From the NCBI GenBank assembly GCA_030532405.1, contig JAUNLF010000005.1:1-64000 (forward strand): a stretch of DNA of 64,000 nt, written 5' to 3'. The DNA is from Actinomycetaceae bacterium. Lineage in GTDB: Bacteria; Actinomycetota; Actinomycetes; Actinomycetales; Actinomycetaceae. Below, piece by piece: positions 1 to 64,000 of this stretch (position 1 is its first letter; every line of letters starts with the position of its first letter). The notes under the pieces are model-generated. The model searched no databases. It was not told the DNA's origin and was given only the letters and a program-made list of their open reading frames with translations. The translations under genes and the position numbers were made by a program.

Positions 1-101
1 TTCCGGAGGATACCGGCCAGCTGGGTGGTTACGGCTTCAACGATCCGATTGGTGGAGGCGCGGCTCAGCTGGACTGCTACGTGGAAGTCACGAAAGCCTG
101 A
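1..101 (+). CDS. C-terminal end of an unidentified protein, possibly a molybdopterin oxidoreductase (partial)
   Basis: The frame starting at base 3 is open from the window edge to a TGA at 99-101 and gives 32 residues ending in LDCYVEVTKA. The tail is glycine-rich and ends in a short strand plus KA, which resembles the C-terminus of DMSO-reductase-superfamily molybdopterin enzymes. The next gene, 14 bases downstream, encodes an iron-sulfur protein of the kind that partners such enzymes. That identity is inference from neighbourhood and a very short tail; only the existence of the open frame is seen directly. Confidence 0.4.
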   Translation, partial: PEDTGQLGGYGFNDPIGGGAAQLDCYVEVTKA

Positions 102-115
102 AAACCTAAGCGTCC

Positions 116-1147
116 ATGCTCCAGGGAAGTCAGGCTGACAAATTAGAATTGGTGAGGGTCCTGCGCTCGGCGCGCGGCTCTCACCAGTTCTTATTGTCGT
201 GCTCTCGGGCCAAACTGCGCGGGTTGCGAGGGCTCGGGCCTCGCGATGCCAGGGAAAGCGTTGCTTGCCTGTTGCATTTAGGACCGGAAGCCCTGGCTGC
301 TTTGTCCGCTCAGGTAAGTAGTGGTGAAGCGCCCTCGCTACCCCTTGAAGAAAAAGCAGGACGTGCCAGCCGTTTGCGTTTGCTTTCCGCTTCCTGTGCC
401 GACTGCCCCCTGCGCCCCGCGGATGCCTCCCCGGAGCAAATGCTCGAACAAGTTCGCGCCATTCTGGATGCCAGCACGGCCGCTACCGCCAATAGTGCAG
501 ATAGTCAGCGTGATGACAATACCGGCGAGGATTCTGCCAAGAGCGCTGGCGAGGTGGCAAAACTTCGGGGAAGGTCGGTGTCTTACGCAAAGGTTTCGTG
601 GGAGTTTGCGCCCACCGCGGTGTTCAGGAGGAAGGCTAACAGTGAGGAAGCCAGTCACGCGCAGCTGAGTCGTCGGGATTTCTTTGGCTTCTTTTCAACC
701 AAGGAGGACGTCGCTGTGCCGGAAGAGTTGCTGGCCACTGACGCGCCAACACTACCCCGAGCAGCACTTTTAGCCGCCCTCCGAAATGCACAATTTCCGC
801 ACCCCAGCGCGACTGGTGAAGGTTGCGATGGGTGTCGAATATGTGTCAGTGCTTGCGGCACGGATGCTTTGCGGTGGGAAGATAGCGAAGTGGGGGAGGG
901 CAGGGAAGGCCGCCTGTTTGTCGATCCTGCAAAGTGCGTGGCGTGTGCCGATTGCGTGGACAGTTGTCCGCATCAGGTATTGGAGTTTTCGGGCGCCAGG
1001 GCGAGGGAGGAGCAGCTAATACTGACCCTGCGGTACGCGCAGTGCGGTAAGTGCGGGGCGGACCTCGCGCCGGGGGAGGCCGAAGTTTGTAACCGTTGCA
1101 AGGCGCGCGGCGATATTTTGTCGGACGTCTGGGACCAGCTCGCCTGA
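116..1147 (+). CDS. 4Fe-4S ferredoxin-type electron-transfer protein with extra Cys pairs
   Basis: This 343-residue protein carries two canonical CxxCxxCxxxC clusters, at Cys237-247 and Cys274-284, which should bind two [4Fe-4S] centres. A Cys310xxCys313 plus Cys325xxCys328 pair after them looks like a zinc ribbon or a third metal site. The first 200 residues carry no ferredoxin motif apart from an isolated CADC at 94-97. An internal SRRDFFGFF stretch sits at 185-193; it resembles a twin-arginine motif but lies mid-protein and is unlikely to be a signal. It probably shuttles electrons for the redox enzyme whose end lies just upstream. No good ribosome binding site precedes the ATG, so the start is uncertain. 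I cannot name the exact family. Confidence 0.75.
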   Translation: MLQGSQADKLELVRVLRSARGSHQFLLSCSRAKLRGLRGLGPRDARESVACLLHLGPEALAALSAQVSSGEAPSLPLEEKAGRASRLRLLSASCADCPLRPADASPEQMLEQVRAILDASTAATANSADSQRDDNTGEDSAKSAGEVAKLRGRSVSYAKVSWEFAPTAVFRRKANSEEASHAQLSRRDFFGFFSTKEDVAVPEELLATDAPTLPRAALLAALRNAQFPHPSATGEGCDGCRICVSACGTDALRWEDSEVGEGREGRLFVDPAKCVACADCVDSCPHQVLEFSGARAREEQLILTLRYAQCGKCGADLAPGEAEVCNRCKARGDILSDVWDQLA

Positions 1148-1223
1148 AAGGTGGGCCGGGTGTCTGGTTCCAAATTTTGGAATCTGTCTGGCGGCAAAAT
1201 CGAACGCGTGTGACACTGGCCGC

Positions 1224-1463
1224 ATGAACAATCAGAATCAGAATCCGCAGCCTGATAACAACGGCGGCAAAGGAAAGCCCGAAAAGGGTGCTGGCCTATC
1301 CACCATGCTTCCTATTGGCATCGCGGTTGGCTTGGCTATTGGCGTTGCGATTGGGTCGCTTACCGACAACCTCGCCATGTGGATGTCGATTTGCATGGCG
1401 GTTGGTATTGCCGTTGGCGTTTCAGTTGGTACTGTTCTTGATTCCAAAAAACAGGGGGAATGA
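1224..1463 (+). CDS. Small membrane protein with glycine-zipper helices
   Basis: The 79-residue product has a hydrophilic Asn/Gln/Lys-rich N-terminus (1-23) followed by two hydrophobic helices at about 27-46 and 51-70. Both are built of GxxxG-like spacing (IGIAVGLAIGVAIG and VGIAVGVSVG). A helical hairpin in the cytoplasmic membrane is expected, and glycine zippers favour tight oligomers. It lies alone between the iron-sulfur gene and the sirtuin gene on the same strand. I see no clear ribosome binding site. I do not recognise a named family, so function is unknown; similar small proteins are often annotated as hypothetical. Confidence 0.6.
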   Translation: MNNQNQNPQPDNNGGKGKPEKGAGLSTMLPIGIAVGLAIGVAIGSLTDNLAMWMSICMAVGIAVGVSVGTVLDSKKQGE

Positions 1464-1514
1464 GGGCGGGAAGTAATCCTTGCCTGACGGGCCAGTTCGA
1501 GTTGCGGTCATCAA

Positions 1515-1520
1515 TATGAT
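1515..1520 (+). promoter_or_regulatory. -10 box of a probable leaderless promoter for the sirtuin gene
   Basis: TATGAT lies exactly six bases before the ATG at 1527, which places the expected transcription start at or next to the start codon. No Shine-Dalgarno sequence is present, as expected for a leaderless actinobacterial mRNA. Confidence 0.55.
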
Positions 1521-1526
1521 TGAAGT

Positions 1527-2450
1527 ATGGCTAACTCAATCGACGACTATTTCCCGAGCGGTAACGTCCCTAACCTGACGATCAAGAATATTGAAGCGCC
1601 GCCCGCGCAGGCTGCGCGCCCCGAACCTGAGGATATTGGCGCCGCGGTCCAACCGGTCGTTGATGTACTCAAAAACAAGAAGTTTGCGGTTATTACGGGG
1701 GCGGGAGTCTCAACTGATTCGGGGCTACCCGATTACCGTTCACCGGGTGCTCCTAACCGTAACCCCATGACTATCCAACAGTTCATGGCTGACGAGGCGT
1801 ACCGCACCCATTATTGGGCGCGTAACCATATTGGATGGTCGCACCCTTACCATGCTGCTCCTAACGCGGGCCATTACGCCCTCGCGCATTTGGAGCATCG
1901 TGGAAAAGTAACCGGAATTATTACGCAAAACGTTGACATGCTGCATGTTGTGGCGGGTTCGAAACGGGTTGTTCACCTGCACGGTCGCGGTGACCGCGTG
2001 GTTTGCACGCAGTGCGGGCTTCGAATGAGTAGGCAAAGGCTCCACAAGATTCTGACCGAACTCAACCCGGGGTGGACTGAACGGCACGTTGCTGATGTTG
2101 AGATTGCGCCCGACGCGGACGCGGCCATCGCGGACACCGCGGACTTCAAGGTCGCTCCCTGCCCCAGGTGCGGCGGGATCCTGCGCACGGACGTCGTCTT
2201 TTTCGGTGGCAAAGTAAACCCGGACGACTTGGAAGCTAGCCGCAAAATTATTGACGAATCGGAGGCCGTCTTAGTGGCGGGTAGCTCTTTGGCGGTGGCT
2301 TCCGCGATGCGTTTTGTACGTCAGGCCGCTCGCGATGAAAAGGCGATCGCTATTATCAACCGCGGCCCAACGCGCGCCGACAAGATCGCTGACGTGCACG
2401 TGTATGCGGGAACATCGCGCGCCCTCCCATTCCTGGATCGCCTGCTGTAA
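1527..2450 (+). CDS. Sir2-family NAD-dependent protein deacylase
   Basis: Sirtuins remove acyl groups from lysines using NAD+, giving nicotinamide and O-acyl-ADP-ribose, or in some families transfer ADP-ribose. The NAD-binding GAGVSTDSGLPDYRS motif is at 58-72, TQNVD at 133-137, the catalytic His152 in LHG, and a four-Cys zinc site at Cys160/163 and Cys212/215. FFGG (225-228) and GSS (252-254) complete the fold. The length of 307 residues is somewhat long because of about 50 N-terminal residues before the core and an insert between the Cys pairs. It appears to be monocistronic and leaderless. All catalytic residues are present, so it should be active; the acyl specificity cannot be read from the sequence. 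Confidence 0.92.
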   Translation: MANSIDDYFPSGNVPNLTIKNIEAPPAQAARPEPEDIGAAVQPVVDVLKNKKFAVITGAGVSTDSGLPDYRSPGAPNRNPMTIQQFMADEAYRTHYWARNHIGWSHPYHAAPNAGHYALAHLEHRGKVTGIITQNVDMLHVVAGSKRVVHLHGRGDRVVCTQCGLRMSRQRLHKILTELNPGWTERHVADVEIAPDADAAIADTADFKVAPCPRCGGILRTDVVFFGGKVNPDDLEASRKIIDESEAVLVAGSSLAVASAMRFVRQAARDEKAIAIINRGPTRADKIADVHVYAGTSRALPFLDRLL

Positions 2451-2524
2451 GCGTGACCTTGAAGTTGCCGGCAGGTGTACGGCTGATAATTTTTGTCTGA
2501 ATCTTTCGCCGACTTTGTCCAAAC

Positions 2525-4705
2525 ATGTCGACTACTGGTGTAAAAGGACGCATACTTGTAATCCCTTCGGCATTTATGCATATGAAGTTGCGAAACGAAA
2601 GGCAAAAGTTGAAAAAGCTCGCACCTGTTGCGGCACTGCCCCTAGTCTTCGGACTGCTGGCTGTGCCCGCATACGCTGATACCTCCGACATTTCGGAGAT
2701 CGACGACCTCACCCTCCTCGCTACGACCGATATCCATGGAACCCTTGTAGACCACGATTACTTCACCGGCGAGTCGTTTGGCGCCTCCAAGCCGGAGAAC
2801 GCTCGCGGTATGGATCACTTGTCTACCGCGATCCAACAAGTCCGCAAAGACAAGGGCGCGGAGTCCGTACTGCTTTTGGACAATGGCGATGCCGCGCAGG
2901 GCTCGTCAATCGAGACGGTGTACCACTCAAACCGCACCGAGGACTCTGTCGACCCGATGGCGAAGGTTTTCAACCACCTTCAGTACGACGCGGTTGTGGC
3001 CGGTAACCACGAGTTTAACTACGGCCTCGCAGCGCTTGACCAGCACATCGGCACCCTGAAAATGCCATTCCTGGCCGCGAATGTGACTGTCCGCGAAACG
3101 GGTAATCCCGCCTACGAGCAGTACACGATGGTCAAGAAGACTACCGCGGATGGCCACGACGTGAACGTTGGTGTGATCGGTGTTGTAACCCCGGGCGTGC
3201 CCCGCTGGGACGGCCCGAAGGTCGCGTCGCTGGAGTTCCACGACCAGGTCGAAACCCTCCAGAAGGTTGTGCCGCAGGTTAAGGAAGATGGCGCGGACGT
3301 GATTGTCGTCCTCGCGCACACGGGTCTTGACCCCAAGGATTACGTTTGGAACCCTGCGGATTTGCAGGAAAACGCGGCCCGCTCTATCGCGCAGAACGTT
3401 TCGGGAATTGACGTAATCGTCGCTGGCCACAGCCATAACACCAAGGCGATCGAACAGTACTTCACCAACCCTGATGGTGACGAAGTACTCGTGACCCAGC
3501 CCGGTTACCACGCGCGTTTCCTTTCCAACGTGAATATTCCTCTTGTCCTTGAGGGCAAGCAGGTAACGGTCCAGTGGGACGACAACGCAAAGCCGACGGC
3601 CACGCAGCTGAACGCTCCTGACTACGTGCAGGATCACAAGATTGAAGAGGTTATCGCCCCGTGGCACGAGAAGACCGTGCAGTGGGTTTCCACCGTCGTT
3701 GCGCAGTCAACTGAAGAAATGAAGTCCGCAACCTCCGCGTGGGAAGACACCGCGATCCTGGACTTCATTAACCGCGTTCAGATCGACGAGGTTACTCGAG
3801 CGTTTGAAGGCTCCGAATTTGAAGGCCTTCCCTTGGTCGCAGAAGTGTCCCCGTTCTCGCGTACCGCAGTCTTCAAGGAAGGCGACGTCACGATTGCCGA
3901 TATGGCGTCCATCTACGTGTACGACAACACGCTGAAGGCCGTTAAGCTTACCGGCCAGCAGCTCAAGGACTACTTGGAGTGGTCTGCCCGCTACTACATT
4001 CAGCAAGAACCCGGCGCTCAGATCGATGACTGGTCGACGGTAACAAACGCAACCTACCCGGGCGTTGACTACGGTTTGCCTGACTACACTTACGACGTGC
4101 TTTCAGGAGTTAACTACCACATCGACATGTCGAAGTCGCCCATGAAGTACGAGAACGGCGAGTACGTTGGCGGCGAGCGTATCGACTTCCTCGAATACTC
4201 TGACGGAACTGCTATCCAGCCCGAAGATGAGATCATTCTTATTCTGAACGACTACCGCCAGTCCGGCGGCTCCGGCTACCCGCACGTTTCGACTGCCGAG
4301 GTCGTCTATGACGAGCAAAAGGCGATCCGTGACCTCATGATCGAGTGGGCCCAGGCCGAGGGCAAGATCGACCCGACCGTGTTCTTTGAGCAGAACTGGT
4401 CCGTGTCGACCTCCCCGTACGAAGCCCCCGAGCCGCAACCGTCCGAGCCTAACACTGACGACCAGGACTCGGATGACCAGGACTCGGACGACGATCAGTC
4501 CGCAACCGATCCGACCCAAGGCGAGACGGAGTCGACCACGGGCGGATCCACTGACAAGCCGACCCAGGAACCCTCCGGCAAGCCGCAGGCGAACAACGGT
4601 TCGCTCGCCAAGACCGGTACCGGTGACCTAGTTGGCCTCGGCGCCGTAGCGCTCGTGCTACTGCTCGCAGGTGGAATCCTCGCTCGCAAGCGCATGAACG
4701 CCTAA
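2525..4705 (+). CDS. Cell-wall-anchored 5'-nucleotidase / 2',3'-cyclic phosphodiesterase (UshA/YfkN family)
   Basis: The protein should dephosphorylate extracellular nucleotides at the cell surface, releasing nucleoside and phosphate. Its metallophosphatase core shows TTDIHG (68-72), LDNGDAAQGS, AGNHEFNYG and VAGHSHN, the four metal-binding blocks. The 5'-nucleotidase C-terminal domain follows (about 410-620), then an Asp/Ser/Thr-rich linker and an LAKTG sorting signal with a hydrophobic helix and basic tail (about 694-726). A signal peptide ends near AYA-D at residue 51. The ATG at 2525 leaves a long pre-signal extension; ATGs at 2576 and 2582 give a more ordinary signal peptide and may be the true start. 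A terminator follows, and the next operon also fits phosphate scavenging. Confidence 0.9.
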   Translation: MSTTGVKGRILVIPSAFMHMKLRNERQKLKKLAPVAALPLVFGLLAVPAYADTSDISEIDDLTLLATTDIHGTLVDHDYFTGESFGASKPENARGMDHLSTAIQQVRKDKGAESVLLLDNGDAAQGSSIETVYHSNRTEDSVDPMAKVFNHLQYDAVVAGNHEFNYGLAALDQHIGTLKMPFLAANVTVRETGNPAYEQYTMVKKTTADGHDVNVGVIGVVTPGVPRWDGPKVASLEFHDQVETLQKVVPQVKEDGADVIVVLAHTGLDPKDYVWNPADLQENAARSIAQNVSGIDVIVAGHSHNTKAIEQYFTNPDGDEVLVTQPGYHARFLSNVNIPLVLEGKQVTVQWDDNAKPTATQLNAPDYVQDHKIEEVIAPWHEKTVQWVSTVVAQSTEEMKSATSAWEDTAILDFINRVQIDEVTRAFEGSEFEGLPLVAEVSPFSRTAVFKEGDVTIADMASIYVYDNTLKAVKLTGQQLKDYLEWSARYYIQQEPGAQIDDWSTVTNATYPGVDYGLPDYTYDVLSGVNYHIDMSKSPMKYENGEYVGGERIDFLEYSDGTAIQPEDEIILILNDYRQSGGSGYPHVSTAEVVYDEQKAIRDLMIEWAQAEGKIDPTVFFEQNWSVSTSPYEAPEPQPSEPNTDDQDSDDQDSDDDQSATDPTQGETESTTGGSTDKPTQEPSGKPQANNGSLAKTGTGDLVGLGAVALVLLLAGGILARKRMNA

Positions 4706-4723
4706 CACTCCTCCATAAAGTTC

Positions 4724-4761
4724 TGGGGACTAGGACAGTGTGAAAACTGGCCTAGTCCCCA
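4724..4761 (+). terminator. Terminator hairpin after the 5'-nucleotidase gene
   Basis: An 11-bp perfect stem, TGGGGACTAGG (4724-4734) with its complement at 4751-4761, closes a 16-base loop. The downstream bases are A/T-rich but not a strict T run. Confidence 0.75.
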
Positions 4762-4780
4762 AACTTAATTCCCAACGACC

Positions 4781-4849
4781 CGTGAAAGTGTCGGGTGAAA
4801 CGACGTGAAAGTGAAGGATAAAACCGCGTGAAAGTGAAGGATGCCTTGA
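4781..4849 (+). repeat. Three 23-bp imperfect direct repeats upstream of the ugp-like operon
   Basis: CGTGAAAGTG begins at 4781, 4804 and 4827, a period of exactly 23 bases, and the last two units share CGTGAAAGTGAAGGAT. GTGAA also occurs at 4795, 4811 and 4834. The regular spacing, about two helical turns, suggests cooperative binding by a regulator on one face of DNA. On the other strand the core reads TTCAC, as in actinobacterial PHO boxes (GTTCACC), which would fit a phosphate-responsive operon. The assignment is inference. Confidence 0.7.
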
Positions 4850-4921
4850 ATTCACGGGGAAAACCAAGGGTGCTCCAACCTGTGCTTAATGAGTGTGGGA
4901 TACCTAACAGCCGTGTATAGC

Positions 4922-4937
4922 TGATGTAAATACATCA
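4922..4937. promoter_or_regulatory. Perfect inverted repeat, probable operator of the ugp-like operon
   Basis: TGATGTA and TACATCA flank a central AA, giving a perfect 7-2-7 palindrome 42 bases before the first permease gene. TAACGTTA, a second short palindrome, lies at 4939-4946. Either could be the site of a dimeric repressor or activator; the protein is not identifiable. Confidence 0.55.
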
Positions 4938-4978
4938 ATAACGTTACGGCCACATTTCGTTAACATTGCGGGTTTACA

Positions 4979-5917
4979 GTGACTCGCATGTGGTCGCTTT
5001 CTTCTGCAAGTGAGAGGCGTGCCGCGCTAAAGAAACGCTCCGACCGGCCCGACCGGAACGAGTGGTGGCTCGCAGCGGTACTCCTCGTCCCGAATCTAAT
5101 CTTTGTAGCAATATTTACGTACCGCCCGTTGGCTGACAATATTCGCCTATCTTTTACAAACTGGAATATTTCATCCCCAACCGCGGATTACATCGGGTTC
5201 GCCAACTATAAAGAATGGTGGACCCACCCCAACACTTGGACGGTAGTTTCAAACACCGTAGTGTTCACCGCGGCAACCGTCATCGGTTCACTCCTCCTGG
5301 GGCTCGGACTCGCCCTCGTTCTTGATCAAAAACTAAAAGGACGAAACTTCGTACGGTCCGTCGTATTCGCCCCCTACATTATTTCCGGAGCGGCAATCGG
5401 CGTTGCCTTCCAGTTCGTATTCGACCCCAGCTTCGGTTTGATCTCCGACGTGATGGGCAGGTTCGGACTCACGGCGCCCGACTTCTACCAGCGCCCCGGA
5501 TGGGCCCTATTCATGGTCACCCTCACCTACATTTGGAAGAACCTGGGCTACACGTTCGTCATCTACCTAGCAGCCCTACAAGGCCGACGAAAAGACCTGG
5601 ACGAAGCAGCCGAGATCGACGGCACGTCCTCGTGGAGGCACCTAACGCGAGTACTACTACCGCAACTGCGCCCCACAACCTTCTTCCTATCAATCACGGT
5701 GCTACTGAACTCCATGCAAGTCTTCGACATCATCAACGTCATGACCCGTGGCGGCCCACAAGGAACCGCAACCACCACGATGGTCTACCAGGTATACCAA
5801 GAAACCTTCGTGAACACGCGAGCCGGATACGGCGCGACCGTCGCCACCATCCTGTTCCTAATCCTGCTAGTCGTAACCATGATCCAGGTGCGCTTCATGC
5901 AGCGAGGTGAAAAGTGA
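4979..5917 (+). CDS. ugpA: ABC importer permease, UgpA/MalF type
   Basis: This is one of two inner-membrane permease subunits of a group I carbohydrate-type importer. The 312-residue protein has about six membrane helices and the EAA loop near its end (EAAEIDGTSSWRHLTRVLLP), which docks on the ATPase. It opens a four-gene cluster in the order permease, permease, binding protein, ATPase, the same order as ugpAEBC of mycobacteria, and overlaps the next gene by four bases. The GTG start has a weak ribosome binding site; an ATG nine bases later is possible. The symbol rests on gene order and the UgpB-like binding protein, and another sugar or glycerophosphodiester substrate remains possible. Confidence 0.8.
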   Translation: MTRMWSLSSASERRAALKKRSDRPDRNEWWLAAVLLVPNLIFVAIFTYRPLADNIRLSFTNWNISSPTADYIGFANYKEWWTHPNTWTVVSNTVVFTAATVIGSLLLGLGLALVLDQKLKGRNFVRSVVFAPYIISGAAIGVAFQFVFDPSFGLISDVMGRFGLTAPDFYQRPGWALFMVTLTYIWKNLGYTFVIYLAALQGRRKDLDEAAEIDGTSSWRHLTRVLLPQLRPTTFFLSITVLLNSMQVFDIINVMTRGGPQGTATTTMVYQVYQETFVNTRAGYGATVATILFLILLVVTMIQVRFMQRGEK

Positions 5918-6813
5918 GCTCTTTGCGACTCCCATTCCAAAAACGCCAAGGCAAACCCGAAGACACGCAAGAAGACCTCAACTTTGTCGGCCAAAGCAAA
6001 GGCTTCAAAATCCTGGGCTACATCGCAATGGCGATCTCGCTGGCCGTCATCCTGGTGCCGATCTACTGGATCGTGATCGCCTCATTCAAAACTCCCGGCG
6101 ACATCTACACGCACCCGGCCAACTACTGGCCAAACCCGTGGACAGCCGAAAACTACCAGACAGTTCAAAACGACCTGGCATTCGGCATGTACCTGCGAAA
6201 CTCCGTCATCATCACGGTGTTCCTATCCGCCCTCAAAATCGCGCTCGGAGTCGCCTCCGCGTACGCGCTCGCCCTCCTGCGATTCCCCGGACGCAACATC
6301 ATCTTCCTGATCGTGATCGCGTCCCTCATGGTGCCAAACCAGATCACCGTCATCTCGAACTACTCGCTAATCGCGAACCTCGGACTGCGAAACACGTTCC
6401 TCGGCATCATCCTGCCACTCGCAGGCACAGCGTTTGGAACCTTCCTCATGCGCAACCACTTCATGTCTCTACCCACAGAGGTAATCGAAGCGGCCCGCAT
6501 GGACGGCGCCCGCCCGCTCAAACTACTGTTCCGCATCGTCCTGCCAATGTCTTGGCCAACCCTATCCGCGTTCGCCCTCATCACCGTCGTCAACGACTGG
6601 AACGAATACCTATGGCCGTTCCTAATGTCAGACGACGAATCCACCGCGCCACTACAAATCGGCCTCACCTTCTTGCAAAACAACGAAGGCCTAACCAACT
6701 GGGGCCCCGTAATGGCCGGAACCGTACTTGCCGTAATCCCCGTCCTAATCGTGTTCCTCATCTTGCAAAAGAACATGATCAAGGGCCTCACGTCGGGAGC
6801 GGTCAAGGGGTAG
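5914..6813 (+). CDS. ugpE: ABC importer permease, UgpE/MalG type
   Basis: The 299-residue second permease has about six membrane helices, beginning near residue 33, and an EAA loop (VIEAARMDGARPLKLLFRIVLP). Its GTG start overlaps the TGA of the previous gene and is preceded by GAGGTG, so the two subunits are translationally coupled and should be made in equal amounts. The coding strand here is clearly richer in C than G and uses many CTA leucine codons, unlike most other plus-strand genes in the window. A large open frame on the same strand in another register (5907-6857) is a compositional shadow. Confidence 0.8.
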   Translation: MSSLRLPFQKRQGKPEDTQEDLNFVGQSKGFKILGYIAMAISLAVILVPIYWIVIASFKTPGDIYTHPANYWPNPWTAENYQTVQNDLAFGMYLRNSVIITVFLSALKIALGVASAYALALLRFPGRNIIFLIVIASLMVPNQITVISNYSLIANLGLRNTFLGIILPLAGTAFGTFLMRNHFMSLPTEVIEAARMDGARPLKLLFRIVLPMSWPTLSAFALITVVNDWNEYLWPFLMSDDESTAPLQIGLTFLQNNEGLTNWGPVMAGTVLAVIPVLIVFLILQKNMIKGLTSGAVKG

Positions 6814-6879
6814 AGACCCCGCCCGCCCTCGTTAGAACAATCCAACATAACACCTGAAAACACATTTGAAAGGCAGAAA

Positions 6880-8190
6880 ATGAACATTCGACGCACTGGC
6901 GTAATCGGCCTGACGGCCATTGCGCTTGGTCTGGCTGGCTGCGCTGGCACGGGAACCGCTCCTAGCGACAACGGCGGCGCAAACTCTGGTGCCGACGAAA
7001 ACGGCGTAACCACCATCGAATTCTGGTCGAACCACCCCGGCTCGTCCAAGGCGCTTGAAGAAGAAATGATCGCCGCGTTCGAGGCCGAAAACCCCGACAT
7101 TAAGGTGAAGCTCACCGACGCGGGCAAGAACTACGAGGAAGTCGCCCAGAAGTTCAACGCCGCCCTCTCCGGCGGGCAGGTGCCCGACCTCGTCGTCGCA
7201 TCCGACGTCACCTGGTTCAACTTCGCCCTCAACGACCAGCTGGCCCCGCTTGACGACCTCCTCGAAGAGGCCGGCGCCGAGCCGTCCGACTACGTTCCGA
7301 ACCTTTACGACGAGTACGTCCTAGACGGCCAGCACTTCGCCGTTCCCTACGCGCGTTCCACGCCGCTGTTCTACTACAACAAGGACATGTGGCAGGCGGC
7401 CGGCCTGCCCGACCGCGGCCCCAAGACGTGGGAAGAATGGAACGACGACTTCGCGCCGAAGCTCGCCGAAGCCCACCCCAACGTCACCCCGCTGGTCATC
7501 CCCGACGGTTCGGTCTACATGGACTGGTACTTCCAGGGCATGATCTGGTCGATGGGCGGTGCCTACTCCAAGGACCTGACCATGACCATGTCGTCGCCCG
7601 AGTCCGTCAAGGCCGGCGAGTTCCTCCAGTCCCAGTTCGACCAGGGCTACTTCAAGGCCGTTAAGGAAGCGACCGCACCGTTCGTTTCCGGCCAGGGTGT
7701 CGCAATGCTCGAATCGACCGGTTCTCTCGGTGGCGTTACCGAGGACGGCAAGGTTAACGTTGGTACCGCTTTCCTCCCCAGCCCCGAGGGCGTACTTGGC
7801 ACGCCTACCGGTGGCGCAGGCGTCGGCATTTCCGCCAAGTCGGAAAACAAGGAAGCAGCAGCTAAGTTCCTCGCATTCCTAACGAACACCGACAACACGG
7901 TCATGTTCTCTCAGTCCACCGGCTACATGCCGGTCCGCACCTCCGCTAAGGAAACCCCCGAAGCGCAGGCCTACTTCGAAGAGAACCCGAACTTCAAGAC
8001 CGCTGTTGACCAGCTTGAGTTCACCCAGAAGCAGGACGCCGGCCGCGTCTACGTAGCCGGTGGTGGTATGCGCATTGGCGCCGCCCTCGACAAGATCGCG
8101 CAGGGCGCTGACGTAGCCGAAACCTTCAAGCAGATCGATGAAGAGCAACAAGCCATCATCGACTCTGATATCAAGCCGAAGCTCAACTAA
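6880..8190 (+). CDS. ugpB: Substrate-binding lipoprotein, UgpB-like
   Basis: The 436-residue protein starts with a lipoprotein signal whose lipobox LAGC puts the lipidated cysteine at residue 21, so it is tethered outside the membrane and delivers substrate to the two permeases. TIEFWSNHPG after the linker, followed by STPLFYYNKDMW and KTWEEW, matches the pattern of UgpB, the sn-glycerol-3-phosphate binding protein. A purine-rich ribosome binding site (GAAAGG) precedes the ATG. With the neighbouring 5'-nucleotidase and the phosphate-sensing genes further on, uptake of glycerol phosphates or glycerophosphodiesters is a reasonable inference, but binding residues were not checked against a structure. 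Confidence 0.8.
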   Translation: MNIRRTGVIGLTAIALGLAGCAGTGTAPSDNGGANSGADENGVTTIEFWSNHPGSSKALEEEMIAAFEAENPDIKVKLTDAGKNYEEVAQKFNAALSGGQVPDLVVASDVTWFNFALNDQLAPLDDLLEEAGAEPSDYVPNLYDEYVLDGQHFAVPYARSTPLFYYNKDMWQAAGLPDRGPKTWEEWNDDFAPKLAEAHPNVTPLVIPDGSVYMDWYFQGMIWSMGGAYSKDLTMTMSSPESVKAGEFLQSQFDQGYFKAVKEATAPFVSGQGVAMLESTGSLGGVTEDGKVNVGTAFLPSPEGVLGTPTGGAGVGISAKSENKEAAAKFLAFLTNTDNTVMFSQSTGYMPVRTSAKETPEAQAYFEENPNFKTAVDQLEFTQKQDAGRVYVAGGGMRIGAALDKIAQGADVAETFKQIDEEQQAIIDSDIKPKLN

Positions 8191-8213
8191 ACAGCCCCAA
8201 AGTAACTTGGCAC

Positions 8214-8288
8214 GCCGGCCCCACAACGCCTCAAGGCTAGCGGCCGCACCGAGCAATACGCTTGCAAGGCGCGGCCGCACGGGCCGGC
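8214..8288 (+). other. Nested stem-loop between ugpB and ugpC
   Basis: GCCGGCCC (8214-8221) pairs with GGGCCGGC (8281-8288). Inside it, two copies of GCGGCCGC (8240-8247 and 8271-8278) pair with each other, and GCAA/TTGC close the apical part. No T run follows. Such structures after binding-protein genes commonly protect the upstream mRNA or limit read-through, which would keep UgpB more abundant than the ATPase. Confidence 0.6.
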
Positions 8289-8326
8289 ACAGCCAGCCAA
8301 GATACAAACAGTGAAGGAAAAACTCC

Positions 8327-9418
8327 GTGGCAAGTGTGACTTTTGATTCTGCAACCCGAACTTTCTCCGGTGCGAGCACCCCCGCAGTGGACTCCCTTGA
8401 CCTGCAGATCGAAGATGGCGAATGCGTAGTCCTGGTTGGGCCTTCCGGATGTGGAAAATCGACCTCACTACGAATGGTCGCAGGTTTGGAGCCAACCACG
8501 TCAGGGCGCGTCCTGATCGGCGACAAAGACATGACGGGCGTTCGCCCTCGTTCACGAGACGTAGCCATGGTCTTCCAGTCCTACGCCCTATACCCGAACA
8601 TGACGGTCGCCCAGAACATGGCTTTCGCCCTCGAAAACATGAAAATGGCGAAAAGTGAAATCAACGAGCGCGTCCAGTGGGCCGCGAAAATGCTTGAACT
8701 GGACCAGCTTTTAGAACGCAAACCGTCCGCACTTTCTGGCGGTCAGCGTCAACGCGTCGCCATGGGCCGCGCAATCGTGCGCAAACCAACCGTGTTCTGC
8801 ATGGACGAGCCCCTTTCAAACCTGGATGCGAAACTGCGCGTGTCGATGCGCGGCGAAATCGCGAACCTGCAACGCAGCCTCGGCGTCACCACCGTTTACG
8901 TAACCCACGACCAGGTCGAAGCCATGACCATGGGCGACAGGGTCGCGGTAATGCGCGGCGGTAAACTGCAACAGGTTGACACGCCGGAACGCTTGTACGC
9001 GCGCCCCGACAACGCGTTTGTTGCCGGGTTCATCGGCTCGCCCTCAATCACACTGTTCCACGCGCCCGTCGACGCCGGCCACGCGCTGCTAGGAAACTAC
9101 GTGGTTGACGTTCCGCGATCCGTTGCGCAGACAGCGGGTAAAGAAATAATCATCGGCATTCGCCCCGAGTCCTGGGACGTTGTGGCGCCCTCCGAAAACG
9201 GGATCGCGATTCGCACGAACCACGTTGAACTCCTCGGGTCGCAGGCGTACCTGTACGGCGAAATGGTAAAAGGCAACGGCGTGAAGACCACGCCTGAACG
9301 CATCGCCGTCATGCTTCACCGCAAGGCTCGCCCCCAACCTGGCGAGATCATTAACGTTCGCCCCCAGGCCGACGAGATCCACTTCTTCGACGCCACCACC
9401 GAACAAGCCATTCGCTAA
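8327..9418 (+). CDS. ugpC: Sugar-type ABC importer ATPase (UgpC/MsmK/MsiK family)
   Basis: This 363-residue cytoplasmic ATPase powers import. It shows Walker A GPSGCGKST, the signature LSGGQRQR, Walker B VFCMDEPLSNLDAKLR and the switch histidine in VTHDQ. The C-terminal third (about 240-363) is the regulatory TOBE-type domain found in this family. The GTG start has a good ribosome binding site (GAAGGA). In actinobacteria an ATPase of this kind (MsiK) is often shared by several sugar importers. The malEFG cluster at 42-46 kb has no ATPase of its own, so this protein may serve both; that is inference. Confidence 0.88.
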   Translation: MASVTFDSATRTFSGASTPAVDSLDLQIEDGECVVLVGPSGCGKSTSLRMVAGLEPTTSGRVLIGDKDMTGVRPRSRDVAMVFQSYALYPNMTVAQNMAFALENMKMAKSEINERVQWAAKMLELDQLLERKPSALSGGQRQRVAMGRAIVRKPTVFCMDEPLSNLDAKLRVSMRGEIANLQRSLGVTTVYVTHDQVEAMTMGDRVAVMRGGKLQQVDTPERLYARPDNAFVAGFIGSPSITLFHAPVDAGHALLGNYVVDVPRSVAQTAGKEIIIGIRPESWDVVAPSENGIAIRTNHVELLGSQAYLYGEMVKGNGVKTTPERIAVMLHRKARPQPGEIINVRPQADEIHFFDATTEQAIR

Positions 9419-9428
9419 AACTCTAAAA

Positions 9429-9485
9429 GTCGCGCACTGCCAAAGGGCCGATACGGTTCCTCGCGGTGCGCGGCTTTTTAGTTTT
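9429..9485 (+). terminator. Intrinsic terminator of the ugp-like operon
   Basis: GTCGCGCAC (9429-9437) pairs with GTGCGCGGC (9466-9474), including one G-T pair, and is followed directly by TTTTTAGTTTT. Confidence 0.85.
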
Positions 9486-9723
9486 AGGCGCGAATAATCG
9501 CAAATTAGTTCGGCGAAATTGTGAGGCCAAGGTCCCGAAAATACTTGATTTCTGCACTCTCAGCGTTAGCATGTACGGGTAACGTACTCATAGTGTAGAT
9601 TTGCGAACTCGGGCATGGTACCAGGTGCTTATTCGTCCTCTTATCTGCTATCTAAGCGTTTAGCTACACGAGCATAAACACGATTCCCATCAAAAGTGGC
9701 TCGAGGAATAGAGGCGAATAAAA
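9486..9723 (+). promoter_or_regulatory. Upstream region of the adhesin gene
   Basis: This AT-richer gap holds no gene. A short inverted repeat, GTACG-GGTAA-CGTAC (9573-9587), is followed by a TAGTGT that could serve as a -10 box at 9591-9596. TGGTACCA, another palindrome, lies about 20 bases further on. These are plausible regulatory sites of the surface protein, but the promoter is not certain. Confidence 0.35.
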
Positions 9724-12700
9724 GTGGATAAAAGCTACACCGGTACCCGTTCACAAAGTTCAATTAGACGTTTACTAGTTGCACTTCTGTCAGTTTTCGC
9801 CTTGTTCTCAATGGTTATAGGGACCATTCCTGCTGTAGCTGCACCAGTTTCCGATAACGAGGACGATTCTGCGCAGGCTATGGGTGAACTCGCTGTTCGT
9901 GCGGGCGAGGACACGCAACGCGTTCAAAAGAAGTGCTACACGGAAAACAGCCTATTTTGTGAAGAGGATACGCTTCAGCAGCTCATAAATGATGCTGGTA
10001 CAACTCCGACCCAGATTGTTTTAGGTGCCGTTAGCACTTACGTGACAAAAACCCTCGTAATCCCCGAAGGCGCGGATATTGAATTTGTCGTAGAAACCGA
10101 GCGGGGAGGGGCCTTCTCAAATGAAGTTGGAATCTCTCATGAAGACGACTTCAAGGGGAGCGTAGTAGAGGTCAAAAAGGGTGGCAAGCTAACCCTGGGT
10201 AGTCCCGAAGGCACCACGGTTCAGCTACGAGCCCGAAGGGGAGCCGCTCCTATCATCATGGTGCACGGCGAGTTCGTGATGAACGGTGGCGAAGTAACCG
10301 ATGCTAAAGGACTGAAGAATTTCTTCACCGGTGCTGTGACGGTAGAGGGCGAAGGCTCGTCATTCGTCATGAATGACGGCAAGATTTATGACAACGAACG
10401 CTACCGGGACGACTGGTCTGCACAGTACGGTGCTGCAAACGTGGCTCTTAACGACGGTGCAAAAATGGTTATGAACGGCGGCGAAATCAGTAACGGTCGC
10501 GCTCGTTACAGTGCTGATAACTACGGAGAGACCGGCGGTATTGGGGTTTTCAATAACTCCAGTTTGGTGGTTAACGGCGGCACCATTAAAGATAATGAGG
10601 GTTTTGCCGGTGGCATCAACGCGTGGAACTGGGATACGAGCCTTGCAGAGCACCCTGAACGAGGAGAATCCCAGAGGGGTTACGTCGAGATCAACGGCGG
10701 ACTAATCGAGGGTAATGCGGCAGCCTTTGGTGGTGGCGGCGTGTCTATCTTCGGCAATGCCGTCGTCACGATGAACGGTGGCAAAATAAACAAGAATTAC
10801 GGGGCTAATGGTGGTGGTGTGAACGCCATGGACCTGTACGTATGGGGAGCCCGGGGATCCTACGAAGAGGTTCCAGGTGACGGTAAGCATGGCGGTTTTA
10901 CTCCCGAAGAATGGAGCAAGATTTCTCCCGGTGCATTCATCATGAACGGTGGCGAAATTACCAACAATACGGCGCCGCGCACCGGCGGTGGCGTGAACAT
11001 TATTTCTAACGGAGTGGTTCTTCGCGGCGGACTAATTGACGGAAACGAAGCCAGCCAACAGGGCGGTGGCGTCTACGTGGCGACCAAGTCCTATACCGCC
11101 CAGTTTGAAAACGTCCTAGTTACGCAGAATAAGTCAACCTACATTGGCGGAGGAATCTGGGTGTGTCCGACCGGATCCCTAGACATCGCGATTCGAGAGG
11201 GCGGTGCGATCTTTGATAACACGGCCGAGGACCTTGGGGACGATCTTGCGCACGACAACTACGGTGGATCCGGCGCCTTCAAATCCTACGTATCGCAAAG
11301 AATGTTGGGCTTTGGAGACGTCGCGTACTATCAAGATGGTTGGAAATCTAGTGACCCGCAAGAGGTCGTGAGCCGTTACGATGCATCCAATCCTGGCAAG
11401 GAGCAGGTCATCAAGGGATCGACTACCGGACCTCAGCCCGAGTTCTACGATTACAAGGAAAAAATCTACAACGAAGGATTGAAGAGCGGGCCTCAAAAGA
11501 CGCCGGGTGCGCAGGCGCCCAGCGAAGAGCAGGTTAGCGCCTGGACCGCCGCGAAAGAGGAGGCAAAGAAGTGGGCGCGCCTGACGATCAGCAACAACAC
11601 ATCCTTGCGTGGTGCGGGAATCGGTAGCAATGGCAGAATTGCCATTGGCTATGACCAGACGTCAGTCAAGCTGGAGAAGCTATGGAAGAACACTGATGGC
11701 GGCGATTTGAGTGACGTCCTGGCAAACTGGGAGCTTGGCGAGGGACAAGAACTCAGCTCCTTGCAACTGATCCCCGAGTCGATTCAGGTCCAGCTTGTTG
11801 CCAAATACGCGGACGCTGACGGAGCACTCCAGAGTGTCAAGGTGGGGAGCCCGGTGACTATTACGCCGGTAACCGAAGTTGATCCCGACACTAATGAAGA
11901 GCGAGTCAACTGGAAACACGCCTTTAATGATCTGCCTTCCACCATCTACGGTGCGAAGATTGAGTACGGCATTGAGGAAGTTAATGTTCCAGGATTCAAA
12001 CCGAGCTTCGAGATCAATGAGGTTCCAACTGAAGGCGGCCCGGATGCTTTCGCTATAGATCTGACAAACACGTTTAGCCCTGTGAATGTCAAAGTAAACA
12101 AGTCGTGGCAGGATTCGGAGGGTAACCCCTTGGAAGCAGCTGACCTGCCCGGTTCAGTCAAGGTCCAGCTAACGGCCACCTATTCCGCTGGCGAGGGCGA
12201 ACACCAGGCGAGCGTCGGTAAAGCTGTTGAACTAAACTCGGCTAACCAGTGGACCTACACGTGGGCGGGCCTTCCTCGAATCATCAATGGCAAACCGGTT
12301 AAGTACGCGGTATCGGAGCTAGAAATTGAAGGCTTCACTACGCAGATAACCCCAACTGAAGATGAATCTGGAGACAAGGTCTTCGAAATCGTGAATAAGC
12401 AGGAGCCACCAAAGGAGCCTCCTACCACTCCGGAACCGTCAACGACGCCTGTGCCGACAACGGAACCCAGCACGACACCGACAACGGAACCGACAACGCC
12501 GGAACCGTCAACGACACCTGTGCCGACAACCGAGCCGACAGCGTCGGAACCGACGACCGAGCCCACTACGGAACCCACCACGGTGCCGACTACTGTGCCG
12601 ACCGTGACGGAACCCTCCACTGTGCCGACGACGCCGGAACCGACCACGCCGGAACCGTCAACGACGCCTGTTCCGACAACGGAACCGACAGCGTCGGAAC

Positions 12701-12912
12701 CGACGACCGAGTCCACCACGGTACCGACTACTGTGCCGACCGTGACGGAACCTACGACGGCGCCGACCAAGACCTCGGTACCGACGACGACGCGAGATGA
12801 AGAGCCGTCCCTATCAAAGACCGGCACCAATGTAGTAGGCTGGGCGACTCTAGCATCTGTGAGTGCACTGATTGGTGGTGTATTCGTACTGTTGCGTCGT
12901 CGCCAGATCTGA
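9724..12912 (+). CDS. Large cell-wall-anchored beta-helix adhesin with Cna-B-like domains
   Basis: The 1062-residue protein has a signal peptide ending near AVA-A (about 39). Residues about 150-540 carry repeated NGGxI...N...GGGV units (for example MNGGEI, INGGLI, MNGGKI), the pattern of right-handed beta-helices and of chlamydial Pmp-type repeats. Two Cna-B-like domains follow at about 640-780 and 780-900, each starting with a Lys-Trp strand (VKLEKLW, VKVNKSW); such domains often form isopeptide cross-links. A Thr/Pro/Glu-rich stalk (about 900-1020) leads to an LSKTG sorting signal with a helix and an Arg-rich tail. It should be displayed on the wall for adhesion. The start is GTG with a modest ribosome binding site. 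The gene is lower in GC than its neighbours. Confidence 0.88.
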   Translation: MDKSYTGTRSQSSIRRLLVALLSVFALFSMVIGTIPAVAAPVSDNEDDSAQAMGELAVRAGEDTQRVQKKCYTENSLFCEEDTLQQLINDAGTTPTQIVLGAVSTYVTKTLVIPEGADIEFVVETERGGAFSNEVGISHEDDFKGSVVEVKKGGKLTLGSPEGTTVQLRARRGAAPIIMVHGEFVMNGGEVTDAKGLKNFFTGAVTVEGEGSSFVMNDGKIYDNERYRDDWSAQYGAANVALNDGAKMVMNGGEISNGRARYSADNYGETGGIGVFNNSSLVVNGGTIKDNEGFAGGINAWNWDTSLAEHPERGESQRGYVEINGGLIEGNAAAFGGGGVSIFGNAVVTMNGGKINKNYGANGGGVNAMDLYVWGARGSYEEVPGDGKHGGFTPEEWSKISPGAFIMNGGEITNNTAPRTGGGVNIISNGVVLRGGLIDGNEASQQGGGVYVATKSYTAQFENVLVTQNKSTYIGGGIWVCPTGSLDIAIREGGAIFDNTAEDLGDDLAHDNYGGSGAFKSYVSQRMLGFGDVAYYQDGWKSSDPQEVVSRYDASNPGKEQVIKGSTTGPQPEFYDYKEKIYNEGLKSGPQKTPGAQAPSEEQVSAWTAAKEEAKKWARLTISNNTSLRGAGIGSNGRIAIGYDQTSVKLEKLWKNTDGGDLSDVLANWELGEGQELSSLQLIPESIQVQLVAKYADADGALQSVKVGSPVTITPVTEVDPDTNEERVNWKHAFNDLPSTIYGAKIEYGIEEVNVPGFKPSFEINEVPTEGGPDAFAIDLTNTFSPVNVKVNKSWQDSEGNPLEAADLPGSVKVQLTATYSAGEGEHQASVGKAVELNSANQWTYTWAGLPRIINGKPVKYAVSELEIEGFTTQITPTEDESGDKVFEIVNKQEPPKEPPTTPEPSTTPVPTTEPSTTPTTEPTTPEPSTTPVPTTEPTASEPTTEPTTEPTTVPTTVPTVTEPSTVPTTPEPTTPEPSTTPVPTTEPTASEPTTESTTVPTTVPTVTEPTTAPTKTSVPTTTRDEEPSLSKTGTNVVGWATLASVSALIGGVFVLLRRRQI
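12421..12790 (+). repeat. Low-complexity repeat encoding the Thr/Pro/Glu stalk
   Basis: Short units encoding TTPEP, STTPVPTTEP and TASEPTTEP recur many times at DNA level, including two near-identical blocks at about 12500-12610 and 12660-12750. Such tandem DNA is prone to length change by slippage or recombination, which would alter the distance of the adhesin head from the wall. Confidence 0.8.
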
Positions 12913-12919
12913 GGTGTGG

Positions 12920-13633
12920 ATGGGGTCCAGGTTTGAAACGCAAGACAAGCTGATAGCAGCGACTCGTCACATAATCATTCATGAAGGGATCGAAGGATTC
13001 ACTTTAGATAATGTGTGCACGAGGGCGGGCTTTAGTCGCGGAGCGTTCTACTCGAACTTCGCGACTAAAGACTCGCTGTTAGCAACACTTGCTGAGGACG
13101 AATATGCTGGCCTGATCGAACGGCTAAATTTGAAGGTCCAACAGTGGCAGGATCGCGGCAAACGTGAGTCCCGTGATCATGCCGTGATAGAAGACCTCCT
13201 ATTTGAGGCGTTAGACGCCATCGGTGTTAACAGGTCGTTATTCATCCTCCATTCCGAAATGCTGACCCGTTCCGCTCGTGACGCTGACTGGGGCGCGCGC
13301 CTGCTCGATCTGAACGACGAGTTCGTGCGCGCCCTAAGCGCCGTCCTCGAAGCAATTCTTCACGCGGCTGGCCGCACTCCAACCCGCGATTTGAGGGCGC
13401 TCACGCACACCGTAATCGGCATTGTGCTACGCGCCGCCAGTGTTGACGCACTACGCACAACCGCTAAACTGCGAGCCCAAAACGATGCCAGCAGGGTAGT
13501 GGGACCAGCCACAATAAAAACTAATAGTCAAGAAATACCCGACTCTACTTCCGTGGCTAAATCCCCTGCACGCGACATTGTTGAAATGATTCTTTTGCTT
13601 CTTTACGCGGCCTCAGAACCTTTGCAACCATAG
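12920..13633 (+). CDS. TetR/AcrR-family transcriptional regulator
   Basis: The N-terminal helix-turn-helix is clear: FTLDNVCTRAGFSRGAFYSNFATKDSLL, read here in two overlapping parts (FTLDNVCTRAGFSRG and GAFYSNFATKDSLL), is the TetR recognition region. The remaining about 180 residues form the ligand or dimer domain and are not diagnostic. I chose the ATG at 12920 because GAGG lies five bases upstream; an in-frame GTG at 12914 and an ATG at 12872 inside the adhesin gene also exist. It begins 7 bases after the adhesin stop, so both are probably on one transcript and the regulator may control the adhesin gene. The ligand is unknown. Confidence 0.85.
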   Translation: MGSRFETQDKLIAATRHIIIHEGIEGFTLDNVCTRAGFSRGAFYSNFATKDSLLATLAEDEYAGLIERLNLKVQQWQDRGKRESRDHAVIEDLLFEALDAIGVNRSLFILHSEMLTRSARDADWGARLLDLNDEFVRALSAVLEAILHAAGRTPTRDLRALTHTVIGIVLRAASVDALRTTAKLRAQNDASRVVGPATIKTNSQEIPDSTSVAKSPARDIVEMILLLLYAASEPLQP

Positions 13634-13761
13634 TTTCACCGCGCGAAATTCTGAATGTTTTGAGACAATATAAAAAGCTCGAAAAACTATTAAATTCGGG
13701 TTGTAACCTCAAATCGATAATCAGTTTTGATTCCGCAAGAATACGTTGAAAGGTTGGTTTA

Positions 13762-14082
13762 ATGGCGCGCAGGTCACAAATTGTTTTGATCGACGACATT
13801 ACCGGAGAAGAGGCCGACGAAACAGTATTCTTCGGACTCGATGGGGTGGAGTACTCCATCGACTTAACCCAAGAAAACGCGGCAAAACTACGTGCAGTTA
13901 TGGACCGGTACGTCTCTCGCGCCGAACGCATCGGAGGGCGTCGCAAAGCCGGAACTGGCGTCAGCGGAAAGTCAGAAGCGCAAGTCATCCGCGAATGGGC
14001 GGACGAACAAGGCATCAAGCTCTCCGCCCGCGGTCGCATCCCCGCTAGCGTTCGTGAACTGTACTACAACGCGCAAGCCTAA
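13762..14082 (+). CDS. lsr2: Lsr2 nucleoid-associated protein
   Basis: Lsr2 is the actinobacterial counterpart of H-NS: it oligomerises, bridges DNA and silences AT-rich, often horizontally gained genes. The 106-residue protein shows the N-terminal oligomerisation part (VLIDDITGEEADETVFFGLD) and the C-terminal DNA-binding domain with the minor-groove RGR motif at 90-92 in SARGRIPASVRELY. Length and motif order are typical. The ribosome binding site is GAAAGG. The AT-rich 127 bases upstream may be self-regulated. The lower-GC adhesin gene nearby is a likely silencing target. Confidence 0.95.
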   Translation: MARRSQIVLIDDITGEEADETVFFGLDGVEYSIDLTQENAAKLRAVMDRYVSRAERIGGRRKAGTGVSGKSEAQVIREWADEQGIKLSARGRIPASVRELYYNAQA

Positions 14083-14277
14083 ACCGCACTAAACCCACCG
14101 CGCGACCCGCCCTCGCACACATTGGGACAGGCCAAAAGACAAAGCCGGCTCCCGTCCGCCCTCGTACACATTTCGAGGTACGAAAAACGGTAGCCGCGTC
14201 CGCACGGCCTCACGCCATTTTGGTGTGTCTTTGCTGGCAACTGGCATTGATTTGCACATAACCGCCCCTATCAATGT

Positions 14278-14283
14278 GATAAT
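14278..14283 (+). promoter_or_regulatory. Extended -10 box before gpmA
   Basis: GATAAT, preceded by TGT as an extended -10, ends six bases before the ATG, which would make the gpmA mRNA leaderless or nearly so. An alternative promoter is TTGATT (14247-14252) and TATCAA (14269-14274) spaced by 16 bases. The AGGAG one base before the ATG is too close to be an effective ribosome binding site. Confidence 0.45.
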
Positions 14284-14289
14284 AGGAGC

Positions 14290-15027
14290 ATGGCTTACAA
14301 ACTAATTCTGCTCCGTCATGGACAAAGCGAATGGAACGCAAAGAACCTATTCACCGGTTGGGTTGACGTTCCCCTGTCAGAACTCGGTAAGGAAGAAGCC
14401 GTCAAGGGCGGCGAACTCCTAAAGAAGGAAGAAGTCCTTCCCGACCTTCTATACACGTCGCTACTGCGCCGTGCGATTATGACCGCCAACCTCGCCCTCG
14501 ACGCGGCCGACCGCCACTGGATTCCGGTGAAGCGCTCCTGGCGTCTCAACGAGCGCCACTACGGTGCACTGCAGGGTAAGAACAAGAAGGAAATCCGCGA
14601 CGAATACGGCGAAGACCAGTTCATGCAGTGGCGTCGCTCCTACGACACGCCGCCACCGACCATCGAGGCCGGCTCCGAATTCTCCCAGGATCAGGACCCG
14701 CGCTACGCGGGCGAGCCGATCCCCATGACCGAATGCCTGAAGGACGTCCTCGAACGCCTACTTCCCTTCTGGGAAGAGCAGATCGTTCCCGACATTAAGA
14801 GCGGCAAGACCGTTATGATCGCGGCGCACGGCAACTCGCTACGCGCAATCGTGAAGCACCTGGACGACATCTCCGACGAAGACATCGCCGGCGTCAACAT
14901 TCCGACCGGTATTCCGCTACTCTACGAGCTTGACGAGGAAACTCTTAAGCCCATCAAGAAGGGTGGCACCTACCTGGACCCCGACGCGCAGGCAAAGATC
15001 GACGCCGTCGCCAACCAGGGCAAGTAA
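14290..15027 (+). CDS. gpmA: 2,3-bisphosphoglycerate-dependent phosphoglycerate mutase
   Basis: The enzyme interconverts 3- and 2-phosphoglycerate in glycolysis and gluconeogenesis through a phosphohistidine. The motif [10 protein letters not shown] places the catalytic histidine at residue 10, and [20 protein letters not shown] and AAHGNSLRA are the other family blocks. The 245-residue length is typical. Its position next to phoU and senX3-regX3 matches the gpm1-senX3-regX3 order of mycobacteria. A strong hairpin separates it from the convergent phoU. Confidence 0.96.
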
Positions 15028-15101
15028 ACAGGCCGAGCAGTTAAACCCCGCGCCGGGGCAGGCACGCCCTCACGCCAGGTGGAACTGCAAGTACAACTAG
15101 A

Positions 15102-15142
15102 TACGAAAGCGACCCGAGCACTTCGCTCGGGTCGCTTTCGTA
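15102..15142. terminator. Bidirectional terminator hairpin between gpmA and phoU
   Basis: An 18-bp perfect stem (15102-15119 with 15125-15142) closes a five-base loop ACTTC. There is no long T run on either side, as is common for actinobacterial terminators, but the stem is very stable and sits between convergent genes. Confidence 0.75.
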
Positions 15143-15235
15143 ACCGGGTTAGTTGAGTGAGATTCCGGTTCGCGCACTGCCGCCCGCCGGCCGGATTCTC
15201 CGGGGAGTGGAGGCCGGCAAAGCCGTCAGTGTTAG

Positions 15236-15889
15236 CTATGCGTTTTCGCGGTAAAGCTCGCCCTCAATCAAGTACACGACGTTGCGGCCAACGTTCGTTG
15301 CCTGATCGCCGAAACGCTCGTAGTAGCGGCCAACCAGCGTCAGGTTGATCAGCTGCGACGGCTCCAGGTTCATGTCCGGGTTCAGCAGCATGCGGTGAAG
15401 CTCAACGTGCAGGTCGTCCATCAGGTCGTCATCAGACTGGATCTTGGTCGCAAGATCGGTGTTCGGGTCCTGCAGCAGTTCGCTGATTGCCTGGCCGGTG
15501 GCGCGACCGCGCTCACCCATGCGAAGCAGGGTGTCAGAAATCTGCTGGGGCAGTTGGTCGATCGAAGAGTAGTTGCGGGCAACAACCGCAATGTTGCGGG
15601 CCAGGTCGCCCATGCGTTCCATGTGGCCAGCCATGCGCAGGCCGGTAACGATCAGGCGCAGGTCGCGGGCAACCGGGGCTTGAAGTGCCAGCAGGTCGGT
15701 GCAGGTCTCCTCGACAGTGCGAGCCAGCGCGTCGATGCGTTCGTCAGCATCAATCGTCTGCTCTGCAAGTGCAACGTCACCTTCTTCGAGTGCTCGAGAT
15801 GCTCGGTCCATAGCTCGCGACACCTGCTGTGCCATGCGGGCCATGTGGTTACCCAGCTGGGTGAGTTCCTGCGTGTACATTTCGCGCAT
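15236..15889 (-). CDS. phoU: PhoU phosphate-signalling protein
   Basis: PhoU couples the phosphate importer to the sensor kinase and keeps the Pho response off when phosphate is ample. The 217-residue protein is a double three-helix bundle; the two repeats show DERIDAL and DDLMDDL together with the metal-binding E/DxxxD pattern near MERMGDLARN and YERFGDQATN. GAAGGG is well placed before the ATG. It is divergent from the sensor kinase gene and shares a 136-bp control region with it. No pst transporter genes lie in the window. Confidence 0.93.
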   Translation of the reverse strand: MREMYTQELTQLGNHMARMAQQVSRAMDRASRALEEGDVALAEQTIDADERIDALARTVEETCTDLLALQAPVARDLRLIVTGLRMAGHMERMGDLARNIAVVARNYSSIDQLPQQISDTLLRMGERGRATGQAISELLQDPNTDLATKIQSDDDLMDDLHVELHRMLLNPDMNLEPSQLINLTLVGRYYERFGDQATNVGRNVVYLIEGELYRENA

Positions 15890-15982
15890 ATTTTGCGTCC
15901 CTTCAAAATGATCGCCTAGAGGTTACGACACGTATGTCAAACCTAATAACAGCATGTATATGTGTCGTACTGATAGGCAACA

Positions 15983-16005
15983 GGTTAACGTTTGGTTAAC
16001 CGTAG
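15983..16005. promoter_or_regulatory. PHO-box-like repeat between phoU and the sensor kinase gene
   Basis: GGTTAAC-GTTTG-GTTAACC (15983-16001) is a perfect 7-5-7 inverted repeat, and GTTAAC also recurs with an 11-base period (15984 and 15995), the period of Streptomyces PHO boxes whose core is GTTCACC. A response regulator of the PhoP/RegX3 type could bind here and autoregulate. The protein assignment is inference. Confidence 0.55.
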
Positions 16006-16025
16006 GCGGCGGTTGTGTGTAATGA

Positions 16026-17309
16026 GTGCAATTGCTGGCTTTTCCCTCTATTCTCATTGATGTGAGCGGCCTTGAACCTGCAATTTTAATCGTGGTGGCA
16101 CTCGTGTCTTTATTTGTGGGCGCGGCTGGTGCCTTGGCATTTCGTGTGTCCGATAAGGACATGCATACTCCTGTGCCAGAAGATGAGCATGTCTCTCCGG
16201 TTCACCCGGAACTGCAGTCAGCTTTGACCACAATGGCGTCAGTAGCGATTGTAGTTGACGAGGCGAACAACGTGTTACGTGCCGATGCGCGCGCGTATTC
16301 GCTCGGCCTGGTTCGTGACGACGTTATCGTGCATGAGACCGTTAAAGAAATGGTTGATTCGGTTCGGAGGACGGGCTTGACGGAGCGCCGCAAAATGGAG
16401 CTGCCCCGCTCGCGGCATTCTTCCGATTCGCCGATTTACCTGGACGTGCGTGTGGCAACGTTGCTTAGCGGACGCGTCCTGATTTTGGCGGATGATGAGA
16501 CTAAAGAAAAACGAGTTGACGCTGTCCGCCGCGACTTCACGGCGAACGTGTCGCACGAGCTCAAAACCCCGATCGGCGCAATCCAGTTGATGTCCGAAAC
16601 CATTGCGGATAATGCGGAAGACCCCGAAGCGGTCAAAATGTTTGCGCCTCGACTCATCACAGAGTCCAAGCGGCTCGGCGCCCTCGTGCAAGATTTGATT
16701 GATTTGTCCCGGCTTGAAAAAGGCGACCCGCTTTTGAACGCGAAACTTGTCAACATTGACGAGGCCGTGTGGGAAGCTGTTGAACTTCAGCGAAACACCG
16801 CGGTGTCTGCGCGCGTGGCGCTCATTGTTGGCGAGCCGTGCGGTGGTGTTGTGTGGGGCGACTACAACCTGCTGGTCACCGCGATCCGCAACCTGGTGGA
16901 CAATGCGATCCGCTACTCGGAGCCGGACACGAGGGTGACGATCAACGCGTCCGTGTCCGACGACCTGGTTCGCGTCGCGATTGTTGACTCCGGGCTTGGC
17001 ATTCCCGACTCGGAGAAGGCGCGCGTGTTTGAACGGTTCTACAGGGTGGACCCTGCGCGCTCTCGAAACACCGGCGGCACCGGCCTGGGACTTTCAATCG
17101 TCAAACACATTGCTGCCGACCACGGTGGCACGATTTCGGTGTGGTCCAAGCCCGGCCGCGGTTCTACGTTCACGCTAGTAATCCCGCAGGCTGAGGAAGA
17201 AGACTCTATCTTTAATAATGAGGACCCCGATTCGGACTTTGACGACTGGGACCTAGATGATGATTTTGAATCGTCGAACTATAAGGAACGTAAGGAGCCT
17301 GCAGAATAA
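16026..17309 (+). CDS. senX3: SenX3/PhoR-type sensor histidine kinase
   Basis: The 427-residue kinase has one membrane helix (about 19-41), a PAS-like segment (about 65-160), a HisKA domain with the phosphorylated His177 in VSHELKTP, and a HATPase domain with NLVDNAIRYS, DSGLGIPDSEK and GGTGLGLSIVKH. The C-terminus is a strongly acidic tail (about 390-420). Next to phoU and overlapping the regulator by one base, it is the phosphate-starvation sensor by synteny. The GTG start at 16026 has no good ribosome binding site; a GTG at 16062 is an alternative that would remove a few residues before the helix. Confidence 0.9.
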   Translation: MQLLAFPSILIDVSGLEPAILIVVALVSLFVGAAGALAFRVSDKDMHTPVPEDEHVSPVHPELQSALTTMASVAIVVDEANNVLRADARAYSLGLVRDDVIVHETVKEMVDSVRRTGLTERRKMELPRSRHSSDSPIYLDVRVATLLSGRVLILADDETKEKRVDAVRRDFTANVSHELKTPIGAIQLMSETIADNAEDPEAVKMFAPRLITESKRLGALVQDLIDLSRLEKGDPLLNAKLVNIDEAVWEAVELQRNTAVSARVALIVGEPCGGVVWGDYNLLVTAIRNLVDNAIRYSEPDTRVTINASVSDDLVRVAIVDSGLGIPDSEKARVFERFYRVDPARSRNTGGTGLGLSIVKHIAADHGGTISVWSKPGRGSTFTLVIPQAEEEDSIFNNEDPDSDFDDWDLDDDFESSNYKERKEPAE

Positions 17310-18007
17310 TGACGACTATCTTGGTGGTTGAGGACGAGGAATCATTGCGCGCACCGCTCGTATTCAACTTGCAGCGCGATGGTTATGATGTGCTCGAAGC
17401 CGAGGATGGTGAGCGCGCGCTCGCCGCGGTAGCGGAATCCATGCCGGACGCGATTTTGCTTGACCTTATGCTTCCGGGCATTTCCGGCACTGAGGTTTGC
17501 CGTCGGATCCGGCAAGACAGCGAAGTTCCCATCATCATGGTGACCGCGAAAGATGACGTTGTGGACCGCATTGTTGGCCTAGAGATCGGTGCGGATGATT
17601 ATGTTACGAAACCGTACTCGTACCGTGAGTTACTTGCCCGCATTCGCGCCGTGATGCGCCGTCAGGAACGTAAGCCCAGCGAAGTTGAAGATGATGAGGA
17701 CGTTCTAAAGGTTGGTCCGATCCTGGTGCGCGTGGACCGTCACGAAGTTGAGGTTCACGGCGAACTGGTGCACCTGCCCTTGCGCGAGTTTGAGTTACTT
17801 GAACTGTTGATCCGTAACGTGAACCGCGTGTTGACTCGCACGCAGATCATCAACCTGGTGTGGGGTCCGGACTATGTTGGCGACACGAAAACGCTTGACG
17901 TGCACGTGAAGCGGTTGCGTTCGCGGATTGAGGAAGACGCCAAACGCCCGAAGCTATTGCAGACAGTTCGCGGCCTGGGATATAAGATGGTTGATCCCGA
18001 CGCGTGA
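17309..18007 (+). CDS. regX3: RegX3/PhoB-type response regulator
   Basis: This OmpR-family regulator has a receiver domain with Asp52 as phosphate acceptor (LLDLMLPG) and the conserved lysine in VTKPYSYREL, then a winged-helix DNA-binding domain (about 130-230) with VWGPDYVGDTKTLDVHVKRL. The 232-residue length is typical. Its ATG overlaps the TAA of the kinase gene, so the pair is coupled. It likely controls phosphate scavenging genes, which in this window could include the ugp-like operon and the 5'-nucleotidase gene. Confidence 0.92.
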   Translation: MTTILVVEDEESLRAPLVFNLQRDGYDVLEAEDGERALAAVAESMPDAILLDLMLPGISGTEVCRRIRQDSEVPIIMVTAKDDVVDRIVGLEIGADDYVTKPYSYRELLARIRAVMRRQERKPSEVEDDEDVLKVGPILVRVDRHEVEVHGELVHLPLREFELLELLIRNVNRVLTRTQIINLVWGPDYVGDTKTLDVHVKRLRSRIEEDAKRPKLLQTVRGLGYKMVDPDA

Positions 18008-18024
18008 TATTGCCGCAAAGCTGG

Positions 18025-18030
18025 TAAAAT
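18025..18030 (+). promoter_or_regulatory. -10 box for carD
   Basis: TAAAAT lies 35 bases before the carD ATG, leaving a short leader that contains CAGGAG as ribosome binding site. No good -35 element is visible, which is common for carD-dependent actinobacterial promoters. Confidence 0.45.
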
Positions 18031-18065
18031 AGGCCCGTTGGACTATCAACAGGAGTTTTACGGCG

Positions 18066-18581
18066 ATGACATTTAAGGTTGGCGAAACCGTCGTGTACCC
18101 ACACCACGGTGCTGCCACAATCGAGGCAATCACCAAGCGCGAGTTCGGTGGTGAAGAAAAGACCTACCTGACGCTGCGCGTCACAACCGGCGACTTGACC
18201 ATTCAGGTTCCCGCAGAAAACGTGGAACTTGTCGGTGTCCGCGACGTCGTTGACGAAGAGGGCTTCGAGGAAGTCATGGATACCCTTCGTGAGGAGAACA
18301 CGGAGGAGCCTTCCAACTGGTCGCGTCGTTACAAGGCGAACCAAGAAAAGATTGCGACCGGCGACATTGTTCGTGTTGCCGAGGTCGTACGCGACTTGTC
18401 GCGCCGCGACGCCCTCAAGGGCTTGTCGGCTGGCGAGAAGCGCATGCTCTCTAAGGCCCGTCAGATCCTAACGTCCGAGCTTGCTCTTTCCCGTGAGGTT
18501 GACGAAGAGGTTGCTAACGAGCGCCTTGACGAAGTCCTTGCAGAAACCATTGAGGACGAAGAGGACGAGAAGAAGAAGTAA
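18066..18581 (+). CDS. carD: CarD-family RNA polymerase-binding transcription regulator
   Basis: CarD binds the RNA polymerase beta subunit and stabilises open complexes, chiefly at rRNA promoters. The N-terminal RNA-polymerase-interaction domain is evident ([20 protein letters not shown], residues 3-22), and the helical DNA-binding part follows with the conserved NWSRRYKAN (about 80). At 171 residues it is close to the mycobacterial protein, with an acidic and lysine-rich tail. ispD follows downstream, as in many actinobacteria, but here behind a terminator and its own promoter. Confidence 0.95.
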
Positions 18582-18597
18582 CCACTCGCGCTTTTTC

Positions 18598-18637
18598 ATG
18601 TTGAGGTCACGCATTTGCGTGGCCTCAACGTGTTTTT
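18598..18637 (+). terminator. Intrinsic terminator of carD
   Basis: A stem of about 15 bp formed by TGTTGAGGTCACGCA and TGCGTGGCCTCAACG, with a G-T pair, is followed by TGTTTTT. Confidence 0.85.
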
Positions 18638-18750
18638 GCGGCCCTGGGTTGGACCGCGCCGGTGGGGCGCATCGAAGTGGGTGCCTCGGGGTGCGGGTGT
18701 GAACGCGCGCTGGTCGCCCGGGTGTGGGCCCGCGGGGTGGGGTGCGCGTC

Positions 18751-18756
18751 TAAACT
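18751..18756 (+). promoter_or_regulatory. -10 box of leaderless ispD promoter
   Basis: TAAACT ends seven bases before the ATG at 18764. The same hexamer is found at the same distance before ispF. Confidence 0.55.
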
Positions 18757-18763
18757 AGGGCTT

Positions 18764-19531
18764 ATGGATCCGGTTTTCGCAGTTGTTACGGCCGCTGGTA
18801 GCGGCACTCGCCTGGGCTACGACATGCCGAAGGCACTCGTTGAACTAGACGGCGTCACCCTTGTACAACGCGCCGTGCGGGGCATGCAGCAGCTTAGTGA
18901 CATTGTGGGAATCGTAGTTACCGCGCCCGCTCAGGCGCTTTCCGATTTTGAATCCATCTTTGAGGGCGACCCGGCCATCACCGTGGTTCCCGGTGGCAGC
19001 GTCCGGCAAATGTCGGTGTACAACGGGTTGGTTGAAATCCCGGTTTTAGCGCGCCGCTTGGGTTACGAGGTCACGGGATCCACCCCCGTCCTCATCCACG
19101 ACGCGGCGCGTTGCCTGACTCCGCAGCGCGCAATTTCCGACGTTATTTCCGCCTTGCGGGATGGCTGCAAGGCGGTCATACCGGCACTCGCGGTTACAGA
19201 TACGCAAAAGATTGTTGCGAGCAAGTCAGCCACGTCCTCGGGAATCGAAATTGAAAAAGTAACCGGACAGGTGGATCGCAGTGAACTGCGGGCGGTGCAA
19301 ACGCCGCAGGGGTTCCACTGGGAAACGATTATGAAGGCGCACGACCTTGGCGCAAGGCGGTTCAAAGACACGGGTGTGGACGCAACGGATGATGGCGCGC
19401 TTGTGGAACAAATGGGGCAGGACGTGTTCTTGACGAAGGGTTCACAAATGTCCATGAAGATCACGACGAAACTCGACATGGTGATCGCCGCGGAACTATT
19501 GCGCCACGACAGCCTACGAGCCGACCTGTAA
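18764..19531 (+). CDS. ispD: 2-C-methyl-D-erythritol 4-phosphate cytidylyltransferase
   Basis: IspD transfers CMP from CTP to methylerythritol phosphate, the third step of the MEP isoprenoid pathway. VTAAGSGTRLGYDMPKA at the N-terminus is the nucleotide-binding loop, VPGGSVRQMSV and IHDAARCL are the other family blocks, and VDRSELRAVQTPQGF is typical. I chose the ATG at 18764 because it begins right at the family core, has TAAACT seven bases before it, and the longer upstream frame is GC-rich spacer. The product is 255 residues. ispF, the enzyme two steps later, lies 2.8 kb on but on the other strand. Confidence 0.95.
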   Translation: MDPVFAVVTAAGSGTRLGYDMPKALVELDGVTLVQRAVRGMQQLSDIVGIVVTAPAQALSDFESIFEGDPAITVVPGGSVRQMSVYNGLVEIPVLARRLGYEVTGSTPVLIHDAARCLTPQRAISDVISALRDGCKAVIPALAVTDTQKIVASKSATSSGIEIEKVTGQVDRSELRAVQTPQGFHWETIMKAHDLGARRFKDTGVDATDDGALVEQMGQDVFLTKGSQMSMKITTKLDMVIAAELLRHDSLRADL

Positions 19532-19585
19532 CCGGAGGTTATGCCCAAATGCGGGGCAGGCGGCGACATTTTGTGATCAAGGCGC

Positions 19586-19591
19586 TAAAGT
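19586..19591 (+). promoter_or_regulatory. -10 box of leaderless MFS gene promoter
   Basis: TAAAGT ends seven bases before the GTG at 19599, the leaderless spacing. It favours the GTG over the later ATG at 19647. Confidence 0.45.
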
Positions 19592-19598
19592 CGAAGGC

Positions 19599-20993
19599 GT
19601 GGCTATAGATCCCCGACACGAACAGGTCGCGCCCGGCGGAACGAACATGAAAGCGCCGAAGAAGCACGACATTCTAAATAAGACGGTTATTGCCTGGTCC
19701 TTGTGGGACTGGGGTTCGGCGGCGTTTAACGCGGTGGCAACAACGTTTGTATTCTCCGTGTACTTGACGTCGGGCTTGTTTGGCGACGCGGACGACACGT
19801 CAACGTCGCTTAGTTTTGGCCTAATGCTCGCGGGTTTCGCGATCGCGATTATGGCTCCGATTACGGGCCAGCGCGCGGACCGCAAGGGTAAGGGCACTTT
19901 CTGGCTCGGAATAAACACGTTCGTGGTGGTTTTGCTGACCGCCCTCATGTTCTTTGTGCGCCCCGAGTCGCCGCTTGGCACGCAGGGCGCACTGTGGCTC
20001 GGCATCGCACTGCTGGGTCTTGGCAACGTGTTCTTCGAGTTCGCCTCGGTTAACTACAACGCGATGCTCGGCCGCATTTCGACGCCGAAGACGATGGGCC
20101 GCATTTCCGGCCTCGGCTGGGGTTTGGGCTACGTGGGTGGAATCATCCTGCTACTGGTTTTGTACCTCGGATTTATCGCCCCGGAGGTCGGCTGGTTCGG
20201 TGTTACGGGTGAAGATGGTTTGAACATTCGTGTGGCTATGCTGTTTGCGGCCGCGTGGTTTGGCCTGTCCGCAATCCCCGTCTTGTTCGCGGTCCCGGGC
20301 CGCAAGCTTGAGGGCGCAGATGCGGAGCACGAGTCCATCATCGACTCCTACAAACTCCTTTGGGGCACGATCAAGCGCCTGTGGAAGTCCGCTCCGCACA
20401 CCGTGTTCTTCCTGTTGGCGTCAGCGGTGTTCCGCGACGGCCTGGCCGGCGTGTTCACGTTCGGCGCGATCATCGCGGCGGGCACGTTCGGTTTTTCAGC
20501 GGGTGACGTCCTGATCTTCGGTGTGGCTGCGAACGTGGTAGCCGGTATCGCCACCATTACGTTCGGCGCCCTCGACGACAAGATTGGTCCCAAAAAGGTC
20601 ATCATGATTTCGCTGACCGCAATGGTGATTGACGGGATCTTGATTTTCTTCCTGCACGACATGGGGTCGGGAATCTTCTGGGTGCTTGGCCTGATTTTGA
20701 CCGTGTTTGTGGGGCCCGCGCAGTCGGCGTCACGTTCGTTCCTCGCCCGCGTTATTCCAGAAGGGCGCGAGGGCGAAGTCTTCGGACTGTACGCGACTAC
20801 GGGTCGCGCGGTTTCCTTCCTAGCTCCGATGATGTTTGGCCTGTCCGTCAGCCTCGGTTCAAACTTTGTCCCCGAAGGGGCTTCCTCACAATACTGGGGT
20901 ATTCTGGGCATTGTATTAATCCTATTTGTGGGCCTAATTATGATCATCCCGGTGAAGTCGGAGAAGGCCCGATTAGACACATTCAAGGACTGA
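19599..20993 (+). CDS. MFS transporter of the UMF1/Atg22-like family
   Basis: The 464-residue membrane protein has about 12 helices. Its N-terminal WSLWDWGSAAFNAVATTFVF and the later YNAMLGRISTPKTMGRISG are characteristic of the UMF1 family, which includes yeast vacuolar amino-acid effluxer Atg22. The bacterial substrates are unknown. The start is either the GTG at 19599, supported by a leaderless -10 box, or the ATG at 19647, which has GGCGGA as a possible ribosome binding site. It is followed eight bases later by a second, unrelated MFS gene, so the two are probably cotranscribed. They interrupt ispD and ispF. Confidence 0.85.
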   Translation: MAIDPRHEQVAPGGTNMKAPKKHDILNKTVIAWSLWDWGSAAFNAVATTFVFSVYLTSGLFGDADDTSTSLSFGLMLAGFAIAIMAPITGQRADRKGKGTFWLGINTFVVVLLTALMFFVRPESPLGTQGALWLGIALLGLGNVFFEFASVNYNAMLGRISTPKTMGRISGLGWGLGYVGGIILLLVLYLGFIAPEVGWFGVTGEDGLNIRVAMLFAAAWFGLSAIPVLFAVPGRKLEGADAEHESIIDSYKLLWGTIKRLWKSAPHTVFFLLASAVFRDGLAGVFTFGAIIAAGTFGFSAGDVLIFGVAANVVAGIATITFGALDDKIGPKKVIMISLTAMVIDGILIFFLHDMGSGIFWVLGLILTVFVGPAQSASRSFLARVIPEGREGEVFGLYATTGRAVSFLAPMMFGLSVSLGSNFVPEGASSQYWGILGIVLILFVGLIMIIPVKSEKARLDTFKD

Positions 20994-21001
20994 AATAAAC
21001 A

Positions 21002-22252
21002 GTGAGCCACGGAGGCGAAGCTGATCGCCCAGAGGACCCGTCGGAACATTTTGAAGGCTACAAGATAGGTAGCCCAGAGTACCGACGGATTTCGATAAGC
21101 CTGTTTTTGGCTGGCCTGGCGACCTTCGCCCTGCTCTACGACACGCAACCGGTGTTGCCTCAGATTGGTGCGCACTTTGGTTTGCGTCCAGACCAGGCGG
21201 CGCTGTCCGTCTCGGTGTCCACGCTCGGCCTCGCGGTCGCCCTTTTGGCTGTGGGGCCGTATTCGGAGGTTCACGGGCGTACGCGAATCATTTTTGCGTC
21301 CCTGTTCATGGCTGGGCTAGTTGCGATCGGCGTTGGGCTGGCGCCCACGTGGGAAGTCATGCTGATGTTGCGCCTGCTTCAAGGCCTATCGGTTGCAGGC
21401 CTGCCCGCGGTTGCTATGGCGTACCTGTCCGAAGAGGTGCACGATTCGGCGCAGGCGCGAGCCGCCGGCCTCTATATTGGCGGCACCGCGCTGGGTGGTA
21501 TGACGGGTCGCCTGGGTGTTTCGGGCCTCGCGGAAGTAGTTGGTTGGCGCGGCGGCCTGATCGGCATGGGTGTGGTTGCACTGCTTTGCGCCGTCGCCGT
21601 GTGGCGCTGGCTGCCCAGGTCCCGCGGGTTTATCGCCGGTGAGTCGGGATTGAGAAACCTCGCCAAACAAACGTCCTCAATCATGCACGACAAGGTGCTG
21701 CTGGGACTGTTCTTTATCGCTGCGGCGGGCATGGGGTCGTTCGTCGGCGTCTTTAACATCATGGGCTACCGCCTCGAAGCCCCGCCGTACAACTACTCGG
21801 TTGGCGTGGTTGGCCTGATCTTCCTGGTGTATGCGCTGGGATCCTACGCGTCCGCATACGCCGGCAAAATGGCTGGAAAGTGGGGACAACGTAGCGTTGC
21901 CCCGTGGGCGGTAACCGTCATGATTGTGGGCCTGCTACTCACGCTGGCAACACCGATTTGGCTGATCATCTTGGGGCTCGCAATATTCACGAGCGGCTTC
22001 TTCGCCACTCACGGCGTCGCTTCGGGCTGGGTTGCGGCGCGCGCCCGCGCGGGAGTTGGCGCGACCGGCCAGGCCTCGTCGGGCTACATGTTCTTTTACT
22101 ACTTCGGGTCGTCAGTTTTCGGCGCGCTCGCGGGCACATTCTGGCACGCGATGCAGTGGCCCGGCGTGGTACTGATGGCTGGCGTGCTACTGTTCATGCT
22201 CCTTGGCGTAACCCTGATCTTGAAGCGCATCAAGCCGCTGGGCGCCCGGTAG
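21002..22252 (+). CDS. MFS transporter, YnfM-like
   Basis: The 416-residue protein has about 12 membrane helices beginning near residue 35, after a charged N-terminus. ATFALLYDTQPVLPQIGAHF and the MFS loop motif HGRTR between helices 2 and 3 place it in the drug/inner-membrane-transport branch related to YnfM. The start is a GTG with AAGGA 11 bases upstream. It shares its transcript with the previous MFS gene and converges on ispF. The substrate cannot be inferred. Confidence 0.85.
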   Translation: MSHGGEADRPEDPSEHFEGYKIGSPEYRRISISLFLAGLATFALLYDTQPVLPQIGAHFGLRPDQAALSVSVSTLGLAVALLAVGPYSEVHGRTRIIFASLFMAGLVAIGVGLAPTWEVMLMLRLLQGLSVAGLPAVAMAYLSEEVHDSAQARAAGLYIGGTALGGMTGRLGVSGLAEVVGWRGGLIGMGVVALLCAVAVWRWLPRSRGFIAGESGLRNLAKQTSSIMHDKVLLGLFFIAAAGMGSFVGVFNIMGYRLEAPPYNYSVGVVGLIFLVYALGSYASAYAGKMAGKWGQRSVAPWAVTVMIVGLLLTLATPIWLIILGLAIFTSGFFATHGVASGWVAARARAGVGATGQASSGYMFFYYFGSSVFGALAGTFWHAMQWPGVVLMAGVLLFMLLGVTLILKRIKPLGAR

Positions 22253-22362
22253 TTCACTTTTTTCGATTACGAGGGCGCACTGACGCCTTTTGGGGCCCCT
22301 ACCGGCAGCGCGTCACACGATGGGCTTGCAAGACGCGGGCCGGGCGTAGCGAACCGGTAGTG

Positions 22363-22881
22363 TTACGCGCGTTTGACGACCAGGGCGGACCCGATGCCCG
22401 CAACGCCCTCACGACGTCCGGCGAAACCGAGCTTGTCGGTGGTGGATGCGGCGAGGTTCACGGGGGCGCCTAGGATTTCGCTCATGCGCGTTTGCGCTTC
22501 TAGGCGGCGAGCGCCGATGCGGGGCCGTTCACCAATGATCTGTACGGACACGTTCACGATGTCGTAGCCGGCTTCGTTTACGAGGCGCACGGTTTCGCGC
22601 ATGAGGGCCTCACCGCTGGCGCCCGCCCATTCGGGCCTGGACGTGCCAAAGTTTGTGCCCAGGTCGCCAAGCCCCGCGGCGGCGAGCAGCGCGTCGCAGC
22701 AGGTGTGCGCGGCAACGTCCGCGTCAGAGTGCCCGTCCAGCCCAACCTCGCCGGGCCATTCCAGGCACGCCATCATCATTTTGCGACCCGAATCCGCGGG
22801 CGCAAACGCGTGAGTGTCAAAACCGATACCGGTGCGAAACAGGGGGATTCCGGCCGGCGTGGAAGCGCTTTTTGAAGTCAT
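22363..22881 (-). CDS. ispF: 2-C-methyl-D-erythritol 2,4-cyclodiphosphate synthase
   Basis: IspF cyclises CDP-methylerythritol phosphate, releasing CMP, in the MEP pathway. The metal and substrate residues are in GIGFDTHAF (Asp22, His24), the [13 protein letters not shown] block, and DLGTNF. The 172-residue length is usual. It is on the opposite strand from ispD and convergent with the MFS gene, so the common ispD-ispF pair has been rearranged here. Its start codon has a TAAACT box six bases upstream and no ribosome binding site. Confidence 0.95.
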
Positions 22882-22887
22882 GCGTCT

Positions 22888-22893
22888 AGTTTA
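22888..22893 (-). promoter_or_regulatory. -10 box of leaderless ispF promoter
   Basis: On the minus strand TAAACT is followed by six bases and the ATG at 22881, the leaderless arrangement also seen at ispD. Confidence 0.55.
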
Positions 22894-22951
22894 GCGAGGC
22901 TCGCCCTCGTCGAAAATGAACGAGGTCTGGAGTACGCGCGTAAAAACTTAG

Positions 22952-22957
22952 TACCCT
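22952..22957 (+). promoter_or_regulatory. -10 box of leaderless cysS promoter
   Basis: TACCCT is followed by six bases and the GTG at 22964, which supports this start over later ones. Confidence 0.45.
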
Positions 22958-22963
22958 AATGGT

Positions 22964-24394
22964 GTGAACCTTCATTTGTATGACACCAAGACTCGCGCGC
23001 TACAAGAATTTAAACCCGTCCGTGAGGGCGAGGTTGGCATCTACCTGTGTGGCGCCACAGTGCAGGGCAGCCCCCACATTGGGCACCTGCGGTCCGCGGT
23101 CGCGTTTGACACGCTGATCCGATGGCTGCGTCGCGGCGGAATGAAGGTGACGTATATCCGCAACATTACGGATATTGACGACAAGATTTTGAACAAGTCC
23201 GCGCAGGCCGGTGAGCCGTGGTGGGCGTGGGCGTCGAAGTTTGAACGCGAGTTTGAGGCCGCGTATGACGCGCTCGGCTTGTTGCCGCCAACGTTTGAGC
23301 CGCGCGCCACCGCGCACATCATGGATCAGATCAGCTTGGTGCAGCGCCTGATTGACCGCGGTCACGCGTACGCCGACGGCATGGGGAACGTCTATTTTGA
23401 TGTGCATTCCCTGGATGATTACGGTTCGTTGACCCACCAGGACTTGTCGCAAATGCGGACTACTGAGGACGAGTCGCAGATTGATTCCCAGGTGGAGGCC
23501 GGAAAGCGCGACCAGCGGGATTTCGCCCTGTGGAAGGCCGCGAAGCCGACCGAGCCGAGCACCGCTTCGTGGCAGTCCCCGTGGGGGGCGGGCAGGCCGG
23601 GCTGGCACTTGGAGTGCTCCGCAATGTCGCACCGCTACTTGGGTGAGACGTTTGATATTCACGGTGGCGGTATTGATTTGCGTTTCCCTCACCACGAGAA
23701 CGAGCAGGCCCAGTCGCACGGCGCCGGCTGGGGTTTTGCGAACCTGTGGGTGCATAACGCGTGGGTGACGTTGAAGGGGGAGAAGATGTCGAAGTCGCTT
23801 GGCAACTCCCTGGTGGTCGCCGACATTTTGAAGACTGTTCCCGCGCCCGTTTTGCGTTTCGCGCTGGGAACGGTGCATCACCGGTCCACGGTTGAGTATT
23901 GCGACGAGACCCTCCAGGCCGCGTCCGCCGCTTGGGAAAAAATCAGTGGTTTTGTACAGCGCGCCGGCGAAGTTGTTGATTTGGATAACGAGGACGTGGC
24001 CGCGCACCCGGTTCCGGACGCGTTTGCGCAGGCGCTTGACAACGACCTCAACGTTGCCGGCGGTATGGCCGTCGTGTACGAGTGGATCAAGACCGGCAAC
24101 CAGGCCCTCCTTAATCACGATGAGGGCGTGGCTCGCGAGGCTTTGCTGAATGTTCGCGCCATGATGGACGTGCTTGGCCTGGACCCGGCGGGCGAACAGT
24201 GGGCGAGTGAAAAGAGCGAGGATTCCGGTAAAGATGAAGCCTTGGACGTCCTCGTAAATGAACTTATTGAACAACGCAAGGCCGCGCGGGCCGAAAAGGA
24301 CTGGGCGAGGGCGGACGCGATCCGCGACCAGCTGAGTGCCGCGGGTGTTGTGGTTGAAGACGGGGCTGATGGAGCAAGGTGGCATATAGCGTAA
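22964..24394 (+). CDS. cysS: Cysteinyl-tRNA synthetase
   Basis: The class I synthetase charges tRNA-Cys. SPHIGHLRS (36-44) is the HIGH motif and GEKMSKSLGNS (about 270) the KMSKS loop. The zinc ligands are Cys29, the cysteine of WHLECSAM, and the histidine and glutamate of FPHHENE. The 476-residue length is typical of the protein-synthesis enzyme rather than the MshC mycothiol ligase, which normally lacks the anticodon-binding tail seen here. In many actinobacteria rlmB follows directly; here about 5.3 kb of other genes intervene. Confidence 0.96.
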   Translation: MNLHLYDTKTRALQEFKPVREGEVGIYLCGATVQGSPHIGHLRSAVAFDTLIRWLRRGGMKVTYIRNITDIDDKILNKSAQAGEPWWAWASKFEREFEAAYDALGLLPPTFEPRATAHIMDQISLVQRLIDRGHAYADGMGNVYFDVHSLDDYGSLTHQDLSQMRTTEDESQIDSQVEAGKRDQRDFALWKAAKPTEPSTASWQSPWGAGRPGWHLECSAMSHRYLGETFDIHGGGIDLRFPHHENEQAQSHGAGWGFANLWVHNAWVTLKGEKMSKSLGNSLVVADILKTVPAPVLRFALGTVHHRSTVEYCDETLQAASAAWEKISGFVQRAGEVVDLDNEDVAAHPVPDAFAQALDNDLNVAGGMAVVYEWIKTGNQALLNHDEGVAREALLNVRAMMDVLGLDPAGEQWASEKSEDSGKDEALDVLVNELIEQRKAARAEKDWARADAIRDQLSAAGVVVEDGADGARWHIA

Positions 24395-25014
24395 ACCGGC
24401 GGCTCGAACCCGCGATCCCATCTGGCAGCGGGAGCGTGGGGAGCCGAATCGCAGGACCGCTCGCGGTAGTTGCCCTGATGTGGATCGTGTTCATGATCCA
24501 GCCGATCGCGGGCCGTGACGCGTGGTCTGCGTGGGGGATTAGCGCCGGTGATTTCAGCGCGCCGTGGACGTATTTCACGTCCGTCTTTGTGCACGCGTCG
24601 CTCGCCCATATCAGCGGTAACTCGACGTTCATGCTACTTTTGGGCGTGATTATTGGGCTTGAGGGCGTAAAAAGATGGGTTGGCGTATTCGTCGGATCCG
24701 CGGTTACTGCCGGGTTGTTCGTCAGCGCACTTACGCCAAGCGGAGTCACGGTGGGAGCCTCGGGCGTCGTGTTTGGCTACTTTGGTTACATCTTGACCGC
24801 CGCCTTGGTTGAGCGAACCCTGTGGGTGAAAGTCTTGCGGATCGTGGTGGCTATCGCCCTCCTGATCTCGTACAGCGCGACGATCATTATTGGTTTCCTG
24901 CCCGCCAGCGGAGTTTCCTGGCAAGCCCACGTCGGCGGCTTCGTGGGCGGCGTGATCGTCGCAATCATTGCGGAACGCGGCGTGGAGCCTCGCAAACGGG
25001 CGCAGAGTCCATAG
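24379..25014 (+). CDS. Rhomboid-family intramembrane serine protease
   Basis: Rhomboids cut membrane proteins inside the bilayer. The 211-residue protein has about six membrane helices. HASLAHISGN gives the conserved HxxxN of helix 2, VGASGVVFGYFG holds the catalytic serine in GASG, and the histidine of SWQAHVGGFVGG is the partner. All three elements are in the expected order, so it should be active. Its GTG start overlaps the end of cysS by 16 bases and has GGAG five bases upstream, so it is coupled to cysS. The substrate is unknown. Confidence 0.88.
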   Translation: MAYSVNRRLEPAIPSGSGSVGSRIAGPLAVVALMWIVFMIQPIAGRDAWSAWGISAGDFSAPWTYFTSVFVHASLAHISGNSTFMLLLGVIIGLEGVKRWVGVFVGSAVTAGLFVSALTPSGVTVGASGVVFGYFGYILTAALVERTLWVKVLRIVVAIALLISYSATIIIGFLPASGVSWQAHVGGFVGGVIVAIIAERGVEPRKRAQSP

Positions 25015-25113
25015 TTGCCTGCCCCAAGCGCTCGACGGGATAGATCGCGCTACAGCTCCCGGCATGACGACTGAGGTGTGCGCAAGCATTGACGAGGGAG
25101 AGGGGTGAAGCCG

Positions 25114-25386
25114 TTAGAGCGGATGTTTGTAGACCTTGCGGCGGTGAGCGGTACGCAGTACAAGGATTGTCAGCACGTCTTGCTTCAGGTCGCATATCAC
25201 GCGGTAGTTACCTACTCGGTAGCGCCAATAGTCCCCTAGGTCTCCTTTGAGGGCCTTACCTCGTATGCGTGGGTCCTCCAGCTCTGTTAGGGCCTGTAGG
25301 TAGTCCGTGATACGTCTAGCGTCCCTAGGGTCTATTTTGCGTAGCTCGCTGCGAGCTTTCTCAGAAACCTCAACCTTCCAGCCCAA
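25114..25386 (-). CDS. RelE/ParE-family toxin
   Basis: RelE-type toxins are small ribosome-dependent mRNA endonucleases; ParE relatives act on gyrase. The 90-residue protein shows EVSEKARSELRKID at the start, a central WRYRVGNYRVICDL and a C-terminal RTAHRRKVYK with the basic residues typical of RelE. It overlaps the upstream antitoxin gene by 17 bases, the usual toxin-antitoxin arrangement. The pair lies between convergently placed housekeeping and exporter genes. Confidence 0.88.
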   Translation of the reverse strand: MGWKVEVSEKARSELRKIDPRDARRITDYLQALTELEDPRIRGKALKGDLGDYWRYRVGNYRVICDLKQDVLTILVLRTAHRRKVYKHPL

Positions 25387-25603
25387 GGTCTGCTTTCACT
25401 TCCTCAAGCGGGTACGTGCGGGAGCGTCCAGCACGAATATCCTCTGCTTCCTGAGCCGCAAGGTAGTAGTCCTCAAGATCATCCAGGTACTCTTCTAGCG
25501 CTTCGCGAACGTACACCGACGCGGGCCGACGCGTTTGCGCGCTGAGACGATCCAAACGGCCCTTGATTTCGCTGGGGAGGCGCAGACTCAAAACATCACT
25601 CAT
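25370..25603 (-). CDS. RelB/ribbon-helix-helix antitoxin
   Basis: The N-terminal LSLRLPSEIKGRLDRLSAQT and following PASVYVREALEEYLDDLEDYY form a ribbon-helix-helix DNA-binding domain with its helix pair. The last about 30 residues should wrap the toxin. I chose the ATG at 25603, which gives 77 residues: it begins at the family core and has TATACT seven bases upstream, while the longer frame would run through the promoter palindrome. It should repress its own operon. Confidence 0.88.
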   Translation of the reverse strand: MSDVLSLRLPSEIKGRLDRLSAQTRRPASVYVREALEEYLDDLEDYYLAAQEAEDIRAGRSRTYPLEEVKADLGLEG

Positions 25604-25610
25604 GTAAACA

Positions 25611-25642
25611 AGTATACGTCTCAACCCTCCCATAAGGGAGGG
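25611..25642 (-). promoter_or_regulatory. Leaderless promoter and operator palindrome of the toxin-antitoxin operon
   Basis: On the minus strand TATACT (25611-25616) ends seven bases before the antitoxin ATG. CCCTCCC-ATAA-GGGAGGG (25625-25642) is a perfect 7-4-7 inverted repeat just upstream, placed to overlap the -35 region, as expected for autorepression by the antitoxin. Confidence 0.65.
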
Positions 25643-25768
25643 GGTAATTTCCACGTCTCAACCACTTCTTCGGCATACTCCAGATCTTCCCATCTACTCA
25701 AACGGGACAAAACCGGGGACAGTTCACTATCGTGTCTATTTTGGTTAATGTGCGCCGGATTTAACCCC

Positions 25769-25780
25769 TGACAAATGTCA
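25769..25780. promoter_or_regulatory. Short palindrome upstream of the ABC-2 exporter operon
   Basis: TGACA-AA-TGTCA lies 60 bases before the exporter ATPase gene, in a 185-bp gap that separates it from the divergent antitoxin gene. It may be an operator, for example of the two-component regulator encoded downstream. The binding protein is not known. Confidence 0.4.
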
Positions 25781-25839
25781 TGGTTGGAACCGGATGGATG
25801 CCCTACTTAGTTAGGTGCGGTTCGCGATGTACTTAAACC

Positions 25840-26811
25840 ATGACACAGACTATGAGTGCGCCGATGCGCGAAGCGAAGCTACCGACCGGCAGGCGCTTGA
25901 TCCCCGAGGTTACGCCGGCTTTAGAAATCGATAATACTTCGAAGTCGTTTGGCTCCACGAGGGCGCTCGATGGTTTCTCGATGAGGGTCATGCCCGGTGA
26001 GGTCATGGCGTTGCTCGGCCCAAACGGGGCGGGAAAAACCACGGCGCTCGACATCGCCCTCGGACTCCAAACTCCGGACAGCGGGTCCACGAACCTGTTC
26101 GGCATGGATGCGCGGCGGGCAATCACGATGGGCTTGGTCGGCGTCGTACAACAAACAGACGGACTGCTCACCGATGTGTCCGTCAAAACCATGCTCGACA
26201 TTGTCGCCTCCACGATGCGCGACAACCAGCCTGTTGAGGCCGTAATGGAAGCCGCGGGAATCACGCACCTGGCAAAACGTAAAGTCCGCAAACTCTCCGG
26301 CGGTGAACGCCAACGCGTCCGCCTCGCCATCGGCCTGTTACCAGACCCGCTCCTGCTGATTTTGGATGAACCAACAACCGGCATGGACGTTAACGCCCGC
26401 GCCGAATTCTGGCAGTTCATCGCCGCGCAAGCCGAAACGGGGCGCGCCGTCCTGTTCGCCACCCACTACCTTGCGGAAGCCCAACAATACGCCAAACGCA
26501 CCCTAATCATGCGGGCCGGCAAAGTCCTAGCCGACGAATCCACCGACGACCTACGACGCAAGTACGCCGGATCGCAACTACGCATCTTCCACGAGGGCGA
26601 CGCCGCCGCCGCATTCACACACATGGCGCAAGCCCGCGGCAGTCGCGACTGGCTGATCGAAGCCGACGGCCAGCGCGTCCTCGTAAAAGGCCACGACCTA
26701 GATGACGCCGCCAGGGCGGCCCTAAACCTACCGGGCGCACACGACCTGGAACTGCGGGAATCAAGCCTAGAAGAAGCATACGTAAGGCTAGTAGGCGAGG
26801 AAGGAAACTGA
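25840..26811 (+). CDS. ABC exporter ATP-binding protein (ABC-2 / DrrA type)
   Basis: The 323-residue ATPase has Walker A LLGPNGAGKTT, signature KLSGGERQRVRLA, Walker B LLILDEPTTGMD and the histidine of FATHYLAEA. The C-terminal about 100 residues match the regulatory tail of DrrA-like ATPases. With the permease one base downstream it forms a two-component exporter. The neighbouring kinase and regulator genes give an arrangement like Bacillus YvfR-YvfS-YvfT-YvfU and the linearmycin-resistance systems, so a role in export of or resistance to a membrane-active compound is a reasonable inference. Confidence 0.88.
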   Translation: MTQTMSAPMREAKLPTGRRLIPEVTPALEIDNTSKSFGSTRALDGFSMRVMPGEVMALLGPNGAGKTTALDIALGLQTPDSGSTNLFGMDARRAITMGLVGVVQQTDGLLTDVSVKTMLDIVASTMRDNQPVEAVMEAAGITHLAKRKVRKLSGGERQRVRLAIGLLPDPLLLILDEPTTGMDVNARAEFWQFIAAQAETGRAVLFATHYLAEAQQYAKRTLIMRAGKVLADESTDDLRRKYAGSQLRIFHEGDAAAAFTHMAQARGSRDWLIEADGQRVLVKGHDLDDAARAALNLPGAHDLELRESSLEEAYVRLVGEEGN

Positions 26812-26812
26812 C

Positions 26813-27604
26813 ATGACCACGGTAACCACAGCGCGGCCACTCTCACAGCGCACACCCACCCCACCAATCCACGGGTTCTGGCCAGTCACCTTCAAGAACG
26901 TCATAATCGCAATGACCAACCCGTGGAACCTCGTGTTCACAATCGGCCTGCCCGTCATGATCTACCTAATCTTCGGAACCATCGAAATGGCCGAACAGCC
27001 CCTAGAACACGGCAACGTCGCGGCAGCCGTACTCGTCTCAATGGCGCAATACGCAACCGTCATGGCAATCTCAATGCTCACCGCAGAGATCGCAATCGAA
27101 AGCTCAAAAGGCTGGACGCGCACAATGGCACTCACACCCCTCGGCGTGCGAGCCTACATGTTCGCGAAAGTACTAATCTCCGTGATCGTTGGCATCATCG
27201 TTCTAATACTCATCTTCACCATCGGACACGCCACAGGTTCACAAATGGACTTCCCCACCTGGGTAACAACATTCGGCCTGATCGTCATCCTCTCAGTAGT
27301 ACCCGCACTGCTCGGCCTAGTTGTCGCAGCAATGGTCGGCGGTGAACAGGCATACGGCGTGCTCGGCGGTTCCGTCGCCCTACTCGGATTCCTATCCGGA
27401 ATGTTCGTACCACTAGACCAACTCAACGAATTCTTCCAAACCTTCGCCAAATTCACCCCACTATGGGGCATGAACCAAATCGCGCTCGGACCCCTCACCG
27501 GATGGACAGAATTCGACCACCTCGCCATCGTCAACGTCCTCGCATGGGTCGCAATCATGGCAGCAGGAGCCGCCGCCCTATCCAAACGCTTCACCAACCG
27601 ATAA
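26813..27604 (+). CDS. ABC-2 type exporter permease
   Basis: The 263-residue protein has about six membrane helices, the first at about 35-55, preceded by a short soluble N-terminus. Its start is one base after the ATPase stop, so the two subunits are translated together. SGMFVPLDQLNEFFQTFAKF resembles the conserved loop of ABC-2 permeases before the last helices. The coding strand is rich in A and C. The exported compound is unknown. Confidence 0.85.
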   Translation: MTTVTTARPLSQRTPTPPIHGFWPVTFKNVIIAMTNPWNLVFTIGLPVMIYLIFGTIEMAEQPLEHGNVAAAVLVSMAQYATVMAISMLTAEIAIESSKGWTRTMALTPLGVRAYMFAKVLISVIVGIIVLILIFTIGHATGSQMDFPTWVTTFGLIVILSVVPALLGLVVAAMVGGEQAYGVLGGSVALLGFLSGMFVPLDQLNEFFQTFAKFTPLWGMNQIALGPLTGWTEFDHLAIVNVLAWVAIMAAGAAALSKRFTNR

Positions 27605-27614
27605 ATAAAATAGT

Positions 27615-27640
27615 ATGAGGGCGTGCCAGCCCGCCCTCAT
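27615..27640 (+). terminator. Hairpin of paired GAGGGCG motifs after the exporter genes
   Basis: ATGAGGGCG (27615-27623) and CGCCCTCAT (27632-27640) form a perfect 9-bp stem around an eight-base loop. It may be a partial terminator between the exporter and the kinase gene. No T run follows. Confidence 0.5.
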
Positions 27641-27660
27641 GAACTATCCAGGAGACCCAC

Positions 27661-29004
27661 GTGACCTCGGAACTCAAAGAGCGCATCTGGAAAGAGCGCC
27701 TACTATCCCTGGCATTCGCGGCACCATTCCTAGTATTCGTCGTGCCCGGCATCTACGCAGGATTCTCCAACTTTCCAAACCAACGCGCAGTCATCTTCAC
27801 AATCCTGGAAGTCATATTCGTCCTAAACTACATAGCCGTATGGCCACTAAACGACCCCGCACCAGTCAGGCAACACTTCACAAAAACCTACCTAATATCC
27901 ATCGGCACACTATGGGCGCTAATCACAGTATTACTGCTGTTTCACGACTACGTCACCGTGTTTAACATCGTGTATTTAGGGCCCGCAATAGTCTTCCTCA
28001 CCCCGCGAAAATACCTCACACCCACCGTCATCACATACGTGGCATACTCGGGCCTAGGAATCGCGGGAGTCTACCTCCTCGGCAGCAGCACCCGCGAAAC
28101 CGTCTTAACCGCGGGCGGAGTCATAACGATGAGCCTCGTCGTCGTCACCCTTGCACGCGGCCAAATGGACCGCGAACGCCAAAGCGAAATCGAACAGATC
28201 CGCGCCAAAAACCTGTCCGTAGAAGAAGAACGCAACCGCATGGCATCCGACCTCCACGACGTACTAGGACAAACACTCACCGCAATCAACACGATCTCAC
28301 AACTATCCGCAAAACTACTCGAACGCGGACAAGTCGATCAGGCTCGTGAAACCCAAGAACAAATCGCACAACTATCCCGCGAAGCCCTACAACAAATGCG
28401 CGCCGTCGTACACTCACGCCAGACGCTCTCCATCTCCGAAGAACTCGACCGCGCCTACCAACTCTTGACCGCCGCAAACATATCCGTATCAACCTCAGTC
28501 GAAGTACACCGCCTACCCGACCACGTCGAAGACGCCGCCGCACACGTCATCCGCGAAGGGGCAGCCAACATAGTCCACCACTCACTCGCCAGCCACTGTC
28601 AAATCACAGTTTCCAAAGAAGGCGTACGCATCACCGACGATGGCCGTTACCGCGCCCGAGGGCAAGCCAACAACCCCAGAGCCCAACAAACCGCCCCCTC
28701 GAATACAACCGCAAACCATACGCCTGCCGCAGGCGCACCCGAACAAGGCCCGTCCAAGCGGGCCCCAATCGGACAAACCTCAGCCGATTTCACGCGCCGC
28801 GGACACGGCATAGAAAACCTACAAGCCAGAGTCGAAGGCATCGGCACCGTAACCGCCGGGCCGCTCCCCTCCGGTAACGGTTGGGTCCTACAACTCCACC
28901 TGGACCCCGCGCTCACAACAACACGCCCCACCCCCGACGACGGCGATGACATCGACAACAGGCCAGAACAGCCCGCCCAGCCTGAGCCAGTCATGAGAAA
29001 ATAG
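27661..29004 (+). CDS. DesK/NarX-type sensor histidine kinase with an inserted low-complexity segment
   Basis: The 447-residue kinase has several membrane helices (about 15-165), a HisKA_3 dimerisation domain with phospho-His199 in SDLHDVLGQTL, and a compact HATPase with REGAANIVHH (298-307) and the ATP-binding TDDGR (325-329). Between that motif and GHGIENLQARV (381-391) lies a 50-residue stretch rich in Pro, Ala, Asn and Thr in place of the short usual ATP lid. A Pro/Asp-rich tail follows. GGAG seven bases before the GTG start fits a ribosome binding site. It pairs with the response regulator four bases downstream and probably senses the substrate of the upstream exporter. Confidence 0.86.
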   Translation: MTSELKERIWKERLLSLAFAAPFLVFVVPGIYAGFSNFPNQRAVIFTILEVIFVLNYIAVWPLNDPAPVRQHFTKTYLISIGTLWALITVLLLFHDYVTVFNIVYLGPAIVFLTPRKYLTPTVITYVAYSGLGIAGVYLLGSSTRETVLTAGGVITMSLVVVTLARGQMDRERQSEIEQIRAKNLSVEEERNRMASDLHDVLGQTLTAINTISQLSAKLLERGQVDQARETQEQIAQLSREALQQMRAVVHSRQTLSISEELDRAYQLLTAANISVSTSVEVHRLPDHVEDAAAHVIREGAANIVHHSLASHCQITVSKEGVRITDDGRYRARGQANNPRAQQTAPSNTTANHTPAAGAPEQGPSKRAPIGQTSADFTRRGHGIENLQARVEGIGTVTAGPLPSGNGWVLQLHLDPALTTTRPTPDDGDDIDNRPEQPAQPEPVMRK

Positions 29005-29008
29005 CCCC

Positions 29009-29617
29009 GTGATCCGCATAGCCATAGCCGACGACCAAGCAATGGTCAGAGGCGCACTCGCCGCCCTACTCGCCCTCGAAGACGACATCGAAATCGCAGG
29101 CACCGTCGGCACAGGCACACAAGCCGTTGACCTAGTCAAAACCGACCCACAAATCGACGTCGTACTAATGGACGTCGAAATGCCCGACATGGACGGCCTA
29201 GCCGCATGCGAAAAAATCCGCCAAATACGCCCCCGAACGCGCGTACTAATGGTATCCACCTTCGGACGCCCCGGATACGTACGCAGAGCCTTCAACGCCG
29301 GAGCCTCAGGCTTCGTAGTCAAAGACGCCCCCTCCGACGAACTAGCCAACTACGTGCGCGACGCCGCCCGCGGCCGGCAAGTCATCGACCCCCAACTCGC
29401 CGTCGAATCCCTAACAATCGGACACAACCCCCTAACCGAACGCGAAATCGAAGTACTCCGAGAAGTCGAAAACGGCGGATCCATCGACGACATCGCAAAC
29501 GCACTATTCCTATCAGCAGGCACAGTCCGAAACCACGTGTCCTCAATCCTCGGTAAAACAGGCGCACGCAACCGAGCGGACGCGGCAACAACCGCTCGAC
29601 ACAATGGGTGGCTGTAA
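29009..29617 (+). CDS. NarL/LuxR-family response regulator
   Basis: The receiver domain has IADDQ at the start, the phosphorylated Asp55 in VVLMDVEMPD and the lysine of FVVKDAPSDEL. A LuxR-type helix-turn-helix follows (LTEREIEVLREVENG, then SAGTVRNHVSSILGKTGARNR). The 202-residue length is standard. The GTG start has only a weak ribosome binding site, consistent with coupling to the kinase gene four bases upstream. It likely activates the exporter operon. Confidence 0.9.
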   Translation: MIRIAIADDQAMVRGALAALLALEDDIEIAGTVGTGTQAVDLVKTDPQIDVVLMDVEMPDMDGLAACEKIRQIRPRTRVLMVSTFGRPGYVRRAFNAGASGFVVKDAPSDELANYVRDAARGRQVIDPQLAVESLTIGHNPLTEREIEVLREVENGGSIDDIANALFLSAGTVRNHVSSILGKTGARNRADAATTARHNGWL

Positions 29618-29630
29618 GCGGGCCGGGCTG

Positions 29631-29636
29631 TACAAT
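29631..29636 (+). promoter_or_regulatory. -10 box for rlmB
   Basis: TACAAT lies 35 bases before the rlmB ATG, outside the preceding gene, suggesting rlmB has its own promoter. No convincing -35 is seen. Confidence 0.4.
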
Positions 29637-29671
29637 AGTCGCCAGTTGTAATCCGAAAAAGGTAGGTAAAC

Positions 29672-30643
29672 ATGCCGGTCGACGGTGGTGCGCGAGGACG
29701 CAAACGGACAGGTAAAGGCGCAACCAAAGGCACAGGCGGCCAACGCCGCCGAGGCCTGCGCGGCAAGGGACCAACCCCCAAAGCAGAAGACCGCGAATAC
29801 CACATCGCATACAAGCGCAAACAAGAACGCGAAGCAGAACTCGCAAAACAACGCCAACGCGAAGCCCACCGCACCCGCACATCCATCAAAATCACAAAAG
29901 ACCACGAACTAATCGTCGGCCGCAACCCCGTCTGGGAAGCCGTCGAATCCGGCATCAACATCATCCGCGTATTCATCGCCGCAGACGCAACCGACACGCG
30001 CGTCGCAAACGTCCTCAAAGCTGCCACACAACAAGGCGCAACCATCGTCGAAGTCACCCGCCGCGACCTCGAAAACGCGTCCGGCGAAACCGCCCACCAA
30101 GGCATCGGCATCGAAGTACCCGAATACGACTACGCCACCGCCACAGACCTCCTAGAAATAGCCGAAGACCAGCTCAAAACTCCCTTAATCATCGCGCTCG
30201 ACCAAGTCACCGACCCCCACAACCTGGGCGCAGTCCTACGCTCGGGAGGCGCTTTTGGTGCCACCGGCGTGCTAATCACCGAACGCCGATCCGCCTCCGT
30301 CAACGCAACCGTTTGGAAGGTCTCCGCCGGGGCGGCAGCCCGCGTGCCCGTCGCGCGCGAAACGAACCTCGTGCAGTCACTACGCGCACTCAAAGAAGCA
30401 GGATGCTTCGTAATCGGCCTCGACGGCAACGGGGACGTAAGCCTACGCGACCTTGAACTAGCAACCGAACCCCTAGTAATCGTCACCGGAGCGGAAGGCA
30501 AAGGGCTGTCCCGCCTCGTGCGCGAAACGTGCGACCAAATCGTATCCATCCCCATCGAATCCGCGGTCGAATCCCTAAACGCCGCGGTCGCCACGGGCAT
30601 CACCCTGTACGAAGTCGCCCAAAAACGCGCTGCCGCTAACTAA
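29672..30643 (+). CDS. rlmB: 23S rRNA (guanosine-2'-O-)-methyltransferase, SpoU/TrmH family
   Basis: RlmB methylates a conserved guanosine in 23S rRNA with SAM. The C-terminal SPOUT domain shows ALDQVTDPHNLGAVLRSG (motif 1), VTGAEGKGLSRL (motif 2) and IPIESAVESLNAAVATGI (motif 3), the knot that binds SAM. Residues 1-75 are a very basic, Lys/Arg/Gln-rich extension common in actinobacterial homologues. AAGGTAGG precedes the ATG. The coding strand has about twice as much C as G in places, like the upstream exporter and two-component genes. Confidence 0.93.
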   Translation: MPVDGGARGRKRTGKGATKGTGGQRRRGLRGKGPTPKAEDREYHIAYKRKQEREAELAKQRQREAHRTRTSIKITKDHELIVGRNPVWEAVESGINIIRVFIAADATDTRVANVLKAATQQGATIVEVTRRDLENASGETAHQGIGIEVPEYDYATATDLLEIAEDQLKTPLIIALDQVTDPHNLGAVLRSGGAFGATGVLITERRSASVNATVWKVSAGAAARVPVARETNLVQSLRALKEAGCFVIGLDGNGDVSLRDLELATEPLVIVTGAEGKGLSRLVRETCDQIVSIPIESAVESLNAAVATGITLYEVAQKRAAAN

Positions 30644-30735
30644 CCGCGCGAGTCGCCAAAATAGTGGCGGCCCCGTCTGGTGCTACGCAGTCGCGCTACA
30701 GGTACCTAAACCGGGACGCCGGTACCGTGCGCCCG

Positions 30736-31572
30736 CTAGATGAACGGGTTGTAGAAGCGGCCGCCGTTAACCCAAATGAGCGCCGCCGCGAGACCCAAAA
30801 GCGCAATCGATGCCACGATCGCCACCCAGTCACGCGTGCGAAGTGGACGAATGGTATACCACGTGCGCCGGTTTGCTTTTCCGAACCCGCGAAGCTCCAT
30901 GGCCGTAGAGATAGTCTCGATGTGCTCCAGCGAAGACAACAACAAGGGCAACAAAATCGACGCACTGTTCTTCACGCGCGTACTAAACGAAACATCGCGA
31001 GACGTGTCCACCCCGCGCGCTTGCTGTGCCTGCGAAATCTCACGGTATTCGCGCTGAACGTCCGGAATGTAACGCAAAGCCAGTGACACCGAGTACGAAA
31101 CCTTGTACGGAATCCCAACCCGATTAAGCGAGGACGCAAACTCCGACGGCGAAGTTGTCACAATAAACAACAGCGCGATCGGCAACACCGCGAAATACTT
31201 CAGTGTCACGTTCAACTGGTAGAAAAGCTGCTCGGCCGTAACCGTGTAACGCGGCGTAATCTGCCAAAGCTGCGTCGTCGTCCCATAAATCTCAGTACCG
31301 TACTGCGGGGCGAACACAAAGATCATGATGTTGTTCAAAATCATCAGGATCAAAATCAGCCACAGCACGACCTTCAGCTTTGCAAGTTCGATCCGCGAAG
31401 ACACCCACAAAAACACGGACACGAAAACCATCAGCACCAAAAACCGCGTGTCGAACCCGAGCATCGCGGCGATCGACGCGGTCACCATCATGATCAGCTT
31501 CGTAGTTCCGGTCAGCGAATGCATGAACGACTTGCGCGGAATGTAGCCCAGTATCGCGGTTCTTTCAGCCAT
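30736..31572 (-). CDS. ecfT: ECF importer transmembrane subunit EcfT
   Basis: EcfT links the substrate-binding S subunit to the ATPases. The protein has about five to six membrane helices and the two Ala-Arg-Gly-type coupling motifs: QAQQARGVD (about 190) and AMELRGFG (about 235). I chose the ATG at 31572, two bases after the ATPase stop, giving 278 residues; the longer frame would overlap the ATPase gene. It is the third gene of an S subunit, double ATPase, EcfT operon. Confidence 0.88.
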   Translation of the reverse strand: MAERTAILGYIPRKSFMHSLTGTTKLIMMVTASIAAMLGFDTRFLVLMVFVSVFLWVSSRIELAKLKVVLWLILILMILNNIMIFVFAPQYGTEIYGTTTQLWQITPRYTVTAEQLFYQLNVTLKYFAVLPIALLFIVTTSPSEFASSLNRVGIPYKVSYSVSLALRYIPDVQREYREISQAQQARGVDTSRDVSFSTRVKNSASILLPLLLSSLEHIETISTAMELRGFGKANRRTWYTIRPLRTRDWVAIVASIALLGLAAALIWVNGGRFYNPFI

Positions 31573-31574
31573 CG

Positions 31575-33413
31575 TTACCGTCCCGTTCCCAAATGATCCG
31601 CGAGGACGTCCTCGCGCCACTGGTTTTCACGCGCAATGAACTGTTCGATGAACGCGGTCGCATCCACGTCACTACCATCAGCTACCCGAAGCGCCAGGTC
31701 GTACAGGGACGTCGTGCGCAGTGATGCGGCGCGCGTCAGTTCAGGGTTGGCCAGCACTGCGGCTGACGACTGCTCGGCAATAATCCGCCCGTCGGACATC
31801 ACCAGCGCCCGGTCGGTATATTCAAGGGCCAGGTGCATGTCGTGCGTGATCAGGATGATCGTGATTCCCGAGTCGTTAAGCGACTTCAAGAACTCCATGA
31901 TCTCGGTGTAGTGCGCCCAGTCTTGCCCCGCGGTCGGTTCATCCAAAATGATGATGTCCGGCGTTGTCACCATGACCGACGCGATTGTCACGCGTTTGCG
32001 TTGCCCGTAAGACAGCGCCGAAATCGGCCACTCCCGGTACGCCCACAGTCCGCACGTTCTAAGGGCCCGCTCGATGCGCGCCTGCTTTTCGTCTTCAGAA
32101 ATTTTTTCGTGTTCGAGGGCGAGCGACACTTCTTCTAAGATGAACGTCTTCGAGATCATCTGGTTCGGGTTTTGTAGCACGAAGCCGATGTTCCGGCCCC
32201 GCCTCGCAATGGGGGTGTCGGTGATGTCTTCCCCGCGCAGTCGCACGCGCCCGGTGTCTGGCTTTTCGAACCCGCAGATGAGTTTGGCGAGCGTGGATTT
32301 CCCCGCCCCGTTGGTGCCGCAAATGGCTACGACTTCGCCTTCGAAAATCCGGGTTGAAACGCCCTTGATGATGTCCACGTCGTTGATGCCGAACTCAATG
32401 TTTTCAAGTTCCAAGATTGGGTTCGCGTCGGGAGGAACCATGCGCGGCTCGCGCGCCCAGCTTGCCAGTTCGGCGCGCGCCGCGGCCGGAATGTGAACGC
32501 TGCCAACAGATTCGGGTTCGTCCTCACTGGCCACATCGTGGCCCGCCATACGCAGGGCCGTGACGTAAAGGGGTTCGCGAATGCCGTGCTCGGTTAGAAC
32601 GCGGGAGGCAATGATTTCGTTTGGCGTACCATCGGCGACGATCCGCCCTCGGTCCACAACAATGATCCGATCGACTTTGCAGTGAAGCACGTCTTCGAGG
32701 CGGTGCTCAATGATGATGATCGTCGCGTCGCCGGCCGCACGCTTGTGCAGAGCGTCAATCGTTTCAATCGCCTGCTGCCCAGAAGCCGGGTCGAGGGATG
32801 CAAGCGGCTCGTCGAACAGCAGAATCTGCACGTCGTCAACCAGGACGCCCGCCATGGAGACGCGCTGCTTTTGCCCACCCGACAAATCCTGCGGAGCCGC
32901 CTGCAAACGGTCTTCAATGTTCACAACCGCCGCGGCCTTCGCAACGCGCGCATGCATTTCGTCATGTTCAATTTGATCATTTTCGAGGGCGAACGCGATG
33001 TCCTCGGCAACACTCAGGCCAATGAACTGGCCGTCGGGGTCTTGCAAAACGGTGCCGACGATCTTCGAAGTCTCATGCAGTGGCGTCGTGGTCGGGTCGA
33101 TGCCGCCCACGCGCACTGTCCCGGAAAACTCGCCGGGGAAACGGTAGGGGATGAGCCCGTTGATCACGTTAGCGATCGTTGATTTACCCGAACCCGACTG
33201 GCCGACGATCGCTACCTTCTCGCCGCGGTTAATCGTGAGGTTAACGTCGTGCAGGGTCGGCTTGGATTGGGCGCGATATTGGAATGTGAAGTCGTGAAAC
33301 TCGATGATCGGCTCAATTTTGGCATCACCACCGGAGCGGGCGCGAACACCATTGGTGACGCCGCCCGCGCCCTCGGTGTCCGCTCCCGCTCCGTTTTGGC
33401 GATGCTCGGTCAC
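31575..33413 (-). CDS. ECF importer ATPase, two fused ABC domains (EcfA-EcfA')
   Basis: The two nucleotide-binding domains of the energy-coupling module are on one chain. Domain 1 has Walker A GQSGSGKST, signature DLSGGQKQR and Walker B LLFDEPLASLD. Domain 2 has GTNGAGKST, ALSYGQRKR (a slightly altered signature with Tyr for Gly) and IILDEPTAGQD. The GTG at 33413, eight bases after the S-subunit stop with AAGGA upstream, is the likely start, giving 612 residues; an ATG at 33473 lies inside the S-subunit gene. Fusion of the ATPases is common in actinobacteria. Confidence 0.9.
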   Translation of the reverse strand: MTEHRQNGAGADTEGAGGVTNGVRARSGGDAKIEPIIEFHDFTFQYRAQSKPTLHDVNLTINRGEKVAIVGQSGSGKSTIANVINGLIPYRFPGEFSGTVRVGGIDPTTTPLHETSKIVGTVLQDPDGQFIGLSVAEDIAFALENDQIEHDEMHARVAKAAAVVNIEDRLQAAPQDLSGGQKQRVSMAGVLVDDVQILLFDEPLASLDPASGQQAIETIDALHKRAAGDATIIIIEHRLEDVLHCKVDRIIVVDRGRIVADGTPNEIIASRVLTEHGIREPLYVTALRMAGHDVASEDEPESVGSVHIPAAARAELASWAREPRMVPPDANPILELENIEFGINDVDIIKGVSTRIFEGEVVAICGTNGAGKSTLAKLICGFEKPDTGRVRLRGEDITDTPIARRGRNIGFVLQNPNQMISKTFILEEVSLALEHEKISEDEKQARIERALRTCGLWAYREWPISALSYGQRKRVTIASVMVTTPDIIILDEPTAGQDWAHYTEIMEFLKSLNDSGITIILITHDMHLALEYTDRALVMSDGRIIAEQSSAAVLANPELTRAASLRTTSLYDLALRVADGSDVDATAFIEQFIARENQWREDVLADHLGTGR

Positions 33414-33420
33414 GACCCGC

Positions 33421-33972
33421 TTATTCCTTTTCTTGCAGCGAACCCGCGGAAGTGCGGGTCTTCGCGTAGGCAATCACGATCAGCGTGCCGATAATCGCCG
33501 TGGTCAAAACGTTAGAAATACCCGCGACCGCGCCCTGGGTGAATACCTTCGAGGCCGGCTCAGAGTAGATCACGATATCAAGCACCGGCGCGATAACGAT
33601 CCACGCCACCGCGTGTGCAATCACGATCGCCACATTGAACCGTACGAGGCCCGCACGGTCGATCCCGTCCTCTTGCACGCGATCCTTCATCATCATGAAG
33701 CCCATGATGAGGCCCGCGATTGCGGAGGCGACGATCCACGACCACCACGGCCCGTAAGACGTGGCGTCAATCAGGAAGTGGCCGATAAAGCCCATGAGGC
33801 CGGCAACGACCGGGCCGTAAAGCAGGGCGAAAACAGCGATCAAAGCGTACTGCAGGTTGATCGTAGTGTTAGGAACGGGTGTTGGGATTACCGCGAACCG
33901 CCCCAACACGAAAAACAGTGCTGCACCAATACCGGTTGCAACCACCGCGGTTACCGGCGATGTCTTGTTCAT
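33421..33972 (-). CDS. ECF importer S component, UPF0397-like
   Basis: The S component binds the vitamin or other small substrate in the membrane. The 183-residue protein has about five to six helices, and ATGIGAALFFVLGRF, IPTPVPNTTINLQYA, GFIGHFLIDA and IYSEPASKVFTQG are typical of the UPF0397 family, often annotated loosely as a riboflavin-type S component. AAGGAG precedes the ATG. The SAM hydroxide adenosyltransferase gene upstream on the same strand suggests a purine- or methionine-related substrate; that is inference, and the true ligand is not established. Confidence 0.85.
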   Translation of the reverse strand: MNKTSPVTAVVATGIGAALFFVLGRFAVIPTPVPNTTINLQYALIAVFALLYGPVVAGLMGFIGHFLIDATSYGPWWSWIVASAIAGLIMGFMMMKDRVQEDGIDRAGLVRFNVAIVIAHAVAWIVIAPVLDIVIYSEPASKVFTQGAVAGISNVLTTAIIGTLIVIAYAKTRTSAGSLQEKE

Positions 33973-34074
33973 TTTTCTCTCCTTGTACTATGCCTGGTTG
34001 ATGAAGATGGCTGGTGTAGGAACCTGATTTAAGAGGCTGAATCGCTCAGAAGTCAGGTTGATGAAATAGTCGGA

Positions 34075-34932
34075 TTAGGAAACGGGCGCCGCCGACGGTG
34101 GGAACGTGAAGTCAACTTTCCAGTGCACGCCCTGCCCCACGGAGTACGCCTTTGCAAACGACCCGCGATTAATCGCGATCGCCATGTTGTCCAAAGAGTT
34201 CGTATAGATCAGCGCTTCACCCACCGACACGTCGGCAAATGAGCGCGCGTAGCGAAGCGGGGAGGAGTACACGTCCCCGTGATCAGCCCTGATGTGCACT
34301 TGCACGTAGCGTCCAAATTCGACGCCGAGTTGCAAGAACATTTCGCGCGGAATGTTGGTCCACAATGACCCGTACCGCACGTCGTGCGTGTCAATCGTGC
34401 CGAATGCCTGGTCGCCCTCAATGTAGGGCTCCATGACGGGTAGTGTTATCGCGTTTTCGGGGTCGAGGGCGGGGCCGACTTCCTCAAAAGAGATCAGGCC
34501 CGACGCTAGGCGCGCCCCGGTGTAGGAGTAAATGTCGCGTCCGTGGAACGTGTACGACTCGCCGGAGCCAGGCAAGCGGTTAACGGACTCGTCGATTTCG
34601 CGCAGGCCGTCAAGCCCGTACTCGATCGCAATGTGGGTGAGCGTGCCATTATCTGGCGTCACCACGTAGTGCCCGGACTTCGTCTTTGCAACAACCGACA
34701 GGCGACTCGATCCAACACCGGGGTCAACAACCGATACGAAAACTGAGCCTTCCGGCCAATACCCCAGGGTTTGCACCAGTCTGCACGATCCTTCCCACAC
34801 GTCGTACGGGGGAATATTGTGCGTGAGGTCGTGGATCGGCAGACTTGGATCCACCGAATACGCAACCCCGTGCATGGCCGATACCGCGCCGTCGGAATAC
34901 CCGAAGTCGGACTGCAAAATTAGAGGCATCAT
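34075..34932 (-). CDS. S-adenosyl-L-methionine hydroxide adenosyltransferase (DUF62 family)
   Basis: Members of this family hydrolyse SAM to adenosine and methionine; the fluorinase and chlorinase are specialised relatives. The 285-residue protein shows LQSDFGYSDG at the start, HDLTHNIPPYDV, VVDPGVGSSR, TPDNGTL and YTFHGRDIYSY, the conserved substrate blocks. The Asp-Arg-His set used to activate water appears present, and I see no halide-specific insertion, so hydrolysis is expected. The start has CTAGGAG. It leads an ECF importer operon, so its product adenosine, or the importer substrate, may connect them. Confidence 0.88.
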   Translation of the reverse strand: MMPLILQSDFGYSDGAVSAMHGVAYSVDPSLPIHDLTHNIPPYDVWEGSCRLVQTLGYWPEGSVFVSVVDPGVGSSRLSVVAKTKSGHYVVTPDNGTLTHIAIEYGLDGLREIDESVNRLPGSGESYTFHGRDIYSYTGARLASGLISFEEVGPALDPENAITLPVMEPYIEGDQAFGTIDTHDVRYGSLWTNIPREMFLQLGVEFGRYVQVHIRADHGDVYSSPLRYARSFADVSVGEALIYTNSLDNMAIAINRGSFAKAYSVGQGVHWKVDFTFPPSAAPVS

Positions 34933-35041
34933 TTCGTCTCCTAGGCAAAGGAATTCCAGACTCTCTCAGGCTACCCTCAAGAGCTCGCAAAGATTCGCTT
35001 CGAGACTTAAATTGGACGAGATTTTGCCAGGGACGTCCTCG

Positions 35042-35051
35042 TAAACGTTTA
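35042..35051. promoter_or_regulatory. Palindrome in the divergent region between the ECF operon and putP
   Basis: TAAACGTTTA is a perfect 10-bp palindrome about 110 bases before the SAM hydrolase gene on one side and 165 before putP on the other. A TTGACA at about 35149 may be the -35 of the putP promoter. The 280-bp gap holds no gene. Confidence 0.35.
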
Positions 35052-35214
35052 AATGGGCTCAAAGTTAATGTCTTGGCGATAAAACTTCATGAATGATCAA
35101 GGCTTGAGATAAACGCGCGTTAAAATGTCACGAAAAGATAACGAACCTTGACATCGAGTTAACTAATAGATGAGTTTTGGACTAATCACCTGTTTCTTGG
35201 GAGAAGGAGCTCCT

Positions 35215-36705
35215 ATGTCGGAGACTACTTATCAGGCCATAGCCATGATCATCTACCTGGTTGCGATGATCATGATCGGCCTATTTGCATATAACCGCAC
35301 CAGCGACTTTGACGACTACATGCTCGGTGGTCGCAAGCTGGGCCCGCTCGCGGCGGCTCTGTCGGCAGGCGCGTCGGATATGTCCGGTTGGCTCTTGATG
35401 GGCCTGCCCGGAGCAATCTACCTAAACGGCCTCATTGAAGGCTGGATCGCCGTCGGCCTGACGGTTGGCGCATGGCTGAACTGGAAGTTCGTCGCCCCGC
35501 GCCTGCGTTCGTACTCCCAGGTGGCGTCAGACTCGATTACCGTGCCCTCGTTCCTCGGCCAGCGTCTGCGTGACCGTTCGAACCTGATCCGCATCGTCGC
35601 GGGCATCATCATCTTCGTGTTCTTCACGTTCTACGTATCCTCCGGCATGGTCGCCGGCGGCACGTTCTTCGAAGCCTCGTTCGGCATGAACTACTACCTC
35701 GGCCTCGTCCTCGTATCCGCAATCGTCGTGCTCTACACCCTCGTTGGCGGCTTCCTGGCAGTGTCCTGGACCGACGTGGTGCAGGGCCTGATGATGGTCA
35801 CCGCCCTCGTCCTCGTCCCCATTGTGGGTATCGCACACGTTGGTGGCTGGGGCGAAATGACCGCGGCTGTACGCGACGTAGATCCGAACATCTTCTCGCT
35901 AACCGGCGGCATGACCGCCGGCCTGGCCGCAATGGGCGTCATCTCCGCACTCGCTTGGGGCCTCGGCTACTTCGGACAACCCCACATCATCATCCGCTTC
36001 ATGGCGCTGCGCTCCGCAAAGGAATCCGCAAGGGCGCGCCGCATCGGCATCGGCTGGATGGCCCTCGGCGTTATCGGTGCGGGCATGACCGCTATCGTCG
36101 GTGTAGCCGTCTACCAGCACGACGAAGGCCAGCTACCCAACGCCGAATCCGTGTTCATCTCGCTCGGCCAGCTACTGTTCCACCCGCTGATCGCAGGCTT
36201 CATGCTCGCAGCAATCCTCGCCGCAATCATGTCCACGATCTCCTCCCAGCTACTGGTCACCTCCTCGGCAGTCGTGGAAGACATCTACCACGCGTTCACC
36301 AAGCGTGACCTGTCGGGCAACAACGGCGTTCTGCTCGGCCGCGTAGCGGTCGCCATCGTTGCGGTCCTCGCCGCGGCGCTCGCCTGGCCGCGCTCGGACA
36401 CGATCCTCGGCCTGGTCGCATTCGCGTGGGCGGGCTTCGGCGCCTCGTTCGGCCCGACCGTCCTGCTATCCCTGTACTGGCGCAAGTTCACCTACCAGGG
36501 TGCAATCGCCGGCATGATCGTCGGCGCTGTCACCGTAGGCGTTTGGGGCAACGTCTCCGGCGGTATCCTTGACCTTTACGAGATCCTGCCAGGCTTCCTG
36601 TTCAACCTCATCGTGGCCGTCATCGTATCCAAGATGACCTACCAGCCGAACGAAGAGATCGAAAAGGAATTCGACGAGGCCCTAGCCTCAGTCAGCTCCG
36701 ACTAA
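35215..36705 (+). CDS. putP: Sodium/proline symporter
   Basis: PutP imports proline with sodium. The 496-residue protein has about 13 membrane helices; GRKLGPLAAALSAGASDMSG and WLLMGLPGAIYLNGLIEGW are the sodium- and proline-site helices of the family, and GYFGQPHIIIRFMA is the next conserved block. I chose the ATG at 35215 because GAAGGAG sits seven bases upstream; an ATG at 35170 has no such site. A strong terminator follows, but proline oxidation by the next gene makes the functional pairing clear. Confidence 0.95.
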   Translation: MSETTYQAIAMIIYLVAMIMIGLFAYNRTSDFDDYMLGGRKLGPLAAALSAGASDMSGWLLMGLPGAIYLNGLIEGWIAVGLTVGAWLNWKFVAPRLRSYSQVASDSITVPSFLGQRLRDRSNLIRIVAGIIIFVFFTFYVSSGMVAGGTFFEASFGMNYYLGLVLVSAIVVLYTLVGGFLAVSWTDVVQGLMMVTALVLVPIVGIAHVGGWGEMTAAVRDVDPNIFSLTGGMTAGLAAMGVISALAWGLGYFGQPHIIIRFMALRSAKESARARRIGIGWMALGVIGAGMTAIVGVAVYQHDEGQLPNAESVFISLGQLLFHPLIAGFMLAAILAAIMSTISSQLLVTSSAVVEDIYHAFTKRDLSGNNGVLLGRVAVAIVAVLAAALAWPRSDTILGLVAFAWAGFGASFGPTVLLSLYWRKFTYQGAIAGMIVGAVTVGVWGNVSGGILDLYEILPGFLFNLIVAVIVSKMTYQPNEEIEKEFDEALASVSSD

Positions 36706-36714
36706 GGAAAACCG

Positions 36715-36753
36715 TAAATGCAGCTCCGGCTTCTCTAGCCGGAGCTGCATTTA
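36715..36753 (+). terminator. Terminator hairpin of putP
   Basis: A 16-bp perfect stem (36715-36730 with 36738-36753) closes the loop TTCTCTA; it is followed by GTTTGGG rather than a pure T run. Confidence 0.8.
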
Positions 36754-36901
36754 GTTTGGGCGGATAGGGCAGCCCCGCGAGGAGCGCAGCTAGCCACCGC
36801 GGCGGGGCGTCAGCCCGCGCTCGGATTAGCAGAAACCCAGCCCGCCCTCCAAAATAAAAGCGGCCAAAAGCGTTATTCATACGCAACGCCCGGTAGTCCT
36901 C

Positions 36902-36916
36902 TACAGTAAGACTGTA
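36902..36916. promoter_or_regulatory. Inverted repeat upstream of putA
   Basis: TACAGT-AAG-ACTGTA is a perfect 6-3-6 inverted repeat 62 bases before putA. It may be the operator of a proline- or nitrogen-responsive regulator; PutA itself has no DNA-binding domain here. Confidence 0.45.
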
Positions 36917-36978
36917 AAGAAACTATGCGCCGAGGCGGCGGCAAAAAAGTTACTTAAAAATCGATCGAAGGAGACGAT

Positions 36979-39900
36979 ATGACTGCACCCAATACGGATT
37001 TTGCAGAGATTGCCGAAAGGGCACTGCTGCGGGCCCGCAAATGGGCCGACGAGTCCAACAAGTACCCCATTGATCCGGCGGCAAAGTTGCTCGCAGACGT
37101 CCTCGAAGATGAGGACGGCCTGGACTACACCGTCTCTTTTGTTGATGGCGTAATTCGCCCCGAGGACGAACAGGTCGCGGCTGACCACCTCGCCGAAATG
37201 GGAAGCATGAACCCCGACTTCCTACCCTGGTATTTGCGCACGCCCGCCCTCGTTGGCGGTGCTGTTGGCAAATTCATTCCGGAAGTTTCAGTACCGGCTG
37301 CCAGGCGCGTATTCCGCCAGCTTGTTGGTGACCTGGTTGTGGACGTAACGGACGACAAGTTGGGGCCCGCGATTGAGCGTCTAAAGGCGGACGGCTCGTC
37401 GCTGAACGTGAACCTACTTGGCGAGGCCGTGCTGGGTGACCGCGAAGCCCGCAAGCGTCTGGCTGACACTAGGCGCCTGCTGGAGCGCGACGACATCGAC
37501 TACGTGTCGCTGAAGGTTTCGGCTGTTACCGGTCCGCACAACCCGTGGGGCTACGACGACGTAGTCAAGCACGCTGTGGACGAGCTAATGCCGATCTACC
37601 TGTACGCGGGACGCAGCGGCAAGCGCAAGTTCATCAACCTCGACATGGAGGAATACCGCGACCTGCACTTGACCATCGACGTGTTCAAGCGGATTTTGGC
37701 GCACCCGGACCTGAAGGACTACCCGGCCGGTATCGTGCTTCAGGCGTACTTGCCCGACACGCTGGACGCGATGAAGGACCTGCAGGAGTGGGCGGCCGCA
37801 CGCGTTGCCGACGGTGGTGCACCCATCAAGGTTCGCGTTGTGAAGGGCGCAAACCTCGCCATGGAAAACGTTGACGCGAAGATGCGCGGCTGGGAGCTCA
37901 CCACCTGGGAGTCCAAGCAGGCCACCGACGCGAACTACCTGCGCATTTTGAACTGGGCAATGACGCCCGAGCGCATAAAGAACGTTCGCCTTGGCGTTGC
38001 CGGCCACAACCTGTTCACCATCGCTGCTGCGTGGGAGCTGGCAAACGAGCGTGGCGTGCAAGATGACATCGAAATCGAAATGCTGTCCGGTATGGCCACC
38101 CAGCAGGCAGCCGCCGTTCGTGAGGACGTGGGCGACCTGCTGCTGTATGTTCCGGTTGTAAGCCCTGACGAATACGACGTGGCGATCTCTTACCTGGTTC
38201 GCCGTTTGGAAGAAAACTCGGCTGACGAGAACTTCATGGCTTCGATTTTCGACATCGGAACCGACCAGGGTGCTTTTGCTAAGGAGAAGCGCCGCTTCCT
38301 GGCCGCTGTTGACCAGATGGAACGCGAGGGCGACACTCGGGTCGGCCCGAACCGTCACCAGGATCGCAGCACCGAAACGGAAGAAGACATCTCTAAGCCG
38401 GTCAAGACCCCGTCGGGCGACTGGACCTTCAACAACACCCCGGACTCGGACCCGTCACTGCCGGCAAACCTGGAGTGGGCACGCCAAATCGCGGCGCGCG
38501 TAAAGGACTCCAAGCTGGGCGTAGACACGATCGAAGCCGCGGCAATCAACACCGAAGAGCACCTGAACGAGGTCCTGCAGCGCGCATATGAGGGCGGCAA
38601 GAAGTGGGGTGAACGCTCCGCTAAGGAACGCAGCGACATCCTGCACCGCGTCGGCGTCGAAATGGGTCGCCGCCGCGGCGACCTGATCGAGGTCGCGGCC
38701 TCCGAGCTCGGCAAGTCGCTACAGCAGGCTGACGTTGAGGTCTCCGAAGCCATCGACTTCGCGCACTATTACGCCGAGCGCGCACTCGACATCGAAAAGG
38801 TTACCGGCGCCAAGTTCCACCCGGTTCCGCTCACTTTGATTACCCCGCCGTGGAACTTCCCAATCGCGATCCCCGCCGGCGGCACGCTGGCAGCGCTCGC
38901 GGCTGGCTCGGGCGCAATCTTGAAGCCCGCGTCCATTGCGAAGCGCACGGGCGCTGTGCTCGCCGAATGCATGTTCGCAGCGGGCGTTCCCGAGGACGCG
39001 TTGACGCTAGCTAAGGTTGGCGAGCGCGAACTTGGCACGCAACTCGTAACCGACGAGCGTATCGAGCGCGTCGTCCTCACGGGTGGTAGCGAGACCGCGG
39101 AACTGTTCCGCTCTTGGGATCCAACCTTGCGAATCATGGCGGAAACGTCTGGCAAGAACGCAATCGTCATCACGCCGTCGGCCGACCTGGACCTGGCCGT
39201 GAAGGACGTTGTGGATTCCGCGTTCGGTCACGCCGGCCAGAAGTGTTCGGCGGCCTCGTACGTGATTTTGGTGGGTTCAACCGGCTTCTCGCGTCGCGTT
39301 CGCGACCAGCTGTTGGACGCGGTCAGCTCGCTGCACATCGGTTGGGGTGACGACCTATCCGCCGAGATGGGTCCGCTGTCGGCTGAACCTGGCGAGAAGC
39401 TCTACAAGGGCCTAACCCAGCTTGATCCGGGCCAGAAGTGGGCAATCAAGCCCAAGCAGTTGGACGATTCCAACCGCTTGTGGAGCCCCGGCGTCCGCAT
39501 CGGTGTGGAACCGGGCTCCGAATACCACTTGATCGAGTACTTCGGCCCGATCCTGGGTGTCATGCGCGTTGACACGCTTGAAGAGGCCGTTGAAGCTCAG
39601 AACTTGGTTGACTACGGCCTCACGGCGGGCCTGCATTCGCTGGATGCTGACGAGATCAACTACTGGCTAAACGAGGTCCAGGCCGGCAACGTTTACGTAA
39701 ACCGCGGAATTACGGGCGCTATTGTTCAGCGTCAGCCGTTCGGCGGTTGGAAGCGTTCCGTCGTTGGGGAGGGCGCGAAGGCTGGCGGTCCGAACTACCT
39801 GTTCGGCTTCGGCGAGTTCACTCCGGTGGAGGACGCCCCGGTGGACGCCCGCGATGGTAGCGACTTCCCGCCGGCTGTGAATCACGAAGCTAACGTGCGT

Positions 39901-40581
39901 TCACCGCAACTTCGCGACCTGCTCGGCTCCGCAAAGCGTCTATTGGACGAGGGCGATTACGAGCGCCTGGCGACCGCAATCGAATCCGACCAGCACGCTG
40001 TTGACACCGAGTTCGGCATTTTGAAGGACCCGTCAAAGGTTGGTGTGGAGCGTAACCTGTTCCGCTACGTTCCGACCCCGGTGAATATTCGCGCAGGTAA
40101 GGACGCGTCGCTTTACGAGATCTTCCGCCTGCTGTCCGCGGGCCTTGCGATTGGCGAGATCTGGAAGCGGGATCCGGACGACGAGACTTCGTTCGAGCGT
40201 TCCTACGCCGGTGATGGCATCATCGACATGGACCTCACGCTGTCGGTAACCGACTTCCTGCCCACCGACCTGTCGATCCTCCTGGGCAACCTGGGTGTCG
40301 AACTGCTGGTGGAAAGCAAGAAGCAGTTCCAAGAGCGCATCAGCGAGGAAGCGGATGAGGGTGAAAACCTTGACCTGCGTGTCCGCATGATTGGTGAGGA
40401 CGGAGACGAGCTGCGCCACGTTGTAGGCGGCTCAATCGACGTTGCCATTTGGGATGGCCCGGTTACCAGCGCTGGCCGTATCGAGATCCTCCCGTTCGTC
40501 CACGAGCAGGCAATCTCGATCACGAACCACCGGTTCGGCAACCGCACCCCGCTGTCCACGCAGGTGCTGCCGCAGGAGTAA
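36979..40581 (+). CDS. putA: Bifunctional proline dehydrogenase / 1-pyrroline-5-carboxylate dehydrogenase
   Basis: PutA oxidises proline to glutamate in two steps, first with FAD, then with NAD+. The proline dehydrogenase barrel covers about 80-430 (DYVSLKVSAV, KFINLDMEEYRDL, GIVLQAYLPD, KVRVVKGANLAMEN). The aldehyde dehydrogenase domain covers about 500-970, with TPPWNFPIAIPAGG, ETSGKNAIVI and the catalytic Cys756 in GQKCSAAS. A further about 200 residues follow. There is no N-terminal ribbon-helix-helix, so it is not a self-repressor. GGAG is well placed at the ATG. At 1200 residues it is a fused form, whereas many Gram-positives use two separate proteins. Confidence 0.95.
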   Translation: MTAPNTDFAEIAERALLRARKWADESNKYPIDPAAKLLADVLEDEDGLDYTVSFVDGVIRPEDEQVAADHLAEMGSMNPDFLPWYLRTPALVGGAVGKFIPEVSVPAARRVFRQLVGDLVVDVTDDKLGPAIERLKADGSSLNVNLLGEAVLGDREARKRLADTRRLLERDDIDYVSLKVSAVTGPHNPWGYDDVVKHAVDELMPIYLYAGRSGKRKFINLDMEEYRDLHLTIDVFKRILAHPDLKDYPAGIVLQAYLPDTLDAMKDLQEWAAARVADGGAPIKVRVVKGANLAMENVDAKMRGWELTTWESKQATDANYLRILNWAMTPERIKNVRLGVAGHNLFTIAAAWELANERGVQDDIEIEMLSGMATQQAAAVREDVGDLLLYVPVVSPDEYDVAISYLVRRLEENSADENFMASIFDIGTDQGAFAKEKRRFLAAVDQMEREGDTRVGPNRHQDRSTETEEDISKPVKTPSGDWTFNNTPDSDPSLPANLEWARQIAARVKDSKLGVDTIEAAAINTEEHLNEVLQRAYEGGKKWGERSAKERSDILHRVGVEMGRRRGDLIEVAASELGKSLQQADVEVSEAIDFAHYYAERALDIEKVTGAKFHPVPLTLITPPWNFPIAIPAGGTLAALAAGSGAILKPASIAKRTGAVLAECMFAAGVPEDALTLAKVGERELGTQLVTDERIERVVLTGGSETAELFRSWDPTLRIMAETSGKNAIVITPSADLDLAVKDVVDSAFGHAGQKCSAASYVILVGSTGFSRRVRDQLLDAVSSLHIGWGDDLSAEMGPLSAEPGEKLYKGLTQLDPGQKWAIKPKQLDDSNRLWSPGVRIGVEPGSEYHLIEYFGPILGVMRVDTLEEAVEAQNLVDYGLTAGLHSLDADEINYWLNEVQAGNVYVNRGITGAIVQRQPFGGWKRSVVGEGAKAGGPNYLFGFGEFTPVEDAPVDARDGSDFPPAVNHEANVRSPQLRDLLGSAKRLLDEGDYERLATAIESDQHAVDTEFGILKDPSKVGVERNLFRYVPTPVNIRAGKDASLYEIFRLLSAGLAIGEIWKRDPDDETSFERSYAGDGIIDMDLTLSVTDFLPTDLSILLGNLGVELLVESKKQFQERISEEADEGENLDLRVRMIGEDGDELRHVVGGSIDVAIWDGPVTSAGRIEILPFVHEQAISITNHRFGNRTPLSTQVLPQE

Positions 40582-40624
40582 GCGGAAAACACGCTTAAAA
40601 CCGGTAGCGGTTTGAGCTGAAAAG

Positions 40625-40658
40625 TTCGGGGCGGTCACGAAAGTGGCCGCCCCGAAAC
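40625..40658. terminator. Bidirectional terminator between putA and malR
   Basis: A stem of about 14 bp, TTCGGGGCGGTCAC with GTGGCCGCCCCGAA and a GAAA loop, sits between convergent genes. One G-T pair is present. Confidence 0.75.
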
Positions 40659-40736
40659 GCTGTTTGGAGTATTGAAAACTGTCGTGCCAACACCGCGGTC
40701 AACGCGTCCGCGCGGTGGCACCACCCGGGAAAACTC

Positions 40737-41747
40737 TTACCCTCGTGGTGGCGCGGTGGTTTCGCGCACCACAAGTTCGGGCTTGAAGGTTGCCGAATCC
40801 ATTTGGTTTGAAGTGTGCTTAATGTGCGCTACCAGGGTGCGCACGGCAGCGTGGCAAATCGCTGGAACGGGTTGGCGCACGGTCGTGAGTGCGGGGGATA
40901 GGAACGGCATCACCGAGGAGTCATCAAAGCCGATTACAGACACGTCCTCGGGAACATTCATTCCCTGGTCGATGCAGTAACGGATGGTTCCAAGCGCCAT
41001 GATGTCGGATGCGCAGATGATTGCGGTGGCGCCTTGGTCTAGGACGGTGCGCGCGGCGGCTTGGCCGCCCTCGACAGTGAAAAGGGTTTCGGAGGTGATG
41101 GGTTCGGAATCGGGGAGCATTTCCTCGACGCACTCTAAGTAACGCTCGTACTTGGCGCGCGCGGGGCTAAAGCGAAGCGGGCCGGACGTGAATGCGATCC
41201 GCTTGTGTCCAAGCCCCACAAGGTGGCGCATCGCCTGAGTTACCGCGTTGCGATCGTCGGTTGAAAAATCAGGCGCGTCAATCTTGTCGTTGGAACCGTT
41301 GATGGTCACAAACGGAATCGAGTTTCTGACCAGTGATTCGTAGCGCTTCGTATCCGCATTGAGGTCGGCGTGTAAACCCGAGACGAACACGAGGCCGTCA
41401 ACACCCTGATGCAAGATGGCTTCCACGAGGGAATCCTCGGTGGAGCCCGCCGCGAACTGGGTGCCTAGCAGGGGAGTGAAACCCTGCTGGAGCATGTTTG
41501 TCGAAAGGTGTTGCACGAACTGCGGGAATACGGGGTTTGTAAGTTCGGGAACTATGAGGCCGATGAGGCCGCCGGAACGCTCGCGTAACTTTTCGGGACG
41601 CTCGTAACCAAGCAAGTCGAGGGCGCGTAACACTGCCTCACGGGTCTCGTCAGCAACCTCGCTGCGCCCGTTTAAGACTCGCGACACGGTCGCTGTTGAC
41701 ACGCCCGCCTGCTCCGCGAGGTCGGACAGGCGAATTCGACTGGCCAT
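40737..41747 (-). CDS. malR: LacI-family repressor of the maltose-type operon
   Basis: The 336-residue protein has the LacI helix-turn-helix and hinge at the N-terminus (IRLSDLAEQAGVSTATVSRV, then LNGRSEVADETREAVL) and a sugar-binding core (IGLIVPELTNPVFPQFVQHL, VIGFDDSSVMPFLSP). The ATG at 41747 is supported by AAAGGAG; the longer frame is spurious. It is divergent from malEFG, and CTTGCAA sites lie in the gap. By analogy with Streptomyces MalR it should repress the importer until maltose or a maltodextrin binds. The symbol is by context. Confidence 0.85.
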   Translation of the reverse strand: MASRIRLSDLAEQAGVSTATVSRVLNGRSEVADETREAVLRALDLLGYERPEKLRERSGGLIGLIVPELTNPVFPQFVQHLSTNMLQQGFTPLLGTQFAAGSTEDSLVEAILHQGVDGLVFVSGLHADLNADTKRYESLVRNSIPFVTINGSNDKIDAPDFSTDDRNAVTQAMRHLVGLGHKRIAFTSGPLRFSPARAKYERYLECVEEMLPDSEPITSETLFTVEGGQAAARTVLDQGATAIICASDIMALGTIRYCIDQGMNVPEDVSVIGFDDSSVMPFLSPALTTVRQPVPAICHAAVRTLVAHIKHTSNQMDSATFKPELVVRETTAPPRG

Positions 41748-41807
41748 GGCCACTCCTTTGTACATAGCCGGCTCAATAGATTGCGGCACTGCAACAAGCC
41801 GAAAAAA

Positions 41808-41814
41808 CTTGCAA
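41808..41814. promoter_or_regulatory. Probable MalR half-operator near malR
   Basis: CTTGCAA lies 61 bases upstream of the malR start. The same heptamer is at the malE promoter. Streptomyces MalR recognises CTTGCAG-type elements, so autorepression is plausible. Confidence 0.45.
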
Positions 41815-41962
41815 TGATTTTCATACGATATCAAGATGTGTGTTAAATATCTAAAACTTGAGGTTTTTAGGCAAAAATAGGGCAAAGAGGCGGCTATGTG
41901 GAGCTAATGTGCGCAGTGTTTGTAAAGATTTAGTTACGATAGCCATGAAAATTTCTGAAAAA

Positions 41963-41992
41963 GCTTGCAAAACACTGAAAGCTGTTTACAAT
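41963..41992 (+). promoter_or_regulatory. malE promoter with overlapping MalR-type site
   Basis: TTGCAA (41965-41970) and TACAAT (41987-41992) are spaced by 16 bases and form a good promoter 57 bases before malE. The -35 is embedded in GCTTGCAA, the putative operator element, so repressor binding would block polymerase. Confidence 0.65.
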
Positions 41993-42048
41993 CGAAGTTG
42001 TCACAGAGATGGACACGATTTTTCAGTTTCCAATTTCAAGGAGAAAAA

Positions 42049-43287
42049 ATGCGAAGGGGCATTGCACTACTAACAGTTGGCGCTCTGTCGGTTCTCGGAC
42101 TGACCGCATGCGGTGGCGGCGGAAACGACGCTGAGGCACCCGCACCGGAAGAAGGGGCCGAAGCACCCGCAGAATCCACTGGCCAGACCCTAACCGTATG
42201 GGTTGACGCAAACCGCGAAGCCGCATTCAAGACGGCTGCGCAGGCTTACACGGACGCAACTGGCAACGATGTTGAACTCGTTGTCAAGGATAACGAGCAG
42301 ATGCGTACCGAGTTCTCGACCCAGGTCCCCACCGGCCAGGGCCCGGACATCGCTTTTGGTGCTAACGACTGGATCGGTGAGTTCGTAAACAACGGCCTCA
42401 TCTCCCCGGTTGAACTTGGCGACAAGGCGGGCGACTTCTCGGAGGGCTCCGTCGCAGCATTCACGTTTGACGGCCAGGTTTACGGCGTTCCTTACGCTGT
42501 TGAGAACCTCGCGATCATCCGTAACGCTGACCTGGTTGATTCCACGCCGGCTACTTTCGACGAAATGATCGAAATGGGTAAGGCCGCTGGCGTTGAATAC
42601 CCGTTCGTCATTCAGGTTGGCGAAGAGGGCGACCCGTACACCATGTACCCGTTCCAGTCTTCCTTCACCGGCCCCGTTTTTGAACAGAATGAGGACGGTT
42701 CCTACACCTCGAACCTAGCGATCGGCGGCGCGGAGGGCGAAGCGTTTGCTCAGTGGCTGCAGGAGCAGGGCCAGGCGGGAACTATCTCGACCTCGATCAC
42801 TTACGACATTGCTCTTGATTCGTTCAAGAACGGTCAGGCTCCCTACATTCTGGGCGGCCCGTGGATGCTCGCTGACTTTGAGGGCATGAACATTGCTGTG
42901 GATCCGATTCCGTCGGCTGGCCCGAACCAGGGTGTTCCGTTCCTCGGCGTCCAGGGTGGTTTCATTTCCGCTAAGTCGCAGAACGCTCTGATGGCTAACG
43001 ACTTCCTGGTCAACTACGTTGGCGACGAGGCCGTGCAGGATGAGCTTTACAAGGTTGGTAAGCGTCTGCCGGCTCTGACCGCTTCGGCTGACAAGGCTGC
43101 TTCCGACCCGTTGATGGCTGGCTTCCAGGCTGCTTCTGAGGGCGGCTTCCCGATGCCTAACATCCCCGAGATGGGCGCTGTCTGGACCTTCTGGGGCAAG
43201 ACTGAAGCTCAGATCTTGAACGGTGACGACCCGGTCGCCACCTGGAACAAGATGATTGACGACATCCAGGCTGAACTGGATAAATAA
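42049..43287 (+). CDS. malE: Maltose/maltodextrin-type ABC importer binding lipoprotein
   Basis: The 412-residue lipoprotein has a signal ending in LTAC, with the lipidated cysteine at about residue 20, then an Ala/Glu/Pro-rich linker and the solute-binding core (LTVWVDANREAAFKTAAQAY). GVPYAVENLAIIRNADLV and YILGGPWMLADFEG are typical of MalE-like proteins. I chose the ATG at 42049 because AAGGAG precedes it; a longer frame from 41965 is not needed. A hairpin follows before malF, so the binding protein should be made in excess over the permeases. Confidence 0.88.
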   Translation: MRRGIALLTVGALSVLGLTACGGGGNDAEAPAPEEGAEAPAESTGQTLTVWVDANREAAFKTAAQAYTDATGNDVELVVKDNEQMRTEFSTQVPTGQGPDIAFGANDWIGEFVNNGLISPVELGDKAGDFSEGSVAAFTFDGQVYGVPYAVENLAIIRNADLVDSTPATFDEMIEMGKAAGVEYPFVIQVGEEGDPYTMYPFQSSFTGPVFEQNEDGSYTSNLAIGGAEGEAFAQWLQEQGQAGTISTSITYDIALDSFKNGQAPYILGGPWMLADFEGMNIAVDPIPSAGPNQGVPFLGVQGGFISAKSQNALMANDFLVNYVGDEAVQDELYKVGKRLPALTASADKAASDPLMAGFQAASEGGFPMPNIPEMGAVWTFWGKTEAQILNGDDPVATWNKMIDDIQAELDK

Positions 43288-43296
43288 CCGAGTAAC

Positions 43297-43330
43297 AAGA
43301 GGTGCAACTGGGTGTCCGGTTGCACCTCTT
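43297..43330 (+). terminator. Attenuating hairpin between malE and malF
   Basis: AAGAGGTGCAAC (43297-43308) and its complement (43319-43330) form a 12-bp stem followed by TTACC. It should reduce read-through into malF. Confidence 0.75.
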
Positions 43331-43347
43331 TTACCTAGGATTTTCAA

Positions 43348-44967
43348 ATGTCGCAGATGACCAAACAGACCGACGCGTCGCGTCGGAGGGCGGAGCGACG
43401 CAAGGAACTCAGGAAGCGTGACTCCCAAGCCACTTCGTGGGGAACCGGCTCCGTTATAAAGATTGTCTTGATGGCGATCGTTAACGCTTTGGGGATTTAT
43501 ATTATCGCCGCGTCTTTTAGTGGTGGATCCAAGGTGCTCGGCGCACTTATGACGCTGTTGCTTCTTGCTTTGGACTGGGTTTACTTCTCGAAGCGCAACT
43601 CGATGATTCCGGCCAAGTATTTGGCGCCCGGCCTGATCTTCTTGATTGTTTTCCAAGCGTTCACAATTGTCTACACCGGCTACATTGCGTTTACTAACTA
43701 CGGTCACGGCCACCTCCTGACTAAGGAAGCCGCGATCGAGTCGATCCTGTTGCAAAACAACACGAAACGCGTTGAGGGTTCACCGCAGTATCCTCTGTCG
43801 GTAGTTTCGGATGGGAATGAGCTTGGCTTCGCGGTCATCGATGGTTCGCAGGTCAAGGTTGGTAGTGAGAATCAGCCGCTTGAAGAAGTTGACGCAACCG
43901 TTGAGGGTGGCCGCATTACGGAGGTTGACGGCTGGGAAGTTTTGAGCGCAGGTGATCTGGCGCAGCGTCAAAACGAGGTTTTCGAGCTTCGCGTACCGCT
44001 GTCCGATGATCCTGATGAAGGGGCTATCGGTACTCAAAACGGTATGACTGGCTTCGAGTTCACTTCGACCCTGCGCTATGACGAGGCCACCGACACGATG
44101 GTTTCCACCGAGGACGGCACGGTGTATTACGCCAATGATGAAGTTGGCGCATACATGACGGAGGACGGAACTTCGGCCGGGGTGGGCTGGCGCGTTAACG
44201 TCGGGTTTGACAACTTTATTGAGGGATTCTCGGATGCGCGTTACGCGCAACCGTTCTTTAAGGTTTTGATCTGGAACGTGATTTTTGCGTTCATGTCGGT
44301 TCTGACCACGTTCTTGCTGGGCATGTTCCTTGCAATCGTGATGAACGATGATCGCATGCGGGGGCGCAAGGTTTACCGAACGATCATGTTGCTTCCGTAC
44401 GCGTTCCCGTCGTTCATGACCGCGTTCTTGTTCGCGGGCATGATGAACCAAAAGTACGGTTTCTTTAACCAGATTCTGGGCGCGCAGATTCCGTGGCTGA
44501 CCGATCCGACGCTGGCGAAGGTTTCCGTTTTGCTGGTGAACTTGTGGATGGGCTTCCCGTACATGTTCCTCATTGTTACGGGCGCGCTTCAGTCGATCTC
44601 TCACGACCTGATTGAAGCTGCGGAGATTGATGGTGCTTCTTCGTTTGAGGTGTGGCGTTTTGTGACGCTTCCGCAGTTGATGATTGCGCTGACTCCGCTA
44701 CTTATTGCTTCGTTTGCGTTTAACTTCAACAACTTCAACTTGATTTACATGTTGAATAGGGGTGGCCCGGCGATGCCGGACGCTTCGGTTCCCGTTGGTA
44801 ACACGGACATCCTCATTTCGATGGTGTACAAGATTGCCGGTCTGACTGGTGAAGCGCTTCCGGACTACGGTCTGGCGGCCGCCATGTCGCTCGTTATCTT
44901 CCTGATTGTGGGCGCGGTGTCTATGTACTCATTTAAGAAGTCGAATGCCATGGAAGGGGTGGCGTGA
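43348..44967 (+). CDS. malF: Maltose-type ABC importer permease MalF
   Basis: The 539-residue permease has three N-terminal helices (about 30-110), a large extracytoplasmic loop (about 115-290) like the P2 loop of enteric MalF, then the conserved permease core. The EAA loop is IEAAEIDGASSFEVWRFVTLP. AGGA lies nine bases before the ATG. It overlaps malG by four bases. The large loop supports a maltose-type rather than a generic sugar importer. Confidence 0.88.
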   Translation: MSQMTKQTDASRRRAERRKELRKRDSQATSWGTGSVIKIVLMAIVNALGIYIIAASFSGGSKVLGALMTLLLLALDWVYFSKRNSMIPAKYLAPGLIFLIVFQAFTIVYTGYIAFTNYGHGHLLTKEAAIESILLQNNTKRVEGSPQYPLSVVSDGNELGFAVIDGSQVKVGSENQPLEEVDATVEGGRITEVDGWEVLSAGDLAQRQNEVFELRVPLSDDPDEGAIGTQNGMTGFEFTSTLRYDEATDTMVSTEDGTVYYANDEVGAYMTEDGTSAGVGWRVNVGFDNFIEGFSDARYAQPFFKVLIWNVIFAFMSVLTTFLLGMFLAIVMNDDRMRGRKVYRTIMLLPYAFPSFMTAFLFAGMMNQKYGFFNQILGAQIPWLTDPTLAKVSVLLVNLWMGFPYMFLIVTGALQSISHDLIEAAEIDGASSFEVWRFVTLPQLMIALTPLLIASFAFNFNNFNLIYMLNRGGPAMPDASVPVGNTDILISMVYKIAGLTGEALPDYGLAAAMSLVIFLIVGAVSMYSFKKSNAMEGVA

Positions 44968-45869
44968 TGACTACGCAGACGATGTCAAAAGCGAAGCCGG
45001 CGCCCAAGCAGAACCGTATGCCGTTTGGCCGTTGGTTCAGCAGTATCGGCTTCCGCCACGTGGTTGGTATTTTGGCTGCGATTTACGCGGCGTTCCCGAT
45101 CATGTACGTGATTTCAGCGGCGCTGAATCCAGAGATTAAGACGACGCTGACGGGTGCAAACACGTTGTTCTCGTCGGTGTCTGGGGAGAACTTCGCGGAA
45201 CTTTCCGACACGATGTTCTGGACGTGGTTCTCTAACACGGTGATCATTGGTTTGGCGACCTCGGTTGGTACCGTGCTGATGGGTGCGGCGGCCGCTTACG
45301 CGTTTTCGCGTTACCGCTTCTCGGGCCGCAAGGTCTCGTTGCAAGCTCTGCTGATTATCCAGATGTTCCCGCAGTTGCTAACCTTCGTTGCGATCTTCTT
45401 GCTTCTAACCACGCTGGGCGAGATTATTCCGGCGCTCGGCATTAACTCGAAGATGGCGCTGATCGCGGTTTACTGGGGTGGCGCCCTGGGGGCGAACACG
45501 TTCCTCATGTACGGCTTCTTTAACTCCATTCCGATGGAGCTCGATGAGGCGGCAAAGATTGATGGCGCATCCCACGCTCAGGTTTACTGGACGATCATCC
45601 TGCCCTTGGTGATTCCGATCCTGGCTGTTGTCGGCCTGCTGTCGTTCATTGCGGCGTTTAACGACTTCGTGCTTGCCCGCACGATTTTGACGTCGCAGGA
45701 AAACTGGACGCTTGCGATTGGCATGAACATTTGGGTTGGTGGCAACGATAAGAACTGGGACTGGTTCGCATCCGGCGCGGTAATCGCCGCGATCCCGATC
45801 CTGCTACTGTTCCTGTTCTTGCAAAAGTACATTGTTGCCGGCCTTACCGGCGGCGCAGTTAAGGGGTAA
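44964..45869 (+). CDS. malG: Maltose-type ABC importer permease MalG
   Basis: The 301-residue second permease has about six helices and an EAA loop (LDEAAKIDGASHAQVYWTIILP). It begins with a GTG overlapping the malF stop; an ATG three bases later could also be used. No ATPase gene follows: the operon ends at a terminator, so energy must come from an ATPase encoded elsewhere, such as the UgpC/MsiK-like protein at 8.3 kb. Confidence 0.88.
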   Translation: MMTTQTMSKAKPAPKQNRMPFGRWFSSIGFRHVVGILAAIYAAFPIMYVISAALNPEIKTTLTGANTLFSSVSGENFAELSDTMFWTWFSNTVIIGLATSVGTVLMGAAAAYAFSRYRFSGRKVSLQALLIIQMFPQLLTFVAIFLLLTTLGEIIPALGINSKMALIAVYWGGALGANTFLMYGFFNSIPMELDEAAKIDGASHAQVYWTIILPLVIPILAVVGLLSFIAAFNDFVLARTILTSQENWTLAIGMNIWVGGNDKNWDWFASGAVIAAIPILLLFLFLQKYIVAGLTGGAVKG

Positions 45870-45931
45870 CCCGCCGAGCCGCGAAGGCTAAATCCGCGGG
45901 CTCAACAAAAGGCTAACTAGCGATCCCATCA

Positions 45932-45966
45932 AAGAGGGCGTCCCAGCTTAGGTTGGGGCGCCCTCT
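45932..45966 (+). terminator. Terminator of malEFG made from paired GAGGGCG motifs
   Basis: AGAGGGCGTCCCA pairs with TGGGGCGCCCTCT over 13 bp with one G-T pair. The stem contains an inverted pair of the GAGGGCG heptamer. Confidence 0.75.
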
Positions 45967-46030
45967 TGCACGCGCCCGCCCTTTTGGACCAAAAGATGAA
46001 GCAAAGGTGCTTTAAAGGATGCGTTTAACG

Positions 46031-46036
46031 TAGAAT
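46031..46036 (+). promoter_or_regulatory. -10 box for purA
   Basis: TAGAAT lies 82 bases before the purA ATG, implying a leader of about 75 bases. No good -35 is visible. Confidence 0.4.
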
Positions 46037-46118
46037 CTTGAAGTCAGAAGCTCCTTTTTTTAGGCAAAGCTTTAAACACGTTCCGCGAGGCGCCGCGCCT
46101 TGCGTATGGAGGATGAAA

Positions 46119-47408
46119 ATGCCAGCTGTAATAGTCGTCGGGACTCAGTGGGGCGACGAAGGCAAGGGCAAAGCAACCGACCATTTGGGAGCCGAGGTCG
46201 ACCTCGTAGTCAAATTTAACGGTGGCAACAATGCGGGTCACACGGTTGTGATTGGCGACGAGAAGTACGCGCTTCACTTGCTTCCCGCCGGAATCTTGTC
46301 TGAGGGCGTCACTCCGATTATTGGCAACGGTGTCGTGGTTGACCTGGAGGTCTTGTTCCAGGAGATCGAGGATCTGCAGAAGCGTGGCCGCGACACGTCG
46401 AACCTGAAGATCTCGTCGAACGCGCACATCATCCCCTCTTATAACCGTTTGATGGATCGTACTACCGAGAAGTTCCTCGGCAAACGCCAGCTGGGCACCA
46501 CCGGTCGCGGTATTGGACCCAGCTACGCGGACAAGATGAACCGGATCGGTATTCGCGTTCAAGACCTGTTCGACCCGTCGATCTTGCGTCAAAAAGTTGA
46601 GGGCGCCCTAGCTAACAAGAACCACCTGCTGGTGAAGGTGTTCAACAAGCACGCGGTGGATGTTGATGAGGTAACCAACGAGTTGCTGTCTTACGCGGAC
46701 CGCGTGCGCCCCATGGTTGTGGACGCGTCGCTGATGGTGAATGACGCACTCGATGAAGGCAAGACCGTCCTGTTCGAGGCCGGCCAGGCAACCATGCTGG
46801 ACATCGACCACGGCACGTACCCGTTCGTGACGTCCTCCAGCGCGACCGCGGGTGGCGCGTGCACGGGCGCGGGCGTCGGCCCCACCCGTATTGACGCCGT
46901 GGTTGGCGTGACGAAGGCGTACACGACCCGCGTCGGTGAAGGTCCCTTCCCAACCGAACTGTTCGGCGACGAAGGGGACGAGCTGCGGACACGCGGTGGC
47001 GAGTTCGGCGTAACCACCGGACGCCCTCGACGCACCGGCTGGTTTGACGCCGTCGTATCCAGGTACGCGACCCGCGTTAACGGCCTAACCGACCTTGTGG
47101 TCACCAAACTCGACGTGCTAACCGGCTACGAGCAGATTCCAATCTGCGTTGCATACGACGTTGACGGCGAGCGGGTTGACGAAATGCCCATGCACCAGTC
47201 CGACTTCCATCACGCGAAGCCGATCTACGAGTACATGCCCGGCTGGACCGAGGACATCACCCAGGTTCGCCGCTTTGAGGACCTACCCGAAAACGCGCAG
47301 CGCTACATCGAACGGATAGAAGAAATCTCGAAGGTACGCGTCTCGGTTATCGGAGTTGGCCCCGGCCGCGAGGCCGCGATCGTGCGTCACAAGCTAGCGC
47401 GAAAGTAA
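46119..47408 (+). CDS. purA: Adenylosuccinate synthetase
   Basis: PurA makes adenylosuccinate from IMP and aspartate with GTP, the first committed step to [16 protein letters not shown] near the N-terminus is the GTP-binding P-loop with the catalytic aspartate, GNNAGHT contains the catalytic histidine, and [30 protein letters not shown] and [13 protein letters not shown]-like blocks (here [13 protein letters not shown]) follow. I chose the ATG at 46119 because GGAGG precedes it and it starts at the family core, giving 429 residues. A perfect hairpin follows the gene. Confidence 0.97.
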
Positions 47409-47431
47409 ACCCAAGAGATCACCAAGTATGG

Positions 47432-47467
47432 ATGCGGCCGGCGCAAAGTTTGCGCCGGCCGCATTTC
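47432..47467 (+). terminator. Terminator of purA
   Basis: ATGCGGCCGGCGCAAA and its complement form an almost loopless palindrome (47432-47464) followed by TTTCT. Confidence 0.8.
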
Positions 47468-47582
47468 TCGTCCTCATAAGTGATGTTCATAACGTAAAGA
47501 ATGTGCAAACTGTTTCTTTTCCTTGGGAATTGGCCCAAAAACAGTGTTGGAAGGGTTAATGAACGTGCAAAATCTGGCTGAA

Positions 47583-47675
47583 TAGGGGATGATTAGAGGG
47601 TGACCGAGGCAAGGCCTCGGACTGAAAGCCCTGTGGGTGCAAAAAGCATCCAGGAAGTACAAATGCCCTAGGAGG
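47583..47675 (+). promoter_or_regulatory. Candidate structured leader RNA of pckG
   Basis: Several helices can be drawn by eye. An outer P1 pairs TAGGG (47583-47587) with CCCTA (47666-47670). A second helix pairs AGGGT (47597-47601) with GCCCT (47628-47632) and encloses the hairpin CCGAGGC/GCCTCGG (47604-47620). A third hairpin is TGGGTGC-AAAAA-GCATCCA (47634-47652). The 3' strand of P1 abuts the AGGAGG ribosome binding site, so folding could control translation. The architecture resembles a riboswitch junction, but I match it to no known class. The upstream 47468-47582 holds two GTGCAAA repeats. Confidence 0.5.
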
Positions 47676-47682
47676 CTAAGGT

Positions 47683-49512
47683 ATGACCGTGACAATTGAT
47701 GATGTTAAGTCGGCCGCTCCGGCTAACGTCCCTGAAGATGTTGTTAAGTGGGTTGCAGAGATCGCCGAGCTGACGACGCCGCGCGATGTTTACTTCTGCG
47801 ACGGCTCCGATGAAGAGTGGGACCGACTGACTTCAGAAATGGTCGAGTCCGGCATGTTCACGAAGCTGAACGAGGAGAAGCGTCCTAACTCCTTCCTCGC
47901 CCGCTCCAAGCCGTCAGACGTTGCTCGCGTCGAGTCCCGTACCTTCATCTGTTCCGAGAAGGAAGAGGACGCAGGCCCGACCAACAACTGGGCTGACCCG
48001 AAGGAAATGAAGGAAACCCTAAATCGCGTCTTCACGGGCGCTATGAAGGGCCGCACCCTTTACGTCATCCCGTTCTCCATGGGTCCGATCGGTGGCCCGA
48101 TCTCTCAGCTTGGTATTGAGATCACGGACTCCCCGTACGTTGTTGTCAACATGCGCATCATGACCCGCATGGGCAAGGCAGCTATGGACCTGATCAACGA
48201 AGGTCAGGTATGGGTTCCCGCCGTTCACTCCGTTGGCGTTCCGCTAGAAGAGGGCGAAGAGGACTCCACCTGGCCCTGCAACGACGAGAAGTACATTACG
48301 CACTTCCCCGAGACCAACGAGATCTGGTCCTTCGGCTCCGGCTACGGCGGCAACGCGCTGCTTGGCAAGAAGTGCTTCGCACTGCGTATCGCTTCGACCA
48401 TGGCACGCCGCGACGGCTGGATGGCAGAGCACATGCTCATCCTGCGCCTCACCCGCGAAGCCACCGGCGAGCAGTACCACATCACCGCAGCATTCCCGTC
48501 CGCATGTGGTAAGACCAACCTCGCTATGCTGCAGCCCACCATTGAGGGCTACAAGGTAGAGACCGTTGGCGACGACATCGCGTGGATGCGTCCGGGCCCG
48601 GATGGCCGCCTACGCGCCATCAACCCGGAGGCCGGCTTCTTCGGTGTTGCACCGGGTACGTCCTACAACACGAACCCGATGGCAATGGACACGATGCGTG
48701 AGAACACCATCTTCACGAACGTTGCACTTACCGATGAGGGCGACGTCTGGTGGGAAGGCATCGACGGTGACGTTCCCGCACACCTGATCGACTGGCACGG
48801 CAACGACTGGACCCCCGAGTCCGACCAGAAGGCCGCGCACCCGAACTCGCGTTTCACCACGCCGGCCGCCCAGTGCCCGATCATTTGCCCCGACTGGGAA
48901 GCACCCGAAGGTGTCGCAGTCGACGCAATCCTGTTCGGTGGTCGCCGCGCATCCAACGTTCCGTTGGTTGCCGAGCAGTTCTCGCCGCAACACGGCGTAT
49001 TCATTGGCGCGACGGTTGCTTCCGAGCAGACCGCTGCAGCTGAAGGCGCTGTTGGCGCACTGCGTCACGACCCGTTCGCAATGCTCCCGTTCTGTGGCTA
49101 CAACATGGCTGACTACTGGGGCCACTGGCTCGAAATGCAGGAGCAGCTTGGCGAGAACTTCCCGAAGGTATACCAGGTCAACTGGTTCCGTAAGGATGCT
49201 GACGGCAAGTTCATGTGGCCGGGCTTCGGCGACAACTCCCGAGTCCTCGACTGGATCATCCGCCGCAAGGCTGGCGAAGTTGAGGCCATCGAGGGTCTGA
49301 CCGGCCTGTACCCGAAGTTCGAGGACTTCAACCTTGAAGGTCTTGAAATCGGCAAGGAAGAGTGGGACGCCCTATTCGAGACGGACCCGGTTTCTTGGGA
49401 AGCTGAACTTGAAGATACCGAGAAGTACTTCGAGCAGTTCGGTGACAAGATCCCCGCTCCGATCACGGAAGAGGTCAAGAAGTTCCACGAGCGCATTGAC
49501 GCCGCAAAGTAA
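47683..49512 (+). CDS. pckG: Phosphoenolpyruvate carboxykinase (GTP)
   Basis: PckG interconverts oxaloacetate and phosphoenolpyruvate with GTP/GDP, for gluconeogenesis or, in fermenting actinobacteria, CO2 fixation to oxaloacetate. [13 protein letters not shown] holds the kinase loop with Cys275 and Lys277. [17 protein letters not shown] and [19 protein letters not shown] are GTP-type substrate blocks, and [12 protein letters not shown] is the nucleotide-binding stretch. The 609-residue length fits the GTP family. AGGAGG is eight bases before the ATG and lies at the foot of a structured leader. Confidence 0.97.
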
Positions 49513-49539
49513 CCGACACAGCGTATTTGACGCGTAAAT

Positions 49540-49580
49540 AAAGTTTGAGCCTCGCAGTAGCCCTGCGGGGCTCAAACTTT
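49540..49580 (+). terminator. Terminator of pckG
   Basis: AAAGTTTGAGCC and GGCTCAAACTTT form a stem extended by CGCAG/CTGCG around a short loop, total about 17 bp with one mismatch. Confidence 0.8.
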
Positions 49581-49668
49581 GGGCCGGCTAGCTGTGCGCT
49601 GTGCGAGGCCACTAGAGTAAAAGAAGTGCAACGCCCAGTTGTGATTATCCGTTGATTGAGGTTTGGCA

Positions 49669-50943
49669 ATGAAGATTTTGCTTTTGGGTTCCGGAGGACG
49701 CGAGCACGCCCTCGCACGCGCAATGGTTGCTGGAACTGACCACGATTTGTATTGCGCTCCTGGGAATCCGGGAACGATGGCGCTTGGCAAAAATGTCGAG
49801 CTAAACCCCAACGATCCGGCGGCCGTTGCCAAGTGGGCGAGCGAGCGGGACGTGGACATGGTTGTAATCGGCCCGGAAGCACCCCTGGTAGCGGGAGTTG
49901 CGGACGCGGTCCGCGACGCCGGCATCCCAGTTTTTGGTCCGAACCAGGACGCGGCAATGCTGGAAGGCTCCAAGGCTTTCGCGAAAGAAATCATGGCGGC
50001 GGCCGGCGTGGAAACAGCGCGGTGCTTCCCGTGCCGATCAGAGCAGGAAGCGCATGCCGCCCTCGAACAAATGAAACCACCGTACGTCGTTAAAAACGAT
50101 GGCCTCGCGGCCGGTAAGGGCGTCGTAGTTACCACCGACCTGGAAGTCGCCCGAGCGCACGCCACCACGTGTGTGACCGCACCCGGCGGTGCTGTGGTGA
50201 TCGAGGACTACCTGGACGGGCCCGAAGTATCACTATTTTGCGTAACGGACGGTGAAACCGTGGTGCCGCTGGCGCCCGCGCAAGACTTCAAACGCGCGCT
50301 CGATAATGATGAGGGCCCAAACACGGGCGGAATGGGCGCGTATTCGCCACTGCCGTGGCTACCCGAAGGCTTCGTTGAAGAGGTCGTTCAAAACGTTGCG
50401 CAGCCGGTTATCGACGAGATGCGCAGGCGGGGCACCCCGTTTGCGGGCCTGCTGTACTGCGGCCTGGCGGTAACCAGCCGCGGGATTAGCGTGATCGAAT
50501 TCAACGCGCGCTTCGGCGACCCTGAAACGCAGGTGGTGCTACCGCGTTTGAAGACACCGCTTGCAGACCTGCTCTACGCCGCGGCAACCGGCACGCTCGC
50601 GGACTTTGAGCCACTCCAGTGGCGCGACGAGGCTAGCGTCGGCGTCGTGATGGCCGCTGAGAATTACCCGGCAACGCCCGTCCTCGGAGACCGTATTGAT
50701 GGCATCACGGATGCCGAAGCGGTGGAGGACGTGCACGTCTACTTTGCGGGCGCCAAAGAAAACGCGGACGGCAAGCTTGAAACGTCCGGAGGACGCGTAC
50801 TGCTGGTCAACGCGCTGGGCGCAGACCTAGATCAGGCGCGTGAACGAGCCTACGAGGGCGTATCGAAGATCGCGTTTAGGAACGGCCACTACCGAACTGA
50901 CATTGCGGCGAAGGCCGGCCAGATTCAGATTCCTACCGCGTAA
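49669..50943 (+). CDS. purD: Phosphoribosylamine-glycine ligase (GAR synthetase)
   Basis: PurD joins glycine to phosphoribosylamine with ATP, step two of purine synthesis. LLLGSGGREHALA (N-terminal), VIGPEAPLVAG, VVKNDGLAAGKGVVV and NTGGMGAYSP are the ATP-grasp blocks, and IEFNARFGDPETQV carries metal-binding residues. The ATG at 49669 is supported by GAGG eight bases upstream; a TTG six bases earlier is in frame. The 424-residue length is usual. It is the first of a purine run, separated by 128 bases from the unknown gene that follows. Confidence 0.96.
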   Translation: MKILLLGSGGREHALARAMVAGTDHDLYCAPGNPGTMALGKNVELNPNDPAAVAKWASERDVDMVVIGPEAPLVAGVADAVRDAGIPVFGPNQDAAMLEGSKAFAKEIMAAAGVETARCFPCRSEQEAHAALEQMKPPYVVKNDGLAAGKGVVVTTDLEVARAHATTCVTAPGGAVVIEDYLDGPEVSLFCVTDGETVVPLAPAQDFKRALDNDEGPNTGGMGAYSPLPWLPEGFVEEVVQNVAQPVIDEMRRRGTPFAGLLYCGLAVTSRGISVIEFNARFGDPETQVVLPRLKTPLADLLYAAATGTLADFEPLQWRDEASVGVVMAAENYPATPVLGDRIDGITDAEAVEDVHVYFAGAKENADGKLETSGGRVLLVNALGADLDQARERAYEGVSKIAFRNGHYRTDIAAKAGQIQIPTA

Positions 50944-51071
50944 GGTGACTAGAACTCGCGGGGAGTGAGGCGCGCAGTGTTACGTGCGCTGTGAGAAACG
51001 CGCCCAAACTACCCGCGCACAATAGTCAAGCGGTAGGCTGTCTTTGAGTTTGGCGGAAGGGGTAGGCCTAC

Positions 51072-52118
51072 ATGACGTCGGAGAGCGTGAACTCGGTGGA
51101 CACCGAGGCGCAAGAGGTGAACGCGGCCTCAAGGAACCTGGATAAGTTGCTCCGGGAGACCCGGCGACGCCTGTACGCTGCGGCGGCAGCTGCCGACTAT
51201 GAGATGCTCGGCGAAGTTCAAAGCCTGCCCGATTCGGAGATTGAAGCGATGGAGCGTCGCCTGCGCGGCGGCCTACGCTCGGCTGAACTGGACCACAGGC
51301 GCGCGGTGGCTCGCCTTGCCAGTGCGGACACGCCGCTACCATTTGCTGACGCTGCCAACGAGTTTGTAACCAACACGCTAAAGGGCCGCGACATTGCGGA
51401 CCCGCCCGCGCGAACCCAGTACACGACCGGCGCGGGGGTGGATGAGCAGACCCGCTCCGACGTGTTTACGAAGACGATGAGTCAGCGCGGGCTCACGCAG
51501 CTCGGCTTCCCCAAAGGCCTACCGGTCGGCGACCCTCCGCGGATCACGGCGAACGCGGGGGAAGTCATCCTGGTGATTGCCGAAAATGGGCGTCCCGAGG
51601 ACGGGATCGACGTTGCCACTAGGTTGGCGGCGCGGCTGAATGCGCCCTCGAAAATCGTACTTGCCGGTGCGCGCACGGTGAATCCGGGCCCACAAAGCCG
51701 CGCCCGATCGGCGGAAGAACTGCAAGAGATTCGCGATGAGAACCCGGACGCGGTCGTGATCTTGTCGGTTGTGAATTCTTCGGTGGCTTCGCACCAGCGC
51801 AATGCGGGCCGTATCGTGTCGTCGATTGATTCGGCGCAAACCTGGGTGGTTGTGGATGCGCGGGGCGACGCCGCGCACATCACTCGCGCGGCCACGAGTC
51901 TGCCCGGCGAAGTAACCCCCGACATTTTGGCGGTCACCCACCTTTGGGAGGCGCGCCGCCCCGGCGTCGTGCTGGATCCGGGTGTGCCCGTCGGCCTGAT
52001 TGACGGGGCGCCGGCCTCCACGGCCCTGTGGTCGCTGATCGCTGACGACGCTTACATGCGCCACGTGTCTAACCAAATGAGCAACCCGCCTAAAGAAGAT
52101 TCCGCTGCAAAGGAGTAG
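51072..52118 (+). CDS. Unknown protein encoded inside the purine cluster
   Basis: The 348-residue soluble protein has a predicted helical, Arg/Glu/Ala-rich N-terminal half (about 1-110, with coiled-coil-like stretches around 20-90) and an alpha/beta C-terminal half (about 150-335). VILVIAENGRPEDGIDVATR looks like the first strand and helix of a nucleotide-binding fold, but no P-loop lysine or other catalytic motif is present. WVVVDARGD and DPGVPVGLIDGAPAS are further strand-loop elements. The arrangement faintly recalls the signal-recognition GTPase fold without its GTP motifs; that is a guess. It begins after GGAAGGGG and ends two bases before purC, so it is almost certainly cotranscribed with purine genes. 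Confidence 0.75.
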   Translation: MTSESVNSVDTEAQEVNAASRNLDKLLRETRRRLYAAAAAADYEMLGEVQSLPDSEIEAMERRLRGGLRSAELDHRRAVARLASADTPLPFADAANEFVTNTLKGRDIADPPARTQYTTGAGVDEQTRSDVFTKTMSQRGLTQLGFPKGLPVGDPPRITANAGEVILVIAENGRPEDGIDVATRLAARLNAPSKIVLAGARTVNPGPQSRARSAEELQEIRDENPDAVVILSVVNSSVASHQRNAGRIVSSIDSAQTWVVVDARGDAAHITRAATSLPGEVTPDILAVTHLWEARRPGVVLDPGVPVGLIDGAPASTALWSLIADDAYMRHVSNQMSNPPKEDSAAKE

Positions 52119-52120
52119 CC

Positions 52121-52993
52121 ATGTCCGCCCTGCAAATCCCCGGTTGGAGCCACGTTTCGTCGGGTAAAGTCCGCGATCTTTACGTGAATGAGGACGATCC
52201 TGACCAACTGCTGGTGGTAACTAGTGACAGGATCAGCGCGTACGACTTCGTGCTGGACACCGAGATCCCCGATAAGGGCAAGATCCTAACGGGCTTATCT
52301 AAGTGGTGGTTTGACCAGTTGAACGTGGAAAACCACGTGATTTCCATGGATGTGCCCGAGCAGGTTGCGGGCCGAGCCATGATTTGTGAACGCCTTGACA
52401 TGTTCCCCGTCGAATGTGTTGCCCGCGGATACCTGACGGGTTCGGGCCTCGCGGAATACCGTTCGGATGGCACCGTGTGCGGCATTGAGCTGGAGGATGG
52501 CCTCACGGAGGCGTCCCGCTTGTCGCGCCCGATTTTCACGCCCGCCGCCAAAGCGGAAGTGGGGGAGCATGACGAGAATGTTTCCTTCGAACGCGTTGTT
52601 GAAATGGTTGGCGAGGACGTGGCGCACGCGCTGAAGGCGGCAACGTTGAACATTTACTCGCGTGCTGCCGAGCTAGCCGCGGAGCGCGGCATCATCTTGG
52701 CGGACACGAAGTTTGAGTTCGGTGCGCGCGCGGACGGCTCCCTCGTGCTCGCCGATGAGGTTCTAACCCCCGACTCGTCACGTTTTTGGCCCGCCGACCA
52801 GTGGGTTGAAGGACAGCCCACCCCGTCATTCGACAAGCAGTACGTGCGCGACTGGCTAACCTCGGACAAGTCCGGCTGGGACCGCACCAGCGGAGAACGC
52901 CCGCCCGCCCTCCCGGACGAAATCGTAGAAAAAACGCGAGACCGCTACGTCGAAGCGTACGAGCGCATCACCGGCCAAAAGTTTGAAGCGTAA
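52121..52993 (+). CDS. purC: SAICAR synthetase
   Basis: PurC condenses CAIR with aspartate using ATP. GKVRDLYVNEDDPDQLLVV and TSDRISAYDF are the family opening, ECVARGYLTGSG is the substrate block, and LADTKFEFG with LADEVLTPDSSRFW the metal site. The 290-residue length is the actinobacterial type. AAGGAG precedes the ATG, which lies two bases after the stop of the unknown gene. The gap to purS (245 bases) carries its own promoter elements. Confidence 0.96.
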   Translation: MSALQIPGWSHVSSGKVRDLYVNEDDPDQLLVVTSDRISAYDFVLDTEIPDKGKILTGLSKWWFDQLNVENHVISMDVPEQVAGRAMICERLDMFPVECVARGYLTGSGLAEYRSDGTVCGIELEDGLTEASRLSRPIFTPAAKAEVGEHDENVSFERVVEMVGEDVAHALKAATLNIYSRAAELAAERGIILADTKFEFGARADGSLVLADEVLTPDSSRFWPADQWVEGQPTPSFDKQYVRDWLTSDKSGWDRTSGERPPALPDEIVEKTRDRYVEAYERITGQKFEA

Positions 52994-53238
52994 CCCCGCA
53001 AGGTAGCGCAACCGGCTGGCGTCCGACGCGCGCGAGACGACCAGAAGAAGACTGGAACTCCCGCAGGTACCGATCCCAATCCTAAAGATGGGATCGCCCT
53101 CGAAAATCAATAAAACAAAATACGGAAACTTGGCGTCCCAACAGGTGACGCTTTACCAGTTTTGCGGCTTCTTTAAGTAGGCTTGTGTCGTGACGTAAAG
53201 TCACTGGTCGACACCAATCGCAACTAAAGGAAGTAGTG
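52994..53238 (+). promoter_or_regulatory. Promoter region of purS-purQ-purL
   Basis: This gene-free gap contains GTGAC-GTAAA-GTCAC (53190-53204), a perfect inverted repeat that includes a TAAAGT usable as a -10 box (53196-53201). Overlap of palindrome and -10 suggests repression by a dimeric protein. One CGCCCTC heptamer is at 53095-53101. No terminator is obvious after purC. Confidence 0.45.
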
Positions 53239-53496
53239 ATGGGACGAATCCTCGTTGAAGTAATGCCCAAATTGGAAATCCTGGACCGTCAAGGAAAGGC
53301 CGTGATCGCTGCGCTACCACGCGTAGATGTCACGGCCTTTAAATCTGTACGCCAGGGAAAGACTTTCTACCTGGAGGTAGAGGGCGAAGTTAGCGAGGAT
53401 GACCTCGCGCAGGCACGTAAGGCGGCCGAGACTGTGCTGTCTAACCCGAACATTGAAGATGTCGTTCGCGTTGAGGCGCTGGAGGACGACAAGTGA
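53239..53496 (+). CDS. purS: FGAM synthase subunit PurS
   Basis: PurS is the small bridging subunit that holds PurQ and PurL together in the multi-chain FGAM synthase. The 85-residue protein shows RILVEVMPKLEILDRQGKAV and VRQGKTFYLEVEG, typical PurS strands. AAGGA lies seven bases before the ATG at 53239; a GTG three bases earlier is possible. It overlaps purQ by four bases. Confidence 0.93.
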   Translation: MGRILVEVMPKLEILDRQGKAVIAALPRVDVTAFKSVRQGKTFYLEVEGEVSEDDLAQARKAAETVLSNPNIEDVVRVEALEDDK

Positions 53497-54185
53497 AGGT
53501 CGGTGTCGTAACTTTCCCGGGAACCCTGGAGGCCGCTGACGCTACTCGCGCGGTCCAGGTTGCGGGCGCGCAGGCCGTGCAGCTTTGGCACGAGGACACC
53601 GATCTGCAGGGTGTGGATGCGGTGATTTTGCCCGGCGGTGCAACGCATGGCAACTATGTGCGTCCGGGTGCGCTCGCGGCGCTGTCGCCGATTGTGGGCG
53701 TGATTAAGGAGGCCGCGGCTGACGGCCTGCCGGTGTTGGGTCTTGGAAATGGTTTCCAGATTCTGTGTGAAGCTGGCCTGCTTCCCGGCGCTTTCGTGTC
53801 TAACGCGGAAGGCAAGTACATTTGCAAGGACACCACTTTTAAGGTCGAAAATAATAAGACCGCGTGGACGTCTAAATACGATGAGGGCGCCGAAGTGACG
53901 CTACCGCTTCGCACGGGCTTCGGCCTGTACGCTGCTGACCCCCAGACCCTGCAGGATTTGGAGGATTCGGGGCGCGTCGTTTTGCGATACAACGAGGACG
54001 TGACGGGCTCGGCTAATGCGATAGCGGGCCTGGCTAACGAGGCGGGCAATGTTGTTGGCATGATGGCCAGCGTGGATCACGCCGTGGAAGCCGGATTTGG
54101 TACGGGAACGCCGGGTAGTCATCGCGGTGGAACCGACGGCCTGGCGGTATTCGAATCGGTCGAACTTTCGCTTCAGAACAAGTAG
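53493..54185 (+). CDS. purQ: PurQ-type FGAM synthase subunit lacking the glutaminase catalytic triad
   Basis: PurQ normally releases ammonia from glutamine and passes it to PurL. The 230-residue protein keeps the family framework (KVGVVTFPGTLEAADATRA, NGFQILCEAGLLPGAF). However, the nucleophile position in the usual G-x-C-N-G-F-Q loop is Gly85 (GLGNGFQ, codon GGA at 53745-53747). The usual P-H-P-E motif reads ASVDH, so the histidine is Ser193 and the glutamate Asp195. The oxyanion-side GGFSYGDYLR block is GGATHGNYVR. The frame is intact, overlaps purS by four bases and is followed closely by purL, so it is maintained as a protein. It may be a structural subunit of an ammonia-using enzyme, or another glutaminase may supply it. 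Confidence 0.88.
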   Translation: MKVGVVTFPGTLEAADATRAVQVAGAQAVQLWHEDTDLQGVDAVILPGGATHGNYVRPGALAALSPIVGVIKEAAADGLPVLGLGNGFQILCEAGLLPGAFVSNAEGKYICKDTTFKVENNKTAWTSKYDEGAEVTLPLRTGFGLYAADPQTLQDLEDSGRVVLRYNEDVTGSANAIAGLANEAGNVVGMMASVDHAVEAGFGTGTPGSHRGGTDGLAVFESVELSLQNK

Positions 54186-54195
54186 GGGAATGACG

Positions 54196-56670
54196 ATGGT
54201 GGATCCAAAACAAACAAATGAAGGGGCCGAGCAGATTGTGGCTAACGTGCCCGCGGAGAATCCCCGCCCGAGCGAGCGTCCCGACACCGTGCAGGACGCG
54301 GCTAATACTCCCGACCAGGAGATGCCTTGGGCGTCCCTTGGCCTGACTGAGAGCGAATACAACGACATTGTGGGGCTGCTGGGTAGGCGTCCGACTAACG
54401 CGGAACTCGCAATGTATTCGGTGATGTGGTCGGAGCACTGCTCGTACAAGTCTTCGAAGAAGCACTTGAAGGAACAGTTTGGCTCTAAGACTACCGAGGC
54501 GATGCAAGAGAACCTGCTGGTCGGTATCGGCCAGAACGCGGGTGTTGTGAACATTGGTGACGGCTGGGCGGCCACGTTTAAGGTGGAGTCCCACAACCAC
54601 CCCTCCTACGTAGAGCCTTACGAGGGCGCTGCCACCGGCATTGGTGGCTGTGTTCGCGACATCATCTCGATGGGTGCCCGCCCGATCGCTGTCATGGACG
54701 TGCTGTGCGTGGGGGATGCGCAAAACCCTGACACGGCGCGCGTGCTTCGCGGAGCTGTTGACGGCCTGGCCGGCTACGGTAACGTCCTCGGCGTTCCGAG
54801 CATTGGCGGCCAAACGAGCTTTGACCCGTCCTATCAAGGAAACCCGCTGGTTAACGCAATGTGCGTGGGCGTTATGCGTCATGAGGACGTGCACCTGGCT
54901 AACGCTGAGCACGTCGGAAACAAGGTTGTCCTGTTTGGTGCCCGCACGGGGGGCGATGGTATTGGTGGCGCTTCGATTTTGGCGTCGGAGTCTTTCGCGG
55001 ATGACGAGTCGATTGCCCGCCCAACCGTTCAGGTTGGCGACCCCTACATGGAAAAGCAGATCATCGAATGCATGATGGAACTGTTTGAAAACGGCGTTAT
55101 TGAAGCGATTCAAGACCTGGGCGCCGCGGGCATCTCGTGCGCGACTTCGGAGCTGTCTTCTAACGGCAACACCGGTATGCGCATCAACCTAGAAAACGTG
55201 CTGTTACGCGACCCGACCCTGACCGCGGGTGAAATCCTCATGTCAGAGTCGCAAGAGCGCATGATGGCAACCGTGCCGCCCGAGAAGATGGACGAGTTCT
55301 GGCGCATCGCCAACAAGTGGGGCGTAGAAGGCTCCGTTATCGGTGAGGTTACCGGCGACAAGCGCCTGGTGATCGATCACTTCGGTGAACGCATTGTTGA
55401 CGTTGACCCGAAGACCGTCGCACACGAGGGCCCCATCTACGACCGTCCGTACGCGCGACCCAAGTGGCTGGACGGCCTGCAGGCAGACACGAGCGAGTCC
55501 CTGCCCCGCCCTCGTACACGCGACGAAATCGCAGACGACATCCGCAAGGTCCTAGGATCTGTCAACCAGGCCGCAAAGGGCTGGATGACCGACCAGTTCG
55601 ACCGCTACACGCTGGGCAACACGGCGCTGTCACAACCGGATGACGCGGGCGTGGTTCGCGTCGACGTGGAAACCGACCGCGGCGTCGCCTTGTCGTGCGA
55701 CTCCAACGGCTGGTACGCAAAGTTGGATCCGTACGCGGGCGCACAGCTCGCGCTCGCGGAAGCCTACAGGAATGTGGCGACCGTCGGTGCGAAGCCGATC
55801 GCCATTTCGGACGGCTTGAACTTCGGCAACCCGGAGGACCCGGACGCGATGTGGCAGCTCGTGCAGGCCATGACGGGCCTGGCTGACGGGTGCAAGCAGA
55901 TGAACATCCCCGTCACGGGCGGCAACGTGTCGTTGTACAACTCTTCGGGCACCGAGATGAGCCAGCCCGACTCGTCGATTAACCCCACGCCGATCGTCGT
56001 GATGCTGGGCGTTATGGAGGACGTCAAGAGGGCGCGCCCCTCCGGCTGGTTCGACGAAGGCCTGGCCGTCTACCTGCTCGGTAGCACCGCTGACGAACTG
56101 GACGCGTCGGTTTGGGCGCGCGAAGTTCACGGCCACATGGGCGGCATGCCGCCGAAGGTGGACTTGGAGGCGGAAATGGCACTCGGACGCGTGCTGCACG
56201 CCCTCGTGAACAATGACGGTCCGGATGGAAACCCGCTAATCTCAGCGTCACACGACGTTTCTGAAGGCGGCCTGATCCAGACGCTCGTTGAAATGGCGAC
56301 GCGCGCTGGTATTGGTGCCAGCATTGATTTGGCGGCGCACGTGAAGGAAAACGAGATCGACGACTTCGCAGCGTTGTTCTCTGAATCGCAGGGCCGCGTT
56401 GTTATTGCGGCTCCCGAGGGCGCTCACGAAGCGATCGTCGCGGCGGCGGACGCCGAGGGCGTTGCCTGCCAGCGCATCGGCATCACGGGCGGCACCCTGC
56501 TGACCATCGCCGGCGCCGACACGCTGGGCGACATCGCCGGATACGACGAGTCCATGCTCGACGGGGCCGACGAAGAAGCCCCCAGCGAGACCGGTGTAGG
56601 CCAACTCGTGTTCAAGGTTCGCGAACTATCCGAGCAGCTGGAATCCCCACTGCCTGACCACTTCGCGTAA
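54196..56670 (+). CDS. purL: FGAM synthase subunit PurL
   Basis: PurL converts FGAR to FGAM with ATP and ammonia. The synthase blocks are intact: MWSEHCSYKSSKKHLK with the catalytic histidine, KVESHNHPSYVEPYEGAATG, GGDGIGGAS, QDLGAAGISCATSE and VTGGNVSLYN. No glutaminase domain is attached. Length is 824 residues with about 60 extra, weakly conserved N-terminal residues. I chose the ATG at 54196 because AGGGGA lies seven bases upstream; an ATG six bases earlier is in frame, and the longer frame from 54097 would run through purQ. Confidence 0.95.
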   Translation: MVDPKQTNEGAEQIVANVPAENPRPSERPDTVQDAANTPDQEMPWASLGLTESEYNDIVGLLGRRPTNAELAMYSVMWSEHCSYKSSKKHLKEQFGSKTTEAMQENLLVGIGQNAGVVNIGDGWAATFKVESHNHPSYVEPYEGAATGIGGCVRDIISMGARPIAVMDVLCVGDAQNPDTARVLRGAVDGLAGYGNVLGVPSIGGQTSFDPSYQGNPLVNAMCVGVMRHEDVHLANAEHVGNKVVLFGARTGGDGIGGASILASESFADDESIARPTVQVGDPYMEKQIIECMMELFENGVIEAIQDLGAAGISCATSELSSNGNTGMRINLENVLLRDPTLTAGEILMSESQERMMATVPPEKMDEFWRIANKWGVEGSVIGEVTGDKRLVIDHFGERIVDVDPKTVAHEGPIYDRPYARPKWLDGLQADTSESLPRPRTRDEIADDIRKVLGSVNQAAKGWMTDQFDRYTLGNTALSQPDDAGVVRVDVETDRGVALSCDSNGWYAKLDPYAGAQLALAEAYRNVATVGAKPIAISDGLNFGNPEDPDAMWQLVQAMTGLADGCKQMNIPVTGGNVSLYNSSGTEMSQPDSSINPTPIVVMLGVMEDVKRARPSGWFDEGLAVYLLGSTADELDASVWAREVHGHMGGMPPKVDLEAEMALGRVLHALVNNDGPDGNPLISASHDVSEGGLIQTLVEMATRAGIGASIDLAAHVKENEIDDFAALFSESQGRVVIAAPEGAHEAIVAAADAEGVACQRIGITGGTLLTIAGADTLGDIAGYDESMLDGADEEAPSETGVGQLVFKVRELSEQLESPLPDHFA

Positions 56671-56679
56671 CAGATACAG

Positions 56680-56716
56680 AAAGGTCGGCTCCCGCTTTCG
56701 TGGGAGCCGACTTTTG
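56680..56716 (+). terminator. Terminator of purL
   Basis: GTCGGCTCCC (56684-56693) pairs perfectly with GGGAGCCGAC (56702-56711), followed by TTTTGTATT; it is preceded by an A run, so it may act in both directions before the convergent gene. Confidence 0.85.
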
Positions 56717-56737
56717 TATTACTTTTCCTAACGGTGT

Positions 56738-57223
56738 CTAACGAATCTCTTTGAACCGCGACTGGTGGAATACCAGCGGGTCGGATTCGGTGTCGCTGTG
56801 GTAGTCGACGACCTCACCAACCAGGATGATGTGGTCGCCCCCGTCGTACGTCGCCCACGGCCTGCACGTGTAGTAGGCGTGTGCCTGCGCAAACCGTGGC
56901 GCTATTCCGAAGTTGTCCCAGTCGACGGTCACGTCCTCTTGATCGCCGCCCGCGAACTGCATTGCAATTGGTAACTGGTCGTTGGAAAGGACGTTAATCG
57001 TGAACGGTTTTCCATCCAACCTTTCAGCGGCTTTCGAATTTTTGTGTAGATTTACGAGGACGAGGGCGGGGTCTAGGGACACGGATGTGAAAGAGCTGAC
57101 GGTAATGCCGGCTGGTACTCCGTTGTTGTCGTAGGTGACAACGGTGACTCCGGTTGCAAAGTTACCCAGGGCGTCGCGAAGTAGGCGAGGCTTGATTCTG
57201 GGTGTTGAGTTTGAGTTAGCCAT
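56738..57223 (-). CDS. Flavin reductase-like FMN-binding protein
   Basis: Proteins of this family bind FMN and reduce free flavins with NAD(P)H, often serving two-component monooxygenases. The 161-residue protein shows ALGNFATGVTVVTYDNNG, GITVSSFTSVSLDPALVLV and FTINVLSNDQ, the FMN-binding blocks of the HpaC/RutF group. An AGGAGGG site precedes the ATG. No monooxygenase gene is adjacent, so the partner is unknown. It is divergent from gdhA. Confidence 0.88.
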   Translation of the reverse strand: MANSNSTPRIKPRLLRDALGNFATGVTVVTYDNNGVPAGITVSSFTSVSLDPALVLVNLHKNSKAAERLDGKPFTINVLSNDQLPIAMQFAGGDQEDVTVDWDNFGIAPRFAQAHAYYTCRPWATYDGGDHIILVGEVVDYHSDTESDPLVFHQSRFKEIR

Positions 57224-57391
57224 TATCCCTCCTGCGTGCCCGAGCCTAGCCCAGATCGCATATGATTTGCGCGTCGTGTTAGAAAAAACACGCGGGGAAT
57301 ATGCCCGAAATTGGGATCTGGGTTTTTCTGCAAGATCCCGATGGTGTTTACTAAGAACTGACTAAGACTTTCCAATATTAAGGGTTGCTGA

Positions 57392-57425
57392 GTCGAGGAG
57401 TTGAGGAGTTTAGAACGTCCTCGAC
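57392..57425 (+). promoter_or_regulatory. Stem-loop in the gdhA leader
   Basis: GTCGAGGA (57392-57399) pairs with TCCTCGAC (57418-57425) around an 18-base loop, 28 bases before the gdhA ATG and just upstream of its AGGAGGG site. It may affect translation. Another small hairpin, CGTGTT-AGAAAA-AACACG, lies at about 57274-57291. Confidence 0.35.
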
Positions 57426-57452
57426 GGTATTCCTAGGAGGGAGACGATTTAA

Positions 57453-58787
<1,335 letters not shown>

Positions 58788-58797
58788 CAGGTACCCC

Positions 58798-59145
58798 ATG
58801 CGCACAATAAACCCAGACGATGGCCAGGCCGCTATAGAACAGTGGCAGGGAGGCGATACCTCCCGCCCGGTCCGTGCCACCGCTGTGCGTTGGAGCCTAC
58901 TAGAACTGGAACGCCTACTGCCGGGCCGCGCAGTCGAAGTGCGCGTCCCACCATTCGGCGCCGTGCAAGTCCTTGGAGGCACCACGCACAGGCGCGGCAC
59001 CCCACCGGCAGTCGTGGAGATGAAACCAGAAACGTGGCTCGGAATCGTCACCGGAAGCGTGCGTTGGAGCGACGCCCTCGAGGACGGAACCATTCAAGCA
59101 TCCGGGCAGCGGGCTGACCTTTCAGCCCACTTCCCACTGCTCTAA
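58798..59145 (+). CDS. Sterol-carrier-like small protein
   Basis: The 115-residue protein matches the bacterial sterol carrier-like family of actinobacteria: RPVRATAVRWSLLELERLLP, GRAVEVRVPPFGAVQVL and the C-terminal VRWSDALEDGTIQASGQRAD, which is like the SCP-2 ligand tunnel strand. Its ATG is 10 bases after the gdhA stop, so it is probably cotranscribed. The name reflects the fold; the ligand is not known, and related genes are often near purine genes. Confidence 0.75.
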   Translation: MRTINPDDGQAAIEQWQGGDTSRPVRATAVRWSLLELERLLPGRAVEVRVPPFGAVQVLGGTTHRRGTPPAVVEMKPETWLGIVTGSVRWSDALEDGTIQASGQRADLSAHFPLL

Positions 59146-59192
59146 ACAGCGCGCCCGGCCGGTAGCTCTGAATAGCGTGTACGCCTCGCCGC

Positions 59193-60887
59193 CTAGTTGA
59201 TGCCGTTTAGGTTGAGTGCTTGGCGTACTCGGTGGCGGGCGTCGCCCTGATCCCAAGCGCCGCTGACCGCGCGTGCGGCGGCCTCACACTGTTCCATCGT
59301 GAACTGTGACAACTGGGCGCCAACAGCCTTGATTGCGGACGGGCTGACCGACAGGGATGTGACGCCCATGCCGACCAGCACGCACGCGAGGAGCGGGTCG
59401 GCCGCGGCCTCGCCGCACACCCCGACGGGCGTGCCCGTCTTCTTGCCGGCTGCCGCGACGCGAGCCACAAGGTTAAGGGCGGCCGGTTGCCACGGGTCCG
59501 AATACTCCGCGAGGTCGGGGGACAAGCGGTCCGCAGCCATCGTGTACTGCGTCAAGTCGTTCGTGCCGATCGATACGAAGTCAACCAGTTCCATGAACCG
59601 CTCCGCCATGATCGCAACGGATGGAACTTCGACCATGATGCCCGGAGTCATTCCACGCTCGCGGACCAAACTGGCAAACCACTTGGTTTCGGGCAGGGTC
59701 GACACCATGGGCGCCATGACCCACGTCTTTTCGTGCCCCATCGCTCGGGACGCTTCTGCAATCGCGTCCAACTGGTGCAACAGCAGGTTTGGGTTGGGGC
59801 CGGATGTGCGCAGGCCGCGAACACCCAGCGCAGGGTTGGCCTCCTCCTGCAAAGTCGCGTAAGGCACGGGCTTGTCTGAGCCCGCGTCAAGCGTGCGGAC
59901 CACAACCTTTTGGCCTGGGAACGCGGTTAGGGACGCCTCATAAATCTTGCGTTGCACTTCTACCGACGGCTCCGAGTGCGACTCCAGGAAGCACAGTTCG
60001 GTGCGTAGCAGGCCAATGCCTTCCGCTCCGACCTTTCGCGCCTGCTGGGCGGTTTCCCCATCCCGCACGTTCGCGAGTAGCTCCACGCGTTTGCCATCCT
60101 TCGTGGCCGCGGGGCCCTCCCACTGTTCAATCAGCGCGATGCGCTGGCGGTCGGCTTCAAGCTGATGGCGAGCATCGTCCTCATCCACGCCAACTTGAAT
60201 GGTTCCACGCAGGCCGTCTACGAGGACGTGCGTGCCCTCCTCGATGTCCGCAATTTTGCGAGCCGCAACGATGCATGGGATGCCGTGCTGGCGGGCGATG
60301 ATCGACGTGTGTGAAGTTGGCCCGCCTAGTTCGGTGACGAGGGCGACGCACATGTTCGGGTCGAGTCCCGCTGTGTCCGCGGGGCTGAGGTCGTCGGCGA
60401 AGAGGACGACCGGGTGGTCCAGGTGGGGCACGCCGGGTTCGGGGCGGCCCTCCAGGCGTGCAATCACGCGGTCGCGCACGTCACGCAGGTCGGTGGTGCG
60501 CTCAGCCATAATGCCGCCCTGGCGTTCAAACTGGGTGACGAACTGGTCGGTAGCCGCCATCGTGGCCTGCACGGCGGGGATTCCGCGGGCAATACGTTTT
60601 TGAACGTTCTTGCGCCACGCTGGATCCGCGGCAATGGACGCGGCAACTTCCAAGAGTGCCGCCGCGTGGCCCGTAGTGGCTTCGGCGCGGCTATGCAGGT
60701 TATCCACAACATCGTTGGCTGCGGACGTGAAGCGTTTGATTTCGTCGTCGCGCTCCGATTCTGGCAGGTCAGGAGCGGTGAGGTCAGGCACGCCAGGTCT
60801 GCGCGTCCACGCTACGGGTGCGTACGCGATTCCATCAACAACAGGCGTTCCGTAAACGATGTGAGTCTTGGAGTCGTCCTTGTTCAC
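59193..60887 (-). CDS. ptsI: Phosphoenolpyruvate-protein phosphotransferase (PTS enzyme I)
   Basis: Enzyme I takes phosphate from PEP onto a histidine and passes it to HPr. The phospho-histidine is in GGPTSHTSIIARQHG (His195 counting from the TTG at 60893). LLRTELCFLE is the PEP-binding arginine block, and FVSIGTNDLTQYTMA and GVCGEAAAD the C-terminal catalytic blocks. I prefer the GTG at 60887, nine bases after AAGGGGG, giving 564 residues; the TTG at 60893 is too close to that site. It is divergent from ptsH, which is unusual because the two are often in one operon. Confidence 0.95.
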   Translation of the reverse strand: MNKDDSKTHIVYGTPVVDGIAYAPVAWTRRPGVPDLTAPDLPESERDDEIKRFTSAANDVVDNLHSRAEATTGHAAALLEVAASIAADPAWRKNVQKRIARGIPAVQATMAATDQFVTQFERQGGIMAERTTDLRDVRDRVIARLEGRPEPGVPHLDHPVVLFADDLSPADTAGLDPNMCVALVTELGGPTSHTSIIARQHGIPCIVAARKIADIEEGTHVLVDGLRGTIQVGVDEDDARHQLEADRQRIALIEQWEGPAATKDGKRVELLANVRDGETAQQARKVGAEGIGLLRTELCFLESHSEPSVEVQRKIYEASLTAFPGQKVVVRTLDAGSDKPVPYATLQEEANPALGVRGLRTSGPNPNLLLHQLDAIAEASRAMGHEKTWVMAPMVSTLPETKWFASLVRERGMTPGIMVEVPSVAIMAERFMELVDFVSIGTNDLTQYTMAADRLSPDLAEYSDPWQPAALNLVARVAAAGKKTGTPVGVCGEAAADPLLACVLVGMGVTSLSVSPSAIKAVGAQLSQFTMEQCEAAARAVSGAWDQGDARHRVRQALNLNGIN

Positions 60888-61069
60888 TGGCAAAAACCCC
60901 CTTGCATGAAGGACGTAATCTGAACTTTACGATACTGGGAAACTTCGCGATTAACAGTGACGCGCGTTACGCCGTGTACAGGTGTAAGCAATGGCACGTA
61001 AGTTAAGCGTACTCACTTGCGTCTGATTGTGAGAACCTTAAGGCAGGCCTACTTCGCAAGGAGGCGAAC

Positions 61070-61327
61070 ATGCCGAAGCAAACCGCTCGAGTCGCGTCAG
61101 AAGTGGGGCTTCATGCCCGCCCCGCCGCGGTAATCGCGCGCAAAGCACAAGAGTTTGACGCGCCCGTGTACATCACTATGGGGGATGAGACCGTTCAAGC
61201 TACGTCCGGACTCATGATCATGACGTTGGGTGCACAACGCGGTGACGAAGTTGAGATTTCTTCAGAAAGTCAGGAAGCCGTAGACGCCATTGTCGACCTT
61301 GTCGAACAGGTCATTAAGCCACTTTAG
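61070..61327 (+). CDS. ptsH: PTS phosphocarrier protein HPr
   Basis: HPr carries phosphate from enzyme I to sugar-specific PTS proteins. VGLHARPAAVIARKA holds the phosphorylated His15. Ser46 is at the regulatory position (ATSGLMIMTLG), although phosphorylation there by HPr kinase is not general in actinobacteria. The 85-residue length is standard, and AAGGAGG precedes the ATG. No sugar-specific PTS component lies in the window. The 176-bp gap to ptsI must hold both promoters; a TAAAGT is seen on the minus strand at about 60933. Confidence 0.96.
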   Translation: MPKQTARVASEVGLHARPAAVIARKAQEFDAPVYITMGDETVQATSGLMIMTLGAQRGDEVEISSESQEAVDAIVDLVEQVIKPL

Positions 61328-61441
61328 GCCCTAATTTTTAATAATTGAGGGCGTCCGAACCGCCCCTCGGGATCGCTACGCTCCGCGTGTTCAAGCCGCT
61401 CCGGGCCTGATCTGGCCGGCCGAATGGCCTATAGCTCAAGA

Positions 61442-61477
61442 TTTGAGGGCGCCACCTGTTACAGTGACGCCCTCAAA
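61442..61477. terminator. Bidirectional terminator between ptsH and the DUF4235-like gene
   Basis: TTTGAGGGCG (61442-61451) and CGCCCTCAAA (61468-61477) form a 10-bp stem with A and T flanks, again an inverted pair of the GAGGGCG heptamer, between convergent genes. A further copy is at 61347-61353. Confidence 0.75.
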
Positions 61478-61502
61478 ATGTAAATGAATACTACGGCTGA
61501 AC

Positions 61503-61751
61503 TTACGCTTCGATGGAGTTGCCGAAGAACTTCTTTGTTCCCTTTAACGCGTAGCGGCGCGTGACTGCCACCAGCACGCCGGAGACCATCGCGAAGACGA
61601 TTAGTTCAACGAACTTAGCTTCGTCCTCATTTTCACCCTGGGGGGACTCGTGGCCGGTGAAAAGCTTCCAGCCCTTATCCACAACCTGGTTCGCGATCAG
61701 GCCTGCCAGAGCCAGCGATCCGGCGGTTGCCAACTTGTACGGAACGTTCAT
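61503..61751 (-). CDS. Small DUF4235-like membrane protein
   Basis: The 82-residue protein has a hydrophobic helix at about 8-28, a short acidic middle region (ESPQGENEDEAKF) and a second helix at about 45-63 followed by a basic Tyr/Lys/Arg tail. NVPYKLATAGSLALAGLIAN and VDKGWKLFTG are typical of DUF4235 proteins of actinobacteria, whose function is not known. I chose the ATG at 61751, which has GGAG six bases upstream; the longer frame adds a poor N-terminus. Confidence 0.8.
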   Translation of the reverse strand: MNVPYKLATAGSLALAGLIANQVVDKGWKLFTGHESPQGENEDEAKFVELIVFAMVSGVLVAVTRRYALKGTKKFFGNSIEA

Positions 61752-61913
61752 GTCGAACTCCAATCCTCTAAGTTTTCTGCGTTTCAGCGTAACTTCCACT
61801 AACAATGATGCCTTTATTAGCGCGGCCCCGCGAGTCATTCGGCGTGAAACCTTGCAAAAAGGTGGCTTTTAAAATTCGGGGTCATGCCGCAAGTCGGGTA
61901 AGCTGATGGAGCG

Positions 61914-62000
61914 ACAGGGGAGCGGCGATAGCCGCTGAGAGTGCGCCAAGTGCGCAGACCCTCGAACCTGATGCGGTTAGGACCGTCGAAGGAAGTCGAG
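61914..62000 (+). promoter_or_regulatory. TPP (THI-box) riboswitch
   Basis: The conserved elements of the thiamine pyrophosphate aptamer occur in order: ACAGGGGAGC, CTGAGAGTGCG, CCCTCGAACCTGATGCGGTT with AGGACCG, and GAAGGAAG. It lies about 95 bases upstream of thiB. The region after it has a CCGGC/GCCGG hairpin that could be the expression platform. Binding of TPP should turn off the downstream thiamine importer. Confidence 0.95.
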
Positions 62001-62093
62001 CTTCTCTTTGCAACCGGCGCGGCCGGCTCATGCAAATCTCCTGCACGTGATTGAACTATTGAGACGCCCCGGCGTTTAGATATGGAGAACTCA

Positions 62094-63167
62094 ATGAAAC
62101 GTGTTTGGACTGGAATAGGTGCCGCAGCAGCCGCGGCGTTACTTTTGGCCGGCTGCTCCTCGTCTGCCCCGCAGGCAGGAACCGGTAGTGAGGCCACTGA
62201 ACTGCCCGTTGCTGACGTCAGCGAAGTCGTAGTTGTTTCTTACGACTCGATGGAGATTCCCGAAGATGTCATCGCAAAGTTTAAGGAAGAAACAGGCTAC
62301 GAGCTGACTGTGAGCCAGTTAGGCTCTGGCGGCGAGCTTGTAAGTCAGCTCGTCTTGTCCAAAGAAAACCCGCTAGGCGATGTAGCTTTCGGCATCGACA
62401 ACCTTTCCGCATACCGTGCGATTGAAGAGGGCGTCTTTGCCGACGACGCACCCGAACTGCAGGCTTGGGCAACCGAGCAACAGATCGACGGTGCGCCCGG
62501 CCTCGTCCCCTTTGACCAAGGCGACGTGTGCATCAACGTTGACCACGAGTGGTTCGCCGAAAACAACCTGGAAGAGCCCGCCACCCTGGACGACCTCGCG
62601 GATCCAAAGTACAAGGACCTGCTGGTTGCGATGAACCCGACTTCGTCCTCGCCGGGCCTGGCCTTCTTTGCCGCAACGGTTGGCGCTTACGGTGATGACT
62701 GGACCGGATACTGGGAGAAGCTACGCGACAACGGCGTGAAGATCACCAAGGGCTGGTCGGACGCTTTCGAAGTGGACTACACCGCGGGTGAAGGTGACGG
62801 AAACCGTCCGATGATGGTTTCGTACGCGTCATCGCCGGCATACTCGGTGAATGAAGAAATGACCGAATCTTCCACGGGAGCACTGCTGGACACCTGCTTC
62901 CACCAGGTTGAATACACCGGCGTGCTTGCCGGTGCGAAGAACCCCGAAGGCGCAAAGGCGTTCATCGACTTCATGCTCCAGGTTCCGCAGCAAGAGATGA
63001 TCTCGGAAGCAAACTACATGCACCCGATCAACCCGGACGCGAACGCGCCCGAAGCGCTGGCAAAGTTCGGCCAAATGTCGGACAACCCGCACCAGGTTGA
63101 CCCGAAGACCCTGGCAGAAAACCAGCAGGACTGGCTACTGCAGTGGACTGAAATCATGGGTAACTAA
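62094..63167 (+). CDS. thiB: Thiamine ABC importer binding lipoprotein
   Basis: The 357-residue lipoprotein has a signal ending LLAGC (cysteine at about 23), a short linker and a periplasmic-binding-protein core. EVVVVSYDSMEIPEDVIAKF and LSKENPLGDVAFGIDN correspond to the ThiB family, and PFDQGDVCINVDHEWF is a further typical block. The ATG at 62094 has GGAG six to seven bases upstream; an ATG at 62082 is in frame but lies over that site. The TPP riboswitch upstream confirms the thiamine role. The permease gene follows. Confidence 0.93.
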   Translation: MKRVWTGIGAAAAAALLLAGCSSSAPQAGTGSEATELPVADVSEVVVVSYDSMEIPEDVIAKFKEETGYELTVSQLGSGGELVSQLVLSKENPLGDVAFGIDNLSAYRAIEEGVFADDAPELQAWATEQQIDGAPGLVPFDQGDVCINVDHEWFAENNLEEPATLDDLADPKYKDLLVAMNPTSSSPGLAFFAATVGAYGDDWTGYWEKLRDNGVKITKGWSDAFEVDYTAGEGDGNRPMMVSYASSPAYSVNEEMTESSTGALLDTCFHQVEYTGVLAGAKNPEGAKAFIDFMLQVPQQEMISEANYMHPINPDANAPEALAKFGQMSDNPHQVDPKTLAENQQDWLLQWTEIMGN

Positions 63168-63202
63168 GCACGCCCTCACGGGTAATCACACTGTTTTTAA
63201 AC

Positions 63203-64000
63203 ATGCAGATTAAGACGCGGCGGGCACCCTCAGACCGCATCCTCCCCGCAGTGGGATGGACGGTTGCGGTGGGGGTGCCCGTCGTGTTTTTGACGATCTT
63301 CTTTCTGCTCCCCTTCTTGACGCTGGTGGGGCGCGGATTCATGAGCGCGGACGGGGCGCTGGACCTGTCGGGATTCGCGGAAGTCCTGACCCGATCGCGC
63401 ACGTGGCGCGTCATTTGGCAGACCGTGTGGATGTCAAGCATCGCTACGGTTCTAAGCGTTTTGGTTAGTGTGCCCGCCGCGTGGGTGCTGTATCGCACGG
63501 CGTTCCCCGGGCGCGGGTTTTTACGCGGGATTGTGGCCGTGCCGTTCGTGTTGCCCTCCGTCGTGGTGGGCGTCGCATTCCGGTCGATATTCACCGAAAG
63601 CGGGCCGCTAGGGTCGTGGCAACTGGATGGCACCCAGTGGGCGATCATCATCGGCATGGTGTTTTTTAACTACTCGGTGGGCGTGCGCACGCTGGGGAAC
63701 ATGTGGGTGCGGTTAGACCCGCGCGCCGAACAGGCGGCCGCTGCGCTGGGGGCACGCCCGGTGCGCATGTTCTTCACGGTGACGCTGCCGCGCCTAATGC
63801 CCGCGTTGGCGTCCGCGGCCGCCGTTATTTTCTTGTTTTGTGCGACCTCGTTTGGGTTGGTCCTCATTTTGGGTGGTACCCGCACGCAGACGGTTGAAAC
63901 GGAAATCTACTTTCTAACGACCGCCCTTTTGGATCTGAGGTCCGCATCCGTACTGTCGATCGTCCAACTGGTCGTGATTGCGCTGGCACTGTGGATGGGG
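63203..64000 (+). CDS. thiP: Thiamine ABC importer permease (partial at window end)
   Basis: An open frame runs from the ATG at 63203 to the end of the window (266 residues) with no stop. It contains membrane helices and a permease coupling loop (AEQAAAALGARPVRMFFTVTLP), in the long ThiP-type permease, which normally has two such halves. It is 35 bases after thiB, in the same riboswitch-controlled operon. An ATPase gene (thiQ) would be expected beyond the window. The gap holds one CGCCCTC heptamer. Confidence 0.88.
   Translation, partial: MQIKTRRAPSDRILPAVGWTVAVGVPVVFLTIFFLLPFLTLVGRGFMSADGALDLSGFAEVLTRSRTWRVIWQTVWMSSIATVLSVLVSVPAAWVLYRTAFPGRGFLRGIVAVPFVLPSVVVGVAFRSIFTESGPLGSWQLDGTQWAIIIGMVFFNYSVGVRTLGNMWVRLDPRAEQAAAALGARPVRMFFTVTLPRLMPALASAAAVIFLFCATSFGLVLILGGTRTQTVETEIYFLTTALLDLRSASVLSIVQLVVIALALWMG

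Follow-up and report, generated by a model that had tools for sequence, protein, structure and literature searches.

The question raised by this locus is from where an FGAM synthase takes its nitrogen when PurQ, the glutaminase-type subunit of the complex, has lost the residues needed to hydrolyse glutamine. The window, that is, the whole stretch of DNA analysed, comprises 64,000 nucleotides (positions 1 to 64,000 of contig JAUNLF010000005.1, assembly GCA_030532405.1) from an Actinomycetaceae bacterium, whose genome of 2.23 Mb in 33 contigs (G000) is 99.7% complete. The original prediction concerned one gene of one organism; the loss proved real there, but it is in fact clade-wide and recurs in other lineages.

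The purQ gene and its operon

Glutaminase chemistry of class I amidotransferases needs Cys, His and Glu. In purQ (53493..54185; this gene, its sites and the named genes of the operon lie on the forward strand), a GGA codon (53745..53747) places Gly85 at the site of the catalytic Cys, and the product reads VLGLGNGFQ instead of VLGICNGFQ. At the place of the PHPE motif of relatives there is ASVD (residues 192-195, 54066..54077), with Ser193 (54069-54071) in the His position and Asp195 (54075-54077) in the Glu position. The equivalent of the oxyanion loop (residues 48-57, 53634..53663) is GGATHGNYVR, against GGFSYGDYLR in most Cys-bearing relatives, and its residue 50 (53640-53642) is Ala for Phe. 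The three replacements and the altered loop had been claimed beforehand, and translation and alignment gave all of them as described. The claimed intact frame, coupling to purS and adjacency to purL were likewise borne out by the open reading frame 53493-54185, which has a GTG start, 230 amino acids and no internal stops, overlaps the purS stop with its start and is followed by purL.

By family, the protein is a PurQ. Profile searches gave 244.8 bits with NF002957 (curated cut-off 212) and 203.7 bits with TIGR01737 (curated cut-off 177.8), the gene stands in an operon with purS and a small purL, and the predicted fold is that of a class I glutaminase. As a functional class I glutamine amidotransferase it does not qualify, Gly85, Ser193 and Asp195 having replaced Cys, His and Glu, and from these residues it is close to certain that this PurQ would be unable to act as a Cys-based glutaminase. 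The predicted fold is intact: AlphaFold modelling based on 36 Cys-less PurQs gave a mean pLDDT of 91.4 and a pTM of 0.90, and the best PDB match of the model was the Thermotoga maritima PurQ of PurLQS (3d54 chain D; TM 0.93 by target length, 39% identity). A second complete purQ, named at the outset as a finding that would speak against the prediction, was sought throughout the genome and none was found: purQ itself was the sole match of a six-frame protein search (E<=10) and of the GATase_5 profile PF13507, with which no long PurL was found either.

The gene order in the window is purD (49663..50943), a gene for a familyless protein of 348 amino acids, purC (52121..52993), purS (53236..53496; 55.8 bits, under the curated cut-off of 75 of that model), purQ, purL for the small PurL, the catalytic subunit of FGAM synthase (54190..56670; the analyses used the range from 54193), and gdhA for NADP glutamate dehydrogenase (57453..58787). 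The order purC-purS-purQ-purL, or part of it, is kept alike in Cys-bearing members of the genus and in those without the Cys, called disarmed below. The proximity of gdhA had been taken as a sign of an ammonia-centred nitrogen economy, and this argument had to be given up: all six Cys-bearing genus members, and one genome from another genus (G028), likewise have gdhA no farther than about 2.2 kb from purL, so that this proximity is not specific to the disarmed clade.

The protein encoded between purD and purC (51072-52118) matched no NCBIfam or Pfam family, and its homologue occupies the same place in seven of ten other genus loci (58-86% identity).

The disarmed clade and its glutamine-using enzymes

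A search of 59 genomes (the own genome, the genus, the family and the order) gave a PurQ match in 49, of which 30 were read, G005 being added later. Gly for Cys together with Ser for His was found in five of the 30: the own genome, G002, G004, G001 and G010, the last four with PurQ identities to the own protein of 75, 67, 65 and 62%, respectively. The relatives sharing these changes are Gleimia europaea, Actinomyces urinae and two MAGs. The PHPE site reads ASVD in the own genome and G004, ASAD in G002 and ASPE in G001 and G010, so that Glu persists in two of the five. The other 25 PurQs read retain Cys and PHPE, as does that of G005, which also has GGFSYGDYLR, and six other members of the genus retain all three triad residues.

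The change is not confined to PurQ. Positions invariant among Cys-bearing references (n=8 for purS, purQ and purL, 5 for purD and purC, 7 for gdhA) were counted as altered when changed in all disarmed members (n=5; 4 for gdhA). Such positions made up 20/115 in purQ, 41/460 in purL and 3/42 in purS, against 4/175 in purD, 1/142 in purC and 1/263 in gdhA (Fisher p versus the pooled neighbours about 5e-12 for purQ, 9e-10 for purL and 0.02 for purS, the positions not being independent). Therefore, the FGAM synthase complex, namely PurQ, PurL and, more weakly, PurS, changed on the branch leading to the clade, and its neighbours hardly did. Selection on purQ is relaxed yet purifying, with dN/dS (Nei-Gojobori) far below 1: 0.10 between G001 and G010, where purL, purC and gdhA have 0.02, and 0.14 between the own genome and G002, where purL has 0.07.

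Two other purine enzymes are altered at their glutamine sites in the same genomes. All four clade GuaA proteins read have Ser for Cys and Met, Arg or Leu for His (LGISTGFQ and VQWMPE in the own genome, LGISYGFQ and VQWRPE in G002, LAISSGFH and VEWLPE in G001 and G010), against LGICYGFQ and QWHPE in the Cys-bearing members read (G003, G005, G006, G009). The own GuaA is over the curated cut-off for GMP synthase (700 versus 400 bits), and its synthetase part passes the cut-off curated for that part. G004, a draft 89% complete, yielded no GuaA glutaminase domain. In PurF, the Asp of the STDT motif, which we take to be Asp127 in E. coli numbering, is Gly in 5/5 disarmed genomes and Asp in 6/6 Cys-bearing members of the genus, and the stretch after GHVRY is ATTG in the six Cys-bearing members against ATQD, ATKD, ATKA, ATKA and STKD in the five disarmed ones. 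PurF may still use glutamine, since its nucleophilic Cys1 is present in all 31 PurFs read (11 from the genus and 20 from elsewhere).

Glutamine synthetase (GlnA) was not detected in four of the five clade genomes, G001 and G010 (both 99% complete) and the drafts G002 (91%) and G004 (89%). Two matches each were found in the own genome and in the six Cys-bearing genus members, the own two being 74-81% identical to the genus orthologues, with the exclusion of a second GlnA hit of another type in G007 (23%). The own genome also encodes an intact HisH (LGICVGLQ, FHPE), a GatD-like protein with its Cys kept (119 bits, below the cut-off of 400), a free-standing class I glutamine amidotransferase (G000:C5) with Cys and FHPE that passes the NF005743 cut-off, and GatA. 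Since these and the two GlnA genes remain, glutamine is still made and probably used in the own species; full abandonment of glutamine was rejected for it on the same grounds, and the ammonia-centred economy originally proposed is too strong a description. Judging by the residues, the own species is one that altered the glutamine sites of its purine synthesis, and its relatives went further.

Some neighbouring observations and rejected candidates should be mentioned. In the HisH of G002 (138.8 bits against a cut-off of 105.4), Asn replaces the catalytic Cys, HPE is retained and the N-terminal YGSGN motif is altered. In the own GatA (G000:C9), some 50 residues, with Glu, Thr, Ala and Ser abundant among them, form an insertion missing from the other aligned GatAs. 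GatCAB was rejected as a further disarmed enzyme, the active-site stretches of GatA being alike across the genus (the G002 frame is incomplete). CTP synthase PyrG (PF06418) was found in none of the 11 genus genomes and in 14/14 control genomes; being undetected throughout the genus, it offers no contrast between disarmed and Cys-bearing members, and cytidine nucleotides may therefore come by another route in the genus. Frames which we take to be GlmS-like were present in G003, G007 and G008 only and offer no contrast either.

Cys-less PurQ in other lineages

A collection of species genomes (84,980 species by its description) was scanned with a PurQ pattern that excludes Cys by requiring a codon whose first base is not T. 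The scan gave 108 stretches, of which 80 were examined: 11 were judged chance matches, one was a long frame resembling PurL, with Ser, and 68 were PurQ frames, four of them from the Gleimia clade. At least 64 Cys-less PurQ frames from several phyla thus lie outside this clade, a lower bound because the pattern skips codons starting with T, such as the TCN codons of Ser. After eight cut or incomplete frames were dropped, 60 were aligned, every one of them matching both NF002957 and TIGR01737 at E<=1e-5; the own gene and that of G010 bring the set to 62. The residue at the Cys position is Gly in 53, Ser in four, Arg in two, Ala in two and Asn in one, whereas His is retained in 36 and Glu in 58.

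The carriers belong, as we partly assume from their names, to Actinomycetota, Bacillota, Bacteroidota, Verrucomicrobiota, Pseudomonadota, Planctomycetota, an archaeon and others. By record title, those of Bacillota include many Sporosarcina, Bhargavaea, Lederbergia and Bacillus, along with Tepidanaerobacter, Syntrophaceticus and Thermacetogenium, and at least 13 records with a Cys-less PurQ are titled Sporosarcina or Filibacter. The Cys-less PurQ of a record named Arthrobacter beigongshangensis falls among those of Sporosarcina, and the record may therefore be mislabelled or contaminated. In viral contigs, the Cys-less pattern gave no stretches and the Cys pattern gave six, all with GGFSYGD and five of them the same protein stretch.

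In a PurQ tree of 93 sequences, from which Planctomycetota and Bacteriovoracaceae were left out, the distribution takes seven losses if Cys is never regained and five changes by Fitch parsimony. Deep support in the PurQ trees is weak and Cys-bearing controls outside Actinomycetota are few, and the tree was accordingly rejected as a demonstration of independent origins. The PurQs of the Gleimia clade group with Cys-less ones of Propionibacteriaceae (support 0.81, and 0.95 in the 93-sequence tree) and do not fall within the Cys-bearing Actinomycetaceae, a placement that may reflect transfer, shared convergence or long-branch attraction.

The pocket has changed at a second position as well. Residue 50 is Phe in all 25 aligned Cys-bearing PurQs, in the T. 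maritima protein and in six plasmid-borne and six viral-contig PurQs, while the 62 Cys-less proteins have Ala (43), Phe (13), Ser (3), Tyr (2) or Thr (1), and 41 of them combine Ala50 with Gly85. Ala50 is found in Gleimia, Propionibacteriaceae, Sporosarcina, Bhargavaea, Bacillus and Lederbergia, as well as in Tepidanaerobacter, Cerasicoccus, Bacteroidales MAGs and a Bacteriovoracaceae MAG. Replacement of Phe by Ala takes two base changes, and its recurrence is for this reason hard to ascribe to drift alone; we infer from the sequences a widening of the former glutamine pocket.

Thirty Cys-less PurQ genomes, chosen for lineage spread, were searched for the accompanying changes, intact-PurQ genomes for comparison coming from the genus alone. 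The N-terminal GuaA profile matched in 26 of them; the GuaA triad is intact in 16, and the glutaminase part is changed or truncated in eight. These eight are three Sporosarcina with a large deletion, a Filibacter with Ser for Cys, Tepidanaerobacter, Hydrogenispora and Bacteroidetes ADurb.Bin008 with Gly for Cys and HPE kept, and Bacillota AS20, whose domain is mostly deleted. In the remaining six a GuaA glutaminase was not found, four of them giving no match whatever, and one match that is not GuaA presumably represents a CarA with Gly for Cys. A Coriobacteriales MAG (G083), whose PurQ has Ser for Cys, encodes a protein resembling the small chain of carbamoyl-phosphate synthetase, in which Gly (LGLGLGHQ) occupies the place of the catalytic Cys.

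Of the 30 genomes, 20 gave a PurF, and 17 of these 20 depart from R-Y-[AST]-T-[TAS]-[GS] after GHVRY, one of them (RYSSTG) only slightly; in Lederbergia the sequence is RYGGID, where the B. subtilis enzyme, to which this PurF is otherwise close, has RYATAG. In the record of Sporosarcina thermotolerans, purF is spread over two frames and interrupted by stops, through an error or because it is a pseudogene. Glutamine synthetase was matched in 21 of the 30 genomes and was not detected in nine, among them three Sporosarcina, Syntrophaceticus and Thermacetogenium, the completeness of these genomes not being given. The three Sporosarcina read combine a Cys-less PurQ, a truncated GuaA glutaminase and no detected GlnA.

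Source of the nitrogen and comparison with known systems

Taken together, these findings make it quite probable that free ammonia feeds the FGAM synthase complex and that PurQ stays in it as a structural subunit. PurS-PurQ-PurL of this Gleimia-type actinomycete would make FGAM from free NH3 and not from the amide nitrogen of glutamine, and PurQ, its glutaminase chemistry lost, would be retained as a folded subunit that PurL needs. This reading had been part of the original prediction and is now wider, with changes in GuaA and PurF, GlnA undetected in four of five clade genomes and no replacement PurQ found in the own genome. Because the loss in PurQ is shared by a clade of five genomes along with altered GuaA and PurF sites, all three amide-nitrogen steps of purine synthesis (PurF, PurQ, GuaA) seem to have shifted away from glutamine and towards ambient ammonia. 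Glutamine synthetase would be left for other uses in the own species and was not detected in its four relatives. Activity of the complex with NH3 in the cell, a need for PurQ and sufficient ammonia in the niche are presumed by this reading.

The original prediction also allowed for another glutaminase of the cell, which would dock on PurL and leave PurQ a mere scaffold; this we consider unlikely. The best candidate is the amidotransferase G000:C5, the type of which, with Cys and FHPE, occurs in the own genome, G001, G002 and G010, and HisH and the GatD-like protein of the own genome retain their Cys too. Relatives of G000:C5 with 58-60% identity exist, however, in the Cys-bearing G003, G007 and G008, so that it did not arise with the PurQ loss and was rejected as a clade-specific replacement. 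Its gene is on a different contig than purL, and a docking enzyme would leave unexplained the loss of glutaminase residues from GuaA, which is a fused enzyme.

Slightly less probable still is a decay of de novo purine synthesis, by which the clade would live on salvaged purines and PurQ, PurF and GuaA would be heading to pseudogenes. The relaxed selection on purQ and the substitutions in three enzymes of the pathway fit such a decay, but the striking changes are at the glutamine sites, and the frames, the synthetase domain of GuaA, the operon order, purD, purC and purL are conserved, purL having dN/dS values of 0.02-0.14 among disarmed members; moreover, carriers of Cys-less PurQ include named isolates, for example of Sporosarcina. 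That PurQ hydrolyses glutamine through another residue is very improbable: Cys92 does exist three residues after the GFQ motif (GFQILCEAG), but it is common in relatives with the triad and missing from many Cys-less PurQs elsewhere (ILTE, ILLE, ILVE), and the loop and the His are altered as well, which argues against its chemistry. An error of sequencing or assembly at the three sites, foreseen as an objection from the beginning, can practically be dismissed because Gly85 and Ser193 recur in four related assemblies and Asp for Glu in G002 and G004.

Use of free ammonia by FGAM synthase, with PurQ as its structural subunit, thus stands as the best explanation, and two extensions of it are offered with more reserve. 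According to the first, which is speculative, the trimming of Phe50 to Ala and of Cys85 to Gly may open an entry for NH3 into the PurQ-PurL channel. According to the accessible part of a study of FGAR-AT, the proposed ammonia channels of the native enzyme trapped no xenon, which its authors interpret as a channel shut to external agents in this conformation (PMC3815217). The second extension is tentative and, in our opinion, rather more doubtful than probable: through this paired loss of side chains PurQ would have been turned repeatedly into an ammonia port and, with the alteration of PurF and GuaA and then the loss of glutamine synthetase, would mark a recurrent switch of purine synthesis to free ammonia. 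Such a switch would explain the reported requirement of ureolytic Sporosarcina for ammonia and also for alkaline pH, because the substrate, if the port reading is true, is NH3 and not NH4+. Counting against the ammonia reading, the intact GuaA triad (16/30) and a glutamine synthetase match (21/30) are common among disarmed genomes, and so is retention of His (36/62) and Glu (58/62) in the Cys-less PurQs themselves; the Cys1 of PurF and the glutamine enzymes left in the own species weigh in the same direction. A tie to ammonia-rich habitats may be supposed, although for some carriers, such as fen MAGs and Cerasicoccus, an origin of this kind is not obvious.

The channelling of ammonia by amidotransferases is textbook material, and cells are said typically to contain quite little free ammonia (PMC3376133, in the part available). 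If the proposed reading is true, purine synthesis can run on ambient ammonia, the loss is a mark of ammonia-adapted life readable from genomes, and these purine steps are predicted to resist glutamine analogues. It would also offer a candidate explanation at the level of genes for the long-known ammonia requirement of Sporosarcina pasteurii.

Among the excerpts of open-licence literature searched, none described a PurQ that is full-length and disarmed, an archaeal survey (PMC3261824) coming nearest, and there was nothing that links the ammonia requirement of Sporosarcina to the state of purQ, guaA or glnA; a search of this literature on Gleimia europaea and glutamine also found nothing.

Comparison with known systems helps to place these findings. 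The PurS-PurQ-PurL complex of T. maritima (PDB 3d54) is alike in predicted fold (TM 0.93 to chain D), PurQ family and purS/purL operon; its PurQ has Cys, PHPE and GGFSYGDYLR, whereas the PurQ described here has Gly, ASVD and GGATHGNYVR. In vertebrate mitochondrial carbamoyl-phosphate synthetase I, a class I glutaminase domain is kept without its Cys and the synthetase works on free ammonia. The present case differs from it in that the disarmed part is a separate bacterial subunit, GuaA and PurF have changed in parallel, and many lineages are involved. The ammonia requirement of S. pasteurii reportedly goes back to older sources, Wiley and Stokes in 1962 and Morsdorf and Kaltwasser in 1989. Ammonia is described as mandatory for this species in the accessible text of a study whose strain grew without glutamine (PMC7775470); the 80 loci examined do not include one of S. 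pasteurii itself.

The archaeal survey, in the passages available, offers purine amidotransferase homologues that likewise lack catalytic residues. An archaeal PurF' without them stands beside a PurF with Cys, its dependence on ammonia being suggested there as untested; a PurQ-like protein of M. marisnigri misses all three triad residues, is about 150 residues short and has a full-length PurQ alongside, so that decay was suspected; the PurQ Cys and Glu are otherwise fully conserved, with Asn for His in two Thaumarchaeota (PMC3261824). An engineered parallel is the C89A/C113A form of the GMP synthetase of P. falciparum, which is without the catalytic Cys and which, according to the portion of the report available, has no glutamine-dependent activity and a Km for NH4Cl 6.7-fold lower than that of the wild type (PMC9312489). 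For NadE, ammonia-dependent amidation in the cell was argued from comparative genomics and assays, as the available part of that paper has it; NadE is a single-domain enzyme with no glutaminase part and is thought to be ancestral (PMC3376133), whereas in the FGAM synthase considered here the glutaminase part is present and disarmed.
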